From: Candidatus Magnetomicrobium cryptolimnococcus
GTDB lineage: Bacteria > Nitrospirota > Thermodesulfovibrionia > Thermodesulfovibrionales > Magnetobacteriaceae
DNA: 64,000 nt
Assembly (NCBI GenBank): GCA_018606805.1
Contig: JAGYWI010000008.1
Span: 1-64,000, forward strand
Reading direction: 5' to 3'
Part shown: piece by piece, positions 1 to 64,000 of the stretch
Position numbering within the stretch: position 1 is the first letter of the stretch
How the letters are laid out: every line of letters starts with the position of its first letter
Made by a program: the position numbers and the translations under genes
The notes under the pieces: model-generated
Told to the model about the DNA's origin: nothing
Database searches by the model: none
Seen by the model: only the letters and a program-made list of their open reading frames with translations

Positions 1-364
1 TCTTTGTCCATGTTGCGAGGTCTGAAGAGGTTAAGATAGTACCATAACCCGTTGAATCATCAGTAGCACCTACAGCAACATACAGTGTGTTACCTGAACC
101 ATCAGCACCTTTTGTAACCCCATACAAATTTGCAAATGAACCAGAGGTTGCCTTTGTCCATGAAGTACCGCTTGTTGAATAAAATATGGAACCACCATCA
201 CCCACTGCTACCATCGTTGTACCATCATCATATAAATCATTGAAAGTAGTTGCAGAAGGTGAAGGATTTGAGATTGTCCATAAATCTAAATCCGCCCTCG
301 CCCCGCTTGGTACGATTAACATCAATAAAAATATCACAAAAAATCCCTTTACCAAATTCCTCAT
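1..364 (-). CDS. Secreted repeat protein, N-terminal part (runs off the window)
   Basis: Reading the minus strand from an ATG at 364, an open frame of 121 codons runs to the window edge. It starts with a signal peptide (MRNLVKGFF, a hydrophobic core, then a PSGARA-like cleavage site near residue 24). The mature part holds repeats of the type STSGTSWTKATSGS and SSDLATWTK with VAVGDGGSI and YVAVGAT strands between them, the pattern of BNR/Ycf48-like beta-propeller blades. A GGGGG ribosome site lies just upstream on the minus strand. The product is probably exported and binds something extracytoplasmically; the exact function cannot be told from the fragment. Confidence 0.75.
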   Translation of the reverse strand, partial: MRNLVKGFFVIFLLMLIVPSGARADLDLWTISNPSPSATTFNDLYDDGTTMVAVGDGGSIFYSTSGTSWTKATSGSFANLYGVTKGADGSGNTLYVAVGATDDSTGYGTILTSSDLATWTK

Positions 365-721
365 ACTTACCCCCTAATTAGGACCACGTAAGATTTGTTG
401 TTTTTAATTGTCTGTTTAGAAATGCAATATATATGCCTATTAGAAGGTAGTTGTTTTTATTATAAAAAAGGCAGGTTTCTAAAAATTTAATATTAATTTT
501 ATGCTAAATTCAGCATATGACATAATATTGAAATAGCTAAAAGCCTTTTAATGGTAGTTTTTTGATATGAGATATTTAACATATAAACATACGCATTATA
601 TCATATATAGCTCATTTAGATTTAATATAAGAAAATGTTATAATAATATAAAAATGAAGGAGGTTACTATTCTTAATTTTTAATTGACTTTATAGTATAT
701 AAATCATTAAGCTATAAAATT
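365..721. other. AT-rich intergenic region, divergent promoters expected
   Basis: This 357-base gap separates the minus-strand secreted protein from the plus-strand glycosyltransferase operon. It is very AT rich and has no credible ORF. A small hairpin (ATGCT, six-base loop, AGCAT) lies at 501-516. An AAGGAGG at about 655-661 is followed only by a ten-codon reading frame. I see no convincing sigma-70 promoter. Confidence 0.4.
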
Positions 722-1669
722 ATGGAAAACAAGGCATTAAGTATTTCCGTAGTAGTTCCTGTGTATGGCTGCGATAGCTGCTTGGATGAGCTATGCAGGC
801 GCCTAACGCATACTTTAGCTGATATTGCGATAGATTACGAAATCATACTTGTAAATGATTCAAGTCCGGATAACTCTTGGCAGGTGATACACAACCTCAC
901 TAAAACCGATAAACGTATTAAGGCGGTTTCACTTTCAAGAAATTTTGGCCAACACTATGCTATTACAGCTGGCTTAGACATTGCATCAGGCGATTACGTT
1001 GTTGTTATGGACTGCGATTTACAGGATAGACCGGAAGAAATTAAGAAACTCTACTATAAAGCCATCGAAGGATATGACGTCGTTTTTGGTAGACGGGTGG
1101 AGCGTCAGGATGGATTTTTTAAAAACCTTAGTTCTAAACTCTTTTATACGCTTTTTAACTACCTTTCAGACAATAAATTTGATAACACGGTTGCTAATTT
1201 TAGTATATCAAGAAGATACGTTATTGAAAATTTTAGGAAACTCAGGGAACATAACCGAGCCTTCCCGCTTTTTATACAATGGATGGGCTTTAATATAGCA
1301 TTTGTTGATATTGTACATGATAAGCGCTTTGCTGGCCAAACGTCCTACGGTTTTTCTAAACTGATAAATCTTGCTATGGACATCATCGTTTCCCAATCAA
1401 ATAAGCCGCTTAGGCTTTCCATCAAGTTTGGTTTTTTAATCTCCCTTTTATCTCTGGTCTATGGAATATACTTAATTATAAAATACTTTTTGTTTTCCAT
1501 ACACGTTACCGGCTGGACTAGCATAATGGTATCATTTTTCTTTCTCATAGGTTTACTCTTTGCCAATATGGGTATACTTGGCTTATACATTGGTAAGGTG
1601 TTTGATGAGACAAAGGGACGCCCACTTTATATTATTAAAGATACGATAAATTTAAAAGACAGTGAATAA
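722..1669 (+). CDS. Polyprenyl-phosphate glycosyltransferase, GT2 family (GtrB/ArnC/DPM1-like)
   Basis: The 315-residue protein has an N-terminal GT-A domain: VVVPVYGCD near residue 11, VNDSSPD near 44, and DCDLQD at 97-102 as the metal-binding DxD. Two membrane helices follow (about 235-255 and 267-290), then the family ending YIGKVFDETKGRPLYII. Enzymes of this build move a sugar from a nucleotide donor to undecaprenyl or dolichyl phosphate on the inner face of the membrane. It is the first gene of a close-packed operon with acyl-activating and aldehyde-forming enzymes, so the sugar or lipid made is probably a cell-surface modification. The acceptor and sugar are not predictable from sequence alone. 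Confidence 0.85.
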   Translation: MENKALSISVVVPVYGCDSCLDELCRRLTHTLADIAIDYEIILVNDSSPDNSWQVIHNLTKTDKRIKAVSLSRNFGQHYAITAGLDIASGDYVVVMDCDLQDRPEEIKKLYYKAIEGYDVVFGRRVERQDGFFKNLSSKLFYTLFNYLSDNKFDNTVANFSISRRYVIENFRKLREHNRAFPLFIQWMGFNIAFVDIVHDKRFAGQTSYGFSKLINLAMDIIVSQSNKPLRLSIKFGFLISLLSLVYGIYLIIKYFLFSIHVTGWTSIMVSFFFLIGLLFANMGILGLYIGKVFDETKGRPLYIIKDTINLKDSE

Positions 1670-2429
1670 CTTAAAAATCGAAAAAGACAGTGAAAACTAT
1701 CTATCTTACCGCTATACGCCGTGGGATACTAAAAATTTTGGCTTGAATACAAACGAAATATTGGATATAGTTTACAAAACGCCTGAAGCGCTTAAGGGTT
1801 TACTTATCAAGTTTGACGCCTTAAATGCAGCCAACGATGTTAGGTTTACATATACAAGGGTTGATGCCAATGATAAGGTAATAAAGGCTAGCCTTCAGGA
1901 GGCTGGGTTTTACTATGCTGAGACATCCTTTGTAATTTCTAAAAACGATATATTAACGTACGACTTTTTACAAAATATTAAAAACCCGCCCATTTTAACC
2001 CCGGCTGAGTCGGAGGACTTTGAGCAAATCAGGGAAATAGCGCGCTATGATTTTCATTATAGCCGTTTCCATGAGGATATACATATTGATATAGAAAAGG
2101 CAAGGTTTCGGTTTTATAATTGGATAGACTCATTAGTTGAGCAGAAGAAGGAGTTTAGCGTTTATAAACTAAAAGGTGAGGTTATGGCATTTCACTGCCA
2201 AGACGTAAATAGCGATACCGCTCACCTTATACTAAGCGGCACAAAGGGTAGGGCGGCTTTAATTGCTGTTAGCTTTTGGGCGGCTTTTTTACACAATCTA
2301 AAAACCCGTAACGTTAAACGCGCACACACAATTATCTCTGCATCAAATCTAAAAATTATCAACCTATATAATTATTTTGATTTTAAATATGAAAAGACAC
2401 TTGTGGGATTTCACAAGATATATAAATGA
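1662..2429 (+). CDS. GNAT-like acetyltransferase (WecD-like)
   Basis: The 255-residue product starts with GTG, overlapping the glycosyltransferase stop by eight bases, which implies translational coupling. The N-terminal PWDTKNFG stretch resembles the start of WecD/dTDP-sugar N-acetyltransferases. The C-terminal part (GTKGRAALIAVSF, then ASNLKIINLYNYFDFKYEKT) has the usual end of the GNAT fold, where an Asn precedes a Tyr and a GF-like turn. An acyl-CoA-dependent N-acyltransferase acting on an amino sugar or similar substrate is likely. The substrate is inferred only from neighbours. Confidence 0.6.
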   Translation: MNNLKIEKDSENYLSYRYTPWDTKNFGLNTNEILDIVYKTPEALKGLLIKFDALNAANDVRFTYTRVDANDKVIKASLQEAGFYYAETSFVISKNDILTYDFLQNIKNPPILTPAESEDFEQIREIARYDFHYSRFHEDIHIDIEKARFRFYNWIDSLVEQKKEFSVYKLKGEVMAFHCQDVNSDTAHLILSGTKGRAALIAVSFWAAFLHNLKTRNVKRAHTIISASNLKIINLYNYFDFKYEKTLVGFHKIYK

Positions 2430-3838
2430 GTTTATTAAATATTTTTGATAAATATAAAGAAAACACTGCCGTTATCACTAAAAGTGGTCAGCATGTAACA
2501 TACAAAGAACTACACCTCTTATGTGAAGAAATATCAGCGTACATAGAAAAACGCAAATGCCTCATCTTTATTTTGTGTAAAAATACGCTGCAAACGGTGG
2601 CAGCATATCTTGCTAACATATACAGTAATAGTGCTGCCTTGCTTTTAGATAACAATATGGAGCACAGCTCTTTAGAAGAATTAATTAATATATATAAACC
2701 GGATTACCTGTGGCTTACTAATGAATACCAACACGCTGCTTACCATACAATTTACACAAACTCCGATTGCACCCTTATTAAATCTAACCTTCCACCTCAA
2801 CGTGCCATACACCCAGCCCTTACATTAATGCTAACGACATCAGGCAGCACTGGTAGTTCTAAGTTAGTGCGCCTAACCCTTAAAAACCTAAACGCTAACG
2901 CCCATGCCATAGCCACTTACCTAAATCTTAACGAAACCGAGCGCCCCGTAACCACCCTTCCCATGCACTATTCTTACGGACTTTCTGTCATAAATAGCCA
3001 CCTCATTTCAGGTGCTACTATACTTATGACGGATGACTCCATAGTTACACGTGAGTTTTGGAATTTCGTTAAAACCAACTCCTTGACCTCACTTGCCGGT
3101 GTTCCCTACACCTATGAGATACTTAAAAAACTACGATTTTTTACTATGAAACTGCCATCTTTAAAATATATAACCCAAGCAGGCGGCAGACTTGCCCCAG
3201 AATTAGTCCTTGAGTTTGCCAATCAGGCACGGCAGCGTGGGATTGATTTTTATGTAATGTACGGCCAAACTGAGGCAACCGCACGCATATCATATCTACC
3301 ACCAAAGGATAACGTACGTAAACATAAAAGTATTGGGATACCGATACCCGGTGGCTCTTTAACGTTGATTACGGAAAATAACGAGAAAATAACCACCCCC
3401 TACACGGAGGGAGAGCTTATCTATAACGGGGATAACGTTATGATGGGCTATGCTACGGAGGCTCAGGACCTAAGCAAAGGGGATGAGCTTATGGGTAGGC
3501 TCTCAACAGGCGACATCGGATACTTTGATAAGGAAGGATATTTTTATATCACAGGTCGTAAGAAACGCTTTCTAAAGCTCTTTGGAAACCGCGTAAACCT
3601 CGAAGACATTGAAGGCTTTCTTAACGGGCTTGGCTTTGTCTGTGTGTGCGGCGGGCGTGATGATATGCTTTTAATAGCAAACACAAAGGCACGGGACTCT
3701 CAAAGTATAAAAAAGGCTGTAGTTGCTAAATATGGGTTTCATCATAGTGTAGTTGAGGTCTTTGAAATAGAGGTAATACCAAAGTCATCAGCCGGTAAAA
3801 TCCTTTATGCTAATATATTTGAAGGCAGGAACTTTTAA
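2426..3838 (+). CDS. AMP-forming acyl ligase (ANL superfamily)
   Basis: The 470-residue enzyme has the adenylation motifs in order: TTSGSTGSSK at 137-146 (phosphate loop), YGQTEA at 279-284, STGDIGYFD, GRKKRFLKLFGNRV (hinge) and a C-terminal SSAGK whose Lys (about 458) would be the adenylation lysine. It should activate a carboxylic acid as acyl-AMP and pass it to CoA or a carrier thiol. The ATG overlaps the previous stop by four bases (ATGA). With the LuxE- and LuxC-like genes directly downstream, it probably supplies or activates the acyl group later reduced to an aldehyde. It is somewhat short for the family, and no carrier protein is encoded nearby. Confidence 0.85.
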   Translation: MSLLNIFDKYKENTAVITKSGQHVTYKELHLLCEEISAYIEKRKCLIFILCKNTLQTVAAYLANIYSNSAALLLDNNMEHSSLEELINIYKPDYLWLTNEYQHAAYHTIYTNSDCTLIKSNLPPQRAIHPALTLMLTTSGSTGSSKLVRLTLKNLNANAHAIATYLNLNETERPVTTLPMHYSYGLSVINSHLISGATILMTDDSIVTREFWNFVKTNSLTSLAGVPYTYEILKKLRFFTMKLPSLKYITQAGGRLAPELVLEFANQARQRGIDFYVMYGQTEATARISYLPPKDNVRKHKSIGIPIPGGSLTLITENNEKITTPYTEGELIYNGDNVMMGYATEAQDLSKGDELMGRLSTGDIGYFDKEGYFYITGRKKRFLKLFGNRVNLEDIEGFLNGLGFVCVCGGRDDMLLIANTKARDSQSIKKAVVAKYGFHHSVVEVFEIEVIPKSSAGKILYANIFEGRNF

Positions 3839-3840
3839 TT

Positions 3841-4926
3841 ATGAACATAGAAGCTCTCTTTACACAGAAACCATACTCGCTATCTAAAGAAACAAAACAT
3901 ACTTTTTTAGCAGAAACGCTCAATCTTCTTATAAACCATCACAAAACCCACTGCCTTGCATATCACAAAATACTCTCAGCCACTGGCATTGAACATAGCT
4001 CATTTAGCACAATTGAAGACATGCCCTTTCTTTCTGTTAGACTCTTTAAAGACTTCGCCCTTTCAAGCGTACAACAAACACAAGTCATAAAGACGCTCAC
4101 ATCCAGTGGAACGACCTCCCAGCGCCTTTCACAAATTACGCTGGATAAGGAAACCGCCCTATATCAAACCCGCGCTCTTGTTAACATAGTGCAGGACTTT
4201 ATCGGTAAAAAACGCCTCCCCATGTTGATTATAGATAGCGAAAGCATAATCCGCAACCGTCAAACCCACTCAGCACGTGGTGCTGGCATACTTGGCATTT
4301 CAAACTTCGGCAAGGACCACACATACCTCCTTGATGAACAAATGGTATTAAACGTGGACACCCTCGAACGCTTTCTAAGCGTACACAAAGACGAGGACAT
4401 CTTAATCTTTGGCTTTACCTTTATGGTGTGGAGCTATCTATATAAACGCCTAAAAGAAATAGGCAAAAGCTATGACCTTGGACGTGCTACTTTAATACAT
4501 AGTGGTGGATGGAAAAAGCTCTCGGAACAGGCGGTTGACAACATTACCTTTAAGGCAGAACTCAAACAGGTATGTAACCTTGGCCGTATATATAATTTTT
4601 ATGGCATGGTAGAACAAGTGGGCTCTATCTTTATGGAATGTACGGAGGGGTTTTTGCATGCGCCGAATTTTGCTGATATTATAGTAAGGCAGCCTTACGA
4701 TTGGTCATGTGCACCATTTAACACAAACGGTATCGTAGAAGTGCTCTCTATTTTACCACATAGTTATCCCGGACACATACTGTTAACAGAAGACCTTGGT
4801 ATGATTTACGGTGAGGATACCTGCAAATGTGGTAGAATGGGGAAATATTTTCACATAGAAGGGCGACTCCCTAAGGCTGAACTTAGAGGGTGTAGCGACA
4901 CCCATGCCTACAGCCCTTTACATTAA
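3841..4926 (+). CDS. luxE: LuxE-like acyl-protein synthetase
   Basis: The 361-residue protein matches acyl-protein synthetase LuxE: LTSSGTTSQ (AMP-forming loop), SARGAGILG, LIHSGGWKK, YGMVEQVGSIFMEC, and the C-terminal RLPKAELRGCSDT containing the Cys expected to carry the acyl group. LuxE activates a fatty acid with ATP and hands the acyl chain to the reductase LuxC. It starts two bases after the ligase stop and is followed by the LuxC-like gene, as in lux operons, but luxA, luxB and luxD are missing. A role in making a fatty aldehyde or alcohol for an envelope lipid is more likely than light production. The symbol denotes family similarity only. Confidence 0.85.
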   Translation: MNIEALFTQKPYSLSKETKHTFLAETLNLLINHHKTHCLAYHKILSATGIEHSSFSTIEDMPFLSVRLFKDFALSSVQQTQVIKTLTSSGTTSQRLSQITLDKETALYQTRALVNIVQDFIGKKRLPMLIIDSESIIRNRQTHSARGAGILGISNFGKDHTYLLDEQMVLNVDTLERFLSVHKDEDILIFGFTFMVWSYLYKRLKEIGKSYDLGRATLIHSGGWKKLSEQAVDNITFKAELKQVCNLGRIYNFYGMVEQVGSIFMECTEGFLHAPNFADIIVRQPYDWSCAPFNTNGIVEVLSILPHSYPGHILLTEDLGMIYGEDTCKCGRMGKYFHIEGRLPKAELRGCSDTHAYSPLH

Positions 4927-4942
4927 CACATGGAGGAACACA

Positions 4943-6139
4943 TTGAACTATAGCATTATATCACCACCGTCAACCAATATAGAAAGCCTCCTATCAGAAT
5001 GTCCCCTTACCCCCTTTGCTCCTGATGTTATTGAGTTTATAAGCGCACTTTCAGATACAATTTTTAAGGATAATACACTAAAAACCCTGCCAGAACTAGT
5101 AGCCCTTGCCTTTTGGCTGAGACCGGCAAATATCCTTAAACTTAGATCAGACTTTGAAACCAAATGGCGTAACCACTTTCTAATTGGCCGTGGTCTTGCC
5201 TTTCACATAGCACCAGCCAATGTTGATACTATTTTTATATATTCATGGTTTTTATCCATGCTTGCAGGAAATACTAATATCATACGGTTATCTACCCACA
5301 CAGCCCCACAAGTTCAACTGCTAATCAATGCCATAAATAGTATAAAGGATGACCGTACCGCCCGCAGATTCATGCTGGTACACTACGGCCACAACGAAGA
5401 CATAACCGCTTACTTTTCAGGGCTTTGTAACGTCCGCATAATCTGGGGAGGCGATAACACCATTAGTACAATAAGAAAAATCCCTTTGCGCCCAACAGCC
5501 GTTGAGTTGGCCTTTGCCGATAGATTTTCTCTTTGCATAATTAATGCCCATGCCTTTATCGAAATGGAAGATAAAACTCACACCATAGAAAAATTCTATA
5601 ACGATGCCTACTGGTTTAATCAGATGGCTTGCTCATCTCCAAGGCTTGTCGTGTGGATAGGTAATTCGGATGACGCAGACCTAGCAAGGACAATCTTTTG
5701 GCAAATGCTTAAAGATATTATAATTAAAAAAAGTCCAGACTTCATAGCCTCAAAGGCAGTAGATAAACTTGCAACTATGCAAAGCCTGGCAATTAAATAC
5801 GATAACATAAAAATCGAAAAAACAGACCTAAACCTGCTAAATCGAGTTCTCCTAAAAACCCCTGAAAGCATAGACCGCACCCTACACTGCGGAGGAGGTC
5901 TTTTCTATGAGTTGATATTATCCGACCTTGACGCACTACAATGCGTATTGACTGCTAAGGAGCAAACGGTAAGCGTTATAGGCTTTACAAGAGACGAAAT
6001 ACTATGTTTTCTTAATAAGACTAAACCACGTGGCATAGATAGGATTGTCTCAGTGGGTAAGTCCTTACAGTTTTCATCTGTGTGGGATGGTTTTGACTTA
6101 TTAAGGGAATTTTCTAAGGAAGTGGATATTGAGCTCTAA
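4943..6139 (+). CDS. luxC: LuxC-like acyl-CoA/acyl-protein reductase (TTG start)
   Basis: The chosen start is the TTG at 4943, six bases after a GGAGG at 4932-4936. A longer frame from ATG 4904 overlaps luxE and lacks such a site. The 398-residue product carries GRGLAFHIAPANVDTI and AGNTNIIRLS (NADP-binding half) and NQMACSSPR, where Cys is the catalytic thiol of the aldehyde-dehydrogenase fold used by LuxC. It should reduce a LuxE-bound acyl group to a long-chain aldehyde with NADPH. pdxA begins inside its last codons. Confidence 0.87.
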   Translation: MNYSIISPPSTNIESLLSECPLTPFAPDVIEFISALSDTIFKDNTLKTLPELVALAFWLRPANILKLRSDFETKWRNHFLIGRGLAFHIAPANVDTIFIYSWFLSMLAGNTNIIRLSTHTAPQVQLLINAINSIKDDRTARRFMLVHYGHNEDITAYFSGLCNVRIIWGGDNTISTIRKIPLRPTAVELAFADRFSLCIINAHAFIEMEDKTHTIEKFYNDAYWFNQMACSSPRLVVWIGNSDDADLARTIFWQMLKDIIIKKSPDFIASKAVDKLATMQSLAIKYDNIKIEKTDLNLLNRVLLKTPESIDRTLHCGGGLFYELILSDLDALQCVLTAKEQTVSVIGFTRDEILCFLNKTKPRGIDRIVSVGKSLQFSSVWDGFDLLREFSKEVDIEL

Positions 6140-7079
6140 GATATTAATAACTATGGGAGACCCAGCCGGTGTTGGTGCTGAAGTGGCGCTAAAGGCATAT
6201 CTTGCAGGCATAAAAGATTTGGTATTTGTAGGCCACACCGGTGTTTTAGAGGAAGCGCTTTTACTTCTTAATGCCAAAGTTCAGCTAAACAAAATAAGTA
6301 CGCCAAAAGATGCTATCCCTGATGCACTAAATATAATACCATTTAATGAAACCGAGCACTTTGTAAAGTGCAAACCAACGGCTGCCGCCGGTAGGGCATC
6401 TGTTGCGTACATAGAAAAGGCTGTAGAGTTCCTGCTAAAGCAAGAAGGCAAGGCATTAGTAACAGCTCCTATTTCAAAGGAATCTCTGAAGCTTGCAAAT
6501 ATAAATTTTCCAGGGCATACCGAACTCCTTGCCCACTTAACCGGTACTAAAGAATACGCTATGATGCTTTGCGGTGGTCCACTTAGGGTCATACTTGTAA
6601 CCATACACACAGCCCTCAAAAAAGTGCCAGCCCTTATAACCCAATCATCGGTACTGAAAACTATAAAATTAGCACAAAAGGCAGCCCTAATGCTTGGTTT
6701 GCCAAATCCCCGCATAGCAGTAGCCGGTCTTAATCCCCATGCTGGTGAGGAAGGACTTTTTGGCGATGAAGAAATAACAGAAATTAAACCAGCTATTGCT
6801 ATGGCTCAAAAGCTTGGCATACCAGTTGATGGTCCCTATCCACCTGATACTATATTTTACAAGGCATACAATGGTAAAGTAGATATAATTGTAGCTATGT
6901 ATCATGATCAAGGTCTTATACCGTTAAAAATGATAGCCTTCGACCATGGCGTTAATATAACTATTGGATTACCATTTATAAGGGTATCCCCAGATCATGG
7001 AACTGCTTATGATATAGCATGGACAGGTAAGGCAAATCCTGATAGTATGATAGAGGCTATTAAGTTTTGCGAGGGATAA
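6129..7079 (+). CDS. pdxA: 4-hydroxythreonine-4-phosphate dehydrogenase PdxA
   Basis: This 316-residue enzyme of pyridoxal-phosphate synthesis (DXP-dependent route) oxidises 4-phosphohydroxy-threonine. It shows ITMGDPAGVGAE at the N-terminus, PGHTELLAHLTG, NPHAGEEGLFGDEE and MYHDQGLIPLK, which hold the metal-binding histidines and substrate-binding residues. The start is a TTG at 6129, preceded by AAGGAAGTGG and overlapping the luxC-like stop by 11 bases. It is a housekeeping gene at the end of the lipid/sugar operon and may be carried along by position only. Confidence 0.93.
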   Translation: MSSKILITMGDPAGVGAEVALKAYLAGIKDLVFVGHTGVLEEALLLLNAKVQLNKISTPKDAIPDALNIIPFNETEHFVKCKPTAAAGRASVAYIEKAVEFLLKQEGKALVTAPISKESLKLANINFPGHTELLAHLTGTKEYAMMLCGGPLRVILVTIHTALKKVPALITQSSVLKTIKLAQKAALMLGLPNPRIAVAGLNPHAGEEGLFGDEEITEIKPAIAMAQKLGIPVDGPYPPDTIFYKAYNGKVDIIVAMYHDQGLIPLKMIAFDHGVNITIGLPFIRVSPDHGTAYDIAWTGKANPDSMIEAIKFCEG

Positions 7080-7151
7080 ATAAAGGAAAAAGGATTAGAA
7101 GAGCGGGGAAAAACCCTTTTAGATAAAATGTGTGCCTACACACCTCCCTCA

Positions 7152-7195
7152 CATAAGTTCGCCCCTACAAATAGATGTGTAGGGGCAGACCTATG
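7152..7195. repeat. Palindromic intergenic repeat, copy A
   Basis: Inverted arms (GTTCGCCCCTACA on the left, TGTAGGGGCAGACCTAT on the right) surround an eight-base AT-rich loop. The same core GTAGGGGCGAACCTATG occurs at 10209-10257 and 12018-12084. This copy lies between convergent genes and could fold in transcripts from either side. Confidence 0.75.
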
Positions 7196-7220
7196 AGGTT
7201 CCCCTATGTTTCTTGTAACG

Positions 7221-8069
7221 TTATTTGTTTAGGTATAGTATACATGAAGAGCATAACCGTTCGTCTCTGGTTGCTTTACAGTTACCGGAAATTCCATAAT
7301 GACACAGGGCAAAATCATACTTTAGGGGGTCCGATGGGTCAAACTCCTTTAAACTTTCTGTGATTTCACTAGCTGTGCGCCATTCGTTTGTCTTTCTTTT
7401 TGTTAATCCAAGGCATTTTGAAATTCTTGCAATATGAACATCTAACGGTATTATTAAATCTGATGGTAAAAACAGCTGCCAAAGTCCAAAGTCTATATCT
7501 TTTTTTCGCACCATCCATCGTAAAAACATATTTAATCTCTTGCAAGGACTTCCCTTTGATGGACTTGGAAAAAACTGTTTAAGGCCACTTGGCAGCTCCG
7601 TATATTGATGGCCGTATACAGCAGACATATCCATACTTAGTATATAATTTGTAAAACTTATTAGAGTGTCATATACAGTAGTTGCATTAAAACTTTTAAA
7701 AAGATTTTCTACCGAATCGTATTTACTTAAAATAATATGTAGTATGTAAAGAAGGGCTACTATATCGTCGTTTGTATTAAACCTATAACGTATGCCTTGA
7801 AAGGTTTTTGCTTGTTTTTCTGGGTTAAATTCATACAAAAAATCCGCAGGTGTATTGCCCATCTTTGCCAAAATGGCATCTATAATAGTCTTAAAATTTC
7901 CAACCTTTCCATAGGCTAAAGCTGCTGCTATAAATCCAGCTATTTCAATATCATGTTGTGTTTTATATCTATGTGGAAACTCTATCGGGTCTTTATACAG
8001 TCTTTCGTTAAAATCAAACACCCCGTAAAAACGGTCAAGTATTTGTTTCACATTATATGTTTGTTCCAT
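7221..8069 (-). CDS. TIGR02757 (DUF2400) family protein
   Basis: The 282-residue protein resembles the TIGR02757 family: an early YKDPIEFPHRY block, AAALAYGKVGNFKTIIDAIL, RLNMFLRWMVRKKDIDFGLW and IPLDVHIARISKCLGLTKRKTNEWRTASEIT, ending with a Cys-rich CHYGISGNCKATRDERLCSSC region (possible metal or Fe-S site). The central part recalls helix-hairpin-helix DNA glycosylases of the EndoIII class. No biochemical function is known to me. Its ATG overlaps the ruvC stop (TAATG on the minus strand), so the two are translationally coupled. Confidence 0.8.
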   Translation of the reverse strand: MEQTYNVKQILDRFYGVFDFNERLYKDPIEFPHRYKTQHDIEIAGFIAAALAYGKVGNFKTIIDAILAKMGNTPADFLYEFNPEKQAKTFQGIRYRFNTNDDIVALLYILHIILSKYDSVENLFKSFNATTVYDTLISFTNYILSMDMSAVYGHQYTELPSGLKQFFPSPSKGSPCKRLNMFLRWMVRKKDIDFGLWQLFLPSDLIIPLDVHIARISKCLGLTKRKTNEWRTASEITESLKEFDPSDPLKYDFALCHYGISGNCKATRDERLCSSCILYLNK

Positions 8070-8560
8070 TATTGCTGCAAATTAAAAACACACCGTTGTA
8101 TGTGGCAAAGGGCTAAAGCCAAGGCATCCCCGCTATCTTGTGTAAGACGGTCGGTTTTATTTAGTATTCGTTTAACCATCTCCATAACCTGCACCTTATC
8201 TGCCCTGCCGTAGCCTGTAACAGCCTTTTTAACCTCTAATGAGCTATATTCGATAACGGGAATACCAACTTTTGAAACACACAACATGGCAACCCCTCTA
8301 GCATGCCCAAGGTTTAAGGCTGATGTTACCCCTTTTGAATAAAATATCTTCTCTATAACTGCCTCATCCGGTTTATACATCTCCACTACCTCAGTTAGCC
8401 CTTCATATAGATGCTTAAGTCTTATTGGCAGCGGTGCGGTTTTAGGAAGCCTTATATCACCGGAGGTGATGTATATGATATTTCTACCGCGGCTTTGCAA
8501 AACACCATAACCACAAACAATACTGCCGGGGTCTATCCCAATTACTACCTTTTCAGACAA
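8069..8560 (-). CDS. ruvC: Holliday junction endonuclease RuvC
   Basis: The 163-residue protein begins with GIDPGSIVCGYGVL (first catalytic Asp), contains the acidic residues of EAVIEKIF and ends with SGDALALALCH, matching the RuvC active-site set. RuvC resolves four-way junctions with RuvAB. It overlaps the small lipoprotein gene upstream by eight bases and the TIGR02757 gene downstream by one base. ruvA and ruvB are not in the window. Confidence 0.95.
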   Translation of the reverse strand: MSEKVVIGIDPGSIVCGYGVLQSRGRNIIYITSGDIRLPKTAPLPIRLKHLYEGLTEVVEMYKPDEAVIEKIFYSKGVTSALNLGHARGVAMLCVSKVGIPVIEYSSLEVKKAVTGYGRADKVQVMEMVKRILNKTDRLTQDSGDALALALCHIQRCVFNLQQ

Positions 8561-8744
8561 TCGTATGTTTATTATAAATAAAGATATAACTTGAGATTTT
8601 TTCAGAAGGTTTATTTTTTTCTTCTTCTAACGTTGGTGCTCCCTTTTTACCGCATGATATTAAAAACAAGGATAGTATCAATAATAATGTTATTATGCTG
8701 TATAATAAAGGGTATTTTCTAATATTTTTATGTGTTGTTTTCAT
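8553..8744 (-). CDS. Small LptM-like lipoprotein
   Basis: The 63-residue product has a short basic N-terminus, a hydrophobic stretch (LLYSIITLLLILSLFL) and a lipobox ending ISC, followed by GKKGAPTLEEE. The CGKKGAP start of the mature part is typical of the LptM/YifL lipoprotein family, which in E. coli helps LptD mature. It overlaps argH by 17 bases upstream and ruvC by eight downstream, so it is part of the argH-ruvC operon. Assignment rests on the lipobox and the next six residues only. Confidence 0.7.
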   Translation of the reverse strand: MKTTHKNIRKYPLLYSIITLLLILSLFLISCGKKGAPTLEEEKNKPSEKISSYIFIYNKHTIV

Positions 8745-10116
8745 ATAGTTCTGTTTTTTTTAATTTTTCAATTAATTTTTTTGTTTCCTCTGGAGCTGTA
8801 CCGCCTATGGATTTCTTGCTATTTACGGAGTACTCAGGTTTAAGTATATCAAAAATATCATCCTCTATTAAATCACAAAAGGATACGTATTGTGAAAGAG
8901 AGAGGGTTTCAAGCCTTTTATCATTTTCTATACAAAACCTAACTATTTTTCCTACTGTTTCGTGGGCTATCCTAAAAGGCATCCCCTTTTTTACTAGATA
9001 CTCTGCCACATCGGTTGCCATTGAAAAATTGTCAAAAGAGGCATTATAAAGGCGCTCTTTTTTAAATTCTATGTTCTTAAAAAACTCATTTATCGTTATA
9101 AGCGTATGCTTAACAGTATCAACAGCGTCAAAAAGGGATGGTTTATCTTCCTGCATGTCCCTATTATAAGAAAGAGGAAGTGCCTTCATAACAGTAAGTA
9201 TGTTAATAAGGCAACCATAAATTCTGCCAGTCTTACCACGCATCAGCTCTAATACGTCAGGGTTTTTCTTTTGTGGCATTATGCTTGAGCCAGTTGTGCA
9301 TGAATCTGAATAATCAACAAAGGCAAATTCCTTTGTAAACCATAAGATAAAATCCTCAGCCATTCTGCTTAAGTGCATAAATAGTATTGATGAATTAGCA
9401 ATGAACTCAACGATAAAATCCCTATCAGAAACACTATCCATACTGTTTTGAGTTACCGCTTCAAAACCAAGAAGCTCTGCAACGTAAAGCCTGTCTATGT
9501 TAAGCGATGTCCCACTTAGTGCACAAGCCCCAAGCGGCATTACATTAACCCGCCTCAGCGTATCTTCCAAGCGTTGCCTATCCCGCCCAAACATCTCAAC
9601 GTATGCCATCAGGTGGTGTGCTAGTGTTACTGGTTGTGCTATTTGCATATGTGTATAGCCGGGCATGACCGTTGTTAGGTTTTGTTCTGCAATAGTAACA
9701 AGTCTGTGTCTAAAGTCTTGAATCAGTTTTAAAATATCTGTAATTTCTTTTCTTAAGTAAAGTCTAACATCCAGTGCCACCTGATCGTTTCTTGAGCGTG
9801 CCGTATGAAGTTTTCGTCCTGCATCTCCTATACGTTTACTTAAGGCATTTTCTATATTCATATGAACATCTTCATCTTCTTTGCTAAAGGTAAACTTGCC
9901 ATTTTCTATATCCTCAGCAATAGCCAAAAGACCGTTTATTATACTTTCCTTATCAGAGTCTGTTATAAGCCCTTGCCGTGCAAGCATAGTGGCATGAGCA
10001 ATACTACCTTCTATATCATAAGGCCACAAACGGAAATCAAATGAAATAGACTCCGTAAAGCCCTCAACTATCTTTGATACCGGTTCACTAAACCTACCTG
10101 ACCATAACTTTTTCAT
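8728..10116 (-). CDS. argH: Argininosuccinate lyase ArgH
   Basis: The 462-residue enzyme carries out the last step of arginine synthesis, splitting argininosuccinate to arginine and fumarate. It begins MKKLWSGRFSEPVSKIVEGFT, has HTARSRNDQVALDVRLY, TVMPGYTHMQIAQPVTLAHH and the fumarase-superfamily signature GSSIMPQKKNPD, and ends with the ASP-type helix GGTAPEETKKLIEKLKK. Length and start agree with the family. It leads the argH-lipoprotein-ruvC-TIGR02757 operon. Confidence 0.96.
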   Translation of the reverse strand: MKKLWSGRFSEPVSKIVEGFTESISFDFRLWPYDIEGSIAHATMLARQGLITDSDKESIINGLLAIAEDIENGKFTFSKEDEDVHMNIENALSKRIGDAGRKLHTARSRNDQVALDVRLYLRKEITDILKLIQDFRHRLVTIAEQNLTTVMPGYTHMQIAQPVTLAHHLMAYVEMFGRDRQRLEDTLRRVNVMPLGACALSGTSLNIDRLYVAELLGFEAVTQNSMDSVSDRDFIVEFIANSSILFMHLSRMAEDFILWFTKEFAFVDYSDSCTTGSSIMPQKKNPDVLELMRGKTGRIYGCLINILTVMKALPLSYNRDMQEDKPSLFDAVDTVKHTLITINEFFKNIEFKKERLYNASFDNFSMATDVAEYLVKKGMPFRIAHETVGKIVRFCIENDKRLETLSLSQYVSFCDLIEDDIFDILKPEYSVNSKKSIGGTAPEETKKLIEKLKKTELYENNT

Positions 10117-10208
10117 CCAAACAATATACTATTTCATTGCCATAGAAGTCAATAGATTATTTTTTTTTGAATGGAAAACTTTAGTTATACAAAAATAGGT
10201 GCTTGCCC

Positions 10209-10306
10209 CCTAGGTTCACCCCTACAAAAATACGTGTATCGTAGGGGCGAACCTATGAGGTTCCCTATTTTTATTAGCTATACTTTATGTCCTTATCAAA
10301 TCGAAA
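10209..10306. repeat. MITE-like palindromic repeat, copy B
   Basis: The core palindrome (10209-10225 and 10241-10257) is built on GTAGGGGCGAACCTATG. It is followed at 10282-10306 by a 25-base stretch containing CCTTATCAAATCGAAA, which recurs in inverted orientation at 11979-12003 with one mismatch. The copy ends six bases from the stop codon of the WD40 gene, so it lies in that gene's 3' untranslated region. Confidence 0.75.
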
Positions 10307-10312
10307 GGTTGT

Positions 10313-11848
10313 TTAAATGAAGTCTGAAAAAACCGCCTTATCCTTACCGCTAACATTCCATATCCGTAGTGTCTTATCAAAAGAGCAAGAAAAGAGCATG
10401 TCATTATAAATGTCCACGTTATAGACACTATCGGTGTGGCCAGTTATTATCTTTAAAATCTCCCCGCTTTTAAAATCCCACACCCGTATCTTAGCATCCC
10501 ACGAGCCAGTGTATATTATATTATTGTACACCTTTACACAGTAGAGGCGTCCTGAGTTTGTCTTAATTTTCAAAACTTGTTCACCTGTACGAATATCCCA
10601 TATGCGCACCGTATCATCCCATGATGCTGATATTATCTTATCGCCAATAAAGCGCACATCCCATACATTATCCATATGTCCATCAAATGTGTGTATAAGT
10701 TCACCAGTTTTTAAGTTCCACAACCGTATGGTCTTATCCTCCGAACCTGACACTATCTTATCCCCTGATACGTCAACGCTCAGTACGCTTTCCGTGTGTC
10801 CTTCCAGTACGCTTAACGGTTTGCCTGTTTTTAAGTCCCAGATTCTGACAGTTTTATCGTATGAGCTTGAAACTATCTTATCTTGAGTTACCGCTATTGC
10901 AGATATCCAACCCTCGTGCCCTGTTATTTCCTTTTCTAAGGAAAGGTCGTCTATCGCCCATTTTTTAATTGTTTTATCCTCCGAGCCTGTCAAAAAACTA
11001 TCCCCTGCTAACACCAGTGATGTTATATTGTCCTCATGAGCCTTAAAGGACAACACATAGGAGCCGGAAATTATATCCCACACTCGCACGGTTTTATCAT
11101 CTGAGCCGGAGTACATTTTAGTCCCTTTAATAGCAAAACACGTAACAGCCCCCTCGTGCCCATCGAGTATATAGGTTGTCCTATAATCTACCGACTGGAG
11201 AAGCTTTTTAACTTTTTTTATCTTTGGATCGTCTATGTGTCTGCCAGTTGGATAGTTTTCTATATATGCCTTACAGCCGGATATGGAATCACTTGCCGCA
11301 AACAGGTGTTCTTCTAACTTATTTCTAACAAGTTTTACATACTTACCGTTTGGATAAAGTTGTAGGTACTCCCTACACTTATCTGCGCTATTGCATGCTT
11401 CATAGTGGATTTCCTCTATCTTGGCCCTTGCTTCCTTAGCAAAATAACCATCTTCGTAACGCTTTAGGTAATCCTCATAATCTTCTATTGTGTTACTGTC
11501 CTCGGCTTTCTGCCAATAGTACTTCTCCGTGTACTTTTTCTCTAAAGCGATATTTAACACCTTTTCAACACCATCATCAAGCCTTAACGAGCCTTCGTAA
11601 TCGTAGTAGCTACCATCGTTTAAAATTTTCCGAATTATCACAGAATGCAACCCCGGCGTTAGCTTTGCCTCTACGGGGCTTTCACCGTAAAACTGCCCGT
11701 CTATAAATATCCTTGCATCGGGCTGATCTGCCGTGATTTTAAGTACTGCCCTTTTTTTCAAAACAACCAACAACTGAAAAAATATAACAAGCAGTCCACC
11801 TATTATAATCAGTATAGAAATTAGCTTTATTAGTTCAATCGGAGCCAT
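10313..11848 (-). CDS. Membrane-anchored PEGA / WD40-repeat protein
   Basis: The 511-residue protein has an N-terminal membrane helix (about 7-30), then a PEGA domain (DARIFIDGQFYGESP and AKLTPGLHSVIIRK, about 42-75). A helical linker with three repeats of the type YLKRYEDGYF, YLQLYPNGKYV and YIENYPTGRHI comes next, and then seven WD40 repeats from about 230 to the end (GSDDKTVRVWD, GSEDKTIKKW, SSYDKTVRIWD and so on). Seven blades make a complete propeller. The anchor and PEGA domain suggest a scaffold on the outer face of the inner membrane. No partner is encoded next to it. Inverted repeats flank the gene on both sides. Confidence 0.85.
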   Translation of the reverse strand: MAPIELIKLISILIIIGGLLVIFFQLLVVLKKRAVLKITADQPDARIFIDGQFYGESPVEAKLTPGLHSVIIRKILNDGSYYDYEGSLRLDDGVEKVLNIALEKKYTEKYYWQKAEDSNTIEDYEDYLKRYEDGYFAKEARAKIEEIHYEACNSADKCREYLQLYPNGKYVKLVRNKLEEHLFAASDSISGCKAYIENYPTGRHIDDPKIKKVKKLLQSVDYRTTYILDGHEGAVTCFAIKGTKMYSGSDDKTVRVWDIISGSYVLSFKAHEDNITSLVLAGDSFLTGSEDKTIKKWAIDDLSLEKEITGHEGWISAIAVTQDKIVSSSYDKTVRIWDLKTGKPLSVLEGHTESVLSVDVSGDKIVSGSEDKTIRLWNLKTGELIHTFDGHMDNVWDVRFIGDKIISASWDDTVRIWDIRTGEQVLKIKTNSGRLYCVKVYNNIIYTGSWDAKIRVWDFKSGEILKIITGHTDSVYNVDIYNDMLFSCSFDKTLRIWNVSGKDKAVFSDFI

Positions 11849-11969
11849 GTGCTTTCCTTAAAACTACCATATTTTAAAAAGATATAATATCTTAAGGGGT
11901 TGTTTTTTTCAAGTTTTTTTTACTAAATCGTATTTTATTTTTTGCATCAAAGTTATACTTTTGATATAA

Positions 11970-12117
11970 TATAGCACATTTCGATTTGATAAGGACACAA
12001 AGTGTAGATAATAAATAGGGCAGACACATAGGTCTGCCCCTACAATATATGTATTTTTGTAGGGGCGAACCTATGTGTTCGCCCTTAATTTTACCTATTA
12101 AATCGAAATGCGCTATA
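11970..12117. repeat. MITE-like element with 18-base terminal inverted repeats, copy C
   Basis: The ends are TATAGCACATTTCGATTT (11970-11987) and AAATCGAAATGCGCTATA (12100-12117), inverted copies with one mismatch. Inside lies the long palindrome 12018-12044 / 12059-12084 built on GTAGGGGCGAACCTATGTG. No transposase is encoded. The 148-base length, terminal inverted repeats and TA-rich flanks fit a non-autonomous mobile element, which is an inference. Confidence 0.75.
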
Positions 12118-12150
12118 TAACAAATTTAAGAGGTAATTTTTAATATTACG

Positions 12151-12798
12151 GTGTTTTTAGCTATGAAACATTATAAACCTGATGAATGTCAAGATAAAGA
12201 GCAGTCAAAGGAACAACGGGGACAATTGTTAAGGGACAATTATTATTTAGAAGGGTTGCCTGAAAACTCCAAGACACTCGTAGCTGAAATGTTATTAAGA
12301 GAGCCGGAGGTAAGGGCAAGTTTAGACTGTATTAGCGCTTACTTTGTCTCTGATTATAACTTGCATAAGCCAAGCTCCCTGATAGATTTTTTAGATGTTT
12401 ACCATGGCGTCATAAAGACCGAGTGTGAGCTTTGCTCCCTTTTAGTCGAGGGGATAGATTTTTCAGTATATGAGCCAAAGGCGTTACGACCTGTACGTTA
12501 TATTATAAAGATCATACATAATTGTGTTAAAGATATTGGGGGTTGTTTAGATAAACTCACAGGAACTATTAACGATGACCAAATGAGAGAGCTTCTCGTT
12601 GAATACATACACGCATATGCAGAGGTGTTTAGCGGACAACGTAGCGTTTTGTCAAAATTAGCAGCAGATTGTACCTTGGATTTATTTAAAAAGGCTATCA
12701 GAGAATATACCCCTAATAATGAGCTACCGTTATATTATGTAGCAAAGGTTTTAGGATACCAAAAAATACCACCAACTGTTGCTAAATTGAATAATTAA
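12151..12798 (+). CDS. Hypothetical helical protein
   Basis: The frame is open from GTG 12151; the ATG at 12163 is an alternative start, and neither has a well-placed ribosome site (AAGAGGT lies at 12128-12134). The 215-residue product is hydrophilic and mostly helical, with scattered Cys (for example KTECELCSLL and DIGGCLDKL) and no signal peptide or recognisable domain. It precedes the small membrane protein and ABC transporter by 22 bases and could be part of that transcript. I do not recognise the family. Confidence 0.55.
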   Translation: MFLAMKHYKPDECQDKEQSKEQRGQLLRDNYYLEGLPENSKTLVAEMLLREPEVRASLDCISAYFVSDYNLHKPSSLIDFLDVYHGVIKTECELCSLLVEGIDFSVYEPKALRPVRYIIKIIHNCVKDIGGCLDKLTGTINDDQMRELLVEYIHAYAEVFSGQRSVLSKLAADCTLDLFKKAIREYTPNNELPLYYVAKVLGYQKIPPTVAKLNN

Positions 12799-12820
12799 GA
12801 CAAATTGTTATGGACTCATC

Positions 12821-13108
12821 ATGTTTATAAAATATAGGATTTTTTTAAGTGTAGTGGTTTTAGAGCTTGTGGTTTTGTTTGCGCTTTTTGTTCATCACCA
12901 CTATTCGTTAGTGGCAAGTGAGCAGATAATTAAAGCAAAACGGCAGGTGGTGCAAACCCTTACACTAACAGACCTGTCCATATGGACTGAGGCTCGCTAT
13001 ACGAGGCATCCATCGCAGGCTGATTTTTTTAGTGCATTTGGGGATTTCCCAGCCTCGTTTGAGCATTTCCCGGCTGGCTCTATTGTAGCTCCTACCAAAG
13101 TGCAATAG
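12821..13108 (+). CDS. Small membrane-anchored or secreted protein
   Basis: This 95-residue protein has an N-terminal hydrophobic helix (about 6-26, FLSVVVLELVVLFALFV) and a short exported domain with SIWTEARYTRHPSQADFFSAF and DFPASFEHFPAGSIV. The Arg-Tyr-x-Arg-His and Phe-Pro-rich pattern looks conserved in character, but I cannot name a family. It is followed within 42 bases by an ABC permease, its ATPase and a Cys/His-rich membrane protein, so it may be their periplasmic partner. Confidence 0.6.
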   Translation: MFIKYRIFLSVVVLELVVLFALFVHHHYSLVASEQIIKAKRQVVQTLTLTDLSIWTEARYTRHPSQADFFSAFGDFPASFEHFPAGSIVAPTKVQ

Positions 13109-13149
13109 ACGTTGCAATAACAAAATAGTTTTCGCTATTATATTTAACT

Positions 13150-14313
13150 ATGTTTAATAAGCGCAAAAAGATTATAGAATTTGCCCTTTCATCGCTTTTA
13201 AGAAAAAAGTACAAAAACCTTGCCATTATTATTGTGTTTAGTGTAATAATTTCTATTATTTCGTCAATACTATTTCTTACTAATTCATTGAAAAAAGAGG
13301 CTTTCCAACTATTTGTGGATTCACCTGCCATTGTAGTTCAAAAACTATCTGGCGGTAGACATGAGCTTATTGATATAGCCTATATAGACGAAATAAAAAA
13401 AATAGCTGGGGTAGGGGAGGTGCAACCCCGTTTTTGGGGCTACTACTTTGACTCCTTAACTGATAGTAATTATACGTTGTTGGCTATTGATAGCAAAAAG
13501 GACAAACGCTTAGACCTAATTAAAGGCACGCTTCCTGAAAAAGACGGCCAATGTGCAATTGGGGCTGGCGTTGCAAGGGTGCGGCTAAGTGTCATTAATG
13601 ATGATATGTTACTTCCACTAAGTGAAGACAATGAGCTTAATGTAAAGATTACAGGTGTGTTTTCTACTGATTCTAATATATTAACAAACGATCTTATTGT
13701 GCTAACAAAGGGCGACATTATAAGGTTTTTTGATATGCCAGAAGGCAAGGCAACAGACCTGACAGTTGAGGTGTTTAACGACGGGGAGGTTGCAACGGTG
13801 GCTAAGAAAATCAAGCGAATGTTTCCAGCAACAAGGCCTATTCAAAAAAGTGAGCTGGTACGCACATATGATACACTTTTTAATTGGCGAGGTGGTATGA
13901 TGATAGTTATGTTTGTAGGAGCACTTGCCGCCTTTGCTATTTTTGCATGGGATAAGGCTACTGGGCTAAGTGCTGAGGAGAGGCGCGAAATTGGAATATT
14001 AAAGGCAATCGGGTGGGAAACGTCGGATGTGCTTGAGCTTAAGTTTTGGGAGGGGTTTGTTGTGTCCATACTTTCTTTTCTATCAGGCATAATACTTGCT
14101 TATGTACATGTTTATTTCTTTGGAGCTACGTTATTTGAGCCAGCGCTTAAGGGTTGGTCGGTGCTTTTTCCACAATTTACGCTCTTACCTTTTATAGATA
14201 CCTATCATGTGTTTATCGTGTTTTTTTTAACAGTAGCACCATACGTTGCAAGTACAATTATACCATCGTGGAAGGCTGCAATAGCGGGTCCGGATTCGGT
14301 TATGAGGTCATAA
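13150..14313 (+). CDS. ABC transporter permease, FtsX/MacB type
   Basis: The 387-residue protein has one N-terminal membrane helix (about 24-46), a long extracytoplasmic domain (about 50-250; GVGEVQPRFWGYYFDS, LTNDLIVLTKGDIIRFF) and three C-terminal helices, the FtsX-like topology of MacB and LolC/E. The cytoplasmic loop AEERREIGILKAIGWETSDVLELKFWEG is the characteristic coupling segment. Such permeases do mechanotransmission or lipoprotein/small-molecule export rather than classical channel transport. The cognate ATPase starts 16 bases downstream. Confidence 0.87.
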   Translation: MFNKRKKIIEFALSSLLRKKYKNLAIIIVFSVIISIISSILFLTNSLKKEAFQLFVDSPAIVVQKLSGGRHELIDIAYIDEIKKIAGVGEVQPRFWGYYFDSLTDSNYTLLAIDSKKDKRLDLIKGTLPEKDGQCAIGAGVARVRLSVINDDMLLPLSEDNELNVKITGVFSTDSNILTNDLIVLTKGDIIRFFDMPEGKATDLTVEVFNDGEVATVAKKIKRMFPATRPIQKSELVRTYDTLFNWRGGMMIVMFVGALAAFAIFAWDKATGLSAEERREIGILKAIGWETSDVLELKFWEGFVVSILSFLSGIILAYVHVYFFGATLFEPALKGWSVLFPQFTLLPFIDTYHVFIVFFLTVAPYVASTIIPSWKAAIAGPDSVMRS

Positions 14314-14328
14314 GTATAATAAGATTAT

Positions 14329-15021
14329 ATGGAAGATATAATAAAAACAGAAGATGTGGTTTGCATATTTAATCGAGGTTTGCCGGATGAGATGGTAGCC
14401 CTTAGGGGGGTTAGTGTAGAGATAAAAAGGGGCGAAATATGCGTACTGCGTGGTGCTAGTGGTTGCGGTAAGACTACACTTTTAAGTCTAATTGGGTGTA
14501 TGGCAAGGCCTACGTCTGGTAAGATTATGGTGCGAGGCCGTGATGTGGCAAAGCTTACGGAGCGTTTCCTTACGGAGATTAGGCGTTCCACGTTTGGTTT
14601 TATATTTCAGCAGTTTAATTTAATAAGGGAGCTGACAGTTTTTGAAAACGTGGCACTGCCGCTTTATCCACTTGATAGCACATTTTTACAGATAAAACAC
14701 ATGGCAGAAGAAGTACTTGGAAAGTTGCATATTATCCACAAGAAAAATGCCCCTATAAGACAACTTTCAGGTGGGGAGCAACAGAGGGTTGCTATAGCTC
14801 GGGCGCTTATAAATAATCCGGAGATAATATTAGCAGATGAGCCAACTGCTCATTTGGATTCTAAGTTATCGAATGACCTTATTGATATAATGGTAAATCT
14901 AAATAAAGAAGGTAAGACCATAATAATAGCAACTCATGACCCTGAGGTGTTTGAACATGCCTTTATAAATAGGACAATTTTTATGAAAGACGGCCTTGTG
15001 CGTGAGGTACGCACTCAGTGA
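14329..15021 (+). CDS. ABC transporter ATP-binding protein (MacB/LolD type)
   Basis: The 230-residue ATPase has Walker A GASGCGKTTL, Q-loop FQQFNLIRELTVFENVALP, signature LSGGEQQRVAIARAL, Walker B IILADEPTAHLD and the switch His in IIIATHDPEV. It pairs with the FtsX-like permease upstream. It ends in GTGA, where the GTG of the following membrane protein gene overlaps its stop, so the three proteins are probably made together. Confidence 0.93.
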   Translation: MEDIIKTEDVVCIFNRGLPDEMVALRGVSVEIKRGEICVLRGASGCGKTTLLSLIGCMARPTSGKIMVRGRDVAKLTERFLTEIRRSTFGFIFQQFNLIRELTVFENVALPLYPLDSTFLQIKHMAEEVLGKLHIIHKKNAPIRQLSGGEQQRVAIARALINNPEIILADEPTAHLDSKLSNDLIDIMVNLNKEGKTIIIATHDPEVFEHAFINRTIFMKDGLVREVRTQ

Positions 15022-16022
15022 TACTGCACCCCGGCGTTATAGCGTTACTGGTTGGCATTTTAGTTGTTTTATCCATTATGGCCTATGGCAGTGTGGCTGC
15101 TTTAAGGATTTTGAAATATTGGAATATTTACAGCTCCGATGAACTACAGTTAAACCTTGAAAGGAAAACATACCTTATCTCCACTATAATGAACTATGTG
15201 CTGGGATTTGAGTTGATTTCGCTGTTTCTATTTGTATACACACTAGACGACATCCACAGGCTTTTTATTGGTGCAATGTGCGCAACAGGCTCACTTAATG
15301 CAAACCCTGTTGGGTGGTATGCCCTTTATGTAAAAATCATAGTGTTTTTTCTATCCTTTGCGTGGATTATAATTAACCACGTAGACCAAAAAGGGGAAGA
15401 TTACCCGCTTATAAGAAAAAAATATAAACTCTTACTATTGATAACGCCAATGATTACGCTTGAGGGGTGGTTAACCTTTAGGTATTTTCTTGGGCTTAAG
15501 CCACGTATAATTTCTTCCTGCTGCGGCTCCCTATTTTCGGATGAGGGAAACTCGGTGGCTGCTACTCTTTCATCTATACCTGTTTATACCTCTATGGTGA
15601 TTTTTTATACCGTGGTTACTATTTTTATACTTGTTGGTATTTGCAGTTATTTTTTTAGGCATGGTTTTTTTAAGTATGTATACGGTGTATTGTCCTTGGT
15701 GTTTTTTGTTGTATCAATAATATCAATAATATCATTTGTATCAATATATTATTATGAGCTGCCGACACACCACTGCCCCTTTGATTTACTTCAAGGTACT
15801 TATAATTTTATTGGTTATCCGCTTTATGCGGTACTTTTTGGTGCTGTGAGTTTTTCTTTAGCGGTTTTCTTGGTTGAAGGTTATAAGAAATGCTATAAAT
15901 CAATTAGCTTACACATTGAAAAACTACAAAAAACATGGATTATACTCTCTTTGTGTTTTACCATAATGTTTATCGTAATAAGCATATGGCCAGTGCTGTT
16001 TTCTGATTTTACGCCTTTTTAA
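15018..16022 (+). CDS. Polytopic membrane protein with conserved-looking Cys/His motifs
   Basis: The 334-residue protein has about eight predicted membrane helices and three striking motifs in loops: FIGAMCATGSLNANPVGWY (about 93-111), RIISSCCGSLFSDEGNS (about 171-187) and YYELPTHHCPFDLLQ (about 250-264). The GTG start overlaps the ATPase stop. Cys and paired His in loops next to membrane helices suggest metal, haem or thiol chemistry, but that is inference. I do not recognise a named family. Its tie to an FtsX-type ABC transporter suggests a joint function at the periplasmic face. Confidence 0.7.
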   Translation: MILHPGVIALLVGILVVLSIMAYGSVAALRILKYWNIYSSDELQLNLERKTYLISTIMNYVLGFELISLFLFVYTLDDIHRLFIGAMCATGSLNANPVGWYALYVKIIVFFLSFAWIIINHVDQKGEDYPLIRKKYKLLLLITPMITLEGWLTFRYFLGLKPRIISSCCGSLFSDEGNSVAATLSSIPVYTSMVIFYTVVTIFILVGICSYFFRHGFFKYVYGVLSLVFFVVSIISIISFVSIYYYELPTHHCPFDLLQGTYNFIGYPLYAVLFGAVSFSLAVFLVEGYKKCYKSISLHIEKLQKTWIILSLCFTIMFIVISIWPVLFSDFTPF

Positions 16023-16038
16023 GTACCATAAACAAATC

Positions 16039-16572
16039 TTAAAAAGAATTTGTTGTATAGTCGTGTAATTTTTCAGGAAAAATATTTACAAAAGATAAAG
16101 CACTTTGGTAAAGCGAGTAAACTTCCTCTACTGTTTTTTCTAAATTAAATTCAGCAAAATTCTCATGAACTAACCTATTACGAAGTTGGCCAAGCTCTAA
16201 AAATGATTTAATAGATTCATCCATATTTGAATCTGATTTGATAATATCAACCATAAAATTCTTAAAATCCCTTCCAAATAGACCAAAGAAAGAATTGGCA
16301 TTTTTTTCATTCCAATTAAAATATGTGTGATATTGACGAGTAATGGCTTTATTTTTTACAAACTCTGAGATTATTTTTCTACCTCCAGTGTGGATTCGTA
16401 CTATTTGTAAGATATGCTCTGTAAGTGTTTTTTCAAAAAAACTTGCTGCTGATAAAAGTAAAAGTTTTGAAAAATATTTTCTTACAGCAATATTTAATTC
16501 ATTATTTTTTATAAAAAAATCATCCATTTCTTTGTAATCTTTATATATAGCATCTATAATTGTCGTATTCAT
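16039..16572 (-). CDS. HEPN-domain protein, putative ribonuclease
   Basis: The 177-residue protein is all-helical and carries RNRLVH at 131-136, the RNxxxH motif of HEPN ribonucleases and toxins. An upstream helix (LLLLSAASFFEKTLTEHIL, about 37-55) resembles the RiboL-PSP / MAE_28990-type HEPN group. HEPN proteins cleave RNA in toxin-antitoxin, CRISPR and abortive-infection systems. Its ATG is 15 bases from the stop of the DUF262 gene, so both are in one transcript. The region is very AT rich compared with its neighbours, which fits horizontal transfer. Confidence 0.75.
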   Translation of the reverse strand: MNTTIIDAIYKDYKEMDDFFIKNNELNIAVRKYFSKLLLLSAASFFEKTLTEHILQIVRIHTGGRKIISEFVKNKAITRQYHTYFNWNEKNANSFFGLFGRDFKNFMVDIIKSDSNMDESIKSFLELGQLRNRLVHENFAEFNLEKTVEEVYSLYQSALSFVNIFPEKLHDYTTNSF

Positions 16573-16587
16573 AATTACATATTATCA

Positions 16588-17790
16588 TTATTTAATTTTA
16601 ACAATATCCAATGCAATATGTAGACGTTTTTTTACATTTTGTGTATTAGTTGTTTTTCCAATAGAAACTTGTTTAAAGGTTTCATTATTTTTTAATTGTA
16701 TAATCGAATCATTATCTATATTACCGGAAATTAGTTCTGTATTTAAGTATGGTTTATAACAGGCAGCATAAAACACTGACTCAAATAATGTTATACTGAA
16801 ACGGTTGCTACTTACCAAGAAAATATTTTCTTGTAACAAACTACAGCTATCTAAAAAAGAGTAAAACAATGTTTCAAGGTAACTTATTTGTTCATGATTT
16901 TCAGTTTTTTTATCTTTAGCAAATCCATTAAGAAATTTTAACATTGAAGGAGTATAATTATCACCTTTTATTAACATTGCAAAAGCTCTAAGTAGTATTT
17001 CTATATCTTTCATGTGTATATCAGGCTCATCCAGTTTGATTAGTTTTCTCCATTTACTATTTGCGTTTACACGAGAAAGCATGTTCATAAAATCAGAATG
17101 GTGTAAACTCATCCTTATTTCTTGATCAGTTAAATTAACCCCCCCCGTATTTAGGCGATTAAAAATCTCATAGATTGATGAGTCATCATCTTTAGGTAAC
17201 ATTTGTTTGATAATGACATTTCTTATCGTGCGCAAGTCAAAAGAAACCTTATATTCATCTAATGTAGAATATGTTAAACCATGTAGCTTATTTTGTCGTT
17301 TAGGTAGTTTTGTTGGAAGATATAAACTGAAATCGCTGTAATATTTATTATCATTTAAAATCTCATCAGGTATTCTATTATGTTTTGCAAAGATTTTTCT
17401 TAGAGCTGCCCTTTTTTCCATTTTTGGGAATATTTCTTTAATAAAATAATATATGGACATCATTCTTTGTTGACCATCAATAATCAAAAATTTATTTCTT
17501 GATTGTTCGTATAAAAAAATCTGTGGCACTGGTAATCCAATTATAAGAGACTCTATCAATTTTGATGCCCTACCATGATCCCATACATAATTCCGTTGAA
17601 ACCCTGGTATTGTTACAACCCCTGATTCAATAAAACTGAAGAGAGTTGCTATATTAAAATCACTAGGTGTTGCCGTTATTTCATATTCATCAAAACCGTA
17701 ACCTTCTCGTGGTTCGTTTTGTGAGTCATCATCGAATATAGTATCAGTATTATTTTCGTATATTACCTTGTTTTCCATGAAGCCAATCAT
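16588..17790 (-). CDS. DUF262 (GmrS/ParB-like NTPase) protein
   Basis: The 400-residue protein has the DUF262 signature: IPGFQRNYVWD at 61-71, LIIGLPVPQIFLYEQ, FLIIDGQQRMMSIYYF with DGQQR at 105-109, and FNRLNTGGVNLTDQEIRMSLHH. DUF262 is the nucleotide-hydrolysing half of GmrSD-type modification-dependent restriction enzymes. The usual DUF1524 HNH nuclease partner domain is absent here; the effector is probably the HEPN protein encoded 15 bases downstream. The ATG at 17790 follows AAGGAG on the minus strand at good spacing. Confidence 0.87.
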   Translation of the reverse strand: MIGFMENKVIYENNTDTIFDDDSQNEPREGYGFDEYEITATPSDFNIATLFSFIESGVVTIPGFQRNYVWDHGRASKLIESLIIGLPVPQIFLYEQSRNKFLIIDGQQRMMSIYYFIKEIFPKMEKRAALRKIFAKHNRIPDEILNDNKYYSDFSLYLPTKLPKRQNKLHGLTYSTLDEYKVSFDLRTIRNVIIKQMLPKDDDSSIYEIFNRLNTGGVNLTDQEIRMSLHHSDFMNMLSRVNANSKWRKLIKLDEPDIHMKDIEILLRAFAMLIKGDNYTPSMLKFLNGFAKDKKTENHEQISYLETLFYSFLDSCSLLQENIFLVSSNRFSITLFESVFYAACYKPYLNTELISGNIDNDSIIQLKNNETFKQVSIGKTTNTQNVKKRLHIALDIVKIK

Positions 17791-18049
17791 TATCCACTCC
17801 TTAAACTATTTTAACATAATTTAAGGTTGAGCAATTTGTCAAGATAATTTTTTTTCTATTTGTATCTCACTTAGACTCTGTCTTCATTGTTTGGTTTTTT
17901 ATAATGCCATGAAATTTAAATAGGGTAGTAATTTTACCTATTTCCGTTTTTAATAATTAAAATTCCTGATTATCTATTTTAAAAGTTGAAAAAAAATAGG
18001 TAAATGTTTTACGTTAATTACGTATATAAAAAAATAAGGAGGAGTATCT

Positions 18050-19075
18050 ATGGCTGCAAAAAACATCAATCTTGCACTTCAAGGGGGAAGTACGCATGGG
18101 TCATTTACATGGGGGGTGTTAGATAGACTACTTGAAGAGACTGATTTGGATATTGTCGGTGTATCAGCCACAAGTGCTGGGGCTGTAAATGGTTCATTAT
18201 TGGTATATGGGCTTTTAAAGGGCGGCAAAGAAGAGGCTCGCAAGGTTTTATCTGAGTTTTGGGAAAAACTCGCCCAAAAGTCTCTGTTTTCTCCGCTAAA
18301 CCAGCCAACGATTATAGACAGATTATATGCAGAGCATCCGGGTAATATGAACTTTAATCCGGTTTTTTGGTTTTTTAGCACAATAACTCGGCTTTACTCG
18401 CCTTACCAGCTTATGCCATTTGACATAAATCCGCTGCGAGACGTACTAAATGAAATCATTGACTTTAAAGTACTCCAAAGCTCTGATCATCCGAAACTAT
18501 TTCTTTCTGCAACTAATGTTAAAACCGGGAAAATCAAAATCTTCAGTAAAGACGAGCTCTCCATTAAGGCAGTGCTTGCCTCTGCCTGTCTGCCTTTTAC
18601 ATTTAAGTCGGTTGAAATTAATAATGAATACTACTGGGATGGCGGTTATATGGGAAATCCGGCACTATATCCACTGTTTTATAATACTAACTGCCCAGAC
18701 CTTTTACTTGTGCAAATAAATCCAATAAACATACCACATGTACCGACAACTGCCGGTGACATTGTAAATACGACAACGCGTATAGCCTTTAATTCAAGTT
18801 TGATGAGGGAAATGCGCGCCGTGTTATTTATTAATAGTCTTGTTGCAAAAGGGTTTGATGACGGTGGAAAACTTAAGCGTGCCCATATACATATGATAGA
18901 GGCAGAGGATGTTATGAATACGCTAAATGAAACAAGTAAGATGAACCTGAGCGGGGACTTTTTAAGCTACTTATTTAACATCGGGCGGCAGAGGGCGCAT
19001 GCTTGGATTGAAGCAAACTATGATAAAATTGGCAAGGAATCTTCTTGTAGTGTAGAGGATATATTTTTAAGTTAA
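18050..19075 (+). CDS. Patatin-like phospholipase / esterase
   Basis: The 341-residue protein has the patatin order: oxyanion loop LALQGGSTHGSFTWGVLD (6-23), nucleophile elbow VSATSAGAVNG (Ser near 46) and the catalytic Asp in WDGGYMGNPAL (about 200). The elbow reads A-x-S-x-G instead of the common G-x-S-x-G, and the oxyanion loop has Ser-Thr where Gly-Ala is usual. Related proteins hydrolyse phospholipid acyl esters or short poly-hydroxyalkanoates. There is no signal peptide, so it is probably cytosolic or peripheral. GGAGGAG stands eight bases before the ATG. Confidence 0.87.
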   Translation: MAAKNINLALQGGSTHGSFTWGVLDRLLEETDLDIVGVSATSAGAVNGSLLVYGLLKGGKEEARKVLSEFWEKLAQKSLFSPLNQPTIIDRLYAEHPGNMNFNPVFWFFSTITRLYSPYQLMPFDINPLRDVLNEIIDFKVLQSSDHPKLFLSATNVKTGKIKIFSKDELSIKAVLASACLPFTFKSVEINNEYYWDGGYMGNPALYPLFYNTNCPDLLLVQINPINIPHVPTTAGDIVNTTTRIAFNSSLMREMRAVLFINSLVAKGFDDGGKLKRAHIHMIEAEDVMNTLNETSKMNLSGDFLSYLFNIGRQRAHAWIEANYDKIGKESSCSVEDIFLS

Positions 19076-19114
19076 AAAATACCTGTGCTCTTTGGACCGA
19101 GGGGGATTAAGGCA

Positions 19115-21178
19115 ATGGATAAGGCTGCTGTTTTTAATGAGCGGCTTAGAAATAAGATGCTTATGAGGATTCTTATTTCAACAGCGGTTTTGTTAATAGT
19201 AATAGGGATTGTCATTCTTATATTTACTAGAAAACTGTTCATCATAGAGCTTGAAAAGCAGGCACAATACAAAGTAGCTCAAGCCTCATCGCAGATAAAT
19301 GGTTGGCTTATGGAAAAAAGCAGCTATCTTGATATGGTTGCAAGGCTGATAACAAAGGCGGCTGAAGCCGGCGAGGTACTTGATAAGGAAAAATTTAAGG
19401 CAATCTTTAATGAATCCTACGGTCTTTCTTATGTTTATATGGGTTTTGTAGATGGCTCCTTTATTACGGGCTCAGATTGGATACCTGATGCAAATTACGA
19501 TCCGCGTCAACGCACGTGGTACTTGCAAGCCCTCATGGCAGAAAAAAACACCTTCACCGTGCCATACAAGGATGCTAAGACTGGTAAGATGATAGTTACT
19601 ATAGCACAGCCTGTCATAGTAAACAAACGGCTCATTGGTGTTGTAGCAACAAATCTCTATATAAATGAAATTGTAAGTATCATAGACACATTAAAAATAG
19701 GGCAGGGTAGCTACTCTCACCTCGTTGACGATAGCGGCATATATATTACTCACGAAGATAATGAGTTAGCTCTTAAAAAGGATATACGTGCCACAGAGGA
19801 TGGGTGTAGGTTTTCAACCTTTCAAGCTAATGGGGGAAACACCATGGGCTTTGAAGTTGATGGCTACTATAAGGTATTTAACCGTATACCAGTGTCAGGG
19901 TGGCATATTGTATTTAACCTTCCACTTTCTGAAGTAAATAAGCCGTTAAATAAACTCTATACAGTATTTGTTGGAGGTTTTGTTATAGCCGTAATCGCCC
20001 TGACTATAACAACAAACCGGACTAGTAAACTGATAACCCACCCCATACTAACCCTTGTTGATGGTGCAAAGCACATAACGGCAGGGCAGTACGGCTTTAC
20101 AATTAATATACCAAGCAAGGATGAGATCGGTTATCTAACAGCATCTTTTAACGATATGTCTAAGGGATTAAAGGACAGGGAGTTTATTAAGTCAACCTTT
20201 GGGCGTTTCATCTCGGATGAGATTGTTAAAACACTGATAGAAACCCCTGAAGGACTAAAGCTTGGTGGTGTAAAACAACGAGTTACTATATTGATGGCAG
20301 ATATTAGAGGATCCACGTCGCTTGCCGAAAGACTGCCGGCTGAATTATACGTCTCTATAGTAAACAACTTTCTTGGAACTATGACCGATATAATAATTAA
20401 ATACGGCGGTACTATTGATGAGTTCATAGGGGATGCTATATTAGCAATATTTGGAGCACCAGTACTAAAAGAAGATGATGCGACAAGAGCCGTAGCTTGC
20501 GCTATTGAGATGCAAAATGCAATGGCTGCCGTAAACCTGTGGAATAGGGGACAAGAGTATCCGGAAATAGAGATGGGTATTGGTATGAATACCGGAATGG
20601 TTGTTGTGGGCAACATTGGCTCTTCTAAGCGTTCAAAGTATGGTGTTGTTGGAAAACACGTAAGCTTAGCATCAAGAATTGAATCATATACAACTGGCGG
20701 AGAGATTATTATATCTGAGGCAACTAAGGAAGGCATTGGAGAAATATTAAAAGTGAAAAAAAGCCTAAAAGTGCAACCAAAAGGATTGGTTGAGCCTGTT
20801 ATTTTATATTACGTAACTGGGCTCGGTGGTGAGTATAATTTGGAATTAAAAGAGGAAATTGAAACGCTTGTAAAACTACAAAAGGTTGTAAACATAAAAT
20901 TTGCACTTTTAGAAGGCAAACACATAGATGGAGCGTTTTATGAGGGATACATTGAGGAATTTTCGAAAAAAGAGGCTATTGTTTGTGTTGCTATAGATGA
21001 TGTAAATGTTTTAGATAATATGAAAATAAGTGTCTCTGATACTAATGGTACTGAAATACCAGGAGACGTTTATGCAAAGGTAGTTGAGGTGGACAATATA
21101 CCTAAAATAAAAATACGATTTACATTGATTGCACCACAAGTGATGAGCTACTTTAAAGAAAAAGAAAAAAAAGCATAA
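19115..21178 (+). CDS. Membrane receptor class III nucleotide cyclase (dCache-HAMP-cyclase)
   Basis: I prefer the ATG at 19115 (687 residues, GAGGGGG ten bases upstream) over the in-frame GTG at 19085. The order is: membrane helix (about 15-37), periplasmic dCache domain (WYLQALMAEKNTF, TIAQPVIVNKRLIGVVATNLY), second helix (about 285-305), HAMP, then the cyclase domain with MADIRGSTSLAERL, DEFIGDAILAIFG and VGNIGSSKRSKYGVVG. Metal-binding Asp residues are present. A beta-rich C-terminal domain of about 90 residues follows, possibly PilZ-like. The adenine-selecting Lys position reads Glu (DEFIGD), so cAMP versus cGMP is open. It senses an extracellular ligand. Confidence 0.88.
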   Translation: MDKAAVFNERLRNKMLMRILISTAVLLIVIGIVILIFTRKLFIIELEKQAQYKVAQASSQINGWLMEKSSYLDMVARLITKAAEAGEVLDKEKFKAIFNESYGLSYVYMGFVDGSFITGSDWIPDANYDPRQRTWYLQALMAEKNTFTVPYKDAKTGKMIVTIAQPVIVNKRLIGVVATNLYINEIVSIIDTLKIGQGSYSHLVDDSGIYITHEDNELALKKDIRATEDGCRFSTFQANGGNTMGFEVDGYYKVFNRIPVSGWHIVFNLPLSEVNKPLNKLYTVFVGGFVIAVIALTITTNRTSKLITHPILTLVDGAKHITAGQYGFTINIPSKDEIGYLTASFNDMSKGLKDREFIKSTFGRFISDEIVKTLIETPEGLKLGGVKQRVTILMADIRGSTSLAERLPAELYVSIVNNFLGTMTDIIIKYGGTIDEFIGDAILAIFGAPVLKEDDATRAVACAIEMQNAMAAVNLWNRGQEYPEIEMGIGMNTGMVVVGNIGSSKRSKYGVVGKHVSLASRIESYTTGGEIIISEATKEGIGEILKVKKSLKVQPKGLVEPVILYYVTGLGGEYNLELKEEIETLVKLQKVVNIKFALLEGKHIDGAFYEGYIEEFSKKEAIVCVAIDDVNVLDNMKISVSDTNGTEIPGDVYAKVVEVDNIPKIKIRFTLIAPQVMSYFKEKEKKA

Positions 21179-21180
21179 GA

Positions 21181-21257
21181 GCTGCGGAGGCGCACTCCCA
21201 AACCCAGCCCCCTACGGGAGTGAGCCTACGCACTTCCTAAAACTTTTGACTTGTTAT
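21181..21257. repeat. Intergenic GC-rich repeat, second family, copy 1
   Basis: Directly after the cyclase stop comes GCGGAGGCGCACTCCC, then ACGGGAGTGAGCCTACGC and CCTAAAACTTTTGACTTGTT. The same pieces recur, in either orientation, at about 22216-22305, 32411-32592 and 59661-59790. It stands out from the AT-rich surroundings and codes for nothing. Confidence 0.65.
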
Positions 21258-21321
21258 TTTTTGGTTGTCCTTTTACATTAGCGCAAAGCTCCAGTAATTT
21301 AGAAAAAAGCACAAGTGGTAC

Positions 21322-21350
21322 TTGACAAATATTGCACAGTATCGTAATAT
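21322..21350 (+). promoter_or_regulatory. Sigma-70 promoter for speD
   Basis: TTGACA at 21322-21327 and TAATAT at 21345-21350 are separated by 17 bases, a near-consensus promoter. Transcription would begin near 21357, leaving a leader of about 50 bases before the speD start. Confidence 0.7.
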
Positions 21351-21407
21351 ATAAAGCTTGGTTGGGTTTTGCCCATAAGTAAATAAAACTATTGAGAGGG
21401 TAAGGAA

Positions 21408-21824
21408 TTGTATGCTTTAGGTAAGCATCTATTGATTGAATTAAGAGATTGTAATGAGGGAATTTTAAATGATCTGCAGAAAATTACCAATTTGATGGTA
21501 AATGCTGCTAAAAGGTCAAAGGCAACAATAGTAGATGTATCGTTTCATGAGTTTAACCCTTATGGCATAAGTGGTATGGTTATTATTGCAGAATCCCATC
21601 TGTCAATACATACCTGGCCAGAATACAATTATGCGGCGGTAGATATTTTTACCTGTGGCAATTTGATAGATCCTAAGGTGGCGGCCGATTATCTCATTGA
21701 GGGATTTGGCTGTAAGGATCCGTACATTACCTACTTAAAAAGAGGTTATGTAACGAACATGGTTGATTGCACTGTTGGTGCTACAGAAACTACATATATG
21801 TCAGATGTAGAGCTTGTCTCTTGA
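21408..21824 (+). CDS. speD: S-adenosylmethionine decarboxylase proenzyme SpeD
   Basis: The 138-residue proenzyme provides decarboxylated SAM for spermidine synthesis. It contains ESHLSIHTWPEY, where cleavage before the Ser creates the pyruvoyl cofactor, followed by YAAVDIFTCG with the catalytic Cys region; this is the short bacterial/archaeal form. The start is a TTG at 21408, three bases after GAGAGGGTAAGG; the ATG at 21412 is out of frame and stops at once. No speE lies nearby. Confidence 0.94.
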   Translation: MYALGKHLLIELRDCNEGILNDLQKITNLMVNAAKRSKATIVDVSFHEFNPYGISGMVIIAESHLSIHTWPEYNYAAVDIFTCGNLIDPKVAADYLIEGFGCKDPYITYLKRGYVTNMVDCTVGATETTYMSDVELVS

Positions 21825-21999
21825 GACGTTTTTGTTTATTAACCATGATGAATACCTATTGTTATAATTTTCTATTAGAAAAGTTGCTTTATATTTATTA
21901 CAAAGAGCTTATTTTATATGAGATGCGGTTGTTCTTTGCTACGTAGTTTGTGAATTTCATACTGAGTTAGAAATTTTTGTTAGTTTTATAATAAAAAAG

Positions 22000-22028
22000 T
22001 TGCAAAATATTAAAATTTGTTGTATACT
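22000..22028 (+). promoter_or_regulatory. Sigma-70 promoter for tRNA-Asn
   Basis: TTGCAA at 22000-22005 and TATACT at 22023-22028 are 17 bases apart and end 29 bases before the tRNA. This is the expected placement for a stable-RNA promoter. Confidence 0.65.
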
Positions 22029-22057
22029 ATTTACAGAGTATGTATGAGAGTTTGAGT

Positions 22058-22133
22058 TCCTGGGTAGCTCAGTCGGCAGAGCGGGTGGCTGTTAACCACT
22101 TGGTCGGGGGTTCGAATCCCTCCTCAGGAGCCA
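22058..22133 (+). tRNA. tRNA-Asn (anticodon GTT)
   Basis: A full cloverleaf folds from 22058 to 22133. The acceptor arms are TCCTGGG / CTCAGGA, the D-arm is GCTC/GAGC, and the anticodon stem is GGTGG/CCACT around loop CTGTTAA with GTT at 22091-22093. The T-arm contains GGTTCGAATCC, and the discriminator is G. CCA is encoded. Confidence 0.96.
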
Positions 22134-22215
22134 ATAATATATAGCCAATTAGGTTTCCCTCTTTGAAATGTGTTTGTGGATAAGCATTACAGTCAGTATA
22201 AAAGGATAATTGCAT

Positions 22216-22305
22216 AGATAACAAGCTAAAAGTTTTAGGCAGTGCGTAGGCGCACTCCAGTAAGGGGTGTGAAGGTTTTCCCCCACGCCTTTTTTTTCTT
22301 TTCTT
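22216..22305. repeat. Intergenic GC-rich repeat, second family, copy 2
   Basis: Read in reverse relative to copy 1, it contains GATAACAAGCTAAAAGTTTT, GTGCGTAGGCGCACTCC and GGTTTTCCCCCACGCC, followed by a pyrimidine tract. It lies between tRNA-Asn and the convergent membrane-protein gene. Confidence 0.65.
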
Positions 22306-22306
22306 T

Positions 22307-24079
22307 CTAAAAAAAGCCGCCTTGCGGCCAATAGAAATAGTAATAGAGTTGTGGATAACCCAAGGCATCTATATTATTGACTAAAAATACTAATACGATA
22401 GCAACCCAAGTAAAAATATCGCCAACCGTTTGATGTAGGTGGGTTTTAATTTCATAAAGTAGTATGCCGCAAAGTAGATAAATAGCAGGGTATGCTGTGT
22501 ATACAAAACGTGGGAGGGATGATAGAAAAACACCGCTCCAGAGCACCTTTCCATAAGTTAAAAATGCTATGTTTAAATAAGAAGCCAAAAGGATAATCAT
22601 GATTGTGATTGCTGTTTCTTTTTGTCTAATAAAAAAAGCACCGGCTAAGGCTATTACAAATGGTAATATTAAAAATGCCTTATTGAGACTACTGAAAAAT
22701 ATAGATAATGTATAGGTTGTCAACTGGTAGAATTCTGGAAAGTTTGGATTATTCAAAAATTGGCTGATGTTTGCAATTGCCATTGCGATAAAGCCGCTAT
22801 TTTCCTGTTTTAGTGTTAGATTTAAGACATGTTGTTGGAGTACTATAAAACCATAAAAAACGATCACGGCTATTATTATGCTAAAAATAACATTATGTAT
22901 AGGTTTTTTTCTTACCAACAAAGGATAAATGAGAAAGTATATGTATATGGAGTATATGTCGTAAATGAGTGATAATAGTCCTAATAAAACTCCAAAGAGT
23001 ATGTAGTGGGGGGTTTTGGTGTTTTCATTTTGGATAATAAGGGTTTCAAAGATATATAGGGAGAGTATGATAGCGGCATAGCCTGTTAAGTAGTTCATTG
23101 GTTGGGCAGCATACATAATAAACCCTGACCCACAGCCGGTTAAGAGTGCTGCATACTTGCCTATTTTTTTACCATCTTTCATAATAGCAGCGCAATAGCC
23201 ATATATGGCTACACAGGCAAAAAACCATACAAGCATATTTAACGTTAAAAAGACATAGTAGGGGTTTATGAAATAACTGAATTGGCTTGAAATATAAAAA
23301 GTAAGGGGACGTCTTATGAGCATTGTATTAGTTACCTTGGGTACGCCCATGAAGTGTTCTTCTAAGTCTCGAAAGACAAAGTAGTCCTCATTCACTCTAC
23401 CTTGTCCGTTTGGAAAGAGCGGTACTGTGTAGAAGTAATTCATCTGCGGAGGTCTTTCATAGTGGGGGACGTAGGAGTAAGGTGAGCGCATGGAAATATG
23501 CAGCCATGTTTGTAGCATAATTAGTAAAAAAAGCATAAACCATGGGGTTAATTTACGGATTAGGTCAGTCCTCTGGTTTTTAGCCTTTCGGTGGATATAG
23601 AAAAACAACATTGATGTTACAAGTAAGGTTATTAATGTAAAGAAAAGAATTTCAAATGGCATGGATTTAAGATTTAATAGTGCTCCGGGCAGCCAGTCAA
23701 GTGCTGCTGGATAGGCAACATCAGGGGTTTGGCTTTGCCAAAAGGCCGGTCTTTCTTTATGATAATAAAGGCTATCTATATATAACCATCTGTAGGGGAT
23801 AGTGCATATAATAGCTGATGCTAACGTAATGTAGCGTGCAAGTTGCGTATTTTTTGTGTAATAGCAAATAATATAGTAAAGTGTAGGCATGAAAAAAATA
23901 AACATATACGCAGAACTTAAATACCCTCTTAATGAATATTCCCATAAGGGTTTTGACCAATCGTAGCGTCCAATAAGTAAAATTAGACAACTAATAAAAA
24001 AGATTGCCCACGCCTTTACATGGTTTATACTATATATTGTGGTAGATTTATTGTTTGTATTTAGCTTTACTTGGCGCAT
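22307..24079 (-). CDS. Large polytopic membrane protein, possible GT-C-like glycosyltransferase
   Basis: The 590-residue protein has roughly 12-13 membrane helices and a soluble-looking stretch at about 205-255 (RSPYSYVPHYERPPQMNYFY, QGRVNEDYFVFRDLEEHFMG). The build, with charged and aromatic loops between helices, is like GT-C or GtrII-type polyprenyl-dependent glycosyltransferases, but I see no decisive DxD or family motif, so the assignment is tentative. The last codons (WPQGGFF) are formed by a terminator hairpin. It stands alone, without glycosylation genes beside it. Confidence 0.55.
   Translation of the reverse strand: MRQVKLNTNNKSTTIYSINHVKAWAIFFISCLILLIGRYDWSKPLWEYSLRGYLSSAYMFIFFMPTLYYIICYYTKNTQLARYITLASAIICTIPYRWLYIDSLYYHKERPAFWQSQTPDVAYPAALDWLPGALLNLKSMPFEILFFTLITLLVTSMLFFYIHRKAKNQRTDLIRKLTPWFMLFLLIMLQTWLHISMRSPYSYVPHYERPPQMNYFYTVPLFPNGQGRVNEDYFVFRDLEEHFMGVPKVTNTMLIRRPLTFYISSQFSYFINPYYVFLTLNMLVWFFACVAIYGYCAAIMKDGKKIGKYAALLTGCGSGFIMYAAQPMNYLTGYAAIILSLYIFETLIIQNENTKTPHYILFGVLLGLLSLIYDIYSIYIYFLIYPLLVRKKPIHNVIFSIIIAVIVFYGFIVLQQHVLNLTLKQENSGFIAMAIANISQFLNNPNFPEFYQLTTYTLSIFFSSLNKAFLILPFVIALAGAFFIRQKETAITIMIILLASYLNIAFLTYGKVLWSGVFLSSLPRFVYTAYPAIYLLCGILLYEIKTHLHQTVGDIFTWVAIVLVFLVNNIDALGYPQLYYYFYWPQGGFF
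22309..22328 (-). terminator. Rho-independent terminator inside the last codons of the membrane-protein gene
   Basis: On the minus strand GCCGC-AAG-GCGGC is followed by seven T. The T-run contains the first base of the TAG stop codon (22307-22309), so the hairpin overlaps the coding sequence. Confidence 0.65.
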
Positions 24080-24265
24080 TAGCTTTTACACTATATTTAT
24101 GATACTATATTTATGATAGCTTAAAAGTCAAGATAAAAATTATTCAATTTTATAAGCCTTGTTTGTACAGTAAGACATTATGTATAATGTAACAATAAGT
24201 GGTTAGGTCTGTTGTTTTGTCAGTGAAGAATTATGAAAGGAGTTTTTGCAGTTAGGTAGATTATA

Positions 24266-24796
24266 GTGTTATTTTGGTATCTGATAGTACTTATATTTTC
24301 TATATTAAACCAGTTATATGATTTACAGGTCTTTTCGCTAGTGCTGCCATTGATTTTATTGAGCATTCCTTTATGGTTAGTACAAAAAGTACCTATCAAT
24401 ATTGGTTTTAAAGATATATTGTTAACATTAGTAACAATATTGTTATCTATATTACCTTATTCGTTAGTTATTATTTTTGTCTTAAATGGTCTTGTAATAA
24501 TACCGCCTTTGAGCTTTGCCCTCCATACGCTTATGGTATCTGCTATACCGGAGGAAATGTTTTTTAGAGCTTATATGCAAGAAAGATTAGGAAATAATTA
24601 TAAGGCTATAATTATAGTAAGCGTTCTTTTTTCTTTATGTCATAGTGCCAGATTTTACACAACAGGCGATATAGAACCACTCTTAACCTTTTTCCCTTCG
24701 TTAATCATAGGATGGCTTTATATGAGGACGGCTAGCCTAACCGCCCCCATATTATTTCACTTTGTTGCAAACTTCGTGTATGCAGCCATTACTTAG
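24266..24796 (+). CDS. CPBP family intramembrane metalloprotease
   Basis: The 176-residue membrane protein carries the three CPBP motifs: EEMFFRAYMQ (EExxxR), FSLCHSARF with the second-motif His, and FHFVANFVYA (HxxxN/B-like). Such proteins are Rce1/CAAX-related intramembrane proteases or protein-maturation and bacteriocin-immunity factors. The start is a GTG at 24266; there is only a weak AGGTAG site before it. Its stop lies five bases from that of the convergent Pro/Tyr-rich gene. Confidence 0.8.
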   Translation: MLFWYLIVLIFSILNQLYDLQVFSLVLPLILLSIPLWLVQKVPINIGFKDILLTLVTILLSILPYSLVIIFVLNGLVIIPPLSFALHTLMVSAIPEEMFFRAYMQERLGNNYKAIIIVSVLFSLCHSARFYTTGDIEPLLTFFPSLIIGWLYMRTASLTAPILFHFVANFVYAAIT

Positions 24797-24801
24797 TGTA
24801 C

Positions 24802-25158
24802 TTACCTGTAGCACTTGGTATACCGATCAACTACAACACCGTGATCGTCAACGACCTTTACGTCTTCACATGGTGGACTGTAAGCAGGTGCCGGTACGTA
24901 AACGGGTGCAGGTGCATAGTAAACGGGTGGTCTTACATAGTATGGTGGTGGTGGACTTACATAGTATGGTCCCGGTGGCGGTGGTGGAAAAAACGGATAG
25001 GTTATAGCATTTATTATTGGAGGACCAAAAAGCACTATGCCGGCTGCCATTAAGGCTGCTGCTTCATTATTAATGGCACTTGCATTGTTTGGTACGCTTA
25101 AGGCCATCACTGATATTAGCACAACTATTGATACTATAATATTTACCTTTCCTCTCAT
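24802..25158 (-). CDS. Small secreted Pro/Tyr-rich protein
   Basis: The 118-residue protein has a signal peptide (about 1-28, ending NNASA), a hydrophobic stretch (AALMAAGIVLFGPPIINAI) and then a low-complexity part with PPPPPGPYYVSPPPPYYV and PVYYAPAPVYVPAP. It ends with PPCEDVKVVDDHGVVVDRYTKCYR, which has two Cys that could form a disulphide. It resembles YXXP-type small envelope proteins of unknown function. AGGAGG stands upstream on the minus strand. Confidence 0.75.
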   Translation of the reverse strand: MRGKVNIIVSIVVLISVMALSVPNNASAINNEAAALMAAGIVLFGPPIINAITYPFFPPPPPGPYYVSPPPPYYVRPPVYYAPAPVYVPAPAYSPPCEDVKVVDDHGVVVDRYTKCYR

Positions 25159-25357
25159 GGCTTACTTAAACCTCCTTTCTTTGTAACTATTACCCCTCAC
25201 TTATTTATTATTGTCATAAAATAGAGGCAGTTACACTTTTTGCCTATATATAGATTATAAAACATTTCTATTGTAAATTTGTAAAGCAGTTTTATAGTGG
25301 TTTTTGACGGCATTATCTTTCTGAGCTTTTTTCCCACAATTACAAATGACTACCAAC

Positions 25358-25386
25358 TTGACAAGGTATATTTTTTTTGTTAACGT
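25358..25386 (+). promoter_or_regulatory. Possible promoter for the M28 peptidase operon
   Basis: TTGACA at 25358-25363 is followed 17 bases later by TAACGT, a poor -10. The -35 match is exact and the position suits the gene starting at 25403. Confidence 0.35.
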
Positions 25387-25402
25387 AATTTAGGGGTATT
25401 AA

Positions 25403-26335
25403 ATGGAAGATAAAAATAACGCTAATGTTGCTATGTTGGATTTGCAGCAGTTAAATAAAAATTTAAAAGACACTGTTTATTTTTTATGTGAAGGCATAGG
25501 GCCGAGGCATTTTTCTAACACCTTGGCGCTTGATAATACAGCTATGTTCATTTCAGAAAAATTGAAGATGTTTGGATATGAAGTAAAATACCAGGAGTAT
25601 GAATTTAATAAATCAGTTTATAAAAACGTATATGCTGTCCTAAATGGAACCAAATCGGCAGAGGATGTGCTTGTAATAGGCGCCCATTATGATACGATAA
25701 AAGATAGTCCGGGGGCAGATGATAATGCAAGTGCCGTAGCGGTGCTTTTAGAACTTGCAAGGATTTTTTCAAATATACCTCAGAAACGCACTATACACTT
25801 TGTGGCTTTTACCTTAGAAGAGCCGCCGGTCTTTGGTACGTCTTTTATGGGGAGCTATATGTATGCTCACTATTTAAAGAAACAGGGGGTTGCTGTTATG
25901 GGGATGATATGTCTTGAGATGTTAGGGTACTTTACGGAGGAGCCAGAAAGTCAGTTTTATCCATTATATTTTTTAAGATGGATATTTCCAAAGACAGGTA
26001 ATTACATTGCATTTGTTGGTAACCGCAATTCTAAAGACCTTATAGAGTTAGCCAAGTCTGGTTTTAAAAAGGCTACCCCTCTACCTGTTGAGAGCATATG
26101 TATGGTAAAAAGTATACCCGGTGTAACTTTTTCGGACCACCGCTCTTTTTGGAAACTTGGGTATAAGGCAATCATGGTAACGGATACGGCTTTTTATAGA
26201 AATCCACACTATCACACCCACTCAGACACAGCCGACAAACTTGACTATGAACGTATGGCACACGTGGTAGCCGGTCTTGTTTCCTCTATTACAGAGTTGG
26301 CAAATAAGGAGTTGGCTGACTCATTAAGTAGCTAA
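25403..26335 (+). CDS. M28 family zinc aminopeptidase
   Basis: The 310-residue protein shows the M28 zinc-ligand series: IGAHYDT (His), PGADDNASA (bridging Asp), TLEEPP (general-base and ligand Glu) and HYHTHSDTADKLDY (last His). No signal peptide is visible, so it is probably cytoplasmic, unlike many relatives. The stop overlaps the ATG of the RluD gene (TAATG), so they form an operon. Confidence 0.87.
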   Translation: MEDKNNANVAMLDLQQLNKNLKDTVYFLCEGIGPRHFSNTLALDNTAMFISEKLKMFGYEVKYQEYEFNKSVYKNVYAVLNGTKSAEDVLVIGAHYDTIKDSPGADDNASAVAVLLELARIFSNIPQKRTIHFVAFTLEEPPVFGTSFMGSYMYAHYLKKQGVAVMGMICLEMLGYFTEEPESQFYPLYFLRWIFPKTGNYIAFVGNRNSKDLIELAKSGFKKATPLPVESICMVKSIPGVTFSDHRSFWKLGYKAIMVTDTAFYRNPHYHTHSDTADKLDYERMAHVVAGLVSSITELANKELADSLSS

Positions 26336-27270
26336 TGACAAGGCAGTTTCAAGTTAACAAAGAGGAAAAGGGTATAAGGCTTGATGCCTATCTTGCTAAG
26401 ATAAGCGGTTGCACACGTTCAAAGATTGAGCACCTTATAAAAGAGGGACTGGTTAGGATTGAAAACGTAAGTGTAATAAAACCAGCTTACACGTTAAAGG
26501 GTATTGAGGTTATAGAGATTGAAGAAACCAAAGAAAGTGCTGTAGGGCTTATCCCCCAGCCTATAGAACTTGATGTAAAATATGAAGATGCACATTTAAT
26601 TGTAATAGATAAAAAACCGGACATGGTTATGTATCCAGCAGCAGGACATGAAAGCGGTACATTGATGAACGCCATTGCCTATAGGATAAATAGACCACTA
26701 AATACCTGTGGAGCACCTCTGAGACCCGGTATTGTGCATAGAATAGATAAAGATACCTCCGGCCTTGTTGTAGTAGCCTTTGATGACCCATCATACTACA
26801 GCCTTGTAGAACAGTTTAAGGAAAGAGCCGTAAACAGAAAATATATAGCCATTGTGTATGGCCTTTTAAAAGAAAAATATGGGGAAATTTCAATGCCAAT
26901 AGGAAGGGCTGAGGGGGATAGAAAAAAAATGTCTATCAAAACTAAACGTGGTAAACCAGCTAAAACCTCCTGGCAGCTTATAAACCATTTAGAAGGGGCA
27001 TCATTAGTTGAAGTAAAGCTGTCAACCGGCCGTACCCACCAAATAAGGGTGCACTTTTCGGCATTGGGGCATCCAGTACTTGGCGATAGCACATACGGAA
27101 AAAAGACCAGCGTTTTAGATAGAAAGAAAAATAAGTTTACTATAAACCGCCAAATGCTCCATGCCAAAACCCTTGGCTTTATACACCCTATTCATAAAAC
27201 ATGGCTTGAATTTGAAAGCCCAATACCTGATGATATGGTTGAGGTAGTTAATAGGTTGGAAAAAATATAA
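26335..27270 (+). CDS. rluD: Pseudouridine synthase RluD family
   Basis: The 311-residue protein has an N-terminal S4 RNA-binding domain (VNKEEKGIRLDAYLAKISGCTRSKIEHLIKEG) and the RluA/RluD catalytic motif HRIDKDTSGL with the nucleophilic Asp, then TGRTHQIRVHFSALGHPVLGD. RluD modifies helix 69 of 23S rRNA; RluA or RluC specificity cannot be excluded, but the S4 domain favours RluD or RluC. Confidence 0.92.
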   Translation: MTRQFQVNKEEKGIRLDAYLAKISGCTRSKIEHLIKEGLVRIENVSVIKPAYTLKGIEVIEIEETKESAVGLIPQPIELDVKYEDAHLIVIDKKPDMVMYPAAGHESGTLMNAIAYRINRPLNTCGAPLRPGIVHRIDKDTSGLVVVAFDDPSYYSLVEQFKERAVNRKYIAIVYGLLKEKYGEISMPIGRAEGDRKKMSIKTKRGKPAKTSWQLINHLEGASLVEVKLSTGRTHQIRVHFSALGHPVLGDSTYGKKTSVLDRKKNKFTINRQMLHAKTLGFIHPIHKTWLEFESPIPDDMVEVVNRLEKI

Positions 27271-27321
27271 TATTATAAAATTAAAAAAAGACCACCGCCT
27301 TACTGCCCCCTTATTACATAA

Positions 27322-27615
27322 TCAAAGTTCCCCTCTTTTAACCTTTTTATAAAACTCACACTCCTTGCAATTGCGGTCTTGGCCAGACACCTTACACCTA
27401 AACATACTGGATTCTACCGAGCCTGCCACAAGCCAACAGCGTCTGCCAGCAGATTTCAGAAAAGCTGGACAATGCACATAAACATTTGGATTACATTTCA
27501 TAAACTCCCAACACTTGATTTTAGCATCTTTATTTATTTCAAGCCTTTGGAATCCATCCACGTAAGCCTCATAAGCCAGCCTTTCCTTTTCTGATACCTT
27601 TTTCTTGCCTTTCAC
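27322..27615 (-). CDS. Two-CW domain Cys-rich small protein
   Basis: The 97-residue protein has eight Cys in a regular pattern: CWEFMKC, HCPAF, RRCWLVAGSV, FRCKV and NCKEC. The paired Cys-Trp motifs correspond to the two-CW domain found alone or attached to signalling proteins in Deltaproteobacteria and Nitrospirota. It probably binds a metal or Fe-S cluster; its role is unknown. The N-terminus is basic, without a signal peptide. Confidence 0.75.
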   Translation of the reverse strand: MKGKKKVSEKERLAYEAYVDGFQRLEINKDAKIKCWEFMKCNPNVYVHCPAFLKSAGRRCWLVAGSVESSMFRCKVSGQDRNCKECEFYKKVKRGEL

Positions 27616-27670
27616 TGCAATTCCATTTATTTTATTCCAAATCCGTCATATCATCAATATACTTACCAAA

Positions 27671-28108
27671 TTATTCCCAACTGTTAATATCCTGATTTTC
27701 CTTACTCCCTCCTTCTTGACCATCGGCTCCATAACTTGATATGTCATAGTCGCCGTGTGTACCGGGGGATTTATAAGCGTATTCTTTGTTCCATGAGTCC
27801 TTCGGTACTGTGGGTTTCTTAAGATACGGACCTTCCCAGTCTTCAACACCGGGATTGGCCACAAGTGCTTGAAGACCTTCTGCTGTTGACGGGAAACGCC
27901 CTACATCAAGTCTAAACTGATCAAGCCCCTGACTCAGTAATTCTATCTGTGCCTTTGCTGCTTTGATTTTGGCTTTATCAACATTACCGATTAACTTTGG
28001 TCCAACAAGAGCTGCCAGTAATCCCAGTATTATCATTACAACTAATAGCTCTATTAACGTAAAGCCTCTCCTATCTTCCAACATTAGCAGTTTTTTTACT
28101 AACTTCAT
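27671..28108 (-). CDS. gspG: Type II secretion major pseudopilin GspG
   Basis: The 145-residue protein has a prepilin leader cleaved at RRG-FTLIELLVVMIILGLLAAL with Glu at +5, then the GspG pattern GLDQFRLDVGRFPSTAEGLQALV, GPYLKKPTVPKDSWNKEYAY and YDISSYGADGQEGG, which binds calcium in the family. It forms the endopilus of type II secretion. No other gsp gene is near, so it is a detached copy or serves a system encoded elsewhere. Confidence 0.92.
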   Translation of the reverse strand: MKLVKKLLMLEDRRGFTLIELLVVMIILGLLAALVGPKLIGNVDKAKIKAAKAQIELLSQGLDQFRLDVGRFPSTAEGLQALVANPGVEDWEGPYLKKPTVPKDSWNKEYAYKSPGTHGDYDISSYGADGQEGGSKENQDINSWE

Positions 28109-28284
28109 TTAAATTTCCTCCTCTGCTTGCTTTTTTTTATATAAACATTATAACAACAAATACGCTTATAAAAAAAGTAAAAATATTCTTCCCTCACTGA
28201 TAAAAGTATAGATTTTATTTTTTTACATTTTTGTTTATAATTAATATTATAGACAAATCATAACTTCAGGGGGAATTTTTGAAT

Positions 28285-29163
28285 ATGGAAAAAAGACATG
28301 TACGTTTAAAAATTATGTTGCTTATCTTTGGTGTTTTTTATACATTAGCACTATTATTAACACCTGCGCAACTATTACAAGCTGAGCAAACAGCCAAATT
28401 TATGCCAGATGCTAACGAGCTTTCCTACATGGTTAAGGCTGTAAATAGGGGATTTTATGCTCAATGTAGCGCTGAGTTAAAGCCAGACCGCTCAGTCATT
28501 CGCGGACAACTCTACGCAGAAGATGCTAAGCCATCGGAGGCTGCAAGGCTTCTTGACCTAAAAATCGCTAAGATTAAAGAATATGTGGAATCCAAAGGTG
28601 GCACTATTGTTATGAACGAAAGGACACGGGCTATTGTTGGCAAAACACCTGTAGCACCTAATACAGATAAAATACCAAATGTATTTTTCACTGCTCAAAA
28701 ACTTGAAATCTACTTTCAAACAACTTCATCAACGAACATAGATGAGGTTTTAGAAACATTAGGTAGCCTTGAACTTAGATACACTAACTTCCCATATAAC
28801 TACGGTGGGTCATACACACAGCCTAAAATGGTGGTGGCTTTTCGTTTTTCAGACCTGCCTAAAGCCCTCGAACAGATACATAATGACTGCAAACTACAAG
28901 CGTGGAAAAACTGGTGCACTACTGGCACTGAGTCGCTTGAGGAGGATAAGTGTATGGCAGCTTTTAATAACCTAAGCCCACATTTAATAACTAGCTCCAT
29001 GAACCTTACCTCACAGCCAGTCGTCAATGAAAGCGGCTACGAGGCCCCTTTGCAATTTTACTATCCATGGCAGGCTACAAACTTAAATAATATAACACTC
29101 TTTGGCGATATTACATTGCACCTATCTGGCAATATCAACACTCAATTATTACCACCCAAATAA
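28285..29163 (+). CDS. Hypothetical secreted protein
   Basis: I prefer the ATG at 28285 (292 residues), ten bases after AGGGGGAA, over an in-frame TTG at 28279. There is a signal peptide or anchor (about 8-32, ending LLQAEQ). The exported part has a SIMPL-like rhythm (LDLKIAKIKEYVESKGGTIV, NVFFTAQKLEIYFQTTSSTN) and Cys residues in WCTTGTESLEEDKC. The later YPWQATNLNNITLFGDITLHLSG may be a beta-structure. I do not recognise a family. A DUF2301 membrane protein and a FadL porin follow. Confidence 0.6.
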   Translation: MEKRHVRLKIMLLIFGVFYTLALLLTPAQLLQAEQTAKFMPDANELSYMVKAVNRGFYAQCSAELKPDRSVIRGQLYAEDAKPSEAARLLDLKIAKIKEYVESKGGTIVMNERTRAIVGKTPVAPNTDKIPNVFFTAQKLEIYFQTTSSTNIDEVLETLGSLELRYTNFPYNYGGSYTQPKMVVAFRFSDLPKALEQIHNDCKLQAWKNWCTTGTESLEEDKCMAAFNNLSPHLITSSMNLTSQPVVNESGYEAPLQFYYPWQATNLNNITLFGDITLHLSGNINTQLLPPK

Positions 29164-29184
29164 GGTGATAATAGGGACAAAGGC

Positions 29185-29751
29185 ATGGGAGACACACAGA
29201 CATTTGAGTCGTTAACTAACTGGGACAAGATAACAGTCATTTTATATAGAGCAGGTATAGTGCTTACATGGCTTTTGTCATGTATAGCATGTATATTATG
29301 GTTTAGTAGCGGCATTACTTTTTCATTGATAATGTTATTTTATATATCCACCGGACTATCTGTTTTTTTTATTCATCTATATATTGGCTCACTTACAAGG
29401 TTTCTAAAAGTCATATACCTATTTGCACTTCTATGCCTGCTTATCTTAGTTACTGTTAAGGGAGAAACTATTACCGTACTCTTAGAAACCCCTTTTTATG
29501 CCTTATTACTTTTGCCCTTAGCTGGTGCTATTGGATTTATCACAGCAAAAGAGGCCTTTTGTTTTAGAATTTATGAAGGATATGTCATTGCTATCATTCT
29601 TCCACTATGTGTAATGGGCTATGCCGTTGGTATAGCTTTAAGTAATTGGTTATTAATTTGTATAGCTATAATTTACGGCATATTCATGTTTAAAAAGATA
29701 TTTATGCCACTTCACTATGATATAGGCGATAAATCGGCATACATACCATAA
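29185..29751 (+). CDS. DUF2301 integral membrane protein
   Basis: The 188-residue protein has about six membrane helices and the DUF2301 hallmark IGFITAKEAFCFRIYEGYVIA. The family's function is unknown. It lies 21 bases after the secreted hypothetical gene and 20 before the FadL gene, within what looks like one transcript. Confidence 0.8.
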   Translation: MGDTQTFESLTNWDKITVILYRAGIVLTWLLSCIACILWFSSGITFSLIMLFYISTGLSVFFIHLYIGSLTRFLKVIYLFALLCLLILVTVKGETITVLLETPFYALLLLPLAGAIGFITAKEAFCFRIYEGYVIAIILPLCVMGYAVGIALSNWLLICIAIIYGIFMFKKIFMPLHYDIGDKSAYIP

Positions 29752-29771
29752 AAATAAGGAGTTAAGTATTT

Positions 29772-31055
29772 ATGAAAAAGATATGTATTTTGACTTTATT
29801 AGGTGTTTTTTTATTTTTTAATGTAAAACACTCAGAAGCTACAAACGGAACACAATTAATAGGCATTGGAGCGCTGGCACGCTCCGTTGGCGGCGTAAGC
29901 ATAGCAGCACCACAGGAGGAAATCACAGCAGTATTTGCTAACCCTGCTGCTATGTGTGTACGGGGCAGGTGCTCAGCGGCTGGCTTTGAGCTTGGCAGTA
30001 CGTTTTTTAGCCCAGATATTGAAACTAAAGTAGAGCTTGGCGGCAACACCTACAAAGCTTACAGTAAATCCAGAACATACATGATTCCATTTTTGGGGGC
30101 ATCGGCACACGTTGGGGAAAGCTGGCGCTTTGGTTTTGCCGCATACGGAATTTCAGGTCTTGGTGTTGAATACGACAATACTGCCGTTGATAAACCATCT
30201 TACTATGATCTTTCAGCCATGTACGGTGCACCTTCAGGCAGCATAACATCCCCCTTAGCTGCTGGTACTGACACGCAACTTAGCATCATGAAGGTTGCCC
30301 CTGCGGTTACTTATCAACCTATCGAGGAGCTCTCTTTTGGTGCTAACCTTCAGGTTGATTATGGAAAGATGGATTTAAACTATGATACACAAGAAGAATA
30401 CGGACTTGGTGTTCAGTTTGGTACACAATACCGGTTGAACTACTACTCTGTTATTGGCGCAACATATGTAACACGACAAGTCATGAAGTATGAAAACGCC
30501 GTAGACCTTGACGGCGATAGTCTAACCGATGACCTTGAACTATCAATGCCCCAACAAGCTGGCATTGGCATTGCTGTTGATGCCTTAAAGGACGAAAGTC
30601 TTGTAGTTGGTTCAGACCTTAAATGGATTAATTGGGAAGGCGCTGAAGGCTATGAGGATTTTGACTGGCAAGACCAATGGGTAATTTCATTAGGCGCACA
30701 ATACAGGGCATTAAAAAACTTAAACCTCAGAGCTGGCTATAACTATGGCAATAATCCAGTCAAAACACACAATAATTTTAACGGCTCTGATACAATAACC
30801 GTACAAAATAAAACCCTGCCAAAGTACTATTACGAAACCTTCCGAGTAGTTGGCTTTCCAGCAATTACAACTCATCACTTAACACTTGGAGTGGAGTATG
30901 TATTCTCGGATTCCATGCAATTGCACTTAGGCTTCGTGCATGCCTTTGAGCAAACATTTACACAAGAGGGCTTTGATTTAATGGGAAACCCCGTAAAACT
31001 TGAATCATCGCTTAGCCAAAATTCGTTTGATTTTAGTTATAACTGGCGTTTTTAG
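29772..31055 (+). CDS. FadL/OmpP1/TodX-type outer-membrane porin
   Basis: The 427-residue protein has a signal peptide (about 1-23), then the FadL hatch-like start NGTQLIGIGALARSVGGVS and TAVFANPAAMC, followed by alternating beta-strands up to a C-terminal aromatic strand ending NSFDFSYNWRF. The family moves long-chain fatty acids or other hydrophobic compounds across the outer membrane. AAGGAGTTAAG stands before the ATG. Confidence 0.88.
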   Translation: MKKICILTLLGVFLFFNVKHSEATNGTQLIGIGALARSVGGVSIAAPQEEITAVFANPAAMCVRGRCSAAGFELGSTFFSPDIETKVELGGNTYKAYSKSRTYMIPFLGASAHVGESWRFGFAAYGISGLGVEYDNTAVDKPSYYDLSAMYGAPSGSITSPLAAGTDTQLSIMKVAPAVTYQPIEELSFGANLQVDYGKMDLNYDTQEEYGLGVQFGTQYRLNYYSVIGATYVTRQVMKYENAVDLDGDSLTDDLELSMPQQAGIGIAVDALKDESLVVGSDLKWINWEGAEGYEDFDWQDQWVISLGAQYRALKNLNLRAGYNYGNNPVKTHNNFNGSDTITVQNKTLPKYYYETFRVVGFPAITTHHLTLGVEYVFSDSMQLHLGFVHAFEQTFTQEGFDLMGNPVKLESSLSQNSFDFSYNWRF

Positions 31056-31091
31056 CTATTAATTAAACAAAAATTAAGGAGTAAGGCGTAT

Positions 31092-32390
31092 ATGGTTAAA
31101 AATATCCTTTATTGGATTGCGCTTTTCACATTGGTGCTTTTGTTTATACCAGTAAGAGGCTATACATTTTCTGAAGATATTTGCAATAATTACAAAGACA
31201 CAACAAGTCCAACTAATGATTTCAAGGAAATAATACATGGCTCTTTCAACTGCCACGACTTAAACTGTAATTTAGACGAGGATGAGGCAACTTCTAATCA
31301 AAGCGGCTCGTGTACCTTGAGGGAAGATTCCTCTGAACAAAATCCATACAGCGGTCTTTACGGTAGAAGCTCTATCCATTATGATGTTGTGTGGCTTTTG
31401 GCAAGACTACAAGGAATGTCTAAGACAGATGCCTCAAGATTAGCTGCCTACTCTCAATCAATAGACCCCGGTCAGTACACCCACTACGATTACAACGGTA
31501 AGGCTATCGAGCACTCTAAAACAGATAACCTCAATGGGATAATGAGAAGTAACACTCAAACCTATGGCTACTGGCTACACAATGTTCCATGGTACAAAGA
31601 CGAAGGAGATAGCGATAAAAGTAAGTCGCTTACATATAATACTTCCCACGTTACAGGGGAATCCCCCTTTAGTTCATGTGAAAAACCGTTGAATCACCTC
31701 CGCCAGTGGGCTTTTGGACAACGAGATACGGTGTGTACTTTTGGTATAACAGACGATAGTGGCAATTGCTATAATAAACAAACCCATAAAACTATTTTTA
31801 TGACCATAACAACTGGCTCTCAGGTATCCGTTGATTATAAAACTATACTTGGAAAACAAAAAATGAAAGCCTGCGATGACACTACCGATACAGATTGTTA
31901 CGAAAGTAACTATGATGTTAACAATAAGGGAACACTTAAGGCATTTGGCATCTATCTTCATTCCCTTTCGGATAGGCTTTCTCATATACTTTGTAGCAAC
32001 TACTCATTTTTAGAAAAAAACACCGATACTACAAAAAACTATGACTATCGTGGAAGATATTCTACATGTTGCAGCCAAACAGTGCTCGCCTCTATGCACC
32101 ATCGGGAAACTGGTTATCCAACCTTACCCAAACGTAGCGTAGATGCCGTATATTATACAATGTATGAAATAGCTGATTGGATAAAATATACCGGCTACAG
32201 CGTTGAACAAACAGCCATAACAGACTCTCAAATCCTAGAGTCCATAGCCCAAAAAATAGTGGATGAATCACTAACAGAAAAGTGCGCCCCAAACCGAGTA
32301 AAGGCACTTTGCGAGATTTCAAAAAACTATGGTCTTGGTTGGCACGACGGTAAAGATGAATGCAAATATAAGGTTGTTAGTTGTGATTAA
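31092..32390 (+). CDS. Secreted Cys-rich protein of unknown function
   Basis: The 432-residue protein has a signal peptide (about 1-24) and about 20 Cys in the exported part, suggesting disulphides. Sections such as SIHYDVVWLLARLQGMS, QSIDPGQYTHYDYNGKAI and GIYLHSLSDRLSHILC, with spaced His and Asp, recall zinc-dependent phospholipase C-like or DUF6765-like helical proteins that carry a YLHxxxDxxSH motif. This is a resemblance only. It follows the FadL porin by 36 bases and is probably co-transcribed; the repeat downstream provides a terminator-like hairpin. Confidence 0.55.
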   Translation: MVKNILYWIALFTLVLLFIPVRGYTFSEDICNNYKDTTSPTNDFKEIIHGSFNCHDLNCNLDEDEATSNQSGSCTLREDSSEQNPYSGLYGRSSIHYDVVWLLARLQGMSKTDASRLAAYSQSIDPGQYTHYDYNGKAIEHSKTDNLNGIMRSNTQTYGYWLHNVPWYKDEGDSDKSKSLTYNTSHVTGESPFSSCEKPLNHLRQWAFGQRDTVCTFGITDDSGNCYNKQTHKTIFMTITTGSQVSVDYKTILGKQKMKACDDTTDTDCYESNYDVNNKGTLKAFGIYLHSLSDRLSHILCSNYSFLEKNTDTTKNYDYRGRYSTCCSQTVLASMHHRETGYPTLPKRSVDAVYYTMYEIADWIKYTGYSVEQTAITDSQILESIAQKIVDESLTEKCAPNRVKALCEISKNYGLGWHDGKDECKYKVVSCD

Positions 32391-32410
32391 AAAGAAAGTA
32401 ACCATTAAGT

Positions 32411-32592
32411 TAAGGAAAAAGATGCGTGGGGGAAAACCTTTTTTGGCAAAAAGGGTGCGGAGGCGCACCTCCCTATTTGATTGTTGAGTACTTAGCAAAT
32501 GTAGGAGTGAAACTAAAGAGATAACAAGACAAAAGTTTTTGAAAAGGGGTGCGGGGGAAAACTTTTTGCCTAAAAAGTTTTCCCCCGCATCC
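32411..32592. repeat. Intergenic GC-rich repeat, second family, copy 3 (double)
   Basis: Two blocks built on GATGCGTGGGGGAAAACC and GGTGCGGGGGAAAAC flank an AT-rich middle with GATAACAAGACAAAAG. The element matches parts of the copies near 21181, 22216 and 59661. The stretch is strand-asymmetric (runs of G on the plus strand). Confidence 0.65.
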
Positions 32593-32605
32593 TTTATTTT
32601 TTTTC
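32547..32605 (+). terminator. Strong hairpin followed by T-rich tract
   Basis: A 21-base arm (32547-32567) pairs with 32572-32592 over a four-base loop, with a single G-T wobble, and is followed by TTTATTTTTTTTC. It would terminate transcripts from the FadL/secreted-protein operon and is made by the repeat itself. Confidence 0.7.
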
Positions 32606-32667
32606 TTTTTCTTTTCTTTCTTTTTCTTTTCTTTCTTTTCTTTTTCCCTATTTGTTAGGCTACACAC

Positions 32668-33684
32668 ATGAGACTTGACATACACATAACATATGGACCT
32701 GCTATTCAAAGTGCAGGTATTTTAGAGGAGTTATTAAGTGTAGGGATTAGTGCAGTTCGTTTTAATATGTCCCATACTGATTGTGAGAAGATTGCACCGA
32801 TTATAAAAAGTATTCGTGATTTTAATCCAGAGATTAAAATTGGTGCTGATTTACGTGGCAGGAAGCTTCGTATAGGTCCTTTGCCTGGTGGTGTAGTGCA
32901 TCTAAGAGATGGGGATTTTTTCAAATTTATTCCTATGGAGGGGGAGGCTTTAATTGGTGAGGGGGTAGCATCTGTAAATTATCCTTTGATGGGTGTATCG
33001 GTGAGTGTGGGGGATTTTGTACTGCTTGATGATGGCGCTTTAAGGTTGAGGGTAAGGGAGATTAAGAGTGGGGAGGTTTTGTGTATAGTGGAAAGGGGTG
33101 GTATGTTAACTGAGCGAAGTGGGTTAAATATACCTGGACATGCCCATAACATGTCGGCTTTGACTGAAAAGGATTATTGGGATATTGATGGCTTGAGGGA
33201 TATTGACCACTTGTATTTATCTTATGTGGAAAGTGGAGATGATATAGATATGTTGCGGATGGAAGCTAAAAAGCGGGGGATAGTGGTTCCTATAATAGCT
33301 AAAGTGGAGTTGATACAGGCGGTTAATAATATTAGAGAGATAGCGGCAAAGTCGGATGGGGTTTGTATTGCGCGTGGTGATTTAGGGGTAGAGGTATCAC
33401 ATGTGAGGATATTGGATACGCAGCGGTATATAGTACGGCATTGTAGGTATGCAAAGACTCCGGTGCTTTTAGCTGGAGAGGTTTTGTTTTCTATGGTAAG
33501 CAGGGGGGTGCCGTACAGGGCTGAGGTTACGGATGTTGTTGTTGCGCTTGAGCAGGGGGTTGATGGGTTTATTCTTTCTGATGAGACGGCTATTGGGTGT
33601 GACCCGGTTAATGCAGTGAAGTATCTTAATACTTTAATAAGTGGATTTTATAGTAATTGCCTTGCCTTATCTATTGGTAAATAA
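32668..33684 (+). CDS. Pyruvate-kinase-like protein, truncated and divergent
   Basis: The 338-residue protein follows pyruvate kinase through its barrel: RFNMSHTD (RxNxSH), DLRGRKLRIG (canonical DxKGPEIR), a B-domain-like beta insert (VSVGDFVLLDDGAL), IIAKVE with the catalytic Lys, CIARGDLGVE and GFILSDETAIGCDPV. It ends after the barrel, so the C-terminal allosteric domain (about 120-130 residues) is missing. The TQMLESM segment, with the active-site Thr, is replaced by AGEVLFSM. It may be a degenerate paralogue or an enzyme with altered chemistry. Confidence 0.75.
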   Translation: MRLDIHITYGPAIQSAGILEELLSVGISAVRFNMSHTDCEKIAPIIKSIRDFNPEIKIGADLRGRKLRIGPLPGGVVHLRDGDFFKFIPMEGEALIGEGVASVNYPLMGVSVSVGDFVLLDDGALRLRVREIKSGEVLCIVERGGMLTERSGLNIPGHAHNMSALTEKDYWDIDGLRDIDHLYLSYVESGDDIDMLRMEAKKRGIVVPIIAKVELIQAVNNIREIAAKSDGVCIARGDLGVEVSHVRILDTQRYIVRHCRYAKTPVLLAGEVLFSMVSRGVPYRAEVTDVVVALEQGVDGFILSDETAIGCDPVNAVKYLNTLISGFYSNCLALSIGK

Positions 33685-33695
33685 AGCATCTTTTT

Positions 33696-33955
33696 TAGCT
33701 TAACGGTTATGCCTAAATAAAAATGGTTTGCAAGCATAATAATTGTATTTTTATCATATTCATCCAGAATAATGTTTTTGGGGTTCAAGGGGCAAAGCCC
33801 CTTTTGTGGTAGGCCAAAGGGACGAGTCCCAGGGAGGTGTGCCTACGCATCTTTGGCGGGAGTGTGAGGGCAGAGCCCTCATTATGTATTTGTTTCCTTA
33901 TCATTTTTAAAAATGGTTTGCAAGCATAATTTATTTTGGTATAGCTTAACGGTTA
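33696..33955. repeat. Paired direct repeats around a run of small perfect hairpins
   Basis: ATGGTTTGCAAGCATAAT with four preceding A occurs at 33719-33740 and 33909-33930, and TAGCTTAACGGTTA at 33696-33709 and 33942-33955. Between them are three perfect hairpins: AAGGGGC-AAA-GCCCCTT (33787-33803), GGGAC-GA-GTCCC (33819-33830) and GAGGGC-AGA-GCCCTC (33866-33880). No gene is present between 33685 and 34070. Confidence 0.75.
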
Positions 33956-33992
33956 ATTGCCAAAATTTTGTCAAAAGCTGTAGTGTCTGAGC

Positions 33993-34021
33993 TTGACAAA
34001 AAATTGTCATATAGGTTAAAT
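33993..34021 (+). promoter_or_regulatory. Rrf2 promoter with palindromic operator
   Basis: TTGACA at 33993-33998 and TTAAAT at 34016-34021 are 17 bases apart. A perfect inverted repeat, TGACAA-AAAA-TTGTCA at 33994-34009, overlaps the -35. This is the expected position for autoregulation by the Rrf2-type protein encoded 62 bases downstream. Confidence 0.6.
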
Positions 34022-34082
34022 TTTTGACTATATAAGAGTAAAGTAGTCTTATTGGCAAAAGAGGTATATTGTGGGGGCTTCA

Positions 34083-34532
34083 ATGCAAATAACGAGAGAG
34101 GCGGATTACGCAATAAGTTGTATTTTGTATATGTCGAGGGAGCCGGAGAAGGTCTTTGTTATTAGTGAGATAGCAAAGCCGCAGTTGATACCGGAGAGTT
34201 TTCTGGCGAAGATTTTACAAAAATTAGTAAGGGGGGGGCTTGTTAAGTCTATGAGGGGTATGAAGGGTGGGTTTTCGCTTGCAAGGAAGCCTAGCGAGAT
34301 TAATATGTTGGATGTGATTGAGAGTGTAGAAGGTTCTGTGGCTATGAATATTTGCGTGAAGGATAAGACGAATTGTCGTATGAGCACGGGTTGTCCTATT
34401 TATATGGTATGGGTAGATATTAAAGATGAAGTGGAAAGAAAGTTGAAAGAGTGCAACTTTGAGCAGTTAATGAGTAGGCAGGTTACAACGACTGCGCTGG
34501 GCCGCCCATCGCCGCATTCTTTTTCTTCATAA
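34083..34532 (+). CDS. Rrf2 family transcriptional regulator, probable Fe-S sensor
   Basis: The ATG at 34083 gives the family start MQITREADYAISCILYMS (149 residues); a GTG at 34071 is an alternative. The winged helix covers the first 80 residues (ESFLAKILQKLVRGGLVKSMRGMKGGFSLAR). Three Cys with spacing C-x6-C-x5-C (ICVKDKTNCRMSTGCPIY) match the cluster-binding loop of IscR and NsrR. It heads the cytochrome oxidase genes, so it probably adjusts respiration to oxygen, NO or Fe-S status. Confidence 0.88.
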   Translation: MQITREADYAISCILYMSREPEKVFVISEIAKPQLIPESFLAKILQKLVRGGLVKSMRGMKGGFSLARKPSEINMLDVIESVEGSVAMNICVKDKTNCRMSTGCPIYMVWVDIKDEVERKLKECNFEQLMSRQVTTTALGRPSPHSFSS

Positions 34533-34607
34533 TGAGTTGTAGATAGTGCGTTTATATATAGAACACCGATGAGTGTTTTTTAAAATAATTTACGGAGGTT
34601 ATGCGAC

Positions 34608-35423
34608 ATGGATAGTGCAATGGAGCATGGTGTGAGTGCGGCTCATGGTGACCATGGCCACCATCACGAAGTGGAATTGAGTATTTGGCCCTTGATTGTA
34701 TCAGTTGGCGGATTTCTCATTCCTCTATCTTTTATTATGGCGTTTCCTTGGGGAATGTCTTCCATTGGTATGTTACTTTCAGGAGTGGCTGTTGTTGTGT
34801 TAATAGGTGGGCTTTTTGGCTGGACTAATGAAATTTATGCCAATAAGAAAGATGTAGGGTTAAGTAAGGTTGCTATTGTTATCTTTATTTTGTCGGAAGC
34901 AGCTTTATTTGGTGGATTATTTGGTGGTTATTTATATAGCATGTTACCGGCTGATAATTGGCCGCCACTAAATACACCAGAGGGGGTGCCGCCGCTTGGG
35001 CTTGCTATTATACTTAGTGTTTTTCTTATAACATCCAGTTTTACCATTCATATTGGTGAAGAGAAGCTTGAGCATGGAGATGCTGGTGGCTATAAGACTT
35101 GGTTGATTGTTACAATAATTTTAGGTGCCTTATTTGCTTTGTTAATGGCTTATGAGTGGTTTGAGCTTATTCACGAAAAGGGCTTTTATATTTCTCTAAA
35201 CACGTATTCGACTTTCTTTTTTACAATAACTGGTTTTCATGCCTCACACGTTATTGTTGGGTTAGTTATGCAGATTTTTTGTGTGCTAATGACTAAAAGC
35301 TTTACAAAGGAAAAACACACCCTTGCAAAGACGACTGGTCTTTATTGGCATTTTGTTGATGGTATATGGCTTTTAGTTGTATCGTTAATATATATAATCC
35401 CATATTTCAAAGTAGGCCAATAA
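34608..35423 (+). CDS. coxC: Cytochrome c oxidase subunit III
   Basis: The 271-residue protein has seven predicted helices and subunit III motifs: ILSEAALFGGLFGGYLY, FTITGFHASHVIVGLVMQ and TGLYWHFVDGIWLLVVSLIYI. The N-terminus has a His-rich stretch (HGDHGHHHE). It precedes sco-coxB-coxA, an unusual order compared with coxBAC. ACGGAGGTT lies before the ATG. Confidence 0.93.
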   Translation: MDSAMEHGVSAAHGDHGHHHEVELSIWPLIVSVGGFLIPLSFIMAFPWGMSSIGMLLSGVAVVVLIGGLFGWTNEIYANKKDVGLSKVAIVIFILSEAALFGGLFGGYLYSMLPADNWPPLNTPEGVPPLGLAIILSVFLITSSFTIHIGEEKLEHGDAGGYKTWLIVTIILGALFALLMAYEWFELIHEKGFYISLNTYSTFFFTITGFHASHVIVGLVMQIFCVLMTKSFTKEKHTLAKTTGLYWHFVDGIWLLVVSLIYIIPYFKVGQ

Positions 35424-35426
35424 GTA

Positions 35427-36287
35427 ATGAGGGTTTGGTTTAGGATATTATTGGTGGTTGTGCTTATGATGGCGGTGGAGGCTAGCGCTTTTCAGCCGCC
35501 TACGACTGAGTCTACCTTTGATCCTTCTATAATGAAGATAAATGAAGATAATTTTTTAGGTAAGACTGTACCTGAGATAAGCATGGTTGATTCAGAAGGT
35601 AGGGCGCTTAGTATGAGTGGTTTTTTAGGTAAACCGCTAGTTATATCCCTAATTTATTACAAATGTGTAGCCTCATGTCCTGTTTTAAACGAAGGATTAA
35701 GTGAGGCGCTTAGTGATATAAATCTTAGACTTGCTGAAGATTACAATGTGTTGACGTTAAGCTTTAGGGAGTCTGAGACAGTAGAGGATGCTTCTCAGTT
35801 TAAGAAAAAACTCCAGATTAAAATGAAGGATAAGATTCCTGCTAATTTTGATAAATGGGTTTTTGCAACTTCAACAAAGGATGACATTAAGAAGTTTACA
35901 GATGCCCTTGGCTACCGCTTTTTTTATTCAACTCAGGACAGTGTATACGTTCATCCGAATGTGTACATTTTTATTTCACCCAAAGGCAAGATAACTCGTT
36001 ATCTCTTTGGATTATTTCCAATTTCTGATGATATAAAGATAGCTTTGATTGAAGCTGCTGATGGTAAGATAGGCAAGTCTGATATTATAAATGCCTTCAC
36101 GCTTGCTTGTTTTAAGTATGATGCGCACTTGGGGGGGTATAAACTTAATCTGCCATTTATTGTCGGCATGATTAGCATAGCTATAGCTATGGTTACAGCG
36201 GTTATAGTGTTTTTATATGCCTTGAAACTGAAGAAGCAAAAAAAAGGCGTTGACAAAAAACATAATTTGGAGGTTACTAATGTATAA
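35427..36287 (+). CDS. sco: SCO1/SenC copper chaperone
   Basis: The 286-residue protein has a signal peptide (about 1-21), a thioredoxin fold with the copper-binding KCVASCP (CxxxC) and the third ligand His in DSVYVHPNVYIF, and a C-terminal membrane helix (about 241-266). SCO proteins deliver copper to the CuA site of subunit II, whose gene overlaps its last codons. The C-terminal anchor is less usual than an N-terminal one. Confidence 0.92.
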   Translation: MRVWFRILLVVVLMMAVEASAFQPPTTESTFDPSIMKINEDNFLGKTVPEISMVDSEGRALSMSGFLGKPLVISLIYYKCVASCPVLNEGLSEALSDINLRLAEDYNVLTLSFRESETVEDASQFKKKLQIKMKDKIPANFDKWVFATSTKDDIKKFTDALGYRFFYSTQDSVYVHPNVYIFISPKGKITRYLFGLFPISDDIKIALIEAADGKIGKSDIINAFTLACFKYDAHLGGYKLNLPFIVGMISIAIAMVTAVIVFLYALKLKKQKKGVDKKHNLEVTNV

Positions 36288-37251
36288 AAAGTTATTAACA
36301 ACCATTATAATGTTAATGGCGCTTATAGTGCCAGCGACGATGGTTTTTGGTGGTGAACGGGTGGCAGACCCAGCTGCTGGCTGGGATAAGCATTACCATT
36401 TCTTTGGAGTTGTGGGGTTTTTGATATTTGTAATTGTGTTTGTACCGCTTCTGTACTTTGTTTTTAAATATAGAAGAACGAGTGAAAATCATACTGGTGC
36501 ATACATTGAAGGTAACACTGGTTTGGAGATTATGTGGACGGCAATACCGGTTGTTATAATAGTGCTTTTGGGTGTGCAGACTTGGGCGCTTTTTAATGAG
36601 TATAGGTCGGTGCCTGCCAATGCGCATGAGGTTAAGGTGGAGGCATATCAGTACGGATTTAAGATGGTATCACCGGAGGGGATTGAAACAGATGGGGAGT
36701 TTACCGTGCCAGCTGGACCGGTTAAGTTAAATATGACAAGCAGGGATGTTATACATGACTTTGCAGTGCCGGCCTTTAGGGTGCGTGAAGATACTGTGCC
36801 CGGTAGGTGGACATATATGTGGTTTAATGCTAGTAAAGAAGGCACGTATCAGGTGTATTGTGCTGAGTTATGTGGGCCGGGGCATTCTTTAATGCTTGCA
36901 AAGTTAAATGTAGTTAGCAAGGCACAGTATGCTAAATGGGTTGAAGAAAATAAGATGAAGGCTCAGACGATGACACCTGTTGAGAGAGGCGAAAAATTGG
37001 CTAAGCAGTGTATTGGATGTCATTCTTTGGATGGCTCACCGGCAGCAGGACCTACCCTTAAGGGATTATTTAACAGTGATACTAAACTTGCAGATGGTAG
37101 TGTTGTTAAAACCGATGTAGCTTTTCTTAAAAAGAAGATAAAAGCTCCAAAAAACAACTTAGTTGATGGTTATCCACCGATGATGCCGCCCTATAGTTTT
37201 ACTGATGATGAGTTAAATGCCGTAGTTGAGTATATAAAGTCATTAAAATAA
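36280..37251 (+). CDS. coxB: Cytochrome c oxidase subunit II with fused cytochrome c (caa3 type)
   Basis: The ATG at 36280 (323 residues; TTGGAGG upstream) is preferred over the TTG at 36250. There is a signal peptide, two membrane helices (about 37-60 and 82-103) and a cupredoxin domain with VIHDFAVPAFRVREDTVPGR and YCAELCGPGHSLM, which together give a complete CuA site. A C-terminal cytochrome c domain has CIGCHSLDG and the axial Met region PPMMPPYSF. Electrons enter from periplasmic cytochromes. It overlaps sco by eight bases. Confidence 0.94.
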   Translation: MYKKLLTTIIMLMALIVPATMVFGGERVADPAAGWDKHYHFFGVVGFLIFVIVFVPLLYFVFKYRRTSENHTGAYIEGNTGLEIMWTAIPVVIIVLLGVQTWALFNEYRSVPANAHEVKVEAYQYGFKMVSPEGIETDGEFTVPAGPVKLNMTSRDVIHDFAVPAFRVREDTVPGRWTYMWFNASKEGTYQVYCAELCGPGHSLMLAKLNVVSKAQYAKWVEENKMKAQTMTPVERGEKLAKQCIGCHSLDGSPAAGPTLKGLFNSDTKLADGSVVKTDVAFLKKKIKAPKNNLVDGYPPMMPPYSFTDDELNAVVEYIKSLK

Positions 37252-37280
37252 AATATATAATAAAGTAAGGAGGTAAAATA

Positions 37281-38906
37281 ATGGGTAAACCTGAACCAAC
37301 AGGGATCAAGGCGTGGATATTTACGACTGATCACAAGAAAATAGCGGTACTTTATCTAGTAACATCTTTAGTATTTTTTGTCGTGGGGCTGCTACTTGCT
37401 ATAATAATGAGGACAAAGCTTTTAGTACCGGATAGAGAGTTTTTAATATCAAATGAGCTATACAACGTATTTTTCACAATTCATGGTGCGGCTATGGTTT
37501 TGTTTTGGATGATACCAGTACTTTTAGGGTTTTTTGCTAACTACCTGATTCCTTTAATGATAGGGGCTCACGACGTAGCCTTTCCGAGGGTAAATGCCCT
37601 TAGTTATTGGATGTATGTTGGTGCTTGTTTGATTGCAGTATTGGGGTTGGTACTACCTGGTCGGCTTGATATTGGCTGGACTGGTTATCCGCCATATTCG
37701 GTAACTGGTCCTGCTAACACTGCTTTGTATGTCTTTGCTGTGCATCTTTTGGGTGCTTCCAGTATATCTGGTGCTGTTAATTTTATTACAACAATAATAA
37801 CGTTAAGAGCCCCCGGCATGACATGGGGACGATTAAACCTGACAGTTTGGGGGATTTTTGGCTCTTTTATAATTCAGTTAATAGGTGTTCCTGTGCTTGC
37901 AGCGGCTGTTACGCTTTTGCTGTTTGACAAGTATTTAGGAACTCATTTTTATGACACCAACGGTGGTAATCCACTTCTTTACCAGCATTTATTCTGGTTT
38001 TATGCCCACCCGGCTGTTTATGTTGTTGCTCTACCTGTTTTTGGCATAGTGTCTGATATAGTTTCCACGTTTGCAAGAAAGAGGATATTTGGCTATACCA
38101 GTATGGTTATTGCTATGATGATAATAACCGTCCTTGGCTTTGAAGTATGGGTGCATCATCTGTATGTGGCAGGTACGCTTAACTGGTCTCGTATAGTGTT
38201 TATGTGGGGTACTATTTTAATAGGTGTTCCTACTGGTATAAAGGTATTCAACTGGCTTGCTACACTGCATAAGGGCTCTATTGATTTAAAAACCCCCATG
38301 CTTTACGCCCTTGGGTTTATAGCATTGTTTACAATTGGTGGTATCACTGGTATTGCAAACGGTCTGGTTGGTTTTGATATACATGTGCATGACACCCACT
38401 GGGTTGTTGCTCATTTCCACTATGTATTAGCGCTTAGTATGTCAATGTTAGTGCTTGGTGGTATTTACTACTGGTTTCCAAAGATGACTGGTAAGATGTA
38501 TGATGAAAAATTAGGCCAGTTGGGATTTTGGTTAACCTTAGTTGGTGCATTAATTGCCTTCTTCCCACACTTTATGATGGGGGTAGACGGTATACCAAGA
38601 AGATATGCCATATTGCCGGCTGAGTATACTGGTATGATTCGCATATCAAGTCTATTTTCATATATAGCGATAGCTGGTTTTTTTATAACTATATGGAATT
38701 ACATCAAATCTGCCAGAAGTGGTGCACCAGCTCCGGCTAATCCATGGAATTCACTATCACTTGAGTGGACTATTCCATCGCCACCGCCATTTTACAATTT
38801 TGAAAAGATACCTGTTATAACATCAGACCCTTATGAATATGGTAAACCGGAAGGGCATGGGGAAGAAAAAGGGGCTGTTGGTGGACATGCAGCTCATCAC
38901 CATTAA
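37281..38906 (+). CDS. coxA: Cytochrome c oxidase subunit I (haem-copper A family)
   Basis: The 541-residue subunit I has the haem and CuB ligands: His68 (FTIHGAAM), His243 and cross-linked Tyr247 (YAHPAVY), His292-His293 (WVHHLY), His378 and His380 (VAHFHYV). The K-channel Lys321 (PTGIK) is present. The helix-VI Glu of A1 enzymes (HPEVY) is Ala245, and the Tyr-Ser pair of A2 enzymes reads Tyr-Ala. The C-terminus is His-rich (GHAAHHH). It should reduce oxygen and pump or take up protons. AAGGAGG stands before the ATG. Confidence 0.95.
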   Translation: MGKPEPTGIKAWIFTTDHKKIAVLYLVTSLVFFVVGLLLAIIMRTKLLVPDREFLISNELYNVFFTIHGAAMVLFWMIPVLLGFFANYLIPLMIGAHDVAFPRVNALSYWMYVGACLIAVLGLVLPGRLDIGWTGYPPYSVTGPANTALYVFAVHLLGASSISGAVNFITTIITLRAPGMTWGRLNLTVWGIFGSFIIQLIGVPVLAAAVTLLLFDKYLGTHFYDTNGGNPLLYQHLFWFYAHPAVYVVALPVFGIVSDIVSTFARKRIFGYTSMVIAMMIITVLGFEVWVHHLYVAGTLNWSRIVFMWGTILIGVPTGIKVFNWLATLHKGSIDLKTPMLYALGFIALFTIGGITGIANGLVGFDIHVHDTHWVVAHFHYVLALSMSMLVLGGIYYWFPKMTGKMYDEKLGQLGFWLTLVGALIAFFPHFMMGVDGIPRRYAILPAEYTGMIRISSLFSYIAIAGFFITIWNYIKSARSGAPAPANPWNSLSLEWTIPSPPPFYNFEKIPVITSDPYEYGKPEGHGEEKGAVGGHAAHHH

Positions 38907-38962
38907 TATTAATATGTTGTTTAAAGTAGTAATGATTTGTTAATTTAATTAAGGATAAAATA

Positions 38963-39001
38963 GAGGGGGTTGCTTTAGAAGCGCGCAGCCCTCTCGTTTT
39001 T
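38963..39001 (+). terminator. Terminator after coxA
   Basis: GAGGG pairs with CCCTC and TTGC with GCAG around a short bulge and loop, followed by six T. It closes the coxC-sco-coxB-coxA transcript before ctaB. Confidence 0.65.
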
Positions 39002-39065
39002 TAATTAAAATCTTGATTAAGGGATATATGGCATATAAACAAGCAAATAAAGGCGGGGTTGTTTT

Positions 39066-39920
39066 ATGGCAATAGTAGATTATATTAAGGTAACCGGTCC
39101 AAGAATAAACCTCCTTGTGATAGTTACGGGTTTTGTTGGAATGTGGATAGGGGCAAAGGGAATGCCAGAAAGTGGCATTTTGTTTTGGGGGCTTTTAGGA
39201 CTTTCACTGGCTTCTGCAGGGGCTTCGGTATTTAATAATTATTATGACAGGGATATTGATGCTCTTATGGGTAGAACTAAGAATCGCCCGCTTCCTTGCG
39301 GTCGGATTAGTAGAGTAGGGGTGTTTTTCTATGCCTTCATGCTTTCGGCTACAGCATTTTCTATATTAGCGGTTTTTGTAAACGGTATATCTGCTTTGCT
39401 TTCTTTGTTTGCTGTGGTGGTTTATTCTTTTTTGTACACGGTTATTATGAAACGGCATACGCCACTTGCTACGGAAATAGGCGGGATTGCCGGTGCTATG
39501 CCGCCTGTTATTGGTTGGGTGGCTGTGCAGGGGCATATAGGGATTGAGGCGGTTTTGTTATTTTTAATAATGTTATTGTGGCAGCCGCCGCATTTTTGGG
39601 CATTGGCTCTTAATTATAAGGATGATTATAAAAGGGCAGGGGTGCCGGTTATGCCTGTTGCTAAAACAGATGAGGAAACCATAAATCGTTCCTTTATCTA
39701 TGTGATATTGCTTGTTATAGCAAGTCTCATTCCGTATATTATACATATGGCTGGTTTATTGTATTTTTATATTACATTAGCCTTGGGTATGTTTTATATT
39801 TATTTGTATTTAAAGGTAATCTTTACAAAAGTGGATTTAAATAGACAATTGTTTAGATATTCGATAGTTTATCTTTCGTTTAGTTTTGTAGTAATGGCAG
39901 TGGATATTTCTATTAAATAA
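39066..39920 (+). CDS. ctaB: Protohaem IX farnesyltransferase CtaB
   Basis: The 284-residue polytopic enzyme adds a farnesyl group to haem b, giving haem o for the oxidase. The prenyltransferase motifs are NNYYDRDIDALMGRTKNRPL (first Asp-rich site) and the later YKDDYKRAGVPVMP; LWQPPHFWALALNYKDD is diagnostic. No ctaA (haem A synthase) is present in the window. Confidence 0.94.
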   Translation: MAIVDYIKVTGPRINLLVIVTGFVGMWIGAKGMPESGILFWGLLGLSLASAGASVFNNYYDRDIDALMGRTKNRPLPCGRISRVGVFFYAFMLSATAFSILAVFVNGISALLSLFAVVVYSFLYTVIMKRHTPLATEIGGIAGAMPPVIGWVAVQGHIGIEAVLLFLIMLLWQPPHFWALALNYKDDYKRAGVPVMPVAKTDEETINRSFIYVILLVIASLIPYIIHMAGLLYFYITLALGMFYIYLYLKVIFTKVDLNRQLFRYSIVYLSFSFVVMAVDISIK

Positions 39921-39985
39921 TTATATTTAGTTTTGAATATTTTGAGCATTCATGCTCATAATGAATATAAAGGGGTTTATTATTT

Positions 39986-41350
39986 ATGTTAAGCAAATAT
40001 GGTTTTAAGGTACCATCTGGGTCGGCTGGGCGTTTAGCCTTGGGGTGGTTTTTACTTGGGGTTTTGTCCCTTTTACTTGCAGGGTTACTGGCACTTTCTC
40101 TTGTGCTTTCAAGGATGCCTATGGTGCAGGAGTATGTGCCTTTTTTAAATGACTTTCATGTGTTGTTAGTTGTGCATGTGGATTTATCAGTACTAATATG
40201 GTTTATATCTTTTGCTGGTGTTTTTTGGTGTATTGCCTCAACTGATAAGATAATGTGGCTTGGCTGGACTGCTTTGTTTTTTTCTTCATTAGGTACAATA
40301 CTGATAGCGTTGTGTCCTTTTGTTGGGGCTTCTAATCCATTGATGAATAATTACATACCTGTTTTAAATGATAGTCTATTTTTAACTGGGCTTTTTATAT
40401 TTGCCTTTGGATTTACTTTACATATAACTTGGGCATTACTTACGATAAGACCCTTTGGTGGGCTTTTAACGGGTGAGGGGATTTTGCGTTATGGTAGTTA
40501 TATGGGTGCTATCACGGCTGCTTTAAGCCTTGTGGCATTTATATGGTCATATCTGCAAGCTCCGCTTTCATATGAACCGCATCCGTATTATGAGGTACTT
40601 TTTTGGGGAAGTGGGCATATCTTGCAGTTTGTACACACTATAATGATGCTTGTAGCGTGGCTTTGGCTAGTTAGCCTTGCTAATATTAATGTTAAGCTTG
40701 GACCTAAACTTTTGATTGTACTTTTTACGTCCTTTCCTGTAGTATCTTTAGTAGGGCTTTTTACATACCCATTTTTTGATGTTACGACCTCCGCACATAG
40801 GGAGATTTTTACTATTGTTATGCAATACGGAATGGGTTTGCCTGTGGTTATAATTGCAGCCTATGTGGTTGCAGGGGTTTTTTATAGTAATGATTATGAA
40901 GATAAAGGTATAAAGTATTTAAAATCAGCTATTATAAGTTCACTTGGTCTGTTTATCGCTGGTGGTGTTATTGGTTATTTGATAAAGGGTGTAAATGTTA
41001 CAATACCAGCCCACTATCATGGTGTGATTGTGGGTGTTACTATTGCTTTTATGGGGCTATCCTATTATTTGCTGCCAGCCCTTGGCTTTAGAACGCCAAA
41101 GGGGAAGATTGTTGAACTACAGCCATATATATACGGTGGTGGCCAATTATTGAGCATAATAGGGCTTACTATTGCAGGTGGTTACGGTGTGCAACGTAAG
41201 GTTGCAGGGGTTGTGCAGGGGTTAGATTCATTTAAAAAGATTTTCAGTATGGGTTTAATGGGTATTGGGGGGGTTATTGCAATTATTGGAGGTATATTAT
41301 TTTTGGTAATTTTATTATATTCGATGAGGCCTTCAAAAAAACTAACCTAA
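39986..41350 (+). CDS. Divergent haem-copper oxidase subunit I-like membrane protein
   Basis: The 454-residue protein has about 12 helices. Positions comparable to subunit I are His64 (VVHVDLSVLIW), His211 and His217 (FWGSGHILQFVHT), a single His270 (TSAHREIF) and His342/His344 (PAHYHGVIVG). The helix-VII His pair needed for CuB and the cross-linked Tyr are not seen. It could hold low-spin haem but probably does not reduce oxygen as usual. It stands between ctaB and the tetrahaem cytochrome genes, so a role in haem handling or electron transfer is likely. Confidence 0.65.
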   Translation: MLSKYGFKVPSGSAGRLALGWFLLGVLSLLLAGLLALSLVLSRMPMVQEYVPFLNDFHVLLVVHVDLSVLIWFISFAGVFWCIASTDKIMWLGWTALFFSSLGTILIALCPFVGASNPLMNNYIPVLNDSLFLTGLFIFAFGFTLHITWALLTIRPFGGLLTGEGILRYGSYMGAITAALSLVAFIWSYLQAPLSYEPHPYYEVLFWGSGHILQFVHTIMMLVAWLWLVSLANINVKLGPKLLIVLFTSFPVVSLVGLFTYPFFDVTTSAHREIFTIVMQYGMGLPVVIIAAYVVAGVFYSNDYEDKGIKYLKSAIISSLGLFIAGGVIGYLIKGVNVTIPAHYHGVIVGVTIAFMGLSYYLLPALGFRTPKGKIVELQPYIYGGGQLLSIIGLTIAGGYGVQRKVAGVVQGLDSFKKIFSMGLMGIGGVIAIIGGILFLVILLYSMRPSKKLT

Positions 41351-41640
41351 AAAAACAATCCAAAATATTAATACGGAGGGGTAAATGATATTATCAGGGT
41401 TTACGTAAGGTGTTTAATATGTTTATAAGAAAGTAAAACTTTAGTATTGAAAATATTTTGTTTTTTAGTCTTTATAGGTGTTTGGTTATACGTTTCATTG
41501 AGTGTTTGATTTGGTGTTAACCTATCAATATGATTTATATGTTAATAATCTTTAACGAATTGACATGGTGTATGGCTGTTGATATAATAATTTTTGTCTT
41601 TTAGAGTCAAATATCAAAGTAATTAAGGAGAATGTAGATA
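41351..41640 (+). promoter_or_regulatory. Intergenic region with sigma-70 promoter for the first cytochrome/NrfD module
   Basis: Within this 290-base gap TTGACA (41560-41565) and TATAAT (41583-41588) are both perfect, 17 bases apart. The upstream part is AT rich with no ORF, and AAGGAG precedes the gene at 41641. Confidence 0.8.
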
Positions 41641-42129
41641 ATGAGTCATGCATGGAGACCGGTTGCTGTAGTTTTTGGTGTTATTCTTTGTATGATGTTT
41701 TTCAGGATGTTGTTTAAACCCAGTGATTTTAAGGCCGCAAACGGGGATTATAAGTATCAGTATCATCGCGTCAAAAGTGAGGACGATTGGAAGAGCTTTA
41801 AGGTTAAACATATGGGAACGGAGTTTTGCGCTGAGTGCCATCCTGACAAGATAGAAATAGTTAAAGGCTCAGGGCATTCAACCGTTAAGTGTGAAAACTG
41901 TCATGCGATGTTTGAGCCATCTAAGAAAGGGCATGAAAAAGTAGACCTTAAAGCTACTAAACAGTACTTGCTTGATATTGGCATAGATAGATCAAGAGAG
42001 CTATGTAAACGATGTCATGCTAAGATTTCCTATAGGCCTCAGGTTGTTAAAATGATAGACCCAAATACCCATAATCAGGGTATTGAGTGTGTAAACTGTC
42101 ATGATGTTCATAGGACTTCATTTAAATAG
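41641..42129 (+). CDS. Membrane-anchored tetrahaem cytochrome c
   Basis: The 162-residue protein has one N-terminal helix (about 7-24) and four CxxCH motifs: CAECH (63), CENCH (84), CKRCH (122) and CVNCH (150). It starts the first of two modules in which a tetrahaem cytochrome, a Tat-exported ferredoxin and an NrfD protein follow one another. Extra His residues (HMGT, GHST, GHEK, NTHNQ, DVHR) may provide bis-His ligation. Confidence 0.9.
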   Translation: MSHAWRPVAVVFGVILCMMFFRMLFKPSDFKAANGDYKYQYHRVKSEDDWKSFKVKHMGTEFCAECHPDKIEIVKGSGHSTVKCENCHAMFEPSKKGHEKVDLKATKQYLLDIGIDRSRELCKRCHAKISYRPQVVKMIDPNTHNQGIECVNCHDVHRTSFK

Positions 42130-42238
42130 CTAATTAGTATAATTTATATGATTGTTTTCAATTGTATTAGCGTATGAGTGTTATTGTTTGTGAGTTTATA
42201 AAAGAAGCAAGTATTTTAAGTATTAAGGAGAATTTGAG

Positions 42239-43015
42239 ATGAGTTTATCCAGAAGAGATTTTCTCAGAATGGGTTTTCTTGCAGTGTGCGGGACAGTTAT
42301 ACCGTTAGGTAGTTTAGAAATATTAAAACCAGAGGCTATGGCTTCGTTAGTGCATCCTTATAGTAAAAGAAAAAGGTGGGCTTATGTAGTAGATACGACA
42401 AAGTGTGTAGGGTGCGGTATGTGTGTCAAGGCCTGTAAGCTTGAAAACGAGATACCCTTTAATGCTGATGTGCAAAGGACGTGGGTTGAACGTTATGTTC
42501 AGTTAAATAGCGGAGAGGTTATAATAGATTCACCAAGGGGCGCGCGGTATGGTTATACCTCTAATGACCCGCAGGGTAGGGCAGTTGAGCAAGATGAAAT
42601 AGCAAAAGGTTTTTTTGTCCCAAAGCTGTGTAATCACTGTGAAAAACCCTCATGTGTTCAGGTGTGCCCTGTAGGGGCTACATATGCAACCCCTGATGGT
42701 GTTGTGCTTGTGGATAGGAAGTGGTGTATTGGGTGTGGTTATTGTATTACGAACTGTCCTTATTTTGCTAGGTTTTTCCATCCGGTAGTCAATACGGCTG
42801 ATAAGTGTACTTTTTGTTACCATAGGATAACTAAGGGGCTAAATCCAGCGTGCGTACAAGCATGTCCATTTGGAGTACGGAAATTCGGGAAGTTAAATGA
42901 CCCGGATAGTGAGGTTTTCAAGATAATCAATACAGAAAGGGTGGCGGTTTTGAAGCCTGAATTTGGAAACGAACCACATGTTTTTTACATTGGTTTAGAT
43001 CATATAGTGAGGTGA
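42239..43015 (+). CDS. Tat-exported [4Fe-4S] ferredoxin subunit (NrfC/PsrB-like)
   Basis: The 258-residue protein starts with a twin-arginine signal (SRRDFLRMGFLAVCG). It has four Cys groups: CVGCGMCVKAC, CNHCEKPSCVQVC, CIGCGYCITNC and CTFC with PACVQAC, enough for four [4Fe-4S] clusters. This is the electron-wire subunit of NrfD-type quinone complexes. It is seven bases from its NrfD partner. The usual molybdopterin subunit is absent. Confidence 0.92.
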   Translation: MSLSRRDFLRMGFLAVCGTVIPLGSLEILKPEAMASLVHPYSKRKRWAYVVDTTKCVGCGMCVKACKLENEIPFNADVQRTWVERYVQLNSGEVIIDSPRGARYGYTSNDPQGRAVEQDEIAKGFFVPKLCNHCEKPSCVQVCPVGATYATPDGVVLVDRKWCIGCGYCITNCPYFARFFHPVVNTADKCTFCYHRITKGLNPACVQACPFGVRKFGKLNDPDSEVFKIINTERVAVLKPEFGNEPHVFYIGLDHIVR

Positions 43016-43022
43016 TAAACTT

Positions 43023-44267
43023 ATGAGTGAACCCATAGAGGGACATCTAGTTCATGGGGCTATTTGGACTATTAAGGAATTATATACATATCCTAACGAG
43101 TATTTATACTGGACGGTACACATTGTTATTTATCCGTTTTTAACTGGTTTGGTGGCAGGGGCTTTTGTCCTTTCATCTTTATATCATGTCTTTGGTAAAA
43201 ATGAGTTAAGGCCGGTGTCTAAGTTTGCATTGGTATTTTCTTTGGCTCTTTTGATTATGGCGCCAACTCCATTGTTATTTCATCTTACAAAACCATGGAG
43301 AGCTCTAAATACTATGCTGACGCCGCATTTTTATTCGGCTATTTCGGCATTTATTTTTGTATATTTAACATATATGAGTATCGTCGTGGCTGAGGTATGG
43401 TTTGTCTTTAGACCATTTATTGTACAGCAGGCACGTGAAAAGACCGGCTACCTTGGCTTGCTTTACAAGGTCTTAACTCTTGGTAGTTATGATGTAAGTG
43501 AAAGGGCACTTGCCTTAGACCATAAAATATCAAAAATCTTGGCAGCTGTTGGTATCCCTGCAGCAGCACTTCTTCATGGATATGTTGGTTTTATCTTTGG
43601 CTCTGTTAAGACAGTGCCACTGTGGAAGACACCATTAATGCCATTTATATTTTTAATGTCAGCCGTTATTTCCGGGCTTGCTATATGTATAGCTACCTAT
43701 ATAGCTGTTATGACATTTAAAAAGACTTACATATGCCTAACAACAGTTAGAAGTATGGGCAAAACCCTTACATTATTTTTAATTATAGCATTTTTGCTTG
43801 AATCCCTAGATATAGTGTTTCATGCGTATACGGCAGAGGAGTTTTGGGCAATACTTAGCGAGATTATCTTCCACAGATTTAGTGTTAACATCTTAGTATT
43901 GCAGTGGGGACTTGGTATGATAGTGCCTTTGGTATTGTTGCTTATTCCAAACGCAGGACTAATAAGGTCGTTCGTAGCGTCGTGTTTGGTTGTCTTTGGT
44001 GTGTTTATGATGCGGTGGGACGTTGTTATTGGAGGGCAGTCTATGTCAAGGAGTCTTGCTGGTTTTATGAAGTTTAAGATGCCCATATTACCAACGAGCA
44101 TTGATGCCTTTAGGGAAGGTTTGATTGTTGTTATATTCTTGCTTGTTATGCCTTTTGTTCTACTTTATGTATTTAACAAGGTCCTTCCTGTCTTTAGGGA
44201 TATATTTACCGAAGAGGAATGTGAGATACATACAAAGGAAATCAGCCGCAAAGAGGCTCATACATAG
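43023..44267 (+). CDS. nrfD: NrfD/PsrC-type quinone-reacting membrane subunit, module 1
   Basis: The 414-residue protein has about ten helices and the NrfD pattern (YPFLTGLVAGAFVLSSLYHVF, LFHLTKPWRALNTMLTPHF, ILAAVGIPAAALLHGYVGFI). It exchanges electrons between the quinone pool and the Fe-S subunit. Its partners are the genes at 41641 and 42239. The symbol marks family membership only. Confidence 0.88.
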   Translation: MSEPIEGHLVHGAIWTIKELYTYPNEYLYWTVHIVIYPFLTGLVAGAFVLSSLYHVFGKNELRPVSKFALVFSLALLIMAPTPLLFHLTKPWRALNTMLTPHFYSAISAFIFVYLTYMSIVVAEVWFVFRPFIVQQAREKTGYLGLLYKVLTLGSYDVSERALALDHKISKILAAVGIPAAALLHGYVGFIFGSVKTVPLWKTPLMPFIFLMSAVISGLAICIATYIAVMTFKKTYICLTTVRSMGKTLTLFLIIAFLLESLDIVFHAYTAEEFWAILSEIIFHRFSVNILVLQWGLGMIVPLVLLLIPNAGLIRSFVASCLVVFGVFMMRWDVVIGGQSMSRSLAGFMKFKMPILPTSIDAFREGLIVVIFLLVMPFVLLYVFNKVLPVFRDIFTEEECEIHTKEISRKEAHT

Positions 44268-44309
44268 CATACATATATAGCAGAGTTAAAGTAGTATTAT
44301 ACTGTTTTT

Positions 44310-44349
44310 CTAAATTGAGATTCCTAAATAGTTAGGAATCTCAATTTAG
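44310..44349. other. Perfect 18-base-pair hairpin between the two modules
   Basis: CTAAATTGAGATTCCTAA (44310-44327) is followed by loop ATAG and its exact complement (44332-44349). No T-run follows on either strand, so it is not a typical terminator. It may stabilise the upstream mRNA or separate expression of the two modules. Confidence 0.75.
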
Positions 44350-44428
44350 TGTATTAATATGTTTAAAGGTGCTATATTAGTATGGTTATTAGGTTCTTTG
44401 TAATATTAATTTTTTATGGGGTGTGAAG

Positions 44429-45088
44429 ATGTATATTAAAAGAAAGGCAATTGGTATTTTTTTTGTAAGTGTTTTATTGTTAGCAATTAGTGGAGGGCAG
44501 TTTTATATAAATGCGGAAGAGGGACGGCAAGGCGGGCATGGCAATGATGCTGGACATAAGGAACCACCTGTGCGCTCGGCTGAAAAGCTATCTGAGCATC
44601 CACTACCGGAGATAACAACGCCAAAGCCACCCTTTAGTGAAGGGATTTTTCCTTGTACTAGCTGTCATGCTGGTTTAGAGCCTAATGCGCAGCGGCGTGA
44701 GCTTGGCTTTCATACGGATATTGTCCTTGTGCATTCTACAAAACAGAGATGGTGTTTAGACTGTCATGATGCACAAGATCGGGATATGTTGCGCCTTGCA
44801 AATGGTGAGCATGTACCTTTTACAAAGTCGTATATGTTATGTGGTCAGTGTCATGGACCAACATTTAATGAATGGAAAGCCGGTGTGCATGGAAAGCGTA
44901 CAGGTTCGTGGGAGGGCAAGAAGGAATATCGGTTGTGTGTACACTGCCATAATCCACACTCACCTAGATATAAGCCTCTCAAACCATCACCTATGCCTGC
45001 AAGACCACAGGATATAAACAAGGTGCTTGATACTGTTGGTGTGACAATTGAAAACCAAACCATTTACATACCTGTTTACAAAAAGTAA
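44429..45088 (+). CDS. Secreted tetrahaem cytochrome c, module 2
   Basis: The ATG at 44429 (219 residues), seven bases after GGGG, is preferred to GTG 44423. A signal peptide or anchor (about 6-26) is followed by a His-rich stretch (GGHGNDAGHKEPP) and four haem sites: CTSCH, CLDCH, CGQCH and CVHCH. HDAQD and HGKRTGSWEG lie between them. The layout (spaced haems, NPHSPRYKP after the last) resembles NapC/NrfH-related cytochromes or DmsE-like electron carriers. Confidence 0.9.
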   Translation: MYIKRKAIGIFFVSVLLLAISGGQFYINAEEGRQGGHGNDAGHKEPPVRSAEKLSEHPLPEITTPKPPFSEGIFPCTSCHAGLEPNAQRRELGFHTDIVLVHSTKQRWCLDCHDAQDRDMLRLANGEHVPFTKSYMLCGQCHGPTFNEWKAGVHGKRTGSWEGKKEYRLCVHCHNPHSPRYKPLKPSPMPARPQDINKVLDTVGVTIENQTIYIPVYKK

Positions 45089-45127
45089 TGTGGTTTTATC
45101 AATATTTTAAGGAAGAGGTTATTGTGT

Positions 45128-46051
45128 ATGGATAGGAGAAAGTTTATAAAAAGTATGGCTGTTGGCGCTGCTGCTACAGCCGTTCCGTTGAATCAATCTG
45201 ATGCTTCTTTCTTCGATACTTTTTTCCAAAAGTATTATAGAGAAATGACTAAGGAAGAAAAAGAAGAGGTTGTTCAGAGACTGGAGGCGGAGTACAAAGC
45301 CAAATATGGCAAAGATATAAAGGTTGGGACTGAGGAGCACATACCGGGTGTTTTATTTGGATATGCCTTAGACCTTTCACGTTGTATAGGGTGTCGCAGA
45401 TGTGTGTATGCCTGTGTTACTGAAAACAATCAATCGAGAAATCCTCAGATACACTACATTCAGGTGTTGCGTTTCAGAAGGGGAACGTCAGAGGGTGAAC
45501 ACTGGATAGCCGGTGCCAGTGGTGTTAGTAATCTTGAAGAATCGGTTAAGTACTACGATCCTCCCTTAGTACCTCAAGAGGAGCATTTTTACATGCCTGT
45601 TCAGTGCCAGCAGTGTGAAAATCCACCCTGTGTGAAGGCTTGCCCCACACAGGCTACTTATAAAACACGTGATGGTATTGTGGTTGTGGATTATAACTGG
45701 TGTATTGGGTGTCGGTATTGTATGGCTGCTTGTCCTTACGATGCTAGAAAATTAAACTGGGCTGAGCCTTATATACCGAAAGAGCAGATTAACCCAGTAA
45801 CGCACTATCTAGGCAACAGACCTCGTATGAAAGGGTGTGTTGAAAAGTGTTTCTTTTGTATACAGCGGGTTAGAGCAAAGGAACGTAGATATCCGGCATG
45901 TGTTGAGATTTGCCCTGTTGGTGCTAGGAAATTTGGAAATCTTCTCGATCCTTCCAGTGAAATAAGGTACATTATGGCACATGAAAGGGTTTTCAGATTG
46001 AAGGAAGAACTTAATACAAGCCCTAAGTTTTTCTACTTCTTTTCTATATAA
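45128..46051 (+). CDS. Tat-exported [4Fe-4S] ferredoxin subunit, module 2
   Basis: The ATG at 45128 (307 residues) gives the twin-arginine signal DRRKFIKSMAVGAAATAVP; a TTG at 45122 is less likely. The Cys groups are CIGCRRCVYAC, CQQCENPPCVKAC, CIGCRYCMAAC and CFFC with PACVEIC, giving four clusters. Compared with module 1 it has an extra N-terminal helical segment (REMTKEEKEEVVQRLEAEYK). It is the partner of the NrfD protein encoded 34 bases downstream. Confidence 0.92.
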   Translation: MDRRKFIKSMAVGAAATAVPLNQSDASFFDTFFQKYYREMTKEEKEEVVQRLEAEYKAKYGKDIKVGTEEHIPGVLFGYALDLSRCIGCRRCVYACVTENNQSRNPQIHYIQVLRFRRGTSEGEHWIAGASGVSNLEESVKYYDPPLVPQEEHFYMPVQCQQCENPPCVKACPTQATYKTRDGIVVVDYNWCIGCRYCMAACPYDARKLNWAEPYIPKEQINPVTHYLGNRPRMKGCVEKCFFCIQRVRAKERRYPACVEICPVGARKFGNLLDPSSEIRYIMAHERVFRLKEELNTSPKFFYFFSI

Positions 46052-46085
46052 TGTAATTAGGATAAAGTATTGAGGAGATTTAAAA

Positions 46086-47303
46086 ATGTTTGATTTTATA
46101 AAAGATATGCTTAGACAGGCATTTATATCTAAGAAGAAAGAGTATTATTTATGGCTCGGTTTCTTGGTATTTCTTATCGGACTTGGCGCTATTTCTTACT
46201 TCAAACAGTATACAACCGGTCTGATTGTTACTAATTTACGAGACCAAGTGTCATGGGGATTTTATATAGCCAACTTTACCTTCTTAGTTGGTGTTGCCGC
46301 TGCTGCTGTTATGCTTGTTATACCGGCGTATATATACCATTTTAAGCCGATTAAGGAGATAGTGCTTTTTGGCGAAATGGTGGCTATTTCAGCTATTGTT
46401 ATGTGTATTATGTTGGTTATGATAGACATGGGTAAGCCGCTCTATGCTTGGCACATTATGTGGACACCGAATTGGCCTCAATCTATGCTTGTGTGGGATG
46501 TTATTGTGCTCAATGGGTACTTGATGATTAATGTTGCAGCAGTAAGTTATGTGCTTTATAAGTTGGCTCATAATGAAGAATATAGTATGAAGGTTATGTG
46601 GCCTATTGTGTTATTATCAATCCCATGGGCTATCAGCATACATACGGTTACTGCATTTTTGTATAACGGCTTGGTGTCTAGACCATTTTGGAATGCTTCA
46701 ATTATAGCCCCGCGTTTTATAGCATCTGCTTTGTGCTCAGGGCCTGCTTTAATGTTGCTTATATTTCAGATTGCTCGCAAGGTGTCAAGGGTTGATATTT
46801 CAGATGTAGCTATTTTTAAAATAGCGGAATTGGTAGCTTATACCATGGCTTTTAACTTATATCTCTATGCCGCTGAGCTATTTAAAGAATTTTATTCAGC
46901 AAGCTTACATATGGCACCTATGGAATATTTATTCTACGGCTTACATGGCCATGATAATCTTGTACCGTTTACTTGGATGGCTCTATTTTTTAACTTAACG
47001 GCATTTATAGTTTTCCTTATACCTAAAACCCGCCGGCATTTCCCTACTCTTAATCTGGCATGTATATTGGTAATCGTTGGTGTTTATATAGAAAAAGGTA
47101 TGGGATTGATATTTCCGGGTTTTATACCTGGCTCGCTTGGTGAAATATATCCATATATGCCAAATGCTGAGGAGATTAAAATCACGATTGGGGTTTGGGC
47201 TTGTGGGGCTTTACTTTATACCTTGATGTTTAAAACAGCTATACCAATATACTTAGGAGATTTGAGGATGAAAACGCCCAAATTAGAACAAATACGTAAA
47301 TAA
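46086..47303 (+). CDS. nrfD: NrfD-type quinone-reacting membrane subunit, module 2
   Basis: The 405-residue protein has about ten helices (YYLWLGFLVFLIGLGAISYF, VSWGFYIANFTFLVGVAAAA, VIPAYIYHFKPIKEIVLFGE) and is closer to the HybB/DsrP-like NrfD branch, with MGKPLYAWHIMWTPNWPQSM. It is not a near-identical copy of module 1, so the two arose by old divergence or separate acquisition. AtpZ/AtpI genes follow. Confidence 0.88.
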   Translation: MFDFIKDMLRQAFISKKKEYYLWLGFLVFLIGLGAISYFKQYTTGLIVTNLRDQVSWGFYIANFTFLVGVAAAAVMLVIPAYIYHFKPIKEIVLFGEMVAISAIVMCIMLVMIDMGKPLYAWHIMWTPNWPQSMLVWDVIVLNGYLMINVAAVSYVLYKLAHNEEYSMKVMWPIVLLSIPWAISIHTVTAFLYNGLVSRPFWNASIIAPRFIASALCSGPALMLLIFQIARKVSRVDISDVAIFKIAELVAYTMAFNLYLYAAELFKEFYSASLHMAPMEYLFYGLHGHDNLVPFTWMALFFNLTAFIVFLIPKTRRHFPTLNLACILVIVGVYIEKGMGLIFPGFIPGSLGEIYPYMPNAEEIKITIGVWACGALLYTLMFKTAIPIYLGDLRMKTPKLEQIRK

Positions 47304-47360
47304 TCGTTTATGAAAAATGCCTTTAAATAAAATTTATTTGAAACGGAAGATAATCCTTCT

Positions 47361-47588
47361 TTGAAAAATGATGACCAAAAAGGTATAATCAAGCATCTTA
47401 CACTGGTATTCAATGTAGGAGTTAACCTAGTTGTATCTACTATTGTTGGATTTTATATAGGTAAGGTGCTTGATGGTTTTTTGAATACTTCCCCTTATTT
47501 AACAATCTTATTTATTATTGCCGGTATATTGGCTGGATTTAGAGAGATATTCCGAATAGCTAAAAAACATATCACAGAAGATGATTAA
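47361..47588 (+). CDS. atpZ: AtpZ/AtpI-type ATP-synthase accessory protein
   Basis: The 75-residue product has two helices with the AtpZ pattern LVVSTIVGFYIGKVLDGFLNTSPYLTILFIIAGILAGF. The start is a TTG at 47361 with GGAAGA 11 bases before it. AtpZ with AtpI helps assemble or supply magnesium/calcium to F-type ATP synthase. Its stop overlaps the next gene. Confidence 0.75.
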   Translation: MKNDDQKGIIKHLTLVFNVGVNLVVSTIVGFYIGKVLDGFLNTSPYLTILFIIAGILAGFREIFRIAKKHITEDD

Positions 47589-47952
47589 TCGTGTAATTAA
47601 AAAATCTGTCTTCCTGTCCTTGACAGTATGTCTGATAATATTTTTTTATGGATATGGTAAAACTGCCTTTGGTGTCCTAACAGGTTCTACTGCTGCACTG
47701 ATTAGTTATCTGTCTTTATACTGGGCTCTTAATCTATTTATTAACGAAAAAGGCGCATTATTTATAATGCTTATTATAAGTTCTATTCGTCTATTAATCA
47801 TTTTTTCTTGTACGTGCATACTGGTTTATTTTAAGTTGCTTACTATTGGTGGTTTATTTATAGGTTTTACGTTAATATATATAATTATTATTTATGAAGG
47901 TATTGTTGAGAAAAAATACAATTCACCTAACGATGTCATATTGAATGTTTAA
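47581..47952 (+). CDS. atpI: ATP synthase subunit I (AtpI-like)
   Basis: The 123-residue protein has four helices (SVFLSLTVCLIIFFYGYG, TGSTAALISYLSLYWALNLF and two more), the AtpI layout. The ATG overlaps atpZ by eight bases. Normally atpB would follow; here a penicillin-binding protein gene comes next, so the F0 genes are elsewhere. Confidence 0.65.
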   Translation: MINRVIKKSVFLSLTVCLIIFFYGYGKTAFGVLTGSTAALISYLSLYWALNLFINEKGALFIMLIISSIRLLIIFSCTCILVYFKLLTIGGLFIGFTLIYIIIIYEGIVEKKYNSPNDVILNV

Positions 47953-48000
47953 AGGAAAACCTTTTTTAAATATATTTAAGAGGCTACAGGAAAAATAAAA

Positions 48001-49854
48001 ATGAATGATGAAACTAAAATAATCAATAGGGTGTCTGATAAAAATAAAAAACGTACTAAGACTAAACCTAAAAAGAAAACCAGTATTATTAAAATATTAA
48101 TAACGCTTGTTTTTATTTTATTTACAGCCCTGATTATTGGCGGTGGCGGTGGTTATATTTTTTGGACACTATCTGATTTGCCTAAAATTAAACTACTTGA
48201 AGAATACTCTCCCCTTGAGACCTCTTTCATATACTCTGCTGACAATGAATTGTTGGCAGAACTATATATAGAAAAGCGAACCTTCGTGCCATATTATAAA
48301 ATCCCCCAACAAGTGAAAAACGCTTTTATAGCAGTTGAAGATACACGCTTTTATGAACATAAAGGAGTAGATTTCTTTAGAATAGGTGGCGCCCTAATTA
48401 AAGATATACAGGCCGGTTCCTTTGCCCAAGGTGGCAGTACCATTACTCAACAGCTTGCAAAAATGCTCTTTCTAAGACCAGATAGAAGTATTAGCCGAAA
48501 AATCAAAGAGGCTGTCCTTTCTATCCAAATAGAAAGATACTACACAAAGGACGAAATCATGGGACTTTATCTAAATCAAACATATTTTGGAACCCGCGCC
48601 TATGGTATAGAAGCAGCAGCCTCTACATATTTTAATAAAAAAACAGAAGACCTCACTATTGGTGAATCCGCTTTGCTTTCGGCACTGCCAAAGGCACCGT
48701 CTTCTTATTCACCACTAAAAAATCCATCAAAGGCCATAAAACGCCGTAACTATGCCCTAAAAAGAATGTATGAAAGCGGCTTTATTACAAAAGAGCAGTA
48801 CGAGGTAGCCCTTACCGAACCTATACCAACAGAGGTTTTCAAAACCGAGTATAAAACCCCTTATTTTGTAGATTATGTTAAAAGCCAACTAGAGGCACAG
48901 TTTGGCGATAAAGTGTATACCTCTGGTATCAGAGTCTATACAACTATAGATACTAAACTACAAACAATAGCTGAAAAAGCCGTTGAACAAGGAGTTTTAG
49001 CATTACATAAAAGAGGAAGACGCGGCGTTCAAGCAGCCCTTATTGTTATTGATTTAAAAACCTGCGAAATAAAGGCAATGGTCGGTGGTACTGATTTTAA
49101 AAAGACTCAATACAACCGAGCTACACAGGCTTTAAGACAACCCGGCTCATCTTTTAAGCCAATCATCTACCTGACCGCACTAAATGAAGGACTAACACCA
49201 GACGACGTTATAAAGGATATGCCCTTGAGCTTTAAAGGAAGTGGCAGCTCTATATGGTCTCCACAAAACTACTCACGAAAATATTACGGTAACGTTACCT
49301 TAAAAATGGCATTAACTAAATCTCTAAACGCCGCAACCGTATATCTTGCTAATTTAGTCGGTATAAAGGATGTTGTGAAAACAGCCAAAATCCTCGGCAT
49401 AAAAAGCGAAATCCACCCCTATCTATCTTCAGCACTGGGTGCAAGTGAAGTAACCCTGCTCGATTTAACATATGCCTATACAACCTTTGCCACTGGCGAT
49501 AAACCAGAGGTTGTGTACTATAAACGCATTGAACAACGTAACGGTATGCTTATCGCTGAAGCCAATTATCAGAAGAAAAAGATTATTAACGAAAAAATAA
49601 GAGAATATATGAAAGAAATGCTGAGGTCTGTCGTCTTAAATGGTACAGCAATGAGAGCAAAGGTAATAGAAAGACCCGTTTATGGTAAAACAGGTACTAC
49701 CGACGATTACTCAGATGCCTGGTTTATCGGATTTGATGATAACTACGCCGTTGGCGTTTGGGTGGGAAGAGATAACCATAAACCAATAGGACATGGCGAA
49801 ACAGGTGGGGCCGCAGCCCTACCAATATGGATAGCTTTTATGAATAATATTTAA
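48001..49854 (+). CDS. mrcA: Class A penicillin-binding protein 1A
   Basis: The 617-residue enzyme builds and cross-links peptidoglycan. It has a short basic N-terminus, one membrane helix (about 29-52), the GT51 transglycosylase domain (VEDTRFYEHKGVDFFRIGGA, GGSTITQQLAKMLF) and a transpeptidase domain with SSFK, SLN and KTGTTDDYSDAWFIG. All catalytic motifs are present. It is shorter than E. coli PBP1a because the OB-type insertion is missing. Confidence 0.93.
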   Translation: MNDETKIINRVSDKNKKRTKTKPKKKTSIIKILITLVFILFTALIIGGGGGYIFWTLSDLPKIKLLEEYSPLETSFIYSADNELLAELYIEKRTFVPYYKIPQQVKNAFIAVEDTRFYEHKGVDFFRIGGALIKDIQAGSFAQGGSTITQQLAKMLFLRPDRSISRKIKEAVLSIQIERYYTKDEIMGLYLNQTYFGTRAYGIEAAASTYFNKKTEDLTIGESALLSALPKAPSSYSPLKNPSKAIKRRNYALKRMYESGFITKEQYEVALTEPIPTEVFKTEYKTPYFVDYVKSQLEAQFGDKVYTSGIRVYTTIDTKLQTIAEKAVEQGVLALHKRGRRGVQAALIVIDLKTCEIKAMVGGTDFKKTQYNRATQALRQPGSSFKPIIYLTALNEGLTPDDVIKDMPLSFKGSGSSIWSPQNYSRKYYGNVTLKMALTKSLNAATVYLANLVGIKDVVKTAKILGIKSEIHPYLSSALGASEVTLLDLTYAYTTFATGDKPEVVYYKRIEQRNGMLIAEANYQKKKIINEKIREYMKEMLRSVVLNGTAMRAKVIERPVYGKTGTTDDYSDAWFIGFDDNYAVGVWVGRDNHKPIGHGETGGAAALPIWIAFMNNI

Positions 49855-49886
49855 AAAAAAGTAATAGTTCAGCCCACACGTTGTCA

Positions 49887-51263
49887 ATGGTACAAATTAA
49901 AAAAGAACAGTTAGATGCGGATGAGCGATTTATTGAGGTTTGCCGACAAATAGAGGAAAACCGAAATGCTCTATTGTCTATTTTAAATGAACTGAGGATA
50001 GGCACTGTTATGATAGACAGTGCAGGGAATGTGATTTTTTTAAGTCGTTTAGCTGGCAACATAATTGGTACGACTCCGGAGGATGCTAAAGGGGTTCATT
50101 GGGAAAAGCTGCTTCCATTAAAACATAGGGATAGGGCAAATATAAAGAACATGTTTTCCCTTCCTTTACTGGAAAGGGATAAGGTCACAGTGGCAATAGA
50201 TGGCAGTGGGGGGCGGCGTTATGTAATGGAAGTAGAGGTGCATGATGACCCTATGGATATGCAAAGAAAGATTCTATTTTTATATGACATGTCTGAAGTG
50301 TATGATCTTAGGCGTTTTGTGGATGGTAGTAATCAGTTTCTTGATTTTATAGGAAAGAGTAGGGCTATGATACACGTATATAGACAAATAGAGGAGATTG
50401 CCCATCTTGACTGGACTGTGTTAATAGAGGGAGATACTGGAACGGGAAAGGAGCTTGTGGCACGTGCTATACACGCGATAAGCCACCGTAAGGATAAACC
50501 ATTTATAGCTGTAAACTGTGCTGGTTTAACAGATTCGTTGCTTTCAAGTCAGCTATTTGGTCACAAGCGTGGGGCTTTTACTGGGGCGGTGTCTGACCAC
50601 ATTGGGGTGTTTGAAGCTGCTGATGGTGGGACTATTTTTCTGGATGAAATCGGTGATGTATCGCAAAATGTGCAAACTAGTTTACTACGGGTGCTTGAAA
50701 ATAGAGAAATAACACGGCTTGGGGAGGCTGTTCCTATAAAAATCAACGTGCGGGTTGTAACTGCAACAAACCGCAGCCTAATTGAAGAGGTTAAAAATAA
50801 TAAGTTTAGACAGGACCTCTTTTATAGAATACGGATTGCTAGGGTAGGGCTTCCACCTCTTATTGAGCGGCGAGAGGATATTCCTTTACTGGCAGCAGCT
50901 TTTCTTGCGAGGGCCAAAGAGGTTACCGGTAAGGCTGTAACCGATTTAAGCACTGATGCAATGCGTTTACTCCTTGAGTATGATTGGCCGGGTAATGTGA
51001 GGGAGTTAAAAAGTGCAATAGAGTTTTCAGTGATAAGTTGTAAAACTTCGGTTATACAGCCGTCTGATCTTCCACCGGAAATACGGGTTAGGGGTGGGAC
51101 ATTTAGCAGTATTACTGATATTGCAATTGATAAAGGTGAGCAAATTGTTATGGCTATAAAAAAAGCCAATGGCAATAAAACTGCTGCTGCTAAGCTTTTA
51201 GGTATGAGTAGAGCTACACTTTATCGTCATCTGGTGAACATTAAGCAAAAACAAGGCAAATGA
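49887..51263 (+). CDS. Sigma-54-dependent activator (PAS-AAA-Fis)
   Basis: The ATG at 49887 (458 residues) is chosen over the TTG at 49881; no clear ribosome site is visible. An N-terminal PAS domain (about 20-130, GTVMIDSAGNVIFLSRLAGN) precedes the AAA+ domain with Walker A GDTGTGKE, the sigma-54-contacting GAFTGA, GGTIFLDEIGD and the arginine finger region FRQDLFYRIRI. A Fis-type HTH ends it (NKTAAAKLLGMSRATLYRHL). No receiver domain is present, so it senses a ligand or redox state. A sigma-54 promoter lies directly downstream. Confidence 0.93.
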   Translation: MVQIKKEQLDADERFIEVCRQIEENRNALLSILNELRIGTVMIDSAGNVIFLSRLAGNIIGTTPEDAKGVHWEKLLPLKHRDRANIKNMFSLPLLERDKVTVAIDGSGGRRYVMEVEVHDDPMDMQRKILFLYDMSEVYDLRRFVDGSNQFLDFIGKSRAMIHVYRQIEEIAHLDWTVLIEGDTGTGKELVARAIHAISHRKDKPFIAVNCAGLTDSLLSSQLFGHKRGAFTGAVSDHIGVFEAADGGTIFLDEIGDVSQNVQTSLLRVLENREITRLGEAVPIKINVRVVTATNRSLIEEVKNNKFRQDLFYRIRIARVGLPPLIERREDIPLLAAAFLARAKEVTGKAVTDLSTDAMRLLLEYDWPGNVRELKSAIEFSVISCKTSVIQPSDLPPEIRVRGGTFSSITDIAIDKGEQIVMAIKKANGNKTAAAKLLGMSRATLYRHLVNIKQKQGK

Positions 51264-51271
51264 AGTGTAGC

Positions 51272-51293
51272 ATGTGCGACATAATGAGACATG
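51272..51293. promoter_or_regulatory. Possible enhancer site for the sigma-54 activator
   Basis: ATGTGCGACAT (51272-51282) is palindromic around GCG, and CATGT/ACATG form a wider inverted repeat ending at 51293. It lies about 75-95 bases before the sigma-54 promoter, as expected of an upstream activating sequence. Confidence 0.45.
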
Positions 51294-51365
51294 TTAGACG
51301 TTTTAATTTTGCTGTTTATATATCAATAGTTTTTTAAAGCTTTGATTTTCCCTGTCTTTAGCTAT

Positions 51366-51384
51366 TTGGCATGAAAATTGCTTT
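51366..51384 (+). promoter_or_regulatory. Sigma-54 (-24/-12) promoter of hsp20
   Basis: TTGGCATGAAAATTGCTTT gives TGGCAT, five bases, then TTGCT, with GG and GC ten bases apart as required for RpoN. It lies 80 bases before hsp20 and just after the gene of a matching activator. Confidence 0.8.
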
Positions 51385-51463
51385 ATTAATGTTAAATAAG
51401 ATGAAATAGATTGAAGTAAATATAAAGACTATTTAACTATATGATGAACAGGAGGTAAATAAT

Positions 51464-51925
51464 ATGTCACTTATAAGAAGACACCCTTTAGGGCTTGAAG
51501 GTTTTAGTGATAGAATGGGAAGATTGTTGAGTGAGTTTTTTACATCATTCCCTTCTTTTGATACATGGAACTGGGTAAGTAATGAAGATACAACAGCGCT
51601 TATACCTAGTATTGAAATAAGTGAAAGGAAAGATGCCTATGTGGTAAGAGTAGAGTTGCCAGGTGTAAAAAGAGATGATATTGACATTAGTATATTAGAT
51701 GATGTTTTAAAGGTAAAAGGGGAATTAAAGGTAGAAAAAATAACCGATGAAGAGTGTCATTGTTCAGAGAGAGGATATGGTGGTTACTTTAGGGCAATCC
51801 CGTTACCGTCTTCAGTGGATACTGCTAAGATAGAGGCAAAGTATACTGATGGGTTGTTGGAGATAGTGCTTTTTAAGAATGCAGCTTTGACTGTAAAAGA
51901 GGCAACAAAGATAAAGGTAGCATAA
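51464..51925 (+). CDS. hsp20: Small heat-shock protein, Hsp20/alpha-crystallin
   Basis: The 153-residue chaperone has an N-terminal arm (RRHPLGLEGFSDRMGRLL), the alpha-crystallin domain (EISERKDAYVVRVELPGVKRDDIDISILDDVLKVKGEL, FRAIPLPSSVDTAKIEAKYTDGLLEIVLFK) and a short tail with IKVA. A CHC at the beta5 region (DEECHCSERGYGGYF) is unusual and could bind metal. GGAGGTAA lies before the ATG. It is under the sigma-54 promoter at 51366. Confidence 0.9.
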   Translation: MSLIRRHPLGLEGFSDRMGRLLSEFFTSFPSFDTWNWVSNEDTTALIPSIEISERKDAYVVRVELPGVKRDDIDISILDDVLKVKGELKVEKITDEECHCSERGYGGYFRAIPLPSSVDTAKIEAKYTDGLLEIVLFKNAALTVKEATKIKVA

Positions 51926-51945
51926 TCTAAAAGATTGTGGGCAAG

Positions 51946-51969
51946 GGCTTGCTCTTTATAGAGTGAGCC
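51946..51969 (+). promoter_or_regulatory. Intercistronic hairpin after hsp20
   Basis: GGCTTGCTCT pairs with AGAGTGAGCC (two G-T wobbles) over loop TTAT between hsp20 and the small ORF at 52000. There is no T-run, so it is more likely a processing or attenuation structure than a terminator. Confidence 0.45.
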
Positions 51970-51999
51970 TTTGGCTAGAAAATTAGGGAGGTGATTATC

Positions 52000-52131
52000 A
52001 TGAAAGTATCTTGTTTAGATGAGACAAGTGGGGAGTATAAGGTAGATATTACATCAGCATGTGTATGTAATATGGAGTGGCGTGCCTTAAGAGAGGAGGA
52101 TGGTTGGGGAGATTGTCAGTGTTCTGATTAG
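52000..52131 (+). CDS. Cys-rich 43-residue protein
   Basis: ATG at 52000 follows a strong GGGAGGTGATT site (51985 onwards). The product begins MKVSCLDETSGEYKVDITSA and then has CVC, EWRALREEDGWGD and CQC before the TAG at 52129-52131; there are five Cys. The Cys-x-Cys pairs suggest metal or redox binding. It sits 74 bases after hsp20 in the same direction, so it is probably in the sigma-54 regulon. No known family is recognised. Confidence 0.6.
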   Translation: MKVSCLDETSGEYKVDITSACVCNMEWRALREEDGWGDCQCSD

Positions 52132-52231
52132 AGATAAAAAGATGTGTCATTGTAGGCGGAGTGAAAAATCTTTCTTTTAAAAAAGTGAGGTTCTTCACGA
52201 CGTTTACAATGTGCTATAATTACCTATAAAA

Positions 52232-52873
52232 TTATACACCTTTTATATTATCACCATAAATATACTTATGTAGTTGCAGATTCATGCGAACATTTAACTT
52301 GTCCCTTATAATCCAATTAGCCAGTTTTTCAGGATGTAATACGCCATAAGCTGGAGATAGTAATAATTTATATTTACCATAGAGCTCATAACTACTAATA
52401 ATATTTTTAACCCATAAATAGTCCATTTCATCACTAATTACAAATTTTATTTCATCTTTTGGTTTTAAGTGTGCAATATTGTTAAAATTCATTTTGTAGG
52501 TCATCCCACTTGAAGGTGTTTTAATATCCATTATTATAACAGCATATTCATTTATATGCTCAATACTCAAAGACCCGTTAGTTTCAATTAAGACCGTTTT
52601 ACCTTCATTTATAAGTCTTTCGATAAGTGTTGGTGTTTCCTCTTGTAAAAGTGGCTCACCTCCTGTTATTTCAACTAAATCTACATTAGATACCCTAACC
52701 ATTTCAACCAATTCATCAATCAGTAAAATATTACCATCATAATAAGCATAATCTGTATCACAATATGTGCAACGTAAATTACATCCAGTAAGCCTTATAA
52801 AAAAACATAATAAGCCTGCATAAGAAGACTCACCTTGAATACTTGTAAATATCTCACAAACTTTAAGTCCCAT
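52232..52873 (-). CDS. queE: 7-carboxy-7-deazaguanine synthase QueE
   Basis: The 213-residue radical SAM enzyme of queuosine/7-deazaguanine synthesis begins with FTSIQGESSYAGLLCFFIRLTGCNLRCTYCDTDYAYY, containing CxxxCxxC, and has LVEITGGEPLLQEETPTL and IETNGSLSI. QueC and QueD are not in the window. The gene is alone, reading toward the small Cys-rich gene. Confidence 0.93.
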   Translation of the reverse strand: MGLKVCEIFTSIQGESSYAGLLCFFIRLTGCNLRCTYCDTDYAYYDGNILLIDELVEMVRVSNVDLVEITGGEPLLQEETPTLIERLINEGKTVLIETNGSLSIEHINEYAVIIMDIKTPSSGMTYKMNFNNIAHLKPKDEIKFVISDEMDYLWVKNIISSYELYGKYKLLLSPAYGVLHPEKLANWIIRDKLNVRMNLQLHKYIYGDNIKGV

Positions 52874-53154
52874 ATTTATCCTCCTTATTGTAGCACATTT
52901 TGATCTGTAAAAGACGGGATTGCTTCGTCGCTTATGCTCCTCTTAGCTGTTATGCAAGTATAGTGTGTAAAACCTCTAATCCACATATAAATATCTCTAA
53001 AGCAATGAAAGTAGCAACTAATATAAGTAATCGCCAGATAAGCACGTAATGGGTCAAGGGGTCATTGACCCATTGCAGGTAAGGGTTAAAGGGGAAGGAC
53101 AGAGTCCTTCCCCTTTTCTTCTATTTTTGTTCTTTTTCTGCTTTTTTTTCTCAT
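52874..53154. other. Intergenic hairpins and repeat remnant
   Basis: TAGCACATTTTGATCT at about 52887 resembles the terminal inverted repeat of the MITE at 11970. Two perfect hairpins follow: AATGGGTCAA/TTGACCCATT (53048-53074) and a 13-base stem built on GGGGAAGGAC with loop AGA (53088-53116), similar in style to the hairpins at 33787-33880. No ORF is supported. Confidence 0.55.
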
Positions 53155-54480
53155 TTATACGCGGCAGACTTTATCGAGATCAAAACTAAAGGTACTCCAT
53201 TTTTTGCACTTTGGACACCTGTGCATCAAGTCTTGGGATTTATGACCGCAGTACGAGCATGTGTAGGGTATGTGCATCATTCCTTTAATGTCATATATTT
53301 TTAATAATTCATTAGCGGCCTGTTCGAATTCTCCTCGTTTGTAGTAAATATTAGCTCGCAGCTTATGTATTTCTGGGAAGTATATAGCTGCATTATCAAA
53401 TGAAGAGAAAATTTCCATGGCATCATCGAGCATTTCGAGCCGGAAGTATAGTTTACCTATAAAGAATCTTAGTACATCATTTTCAGGATTTCTGGCTAGG
53501 GCGTCTCTGTATATTCTTATAAGGTCTGCAGGGCGTCCCATGTTAATTAGCAGGTCTTCAAGTCTAACAAGTGGTATCATAGAGCCAGTTACTTCGTTTG
53601 CCTTATCCAGATACTCAACGGCTTCATTTTTATTACCTTCAAGGAGCATTATTTCAGCTGAAGTCATGTAGGCAGGGACGAATTTATCATTTTCCTTTAA
53701 TATTGATTTCAGCAGTTTTTTAGCTACATCGTAATCTTCTTCTATGAAGGTTTTTTTAGCTTTTTCGTATTCATAGCCTATAAGGTCAGAGTATTCGTCT
53801 TGTTTTTGTTTACCATCTGGAAGGCTTTTAATGATTTCCTTTTCAAGTATGATGAGTTCATCCCAATTGGAAAGCCCTTCGAGGAGTTCTTTTTTTTGTG
53901 CGATACTGGCTGGATTTAGCGGGTCTTTTTGTAAGATTTTCTCGATATAATTAAGGGCTTCTTTTGGTTTGCCGACGGCATTTTTCAAAAGAGCCATTTT
54001 AAAAGTGCCTTCGACGTTATCGTTATCTAGTATAAGGGCTTGACTATAGTATGTCGCTGCGTTTTCAGTGTCGCCGTTTTGCATATAGGCATCTGCTAGT
54101 TTAATAAAAGCTGCGATATTTGTAGGATTTCCTAAGATAGCGCTTTTAAATTCCTCTATAGCGTCGTCAAAGCGTTTGCTGATGAAATAATTTTGGCCGC
54201 GCTCGAAGTGTTTGGCTGCATCATCGAGTTTTTTCTTTAGTTTAACGGCCTTTTTGTTTTTAAAGTAGCCGATGAGGTCCTTCATTGTGTATACGTAGAA
54301 CACAAACAACATGCCAATGCCGGTAAATGCTAGCATAACAGTCATTTTCGGTAATTGATAAATGTACTCTTGCGCAAGGTTAATTGATACGTTGTCCATG
54401 TTGTACTTGGATAAATACGACAACCCTGCTATAACGAGCAGGATAAATAATACAACCATATAAGAGAGGTACTTTACCAT
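53155..54480 (-). CDS. lapB: LapB-like TPR protein with N-terminal LapA-like membrane part
   Basis: The 441-residue protein starts with two membrane helices joined by NMDNVSINLAQEYIYQLPKM, like the small LapA/DUF1049 protein, then about nine TPR units (HFERGQNYFISKRFDDAIEEFKSA and similar) and a C-terminal rubredoxin-like knuckle CSYCGHKSQDLMHRCPKCKKW. LapB directs LpxC to FtsH in E. coli, so it probably controls lipid A synthesis. It overlaps rsfS by seven bases. Confidence 0.82.
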   Translation of the reverse strand: MVKYLSYMVVLFILLVIAGLSYLSKYNMDNVSINLAQEYIYQLPKMTVMLAFTGIGMLFVFYVYTMKDLIGYFKNKKAVKLKKKLDDAAKHFERGQNYFISKRFDDAIEEFKSAILGNPTNIAAFIKLADAYMQNGDTENAATYYSQALILDNDNVEGTFKMALLKNAVGKPKEALNYIEKILQKDPLNPASIAQKKELLEGLSNWDELIILEKEIIKSLPDGKQKQDEYSDLIGYEYEKAKKTFIEEDYDVAKKLLKSILKENDKFVPAYMTSAEIMLLEGNKNEAVEYLDKANEVTGSMIPLVRLEDLLINMGRPADLIRIYRDALARNPENDVLRFFIGKLYFRLEMLDDAMEIFSSFDNAAIYFPEIHKLRANIYYKRGEFEQAANELLKIYDIKGMMHIPYTCSYCGHKSQDLMHRCPKCKKWSTFSFDLDKVCRV

Positions 54481-54851
54481 AGGCCTTTCTCCCCGTTTAG
54501 TGATATTCTTGGTGCATCAAGCCAAAGCTTTTCAAGTTCGTAATACGCTCTTGTTTCGCCGTCAAATATGTGGATAATTATATCGTCATAATCTAAGAGC
54601 ACCCATCGTCCATTGCTTAATCCTTCTATTCGTAATGGAGTTATGCCGGCTGCCTTTAGATTTTCTTCAACATTGTCCACTATTGCCTTTATCTGCGGTT
54701 GATTTTCACCACTACAGATTACAAAATAATCTGCTATTACTGATAAACCTTTTAATTCTAAACATTGTACATCTTTTGCAAATTTATCAACGAGACTTTT
54801 ATAGATTATATTTAACTTTATATTATTAATATTACACCTCGGATTTTCCAA
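54474..54851 (-). CDS. rsfS: Ribosomal silencing factor RsfS
   Basis: The 125-residue protein has the RsfS/Iojap pattern: KDVQCLELKGLSVIADYFVICSGENQPQIKAIVDNVEENL and GRWVLLDYDDIIIHIFDGETRAYYELEKLW. It blocks subunit joining by binding L14 when nutrients are short. The order nadD-rsfS is common in bacteria. Confidence 0.94.
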   Translation of the reverse strand: MENPRCNINNIKLNIIYKSLVDKFAKDVQCLELKGLSVIADYFVICSGENQPQIKAIVDNVEENLKAAGITPLRIEGLSNGRWVLLDYDDIIIHIFDGETRAYYELEKLWLDAPRISLNGEKGLW

Positions 54852-54852
54852 A

Positions 54853-55518
54853 CTAAGAATCGCCTTTGTATAAAAGCTTCCGTATTATAAATAATTCTAC
54901 AGATTCAGGCAAGAGATATTTTATGCTCTGGCCGTTTTTTAGTTTTTTTCTGATGTCTGTGGAGGATATGTTTAGTTGTGTAACGTTGACGAGATTTATG
55001 TAGTGGCCATTGATGAGGGGGATTTCATTTGTTTTGGTGTTTAAGTTGGTTTGATTTTTTATATATTTAGAGCGTTTAATGTCGTTATGGAGGTATGGGG
55101 GTCTTATTATAACAATAAACTCTACTTCTTTTAATAGGATGTCGGGTTGGTACCAAAGGTGGATGTCTAAGAAAGCATCTATGCCGATGGTAAAATATAT
55201 TTTGGAATTTTGGTATAGTTTTTTAAATTGTTCAACTGTATGCAATGTGTATGATGGGCATTGGTTTTGGTGGTATTCTATGTCTGAGACTTCAAAGATG
55301 GGGTTATCGTGTATTGCAAGCTTTACCATCTCAAACCTATCAGATGGTGGTGCTATATCAGTTTTTTTTAAAGGAGGGGTGTAGGAGGGTATAAATATGA
55401 TTTTATCAAGTGCAAAGGTTTCGGCTATTTCGGCAGCTGTGCGTAGGTGGCCGTAGTGGATTGGATTAAATGTGCCACCAAAAAGACCGATTTTTTTGTT
55501 TATATTATCTAATGGCAT
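54853..55518 (-). CDS. nadD: Nicotinate-nucleotide adenylyltransferase NadD
   Basis: The 221-residue nucleotidyltransferase of NAD synthesis has GLFGGTFNPIHYGHLRTAAE with the HxGH motif, FIPSYTPPLK, YFTIGIDAFLDIHLWYQ and ISSTDIRKKL. It heads the nadD-rsfS-lapB operon (one base gap to rsfS). Its start is divergent from the selenoprotein candidate at 55585. Confidence 0.95.
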   Translation of the reverse strand: MPLDNINKKIGLFGGTFNPIHYGHLRTAAEIAETFALDKIIFIPSYTPPLKKTDIAPPSDRFEMVKLAIHDNPIFEVSDIEYHQNQCPSYTLHTVEQFKKLYQNSKIYFTIGIDAFLDIHLWYQPDILLKEVEFIVIIRPPYLHNDIKRSKYIKNQTNLNTKTNEIPLINGHYINLVNVTQLNISSTDIRKKLKNGQSIKYLLPESVELFIIRKLLYKGDS

Positions 55519-55584
55519 TATTGTTTTATATTGTAGTATAATAAAATTTAATATTTATTTAGTCTAAGATATAGGAGGCTCAAA

Positions 55585-55752
55585 TTGCAATGCAGGGAGT
55601 GTAAAGGTAAGGTTGTTTTAGTATTTGCTTGACGCAGTGTCTCACTACGCTGCATGGCATGCGGCAAGGAATATGATGTTTATGATTATATTAATGAACT
55701 GGATGCCAGGGCATGGGATATGATTGCTGGCAGGCAGTGTGATAGGACATAA
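55585..55752 (+). CDS. Predicted small selenoprotein with two CXXC motifs
   Basis: A TTG start at 55585 stands six bases after AGGAGG (55573-55578). The frame reads LQCRECKGKVVLVFA, then TGA at 55630-55632, then RSVSLRCMACGKEYDV, and ends at TAA 55750-55752, 55 residues if TGA is read as selenocysteine. CREC and CMAC form a zinc-ribbon-like pair. This agrees with the dual-CXXC small (seleno)protein family, in which the same position is Cys or Sec. A bSECIS-like hairpin follows the TGA. Alternatively it is a gene killed by a nonsense mutation; the intact frame after TGA argues against this. Confidence 0.72.
55649..55665 (+). promoter_or_regulatory. Candidate bacterial SECIS hairpin
   Basis: GCTGCAT (55649-55655) pairs with ATGCGGC (55659-55665), one G-T wobble, over loop GGC. 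The loop starts 23 bases after the TGA and begins with G, both within the usual bounds for bacterial SECIS elements. A competing hairpin (55634-55653) can form immediately after the TGA. Confidence 0.55.
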
Positions 55753-55797
55753 TATTAATTGTTAATAGTATCTTGAAATTTTAGAAGGAGAATATTC

Positions 55798-56091
55798 ATG
55801 GCACAAACAGCACCAAAGAGGAAGCCCTCTGTTTTGAAAAGGGCAAGGCAAAATGTTAAAAGGCGTTTACGTAACAAATCAGAAAAAAGTAAGGTTAAAA
55901 CTTTAATAAAAACATATTTAGATGCTTTGGATTCAAAAGAAGTGCCTACTATTGAGCAGTCATTAAAGGACGTGATACGTGCACTAAGCAAACTGTCATC
56001 AAAGGGTATTATGCACAGAAACACGGTTTCAAGAAAGATTTCGCGCCTTGCGATAAAGGCAAATGAGTTTTTAAATAGTAAGGCTGCTTAA
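55798..56091 (+). CDS. rpsT: 30S ribosomal protein S20
   Basis: The 97-residue basic helical protein (SVLKRARQNVKRRLRNKSEKSKVKTLIKTY, then GIMHRNTVSRKISRLAIKAN) is S20, a 16S rRNA-binding protein. AGAAGGAGAAT precedes the ATG. It lies 45 bases after the selenoprotein candidate in the same direction. Confidence 0.96.
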   Translation: MAQTAPKRKPSVLKRARQNVKRRLRNKSEKSKVKTLIKTYLDALDSKEVPTIEQSLKDVIRALSKLSSKGIMHRNTVSRKISRLAIKANEFLNSKAA

Positions 56092-56248
56092 ATAGCCTGC
56101 ACGTTTTACTAAAGATATGACAAGTGCTGGTAGCTTCGTGGTGTTTTTAATTGCAGAGGTCAAGCAGAAGTCAAGCAGAAATCAATTAGAGGGGCAGCGC
56201 TCAGCAGTTTAGAAGTTGATTGTCTTACTTTAGTTTTAGGAGATGAAA

Positions 56249-57982
56249 ATGAAAATAAGTGGTTCAGAAATTGTTCTTGAGTGTTTAAAAAAAGAGGGGG
56301 TTAAGCATATATTTGGGTATCCGGGGGGGGTTGTCCTCCATTTGTTTGACCATATTTATAAAGACAAGGACATACAGCTGATACTAACGAGACACGAACA
56401 GGGTGCTACTCATATGGCGGATGCTTACTCACGTTCGACGGGCGAGGTAGGGGTGGCTTTGGTTACCTCCGGCCCCGGAGCTACCAATACAGTGACAGGC
56501 CTTGCCACTGCTGCTATGGATTCCATACCGATGGTGGTTTTTTCCGGTCAAGTGCCTACTATGCTTATAGGTAATGATGCCTTTCAGGAGGCTGACATTG
56601 TTGGTATAACGAGACCTTGTACGAAATACAATTATCTGGTAAAGGACGTTCAGGAGCTGGCATATACGATTAAGGAGGCTTTTCATATAGCGCGCTCGGG
56701 TAGACCTGGTCCGGTTTTGATTGATTTGCCAAGGGATATTACTGCTGCTATGACCGAATTTGTTTGGCCTGCGGAGATAAACCTAAGAAGCTACAACCCA
56801 ACGTTTGAAGGCAACAGGTGGATGATAGAAAAGGCAGCTCAGATGATAATCAAAGCCAAAAGGCCTGTCATAATAGCCGGTGGCGGTATCATTAGCTCCG
56901 GCGCTTCTGATGAACTGCGCGAGCTGGCGGAGCTTTCAGGTGTGCCTGTAACTACTACATTGATGGGTATAGGTGGTTTTCCGTCAACGCATTATTTGAA
57001 TCTTGGTATGCCCGGTATGCACGGCACGTATTATGCCAATATGGCAATACAAAGTGCAGACTTGCTTGTGGCTGTTGGTATGCGTTTTGATGACCGTGTG
57101 ACAGGTAAGGTGGATGCCTTTGCACCAAATGCTGAAATTATACATATAGATATAGACCCGACATCTATAAGGAAAAATGTGGATGTGGATGTGCCCATAG
57201 TTGGGGACTGTAAGCGAGTGATTACTGTATTAAATAGTGTTATTCGTGGGGAGGTTTCTAACCAGTGGGAGGAGATTAGACGGGCGTGGATGCGTCAAAT
57301 AGATGAGTGGAAGCGCCTTAGACCCTTATCTTACAATTATTCGCCGGATGTTATAAAGCCGCAGTATGTTGTAGAGAAACTTTATGAAATAACAGCGGGT
57401 GAGGCCATAATAACTACGGAGGTTGGGCAAAACCAGATGTGGGCTGCTCAGTTTTTCAAATATGATAAGCCAAGGACATTTTTATCATCTGGTGGACTTG
57501 GTACGATGGGCTATGGCTTTCCGGCTGCCATTGGCGCACAGGTAGCAAACCCTGATAAGCTTGTTATTGATATAGCAGGCGATGGCTCTATTCAAATGAA
57601 CATACAAGAGCTTGCCACAGCCGTTATTTATAAACTACCTGTGAAGGTTGCCATATTAAATAACCGTTACTTGGGTATGGTCAGGCAGTGGCAGGAGCTT
57701 TTTTATGGAGAGCGGTACTCGCACAGTAATTTGGATGTTGTACCGGATTTTGTAAAAGTAGCTGAGGCATACGGTGCTGTGGGGTTGAGAGCTGAAAAGC
57801 CATCAGAGGTTGAGCCAGTAATAAGGGAGGCTTTGAAGGTGAATCGTCCGGTTTTCATGGATTTTGTTGTTGATTGGAAGGAAAAGGTATACCCAATGGT
57901 ACCGGCAGGGGCTCCTATAGACCAGATGTTATTTGATAAAGAAGCAGAAAAGGACGACAAGAAATTAAAACTTGTTAAATGA
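56249..57982 (+). CDS. ilvB: Acetolactate synthase large subunit
   Basis: AGGAG at 56238-56242 favours the ATG at 56249 (577 residues) over that at 56243. The thiamine-diphosphate enzyme of branched-chain amino acid synthesis has the catalytic Glu in TRHEQGATHMADAYSRSTG, the central FAD-binding domain (GMPGMHGTYYANMAI, VGMRFDDRVTGK) and the ThDP/Mg motif GDGSIQMNIQELATAVIY. ilvN follows. Confidence 0.96.
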   Translation: MKISGSEIVLECLKKEGVKHIFGYPGGVVLHLFDHIYKDKDIQLILTRHEQGATHMADAYSRSTGEVGVALVTSGPGATNTVTGLATAAMDSIPMVVFSGQVPTMLIGNDAFQEADIVGITRPCTKYNYLVKDVQELAYTIKEAFHIARSGRPGPVLIDLPRDITAAMTEFVWPAEINLRSYNPTFEGNRWMIEKAAQMIIKAKRPVIIAGGGIISSGASDELRELAELSGVPVTTTLMGIGGFPSTHYLNLGMPGMHGTYYANMAIQSADLLVAVGMRFDDRVTGKVDAFAPNAEIIHIDIDPTSIRKNVDVDVPIVGDCKRVITVLNSVIRGEVSNQWEEIRRAWMRQIDEWKRLRPLSYNYSPDVIKPQYVVEKLYEITAGEAIITTEVGQNQMWAAQFFKYDKPRTFLSSGGLGTMGYGFPAAIGAQVANPDKLVIDIAGDGSIQMNIQELATAVIYKLPVKVAILNNRYLGMVRQWQELFYGERYSHSNLDVVPDFVKVAEAYGAVGLRAEKPSEVEPVIREALKVNRPVFMDFVVDWKEKVYPMVPAGAPIDQMLFDKEAEKDDKKLKLVK

Positions 57983-58005
57983 CGGCTTACAGGGGTAAAT
58001 GAATA

Positions 58006-58491
58006 ATGATGAAAAAACATACAATATCTATATTAGTGGAAAATAAGTTTGGTGTGTTGTCGCGGGTATCTGGGCTTTTTAGCGGCAGGGGATATAATAT
58101 TGAAAGTATATCTGTTGGAGAGACCCTTGATAAGAATATATCCGTCATGACAATCGTAACGCACGGCGATGATATAATTGTAGAGCAAATTACAAAGCAG
58201 TTGAATAAACTTATTGATGTAATAAAGGTACAGGATTTGTATGAAACCGACCATGTGGAACGGGAGATGGTGCTTATAAAGGTTTCACCTAAAATAGAGC
58301 AAAAATCCGAAGTGCTTCGTCTAACGGAGATATTTCGTGGTAAGGTTGTTGATTCAAGCCAAAAGACCTATACTATTGAGATAACCGGTGATGAAAAGAA
58401 GATAGATGCCTTTTTAGAGCTGATGAAACCAATGGGCGTTAAGGAGTTCATTTGTTCGGGTAAGATAGCAATAGCAAGAGAAAAGAAGTAA
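58006..58491 (+). CDS. ilvN: Acetolactate synthase small subunit
   Basis: The 161-residue regulatory subunit has the ACT domain (HTISILVENKFGVLSRVSGLFSGRGYNIESISVG) that binds valine for feedback inhibition, and the C-terminal domain (VDSSQKTYTIEITGDEKKIDAFLELMKPMG). It starts 23 bases after ilvB. Confidence 0.96.
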   Translation: MMKKHTISILVENKFGVLSRVSGLFSGRGYNIESISVGETLDKNISVMTIVTHGDDIIVEQITKQLNKLIDVIKVQDLYETDHVEREMVLIKVSPKIEQKSEVLRLTEIFRGKVVDSSQKTYTIEITGDEKKIDAFLELMKPMGVKEFICSGKIAIAREKK

Positions 58492-58506
58492 GGGGAGAGT
58501 TGGTTG

Positions 58507-59622
58507 ATGGGCATAATGGGTTTAAATGTAAAACAGTTAGCCTCTCTTGTTACGGAAAGTCCTTTTTTTCTATACAATATGGCGCACGACAAACTAAAGG
58601 GGGCTCGGTATAATAAGTATCCTCGCTGTATAACCTTGTACCTAACTGAAAGGTGTAACTTCAAATGTCCCATGTGCCACGTCAAGGACTCACGCGCTGA
58701 AAAAGGTAAAGACCTTGACTTTACATTAGTTGAAAAGGTTATTAAAGAATCAAAGCGGTATACGCCGTGTATTCAGTTTTTAGGTGGTGAACCCACGCTG
58801 TATGAGCCGATTATTGATGCTATAAAACTTGTAAAGAGAAATGGTATGCTTACGACGATGACTACAAATGGGCTTTTACTGCAAAGGCATGCAGAGGGGA
58901 TTGTAGATAGTGGGTTGAATTTTTTATCGGTCTCACTTGATGGCTGGGATGAAGAATCACAGAAAAAACGTGGCAACGTGTCGGGTTCTTTTAATAAAAT
59001 TATTGATGGCATTAAATATTTAATAAAATACAGAGGCAGAAGGGTTTTTCCAATACTGAAAATCAGTACAATAGTTACAAAAAATAATTTTGAACACTTA
59101 GAAAACATCGTTGAGCTTACCAAAGTCCTTGGTATTACACGTTGGGCACTTTATCACTATGCGTTTGTTACTCAGGAGGCATCAGAGCAAAATAGTGAAT
59201 TTTATAAAAAAACAGGCATTGGGGAGTTTATGCTTGGCGATAATATTGGTGAAACACCATATTTTAGTCCCTACGAAGTCAATATAATTGACTATAATCT
59301 AAAGAAAATCTTTACAGAGGTTGCCACTCAGGATGTTTATATAGAGTACAATTACGATAAAGGTCTTGACCTAAAAAGCTACTATTCATTTAAAAAACCG
59401 GGTAGCAGCTCATGGTGTACCCATCCGTTTACTGATATAGACATAAGGGGTAATGGAGACCTTACTATATGTATGGGCGGGTATAAGCTTGGCAATGTTG
59501 CGGAAGATTCCATAAAAGCCGTTTGGAATGGTCCAAAGATGGAGCATTTTAGGCAATATTTTGATAAACATAAGACACTGCCGATGTGTTTTAGGTGCTG
59601 TGCTTTAAATATTAGTTTTTAA
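58507..59622 (+). CDS. Radical SAM protein with SPASM-like C-terminus
   Basis: The ATG at 58507 (371 residues) follows AAGGGGAGAG; a TTG at 58504 is possible. The cluster motif is CNFKCPMC (TERCNFKCPMCHVKD), followed by FLGGEPTLYEP and SVSLDGWDEESQKKRG. The C-terminal Cys set (SSWCTHPFTDIDIRGNGDLTICMGGYKLGNV, then CFRCC) suggests extra Fe-S clusters as in SPASM/twitch proteins. The substrate is unknown; the ilvN gene 15 bases before it may be only a neighbour. Confidence 0.85.
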   Translation: MGIMGLNVKQLASLVTESPFFLYNMAHDKLKGARYNKYPRCITLYLTERCNFKCPMCHVKDSRAEKGKDLDFTLVEKVIKESKRYTPCIQFLGGEPTLYEPIIDAIKLVKRNGMLTTMTTNGLLLQRHAEGIVDSGLNFLSVSLDGWDEESQKKRGNVSGSFNKIIDGIKYLIKYRGRRVFPILKISTIVTKNNFEHLENIVELTKVLGITRWALYHYAFVTQEASEQNSEFYKKTGIGEFMLGDNIGETPYFSPYEVNIIDYNLKKIFTEVATQDVYIEYNYDKGLDLKSYYSFKKPGSSSWCTHPFTDIDIRGNGDLTICMGGYKLGNVAEDSIKAVWNGPKMEHFRQYFDKHKTLPMCFRCCALNISF

Positions 59623-59660
59623 GGAAAGAGAAAAACGGGGAGTAAAAGCAAGAATAAAAG

Positions 59661-59790
59661 AAAAAGGATGCGGGGGAAAACCCTTTTGTAAAAGGTGTGC
59701 GGCAGCACACCTCCCTGTTGTGTTCCCCCGCACACCTCCCTGTCTCCCTAAGCACCTTACGACGCACTCCTAAAACTTTTGGTCTGTAAT
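59661..59790. repeat. Intergenic GC-rich repeat, second family, copy 4
   Basis: GGATGCGGGGGAAAACCC, a hairpin GGTGTGC-GGCA-GCACACC, GTTCCCCCGCACACCTCCC and CCTAAAACTTTTGG follow one another. The last two occur also at 21238 and, inverted, at 22220. No gene is encoded in the gap 59623-59844. Confidence 0.65.
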
Positions 59791-59844
59791 ACAATAGTTA
59801 TTCCTATTATCTTTTGCTACATTCATATGTGTTATAATATTTAC

Positions 59845-60333
59845 ATGAATAGTCAGATAACTATAACGCATAATGATATAAGTACAGAAAAAACATTGTA
59901 CAATACTGATTTTTATAAGTGGGCGCTTCATAATGCTAATCTAATAAGGCAGGGCAGGTTTGCAGAAATAGATGTAGAAAATGTAGCAGAGGAATTAGAG
60001 AGTATGGGTAGGAGTGAAAAGAAAGAATTATTTAACAGATTATCAGTCTTGATAATGCACCTACTGAAATTACAGTACCAACAAAAAAGGCGTTCTAATA
60101 GTTGGATTAAAACAATATACACTCAAAGAGTAGATATTAAAATATTGCTTGAAGAAAATCCTAGTTTAAAGTACGAGCTTGAATTAATTATAGCTAAGGC
60201 ATATGAAAGGGCAGTTTTATTATTTACAAAAGAAACAGGTATAAGTAAATACACCTTACCTGCTATTTGCCCATATACATATGAGCAATTAAGCGATGAT
60301 GAATTTTGGCCTAAAGAATTTTCTAAGGGGTAA
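59845..60333 (+). CDS. DUF29 family protein
   Basis: The ATG at 59845 gives a 162-residue protein with the DUF29 pattern: TLYNTDFYKWALHNANLIRQGRFAEIDVENVAEELESMGRSEKKELFNRL and MHLLKLQYQQKRRSNSW. It is helical, cytosolic and of unknown function, often seen next to repeats and mobile elements. The ATG lies just after TATAATATTTAC, so the transcript may be leaderless or nearly so. Confidence 0.82.
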   Translation: MNSQITITHNDISTEKTLYNTDFYKWALHNANLIRQGRFAEIDVENVAEELESMGRSEKKELFNRLSVLIMHLLKLQYQQKRRSNSWIKTIYTQRVDIKILLEENPSLKYELELIIAKAYERAVLLFTKETGISKYTLPAICPYTYEQLSDDEFWPKEFSKG

Positions 60334-60414
60334 TCTTGGACTATTACTGAAGGTTTAATAGTAACGATTGTGTCATTTATTTATATTTATTTAATCAGTG
60401 TTTTTATCAAAGCT

Positions 60415-60430
60415 AAATGCGCTATATAGC
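60415..60430. repeat. Remnant of the MITE terminal repeat
   Basis: AAATGCGCTATATA at about 60417-60430 equals the right end of the element at 12106-12119. No second end is visible nearby. Confidence 0.5.
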
Positions 60431-60507
60431 AATAATCATGAAATCGTAAGGTTTTGTTATAGTTACTCAGCTACAACAACATAAGCACATAATATCGGTG
60501 AATTGAA

Positions 60508-60599
60508 TGGCGGAGAAGGTGGGATTCGAACCCACGGTAGAGAGCTATCCCTACAACGATTTTCAAGACCGTCGCCTTCAACCACTCGGCCACCTCTCC
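60508..60599 (-). tRNA. tRNA-Ser (anticodon TGA)
   Basis: On the minus strand the gene begins GGAGAGGTGGCCGAGTGG, has loop CTTGAAA with anticodon TGA, a long variable arm (GGTAGAGAGCTATCCCTAC on the plus strand) and ends CTTCTCCG followed by an encoded CCA (TGG on plus at 60508-60510). The acceptor pairs GGAGAGG/CTTCTCC. The long variable arm marks a class II tRNA. Confidence 0.95.
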
Positions 60600-60650
60600 T
60601 TGCAACAACGTAATTTCTTACTATAACATATTTATATTTTTTTTTGTACA

Positions 60651-60679
60651 TTGACTTTTATTTTTTTACTTGATATTAT
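60651..60679 (+). promoter_or_regulatory. Sigma-70 promoter of the tol operon
   Basis: TTGACT at 60651-60656 and TATTAT at 60674-60679 are 17 bases apart, 35 bases before tolQ. The region lies between divergent tRNA-Ser and tolQ. Confidence 0.65.
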
Positions 60680-60713
60680 ACTTTGAATATTTAGTTATTG
60701 TGGATTTAATTTT

Positions 60714-61367
60714 ATGAAACATGACAGCGTAATTGACATATTATGGCAGGCAGGACCTGTTGTTAAATTAGTCCTTTTGGTTTTGGTGTCCCTTTCTGTT
60801 TTTTCATGGGCTATCATTATATTCAAATGGAAATATTTTTCAAAGGCTAATAAACAATCAGATGAGTTCTACCGCATATTTAGAACAGGGCAGGAGCCTA
60901 CTTATATCCTGAAATATACGAAGCACCTTACTTTAAGTCCGCTGGCTAATCTGTTTAGGTCCCTTTGTATGGATAAGCAGATTGGTAAAGGAGGGACGGA
61001 AGGGCTTATAAGGGTAATCAACAGGTATGTTATACAGGAGACTACTAAGTTTGAAAGGTATTTAAGCTTTCTGGCTACGACTGGCTCGACTGCACCATTT
61101 ATAGGGCTTTTTGGTACGGTCTGGGGCATTATGGATTCTTTCCGTGGGATTGGGGCAAAGGGTAGTGCATCGTTGGCTGTTGTTGCGCCGGGTATTGCAG
61201 AGGCTTTGATTGCTACGGCTGTTGGACTTTTAGCGGCTATTCCAGCGGTTATTGGATACAACTATTATGTTAGTATAACCAGACGTATGAGTATTGAAAT
61301 AGAGGATTTCGCCCAGGACTTGCATCACTATTTGGACAGGGTAATGGATGAAAATTCAAAAAGATAG
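60714..61367 (+). CDS. tolQ: TolQ/ExbB proton-channel protein
   Basis: The 217-residue protein has three helices (VKLVLLVLVSLSVFSWAIIIF; ATTGSTAPFIGLFGTVWGIMDSF; IAEALIATAVGLLAAIPAVIGYNYY) and the ExbB/TolQ signature. With TolR it forms the proton-driven motor of the Tol-Pal system, needed for outer-membrane constriction. tolR overlaps its last 20 bases. Confidence 0.93.
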   Translation: MKHDSVIDILWQAGPVVKLVLLVLVSLSVFSWAIIIFKWKYFSKANKQSDEFYRIFRTGQEPTYILKYTKHLTLSPLANLFRSLCMDKQIGKGGTEGLIRVINRYVIQETTKFERYLSFLATTGSTAPFIGLFGTVWGIMDSFRGIGAKGSASLAVVAPGIAEALIATAVGLLAAIPAVIGYNYYVSITRRMSIEIEDFAQDLHHYLDRVMDENSKR

Positions 61368-61746
61368 GGCTGTACTTTCTGAGATAAACGTTACACCTTT
61401 TGTGGATGTAATGTTAGTGTTGCTTATAATATTTATGGTGACTGCCCCTTTGATGAAGCAGGGGCTTGATATTGATTTGCCAAAAACTGAAGGGACTGCT
61501 TTAGAAAGTGATCAGGACAGATTTACTATAACCGTTAAAAAAGATGGTTCCTTATATCTTAATGAAACTTTAATGTCTGATGAAGATTTAAAATCCAAAT
61601 TAGAGGCAATAAGTAAAAAAAATCCCGAGGTTTATCTTGAAGCGGATGAAAATGTTCCATATGGTAAGGTGGCTGAAGTTATGGCTGAGATAAACTCTGT
61701 AGGAATCATAAAAGTTGGAATGGTTACCCATCCAAAGGAAAAATGA
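61348..61746 (+). CDS. tolR: TolR/ExbD motor protein
   Basis: The 132-residue protein has one helix (about 16-33) with the essential Asp in NVTPFVDVMLVLLIIFMVTAPLM and a periplasmic domain (TITVKKDGSLYLNETL, YLEADENVPYGKVAEVM). It couples the proton flow through TolQ to TolA. It overlaps the TolA-like gene by four bases. Confidence 0.93.
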   Translation: MKIQKDRAVLSEINVTPFVDVMLVLLIIFMVTAPLMKQGLDIDLPKTEGTALESDQDRFTITVKKDGSLYLNETLMSDEDLKSKLEAISKKNPEVYLEADENVPYGKVAEVMAEINSVGIIKVGMVTHPKEK

Positions 61747-63611
61747 AGCGCCCTGCTATCTGCAATGCACTGGTGGTATCACTGGTGTTGCATTTATTAA
61801 TTATCGTTGTAACGCTTATCTTTGCTAAAAGGCAGGTTAATATGCCAATACCGTCCTCATATAAAGTTAGTATTATTACAAAAGATTCCGGACAGGCGGT
61901 AAATAAAGAAAAAAACGCTGCTGATAAGGCTGAAAAAGCTGCACCTACTAAGGAGACAAGTTCTGCCTCTAAGGCTTCTGATAAAGTAGATGTTGCCAAA
62001 AAAGAGACTGCTACAGAGACTGCTACAATAGATAAACCGTTAGGGACTTCTGCTACTAAGAAGGCAAGTGCTCAAAAAAAGGATAATATTAAGGATAATA
62101 TTATAGAGCAATCTGATGCTCAAAATGCACCACGTCTTATTAAGAAAGACGAAAAAAAGGAAGTTGCAGAGGCTAATGCAACTGCTACAGCAAGACCTAC
62201 CGCCAAACCGACAGTAGTGCTGACTCCAAAGCCAACAGTAAAGGCAACCCCTAAACCAACACCGAAAAAGGAAGAAGAAGTGGTAGACAAGGCAACTGCT
62301 ACAGCCAAACCAACATCCAAACCGACAGTAGCGCCGACTCCAAATCCAACAGTAAAGGCAACCCCTAAACCAACGCCAAAAAAGGAAGAAGAAGTGGTAG
62401 ACAAGGCAACTGCTACAGCCAAACCAACATCCAAACCGACAGTAGCGCCGACTCCAAAGCCAACAGTAAAGGCAACCCCTAAACCAACGCCAAAAAAGGA
62501 AGAAGAAGTTGTAGAGCCCAAGGCAACTGCTACAGCCAAACCAACATCCAAACCGACAGTAGCGCCGACTCCAAAGCCAACGGTAAAGGTAACTCCAAAG
62601 CCAACACCTATTATAAATGAGAAGAAGGAAGAGGTAGTGGTAGAGGCCAAGGTAACGCCAAAAGCTACAGTAAAGCCAACGGTTGAACCAATATCGAAGG
62701 CAACCCCTAAGCCTACATCTAAAATAGACGATAAAAAAGAAGGACAGCAGTCTACTCCTGATAAGAAAGACGATACCGCCTTACTTGAGGCAAAGGCAGA
62801 TATTACTAAAAATGCGAACAAAAAATTATCAAATGAGGCTGCTAAAAATGCGAACAAAAAATTATCAGATGAGGCTGCTAAAAATGCTAATAGTAGTAAA
62901 ACCGCTAAATCGAGTGAAGGTAAAATAGAAAATAAAACTGATGATAAAAACATTAATGCTGCTAAAAATGCTAATAAAACCACTAATACTGATAAAGATG
63001 GGGCAGGTGGACAGAATGCTCAAAAAGTAGGAAAAGGGGCTGTTAGTGCCTCATCAAAAGGTGCTGAAAAAGGTACTGATGATAAGAGTGATAAAGATTT
63101 GGCTGGTGATATTGATAGTAAAATAGCCGCACTTAAAATAAAAAAGAGGATAGAGGAAGTATCGGCAAAGGCAGGAGGCGGGGCTGATGGTGGTGGTAAA
63201 GCTGCTGATGATAAATATGTGAAATCGGCTGATACAAATGCTGGGAGTGTATCTAATACATCCACTTCACCAGCTGGTAATAGTAGTAGTGCATCTAGTA
63301 GTGGGGGTTCGTTTCAAACTACTGTGAAAACATCAGCAGGAGAAGGGGGACCTCAACTTACTGTTTATGCAAATCTTTTACAAAGGCATGTGAAAAATAA
63401 CTGGGTTTTACCGAGCTCATCCAAGAAAAATTTGGAGGTTATTGTAACTTTTATGGTTCAAGCTGATGGAAATATTACTGGACTTATTGTAAAGCAATCC
63501 TCAGGAGATAAGTTCTACGACCATAGCGCTCTGAAGGCTGTAACTAAATCAGCTCCTTTTAAAACCCCACCAGAGCCAAATCTTGATATAGAAATGAGGT
63601 TTACACCATGA
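61743..63611 (+). CDS. tolA: TolA/TonB-like linker protein with long Pro-Lys-Thr repeats
   Basis: The 622-residue protein has an N-terminal anchor helix (about 8-27), a very long low-complexity region of tandem repeats, an Ala/Asn/Lys helical part (AAKNANKKLSDEAAKNAN) and a C-terminal TonB-like domain (LTVYANLLQRHVKNNWVLP, VIVTFMVQADGNITGLIVKQSSGD). It should span the periplasm and link TolQR to TolB/Pal. The repeat part is unusual for TolA, where an Ala-rich helix is normal. Confidence 0.8.
   Translation: MKRPAICNALVVSLVLHLLIIVVTLIFAKRQVNMPIPSSYKVSIITKDSGQAVNKEKNAADKAEKAAPTKETSSASKASDKVDVAKKETATETATIDKPLGTSATKKASAQKKDNIKDNIIEQSDAQNAPRLIKKDEKKEVAEANATATARPTAKPTVVLTPKPTVKATPKPTPKKEEEVVDKATATAKPTSKPTVAPTPNPTVKATPKPTPKKEEEVVDKATATAKPTSKPTVAPTPKPTVKATPKPTPKKEEEVVEPKATATAKPTSKPTVAPTPKPTVKVTPKPTPIINEKKEEVVVEAKVTPKATVKPTVEPISKATPKPTSKIDDKKEGQQSTPDKKDDTALLEAKADITKNANKKLSNEAAKNANKKLSDEAAKNANSSKTAKSSEGKIENKTDDKNINAAKNANKTTNTDKDGAGGQNAQKVGKGAVSASSKGAEKGTDDKSDKDLAGDIDSKIAALKIKKRIEEVSAKAGGGADGGGKAADDKYVKSADTNAGSVSNTSTSPAGNSSSASSSGGSFQTTVKTSAGEGGPQLTVYANLLQRHVKNNWVLPSSSKKNLEVIVTFMVQADGNITGLIVKQSSGDKFYDHSALKAVTKSAPFKTPPEPNLDIEMRFTP
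62175..62648 (+). repeat. Tandem coding repeat, about four units of 114 bases
   Basis: Units start at 62175, 62289, 62403 and 62520. The 38-residue unit is KATATAKPTSKPTVAPTP, KPTVKATPKPTP and KKEEEVVD. The second and third units are almost identical at the DNA level, showing recent duplication. Confidence 0.85.
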
Positions 63612-64000
63612 AAAAGGGATTTTTAATAGTACTGTTAAGTGTTTTATTGTTAATGCAAGGAACTGCTTTTGGAAAGCTCTTTGTTGATATTAGCGCACCG
63701 GGAGGATTTAAGCTTCCCATAGCTGTAGTAGACTTTTTAGGTATGAATGAGGCATCGCTGGTTTCAGATGTTGTTAGGCAAGATTTAATAAGTTCTGGGT
63801 ATTTTACAGTGCCTGATAAGAGCACCTACCTTGAGACATCAAATGATCCGTTTACGCTTGCTAACTGGAAACCTTTAGGTATAGAGGCTGTGGCGAAGGC
63901 TACTTTAAGTGGGTCGCGTGATAATATGGAATTAGTGTTTACGCTTTATGATGCTGTTGAGGATAAAGTAATATTGAAAAAAAAATATACCTCTACTGCT
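63608..64000 (+). CDS. tolB: TolB, N-terminal part (runs off the window)
   Basis: The ATG at 63608 overlaps the TolA stop (ATGA). A signal peptide (MKKGFLIVLLSVLLLMQGTAFG) is followed by the TolB N-terminal domain: KLPIAVVDFLGMNEASLVSDVVRQDLISSGYFTVPD and NWKPLGIEAVAKATLSG. The beta-propeller lies beyond the window edge. Confidence 0.93.
   Translation, partial: MKKGFLIVLLSVLLLMQGTAFGKLFVDISAPGGFKLPIAVVDFLGMNEASLVSDVVRQDLISSGYFTVPDKSTYLETSNDPFTLANWKPLGIEAVAKATLSGSRDNMELVFTLYDAVEDKVILKKKYTSTA

Follow-up and report, generated by a model that had tools for sequence, protein, structure and literature searches.

A very probable selenoprotein gene of the dual-CXXC family NF041197 in Candidatus Magnetomicrobium cryptolimnococcus, with a SECIS-like hairpin overlapping its second CXXC motif

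The closest described relatives of the gene analyzed here belong to NF041197 (CxxC_Se_CxxC), the 'dual CXXC motif small (seleno)protein' family. A 2026 review of prokaryotic selenoproteins enters this family twice, as OS_HP3, with the motif RxU and with Zhang and Gladyshev 2007, the Olavius algarvensis symbiont study, given as its source, and as 'hypothetical protein DW', with the motif GxU; these entries give no function for it (PMC13188914). As described in the same review, the bSECIS model calls for a stem of 4-16 bp, a loop of 3-9 nt with G within its first two positions, a spacing of 16-37 nt and an energy of at most -7.5 (PMC13188914).

We analyzed a window of 64,000 nucleotides of the Candidatus Magnetomicrobium cryptolimnococcus genome, in which a short frame very probably constitutes a genuine selenoprotein gene with its UGA decoded as selenocysteine, a judgment drawn from sequence comparison that excludes the biochemical role, which is graded separately below. 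The preliminary description had proposed a frame initiated by AGGAGG, six bases and TTG, broken by one TGA between two CXXC motifs and continuing to a normal stop, and had assigned it to the dual-CXXC family. All of these elements are present in the sequence (Table 1), with 15 codons before the TGA and 39 after it, then TAA, and with TGA read as U the product is MQCRECKGKVVLVFA-U-RSVSLRCMACGKEYDVYDYINELDARAWDMIAGRQCDRT. The assignment is borne out by hmmscan against NCBIfam, in which the protein scores 52.4 bits (E 4e-14) against NF041197, above the curated cut-off of 40, the match spanning residues 3-54 and profile positions 1-52 of 53, a result that sets the frame well apart from chance; in a six-frame search, with TGA entered as a stop, the match ran through the codon and scored 43.3 bits. 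A Pfam search of the protein returned no family above its cut-off, and no plasmid match was found.

The window protein resembles NF041197 in its length, in the two CXXC motifs flanking Sec or Cys, in the conserved EY..E.D...W and in the C-terminal R.CDR, and across 69 aligned sequences the columns C3, C6, C16(U), C23 and C26 are invariant. Whereas most relatives carry Arg or Gly before U, the window protein has Phe-Ala (FAU), and its TTG start is a further difference; it is 36-56% identical to the aligned relatives, with no categorical difference. The family being already catalogued, the locus adds one member to it and its novelty is low.

Table 1. Positions of the selenoprotein gene, its signals and neighbours (numbered in the window) and of selD (numbered in its contig).
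Feature	Position	Strand	Basis or remark
Candidate selenoprotein gene, NCBIfam NF041197 member, 55 residues	55585..55752	+	TTG start, in-frame TGA, TAA stop; translated with TGA as U
Shine-Dalgarno AGGAGG	55573..55578	+	direct sequence reading; 6 bases 5' of TTG
TTG start codon	55585-55587	+	direct sequence reading
First CXXC (CREC)	55591..55602	+	translation; Cys3 and Cys6 invariant in 69 aligned relatives
Putative selenocysteine TGA codon, residue 16	55630..55632	+	68 distinct sequences carry TGA here and 9 a Cys codon
Putative SECIS hairpin, 7 bp, loop GGC	55649..55665	+	GCUGCAU-GGC-AUGCGGC; pairs in relatives and covariation; lost in Cys forms
Second CXXC (CMAC)	55651..55662	+	its codons make up most of the hairpin
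TAA stop	55750-55752	+	direct sequence reading
rpsT (ribosomal protein S20), downstream neighbour	55798..56091	+	45 bases 3' of the gene's stop
nadD-like nucleotidyltransferase, divergent upstream neighbour	54853..55518	-	name from sequence GLFGGTFNPIHYGHL
selD (L062), one in-frame TGA	window genome G000, contig C29:40997-41911	-	TGA at apparent GUGGKL active site

We modeled the fold of the protein with AlphaFold2, which predicted strands at residues 9-14, 19-23 and 29-31 and helices at 32-35 and 41-48, and which placed residue 16 in the turn between the first two strands. The model built from 27 sequences reached pLDDT 80 and pTM 0.55, and one built from 69 sequences had the same elements and topology at pLDDT 68 and pTM 0.42. 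Foldseek matches include many small zinc ribbons but are weak, the best having E 0.23 and none in the PDB reaching 0.001. A sequence search of the PDB yielded nothing beyond partial matches to zinc fingers, and the two below E 0.01, covering 15-17 residues of designed zinc fingers, were dismissed as motif noise. In the predicted fold, the two CXXC knuckles and the beta hairpin are like those of small zinc ribbons such as Thermus ZifS (8yoz) and the ribbons of eIF2-beta and RNA polymerase, and the two knuckles probably bind one zinc; unlike the window protein, such small zinc-ribbon proteins are, to our knowledge, without selenocysteine. In a zinc ribbon both CXXC knuckles lie together at the base of the beta hairpin, an arrangement that would put the selenocysteine at the far tip and make it no zinc ligand, and from the strand pattern we infer that it would be exposed there.

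Given a selenoprotein, the motif and context point, with roughly even confidence, to a role in small thiol/selenol redox chemistry or in soft-metal/electrophile handling in an anaerobe. A competing role in translation, in which a zinc ribbon carrying Sec would act on the ribosome or on how ribosomal proteins are expressed, draws on weak similarity to zinc ribbons linked to the ribosome, S27e among them, and on the genes found 3' of this one. These are rpsT, just downstream on the same strand, in at least 15 of the 18 loci of the window's family (L017-L034), and, in other families, rplM-rpsI, at 14 distinct loci (including L039, L044-L046, L049, L051 and L054). This role is nevertheless unlikely, as the fold matches are without significance, ribosomal genes are common and make stable anchors, and other families have CxxCxxCC (PF03692), metallo-beta-lactamase, PurH-like and NYN genes as neighbours instead. 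Its more specific form, in which the selenocysteine would be exposed at the end of the beta hairpin, for catalysis or sensing, in a zinc ribbon that serves the ribosome or ribosomal-gene expression, is somewhat less likely again; if true, it would account for the repeated finding of the gene ahead of rpsT or rplM-rpsI and would amount to a selenoprotein role in translation. With neighbours varying by lineage, no pathway is strongly favoured. As a separate observation, a Cys-rich protein, some 166 residues long and matching nothing in Pfam, recurs as a divergent neighbour, often beside a gene of the metallo-beta-lactamase fold, and Cys-rich or CxxCxxCC (PF03692) neighbours occur at L042, L050, L105, L109, L117, L121-L123 and L133.

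Turning to the decoding of the TGA, all four components of the selenocysteine machinery that had been proposed for a search are encoded in the window genome (3.59 Mb, 91 contigs, 98.5% complete), and the absence of such machinery, named beforehand as an argument against a selenoprotein, was thus not what we found. The genome holds selC, a tRNA-Sec with the anticodon TCA (71.6 bits), together with selA (575 bits), selB (376.7 bits) and selD (323.9 bits). The in-frame TGA that selD itself carries reads as sitting at the GUGGKL site, which would make selenophosphate synthetase a second selenoprotein in this genome. Across the class, selB was matched at E <= 1e-60 in 208 of 231 genomes; at this threshold no match came from 4 of the 9 genomes with the Cys form (G003, G098, G124 and G157), nor from at least 10 with the TGA form, drafts of 78-96% completeness in which the missing selB reads as an assembly gap. 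Six genomes (G099, G100, G105, G112, G113 and G222) gave two or three selB matches at the same threshold.

A genome scan with a narrowed alignment yielded 36 named loci, almost entirely from Nitrospirota metagenome bins; Candidatus Magnetocorallium paracelense, of a Nitrospirota genus, is a carrier within the window's own family. The gene is present in 18 of the 20 genomes of that family, in the TGA form in 14 of the 18, and in 193 of the 231 genomes of the class. Among the class matches listed, 9 have no internal stop and every other has exactly one, which is always TGA. NF041197 is therefore close to universal in one Nitrospirota class, with the Sec form predominating, and the function of a Sec protein retained by four fifths of a class becomes a testable question.

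At the column of residue 16, 77 distinct sequences, picked by a pattern that admitted U or C there and nothing else, divide into 68 with TGA, the window's included, and 9 with Cys. Since such a pattern presupposes its outcome, five fetched loci outside it and the Desulfovibrio-labelled L138 were read by hand, and these have TGA at the same place, so that the residue is U or Cys in all sequences read. The alignment of homologues that had been suggested as a check thus sets the TGA column against Cys in several separate lineages: the Cys forms (L017-L020, of genus g4 in the window's own family, and L035, L037, L056, L064 and L065) are spread over that family, f9, f10 and f12, so that TGA was replaced by Cys several times independently. 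A frame degraded 3' of the TGA had also been anticipated as possible counterevidence, whereas the protein downstream is conserved in the 68 distinct TGA-bearing sequences.

We then examined the hairpin. The preliminary description had proposed a 7-bp hairpin with a G-first loop 23 bases past the TGA; its extent and loop are exact, and the distance holds for the loop but not for the stem, which begins 16 bases past the codon. The hairpin agrees with the bSECIS model, as the review describes it, on every item, with its 7-bp stem, GGC loop, UGA-to-loop distance of 23 nt and fold energy of -7.6 kcal/mol for the 17 bases, although the energy is just at the limit (PMC13188914). It differs in being built almost wholly of the codons of the second CXXC, such that protein motif and RNA signal coincide. 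Rfam RF00031 (SECIS_1) had no match in the window genome or in any control genome, longer RNA contexts folded into competing structures, and dinucleotide shuffles of the region folded about as stably as the region itself (z about 0). As the shuffle test was unremarkable, we relied on synonymous recoding, in which about 1% of recodings were as stable as the window hairpin, and on comparison across relatives.

In statistics that treat related sequences as independent, the TGA forms use TGC over TGT at 129:7 in the second CXXC, which lies in the stem, versus 73:63 in the first (Fisher 1e-15), and their hairpins average -7.1 where synonymous recodings average -1.6 (Wilcoxon p 8e-13), with Cys forms at 7:11 in the second CXXC and at -2.1 observed versus -1.8 recoded; on the same footing, 56 of the TGA forms have G-C as the outer pair and 5 have A-U, and an A at the 5' outer base comes with the compensating Gly codon GGT rather than GGC in 5 of 6 cases, GGT never occurring otherwise (Fisher p 2e-6). 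Third-position differences point the same way, at 0.21 for the hairpin codons of the TGA forms, 0.62-0.69 elsewhere in them and 0.53 in the Cys forms. Kinship is ignored in the codon, energy and pair statistics, but the differences are of considerable size and disappear in Cys forms. Judged by codon usage, the hairpin is under RNA-level constraint only where TGA is present, which, together with its fit to the bSECIS model, upholds the earlier reading of it as a putative SECIS element. The family also offers a clean comparative SECIS case, in which the same protein motif is codon-frozen with Sec and codon-free after replacement by Cys.

SelB binds SECIS-type hairpins and delivers Sec-tRNA at UGA. 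In the mechanism we propose, the ribosome would initiate at the TTG, SelB on the hairpin would bring Sec-tRNA to the UGA, and translation would continue to the TAA, giving a 55-residue zinc-ribbon-like protein with the selenocysteine in the turn joining the first two beta strands and the CXXC knuckles holding one zinc. What the sequences show is a recoded frame that is constrained as protein both before and after the UGA, together with a constraint on the RNA that goes with this codon.

Hairpins 3' of a stop codon can promote readthrough generally, and since the residue-level support for selenocysteine comes from sequence, the UGA might instead be read by near-cognate Trp, Cys or Arg, with the hairpin present for another purpose; we regard this as very improbable given the full selenocysteine machinery of the window genome, the match of the hairpin to the bSECIS model, as summarized in the review, in both spacing and loop, and the fact that Cys is the sole alternative residue at the site. 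Least credible of all is a true stop, which would make the gene a leader of 15 codons or a pseudogene in decay and the frame downstream a relic, since, for all that other genes of the window genome end normally at TGA and that some TGA-form drafts have no selB match, this reading is ruled out in practice by the conserved frame after the TGA, where third positions are the most variable, and is further opposed by the substitution of Cys, and never of another stop, for the TGA and by a synonymous constraint on the hairpin that is limited to TGA forms.

Selenocysteine decoding thus remains by far the preferred reading of the TGA. Among the window's plus-strand frames of 120 aa or more, the other in-frame TGAs all lie close to the end of the frame. 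It is plausible, as was suggested at the outset, that ordinary gene finders would miss a gene split by TGA in this way; NCBI's own annotation pipeline includes a model for the NF041197 family.
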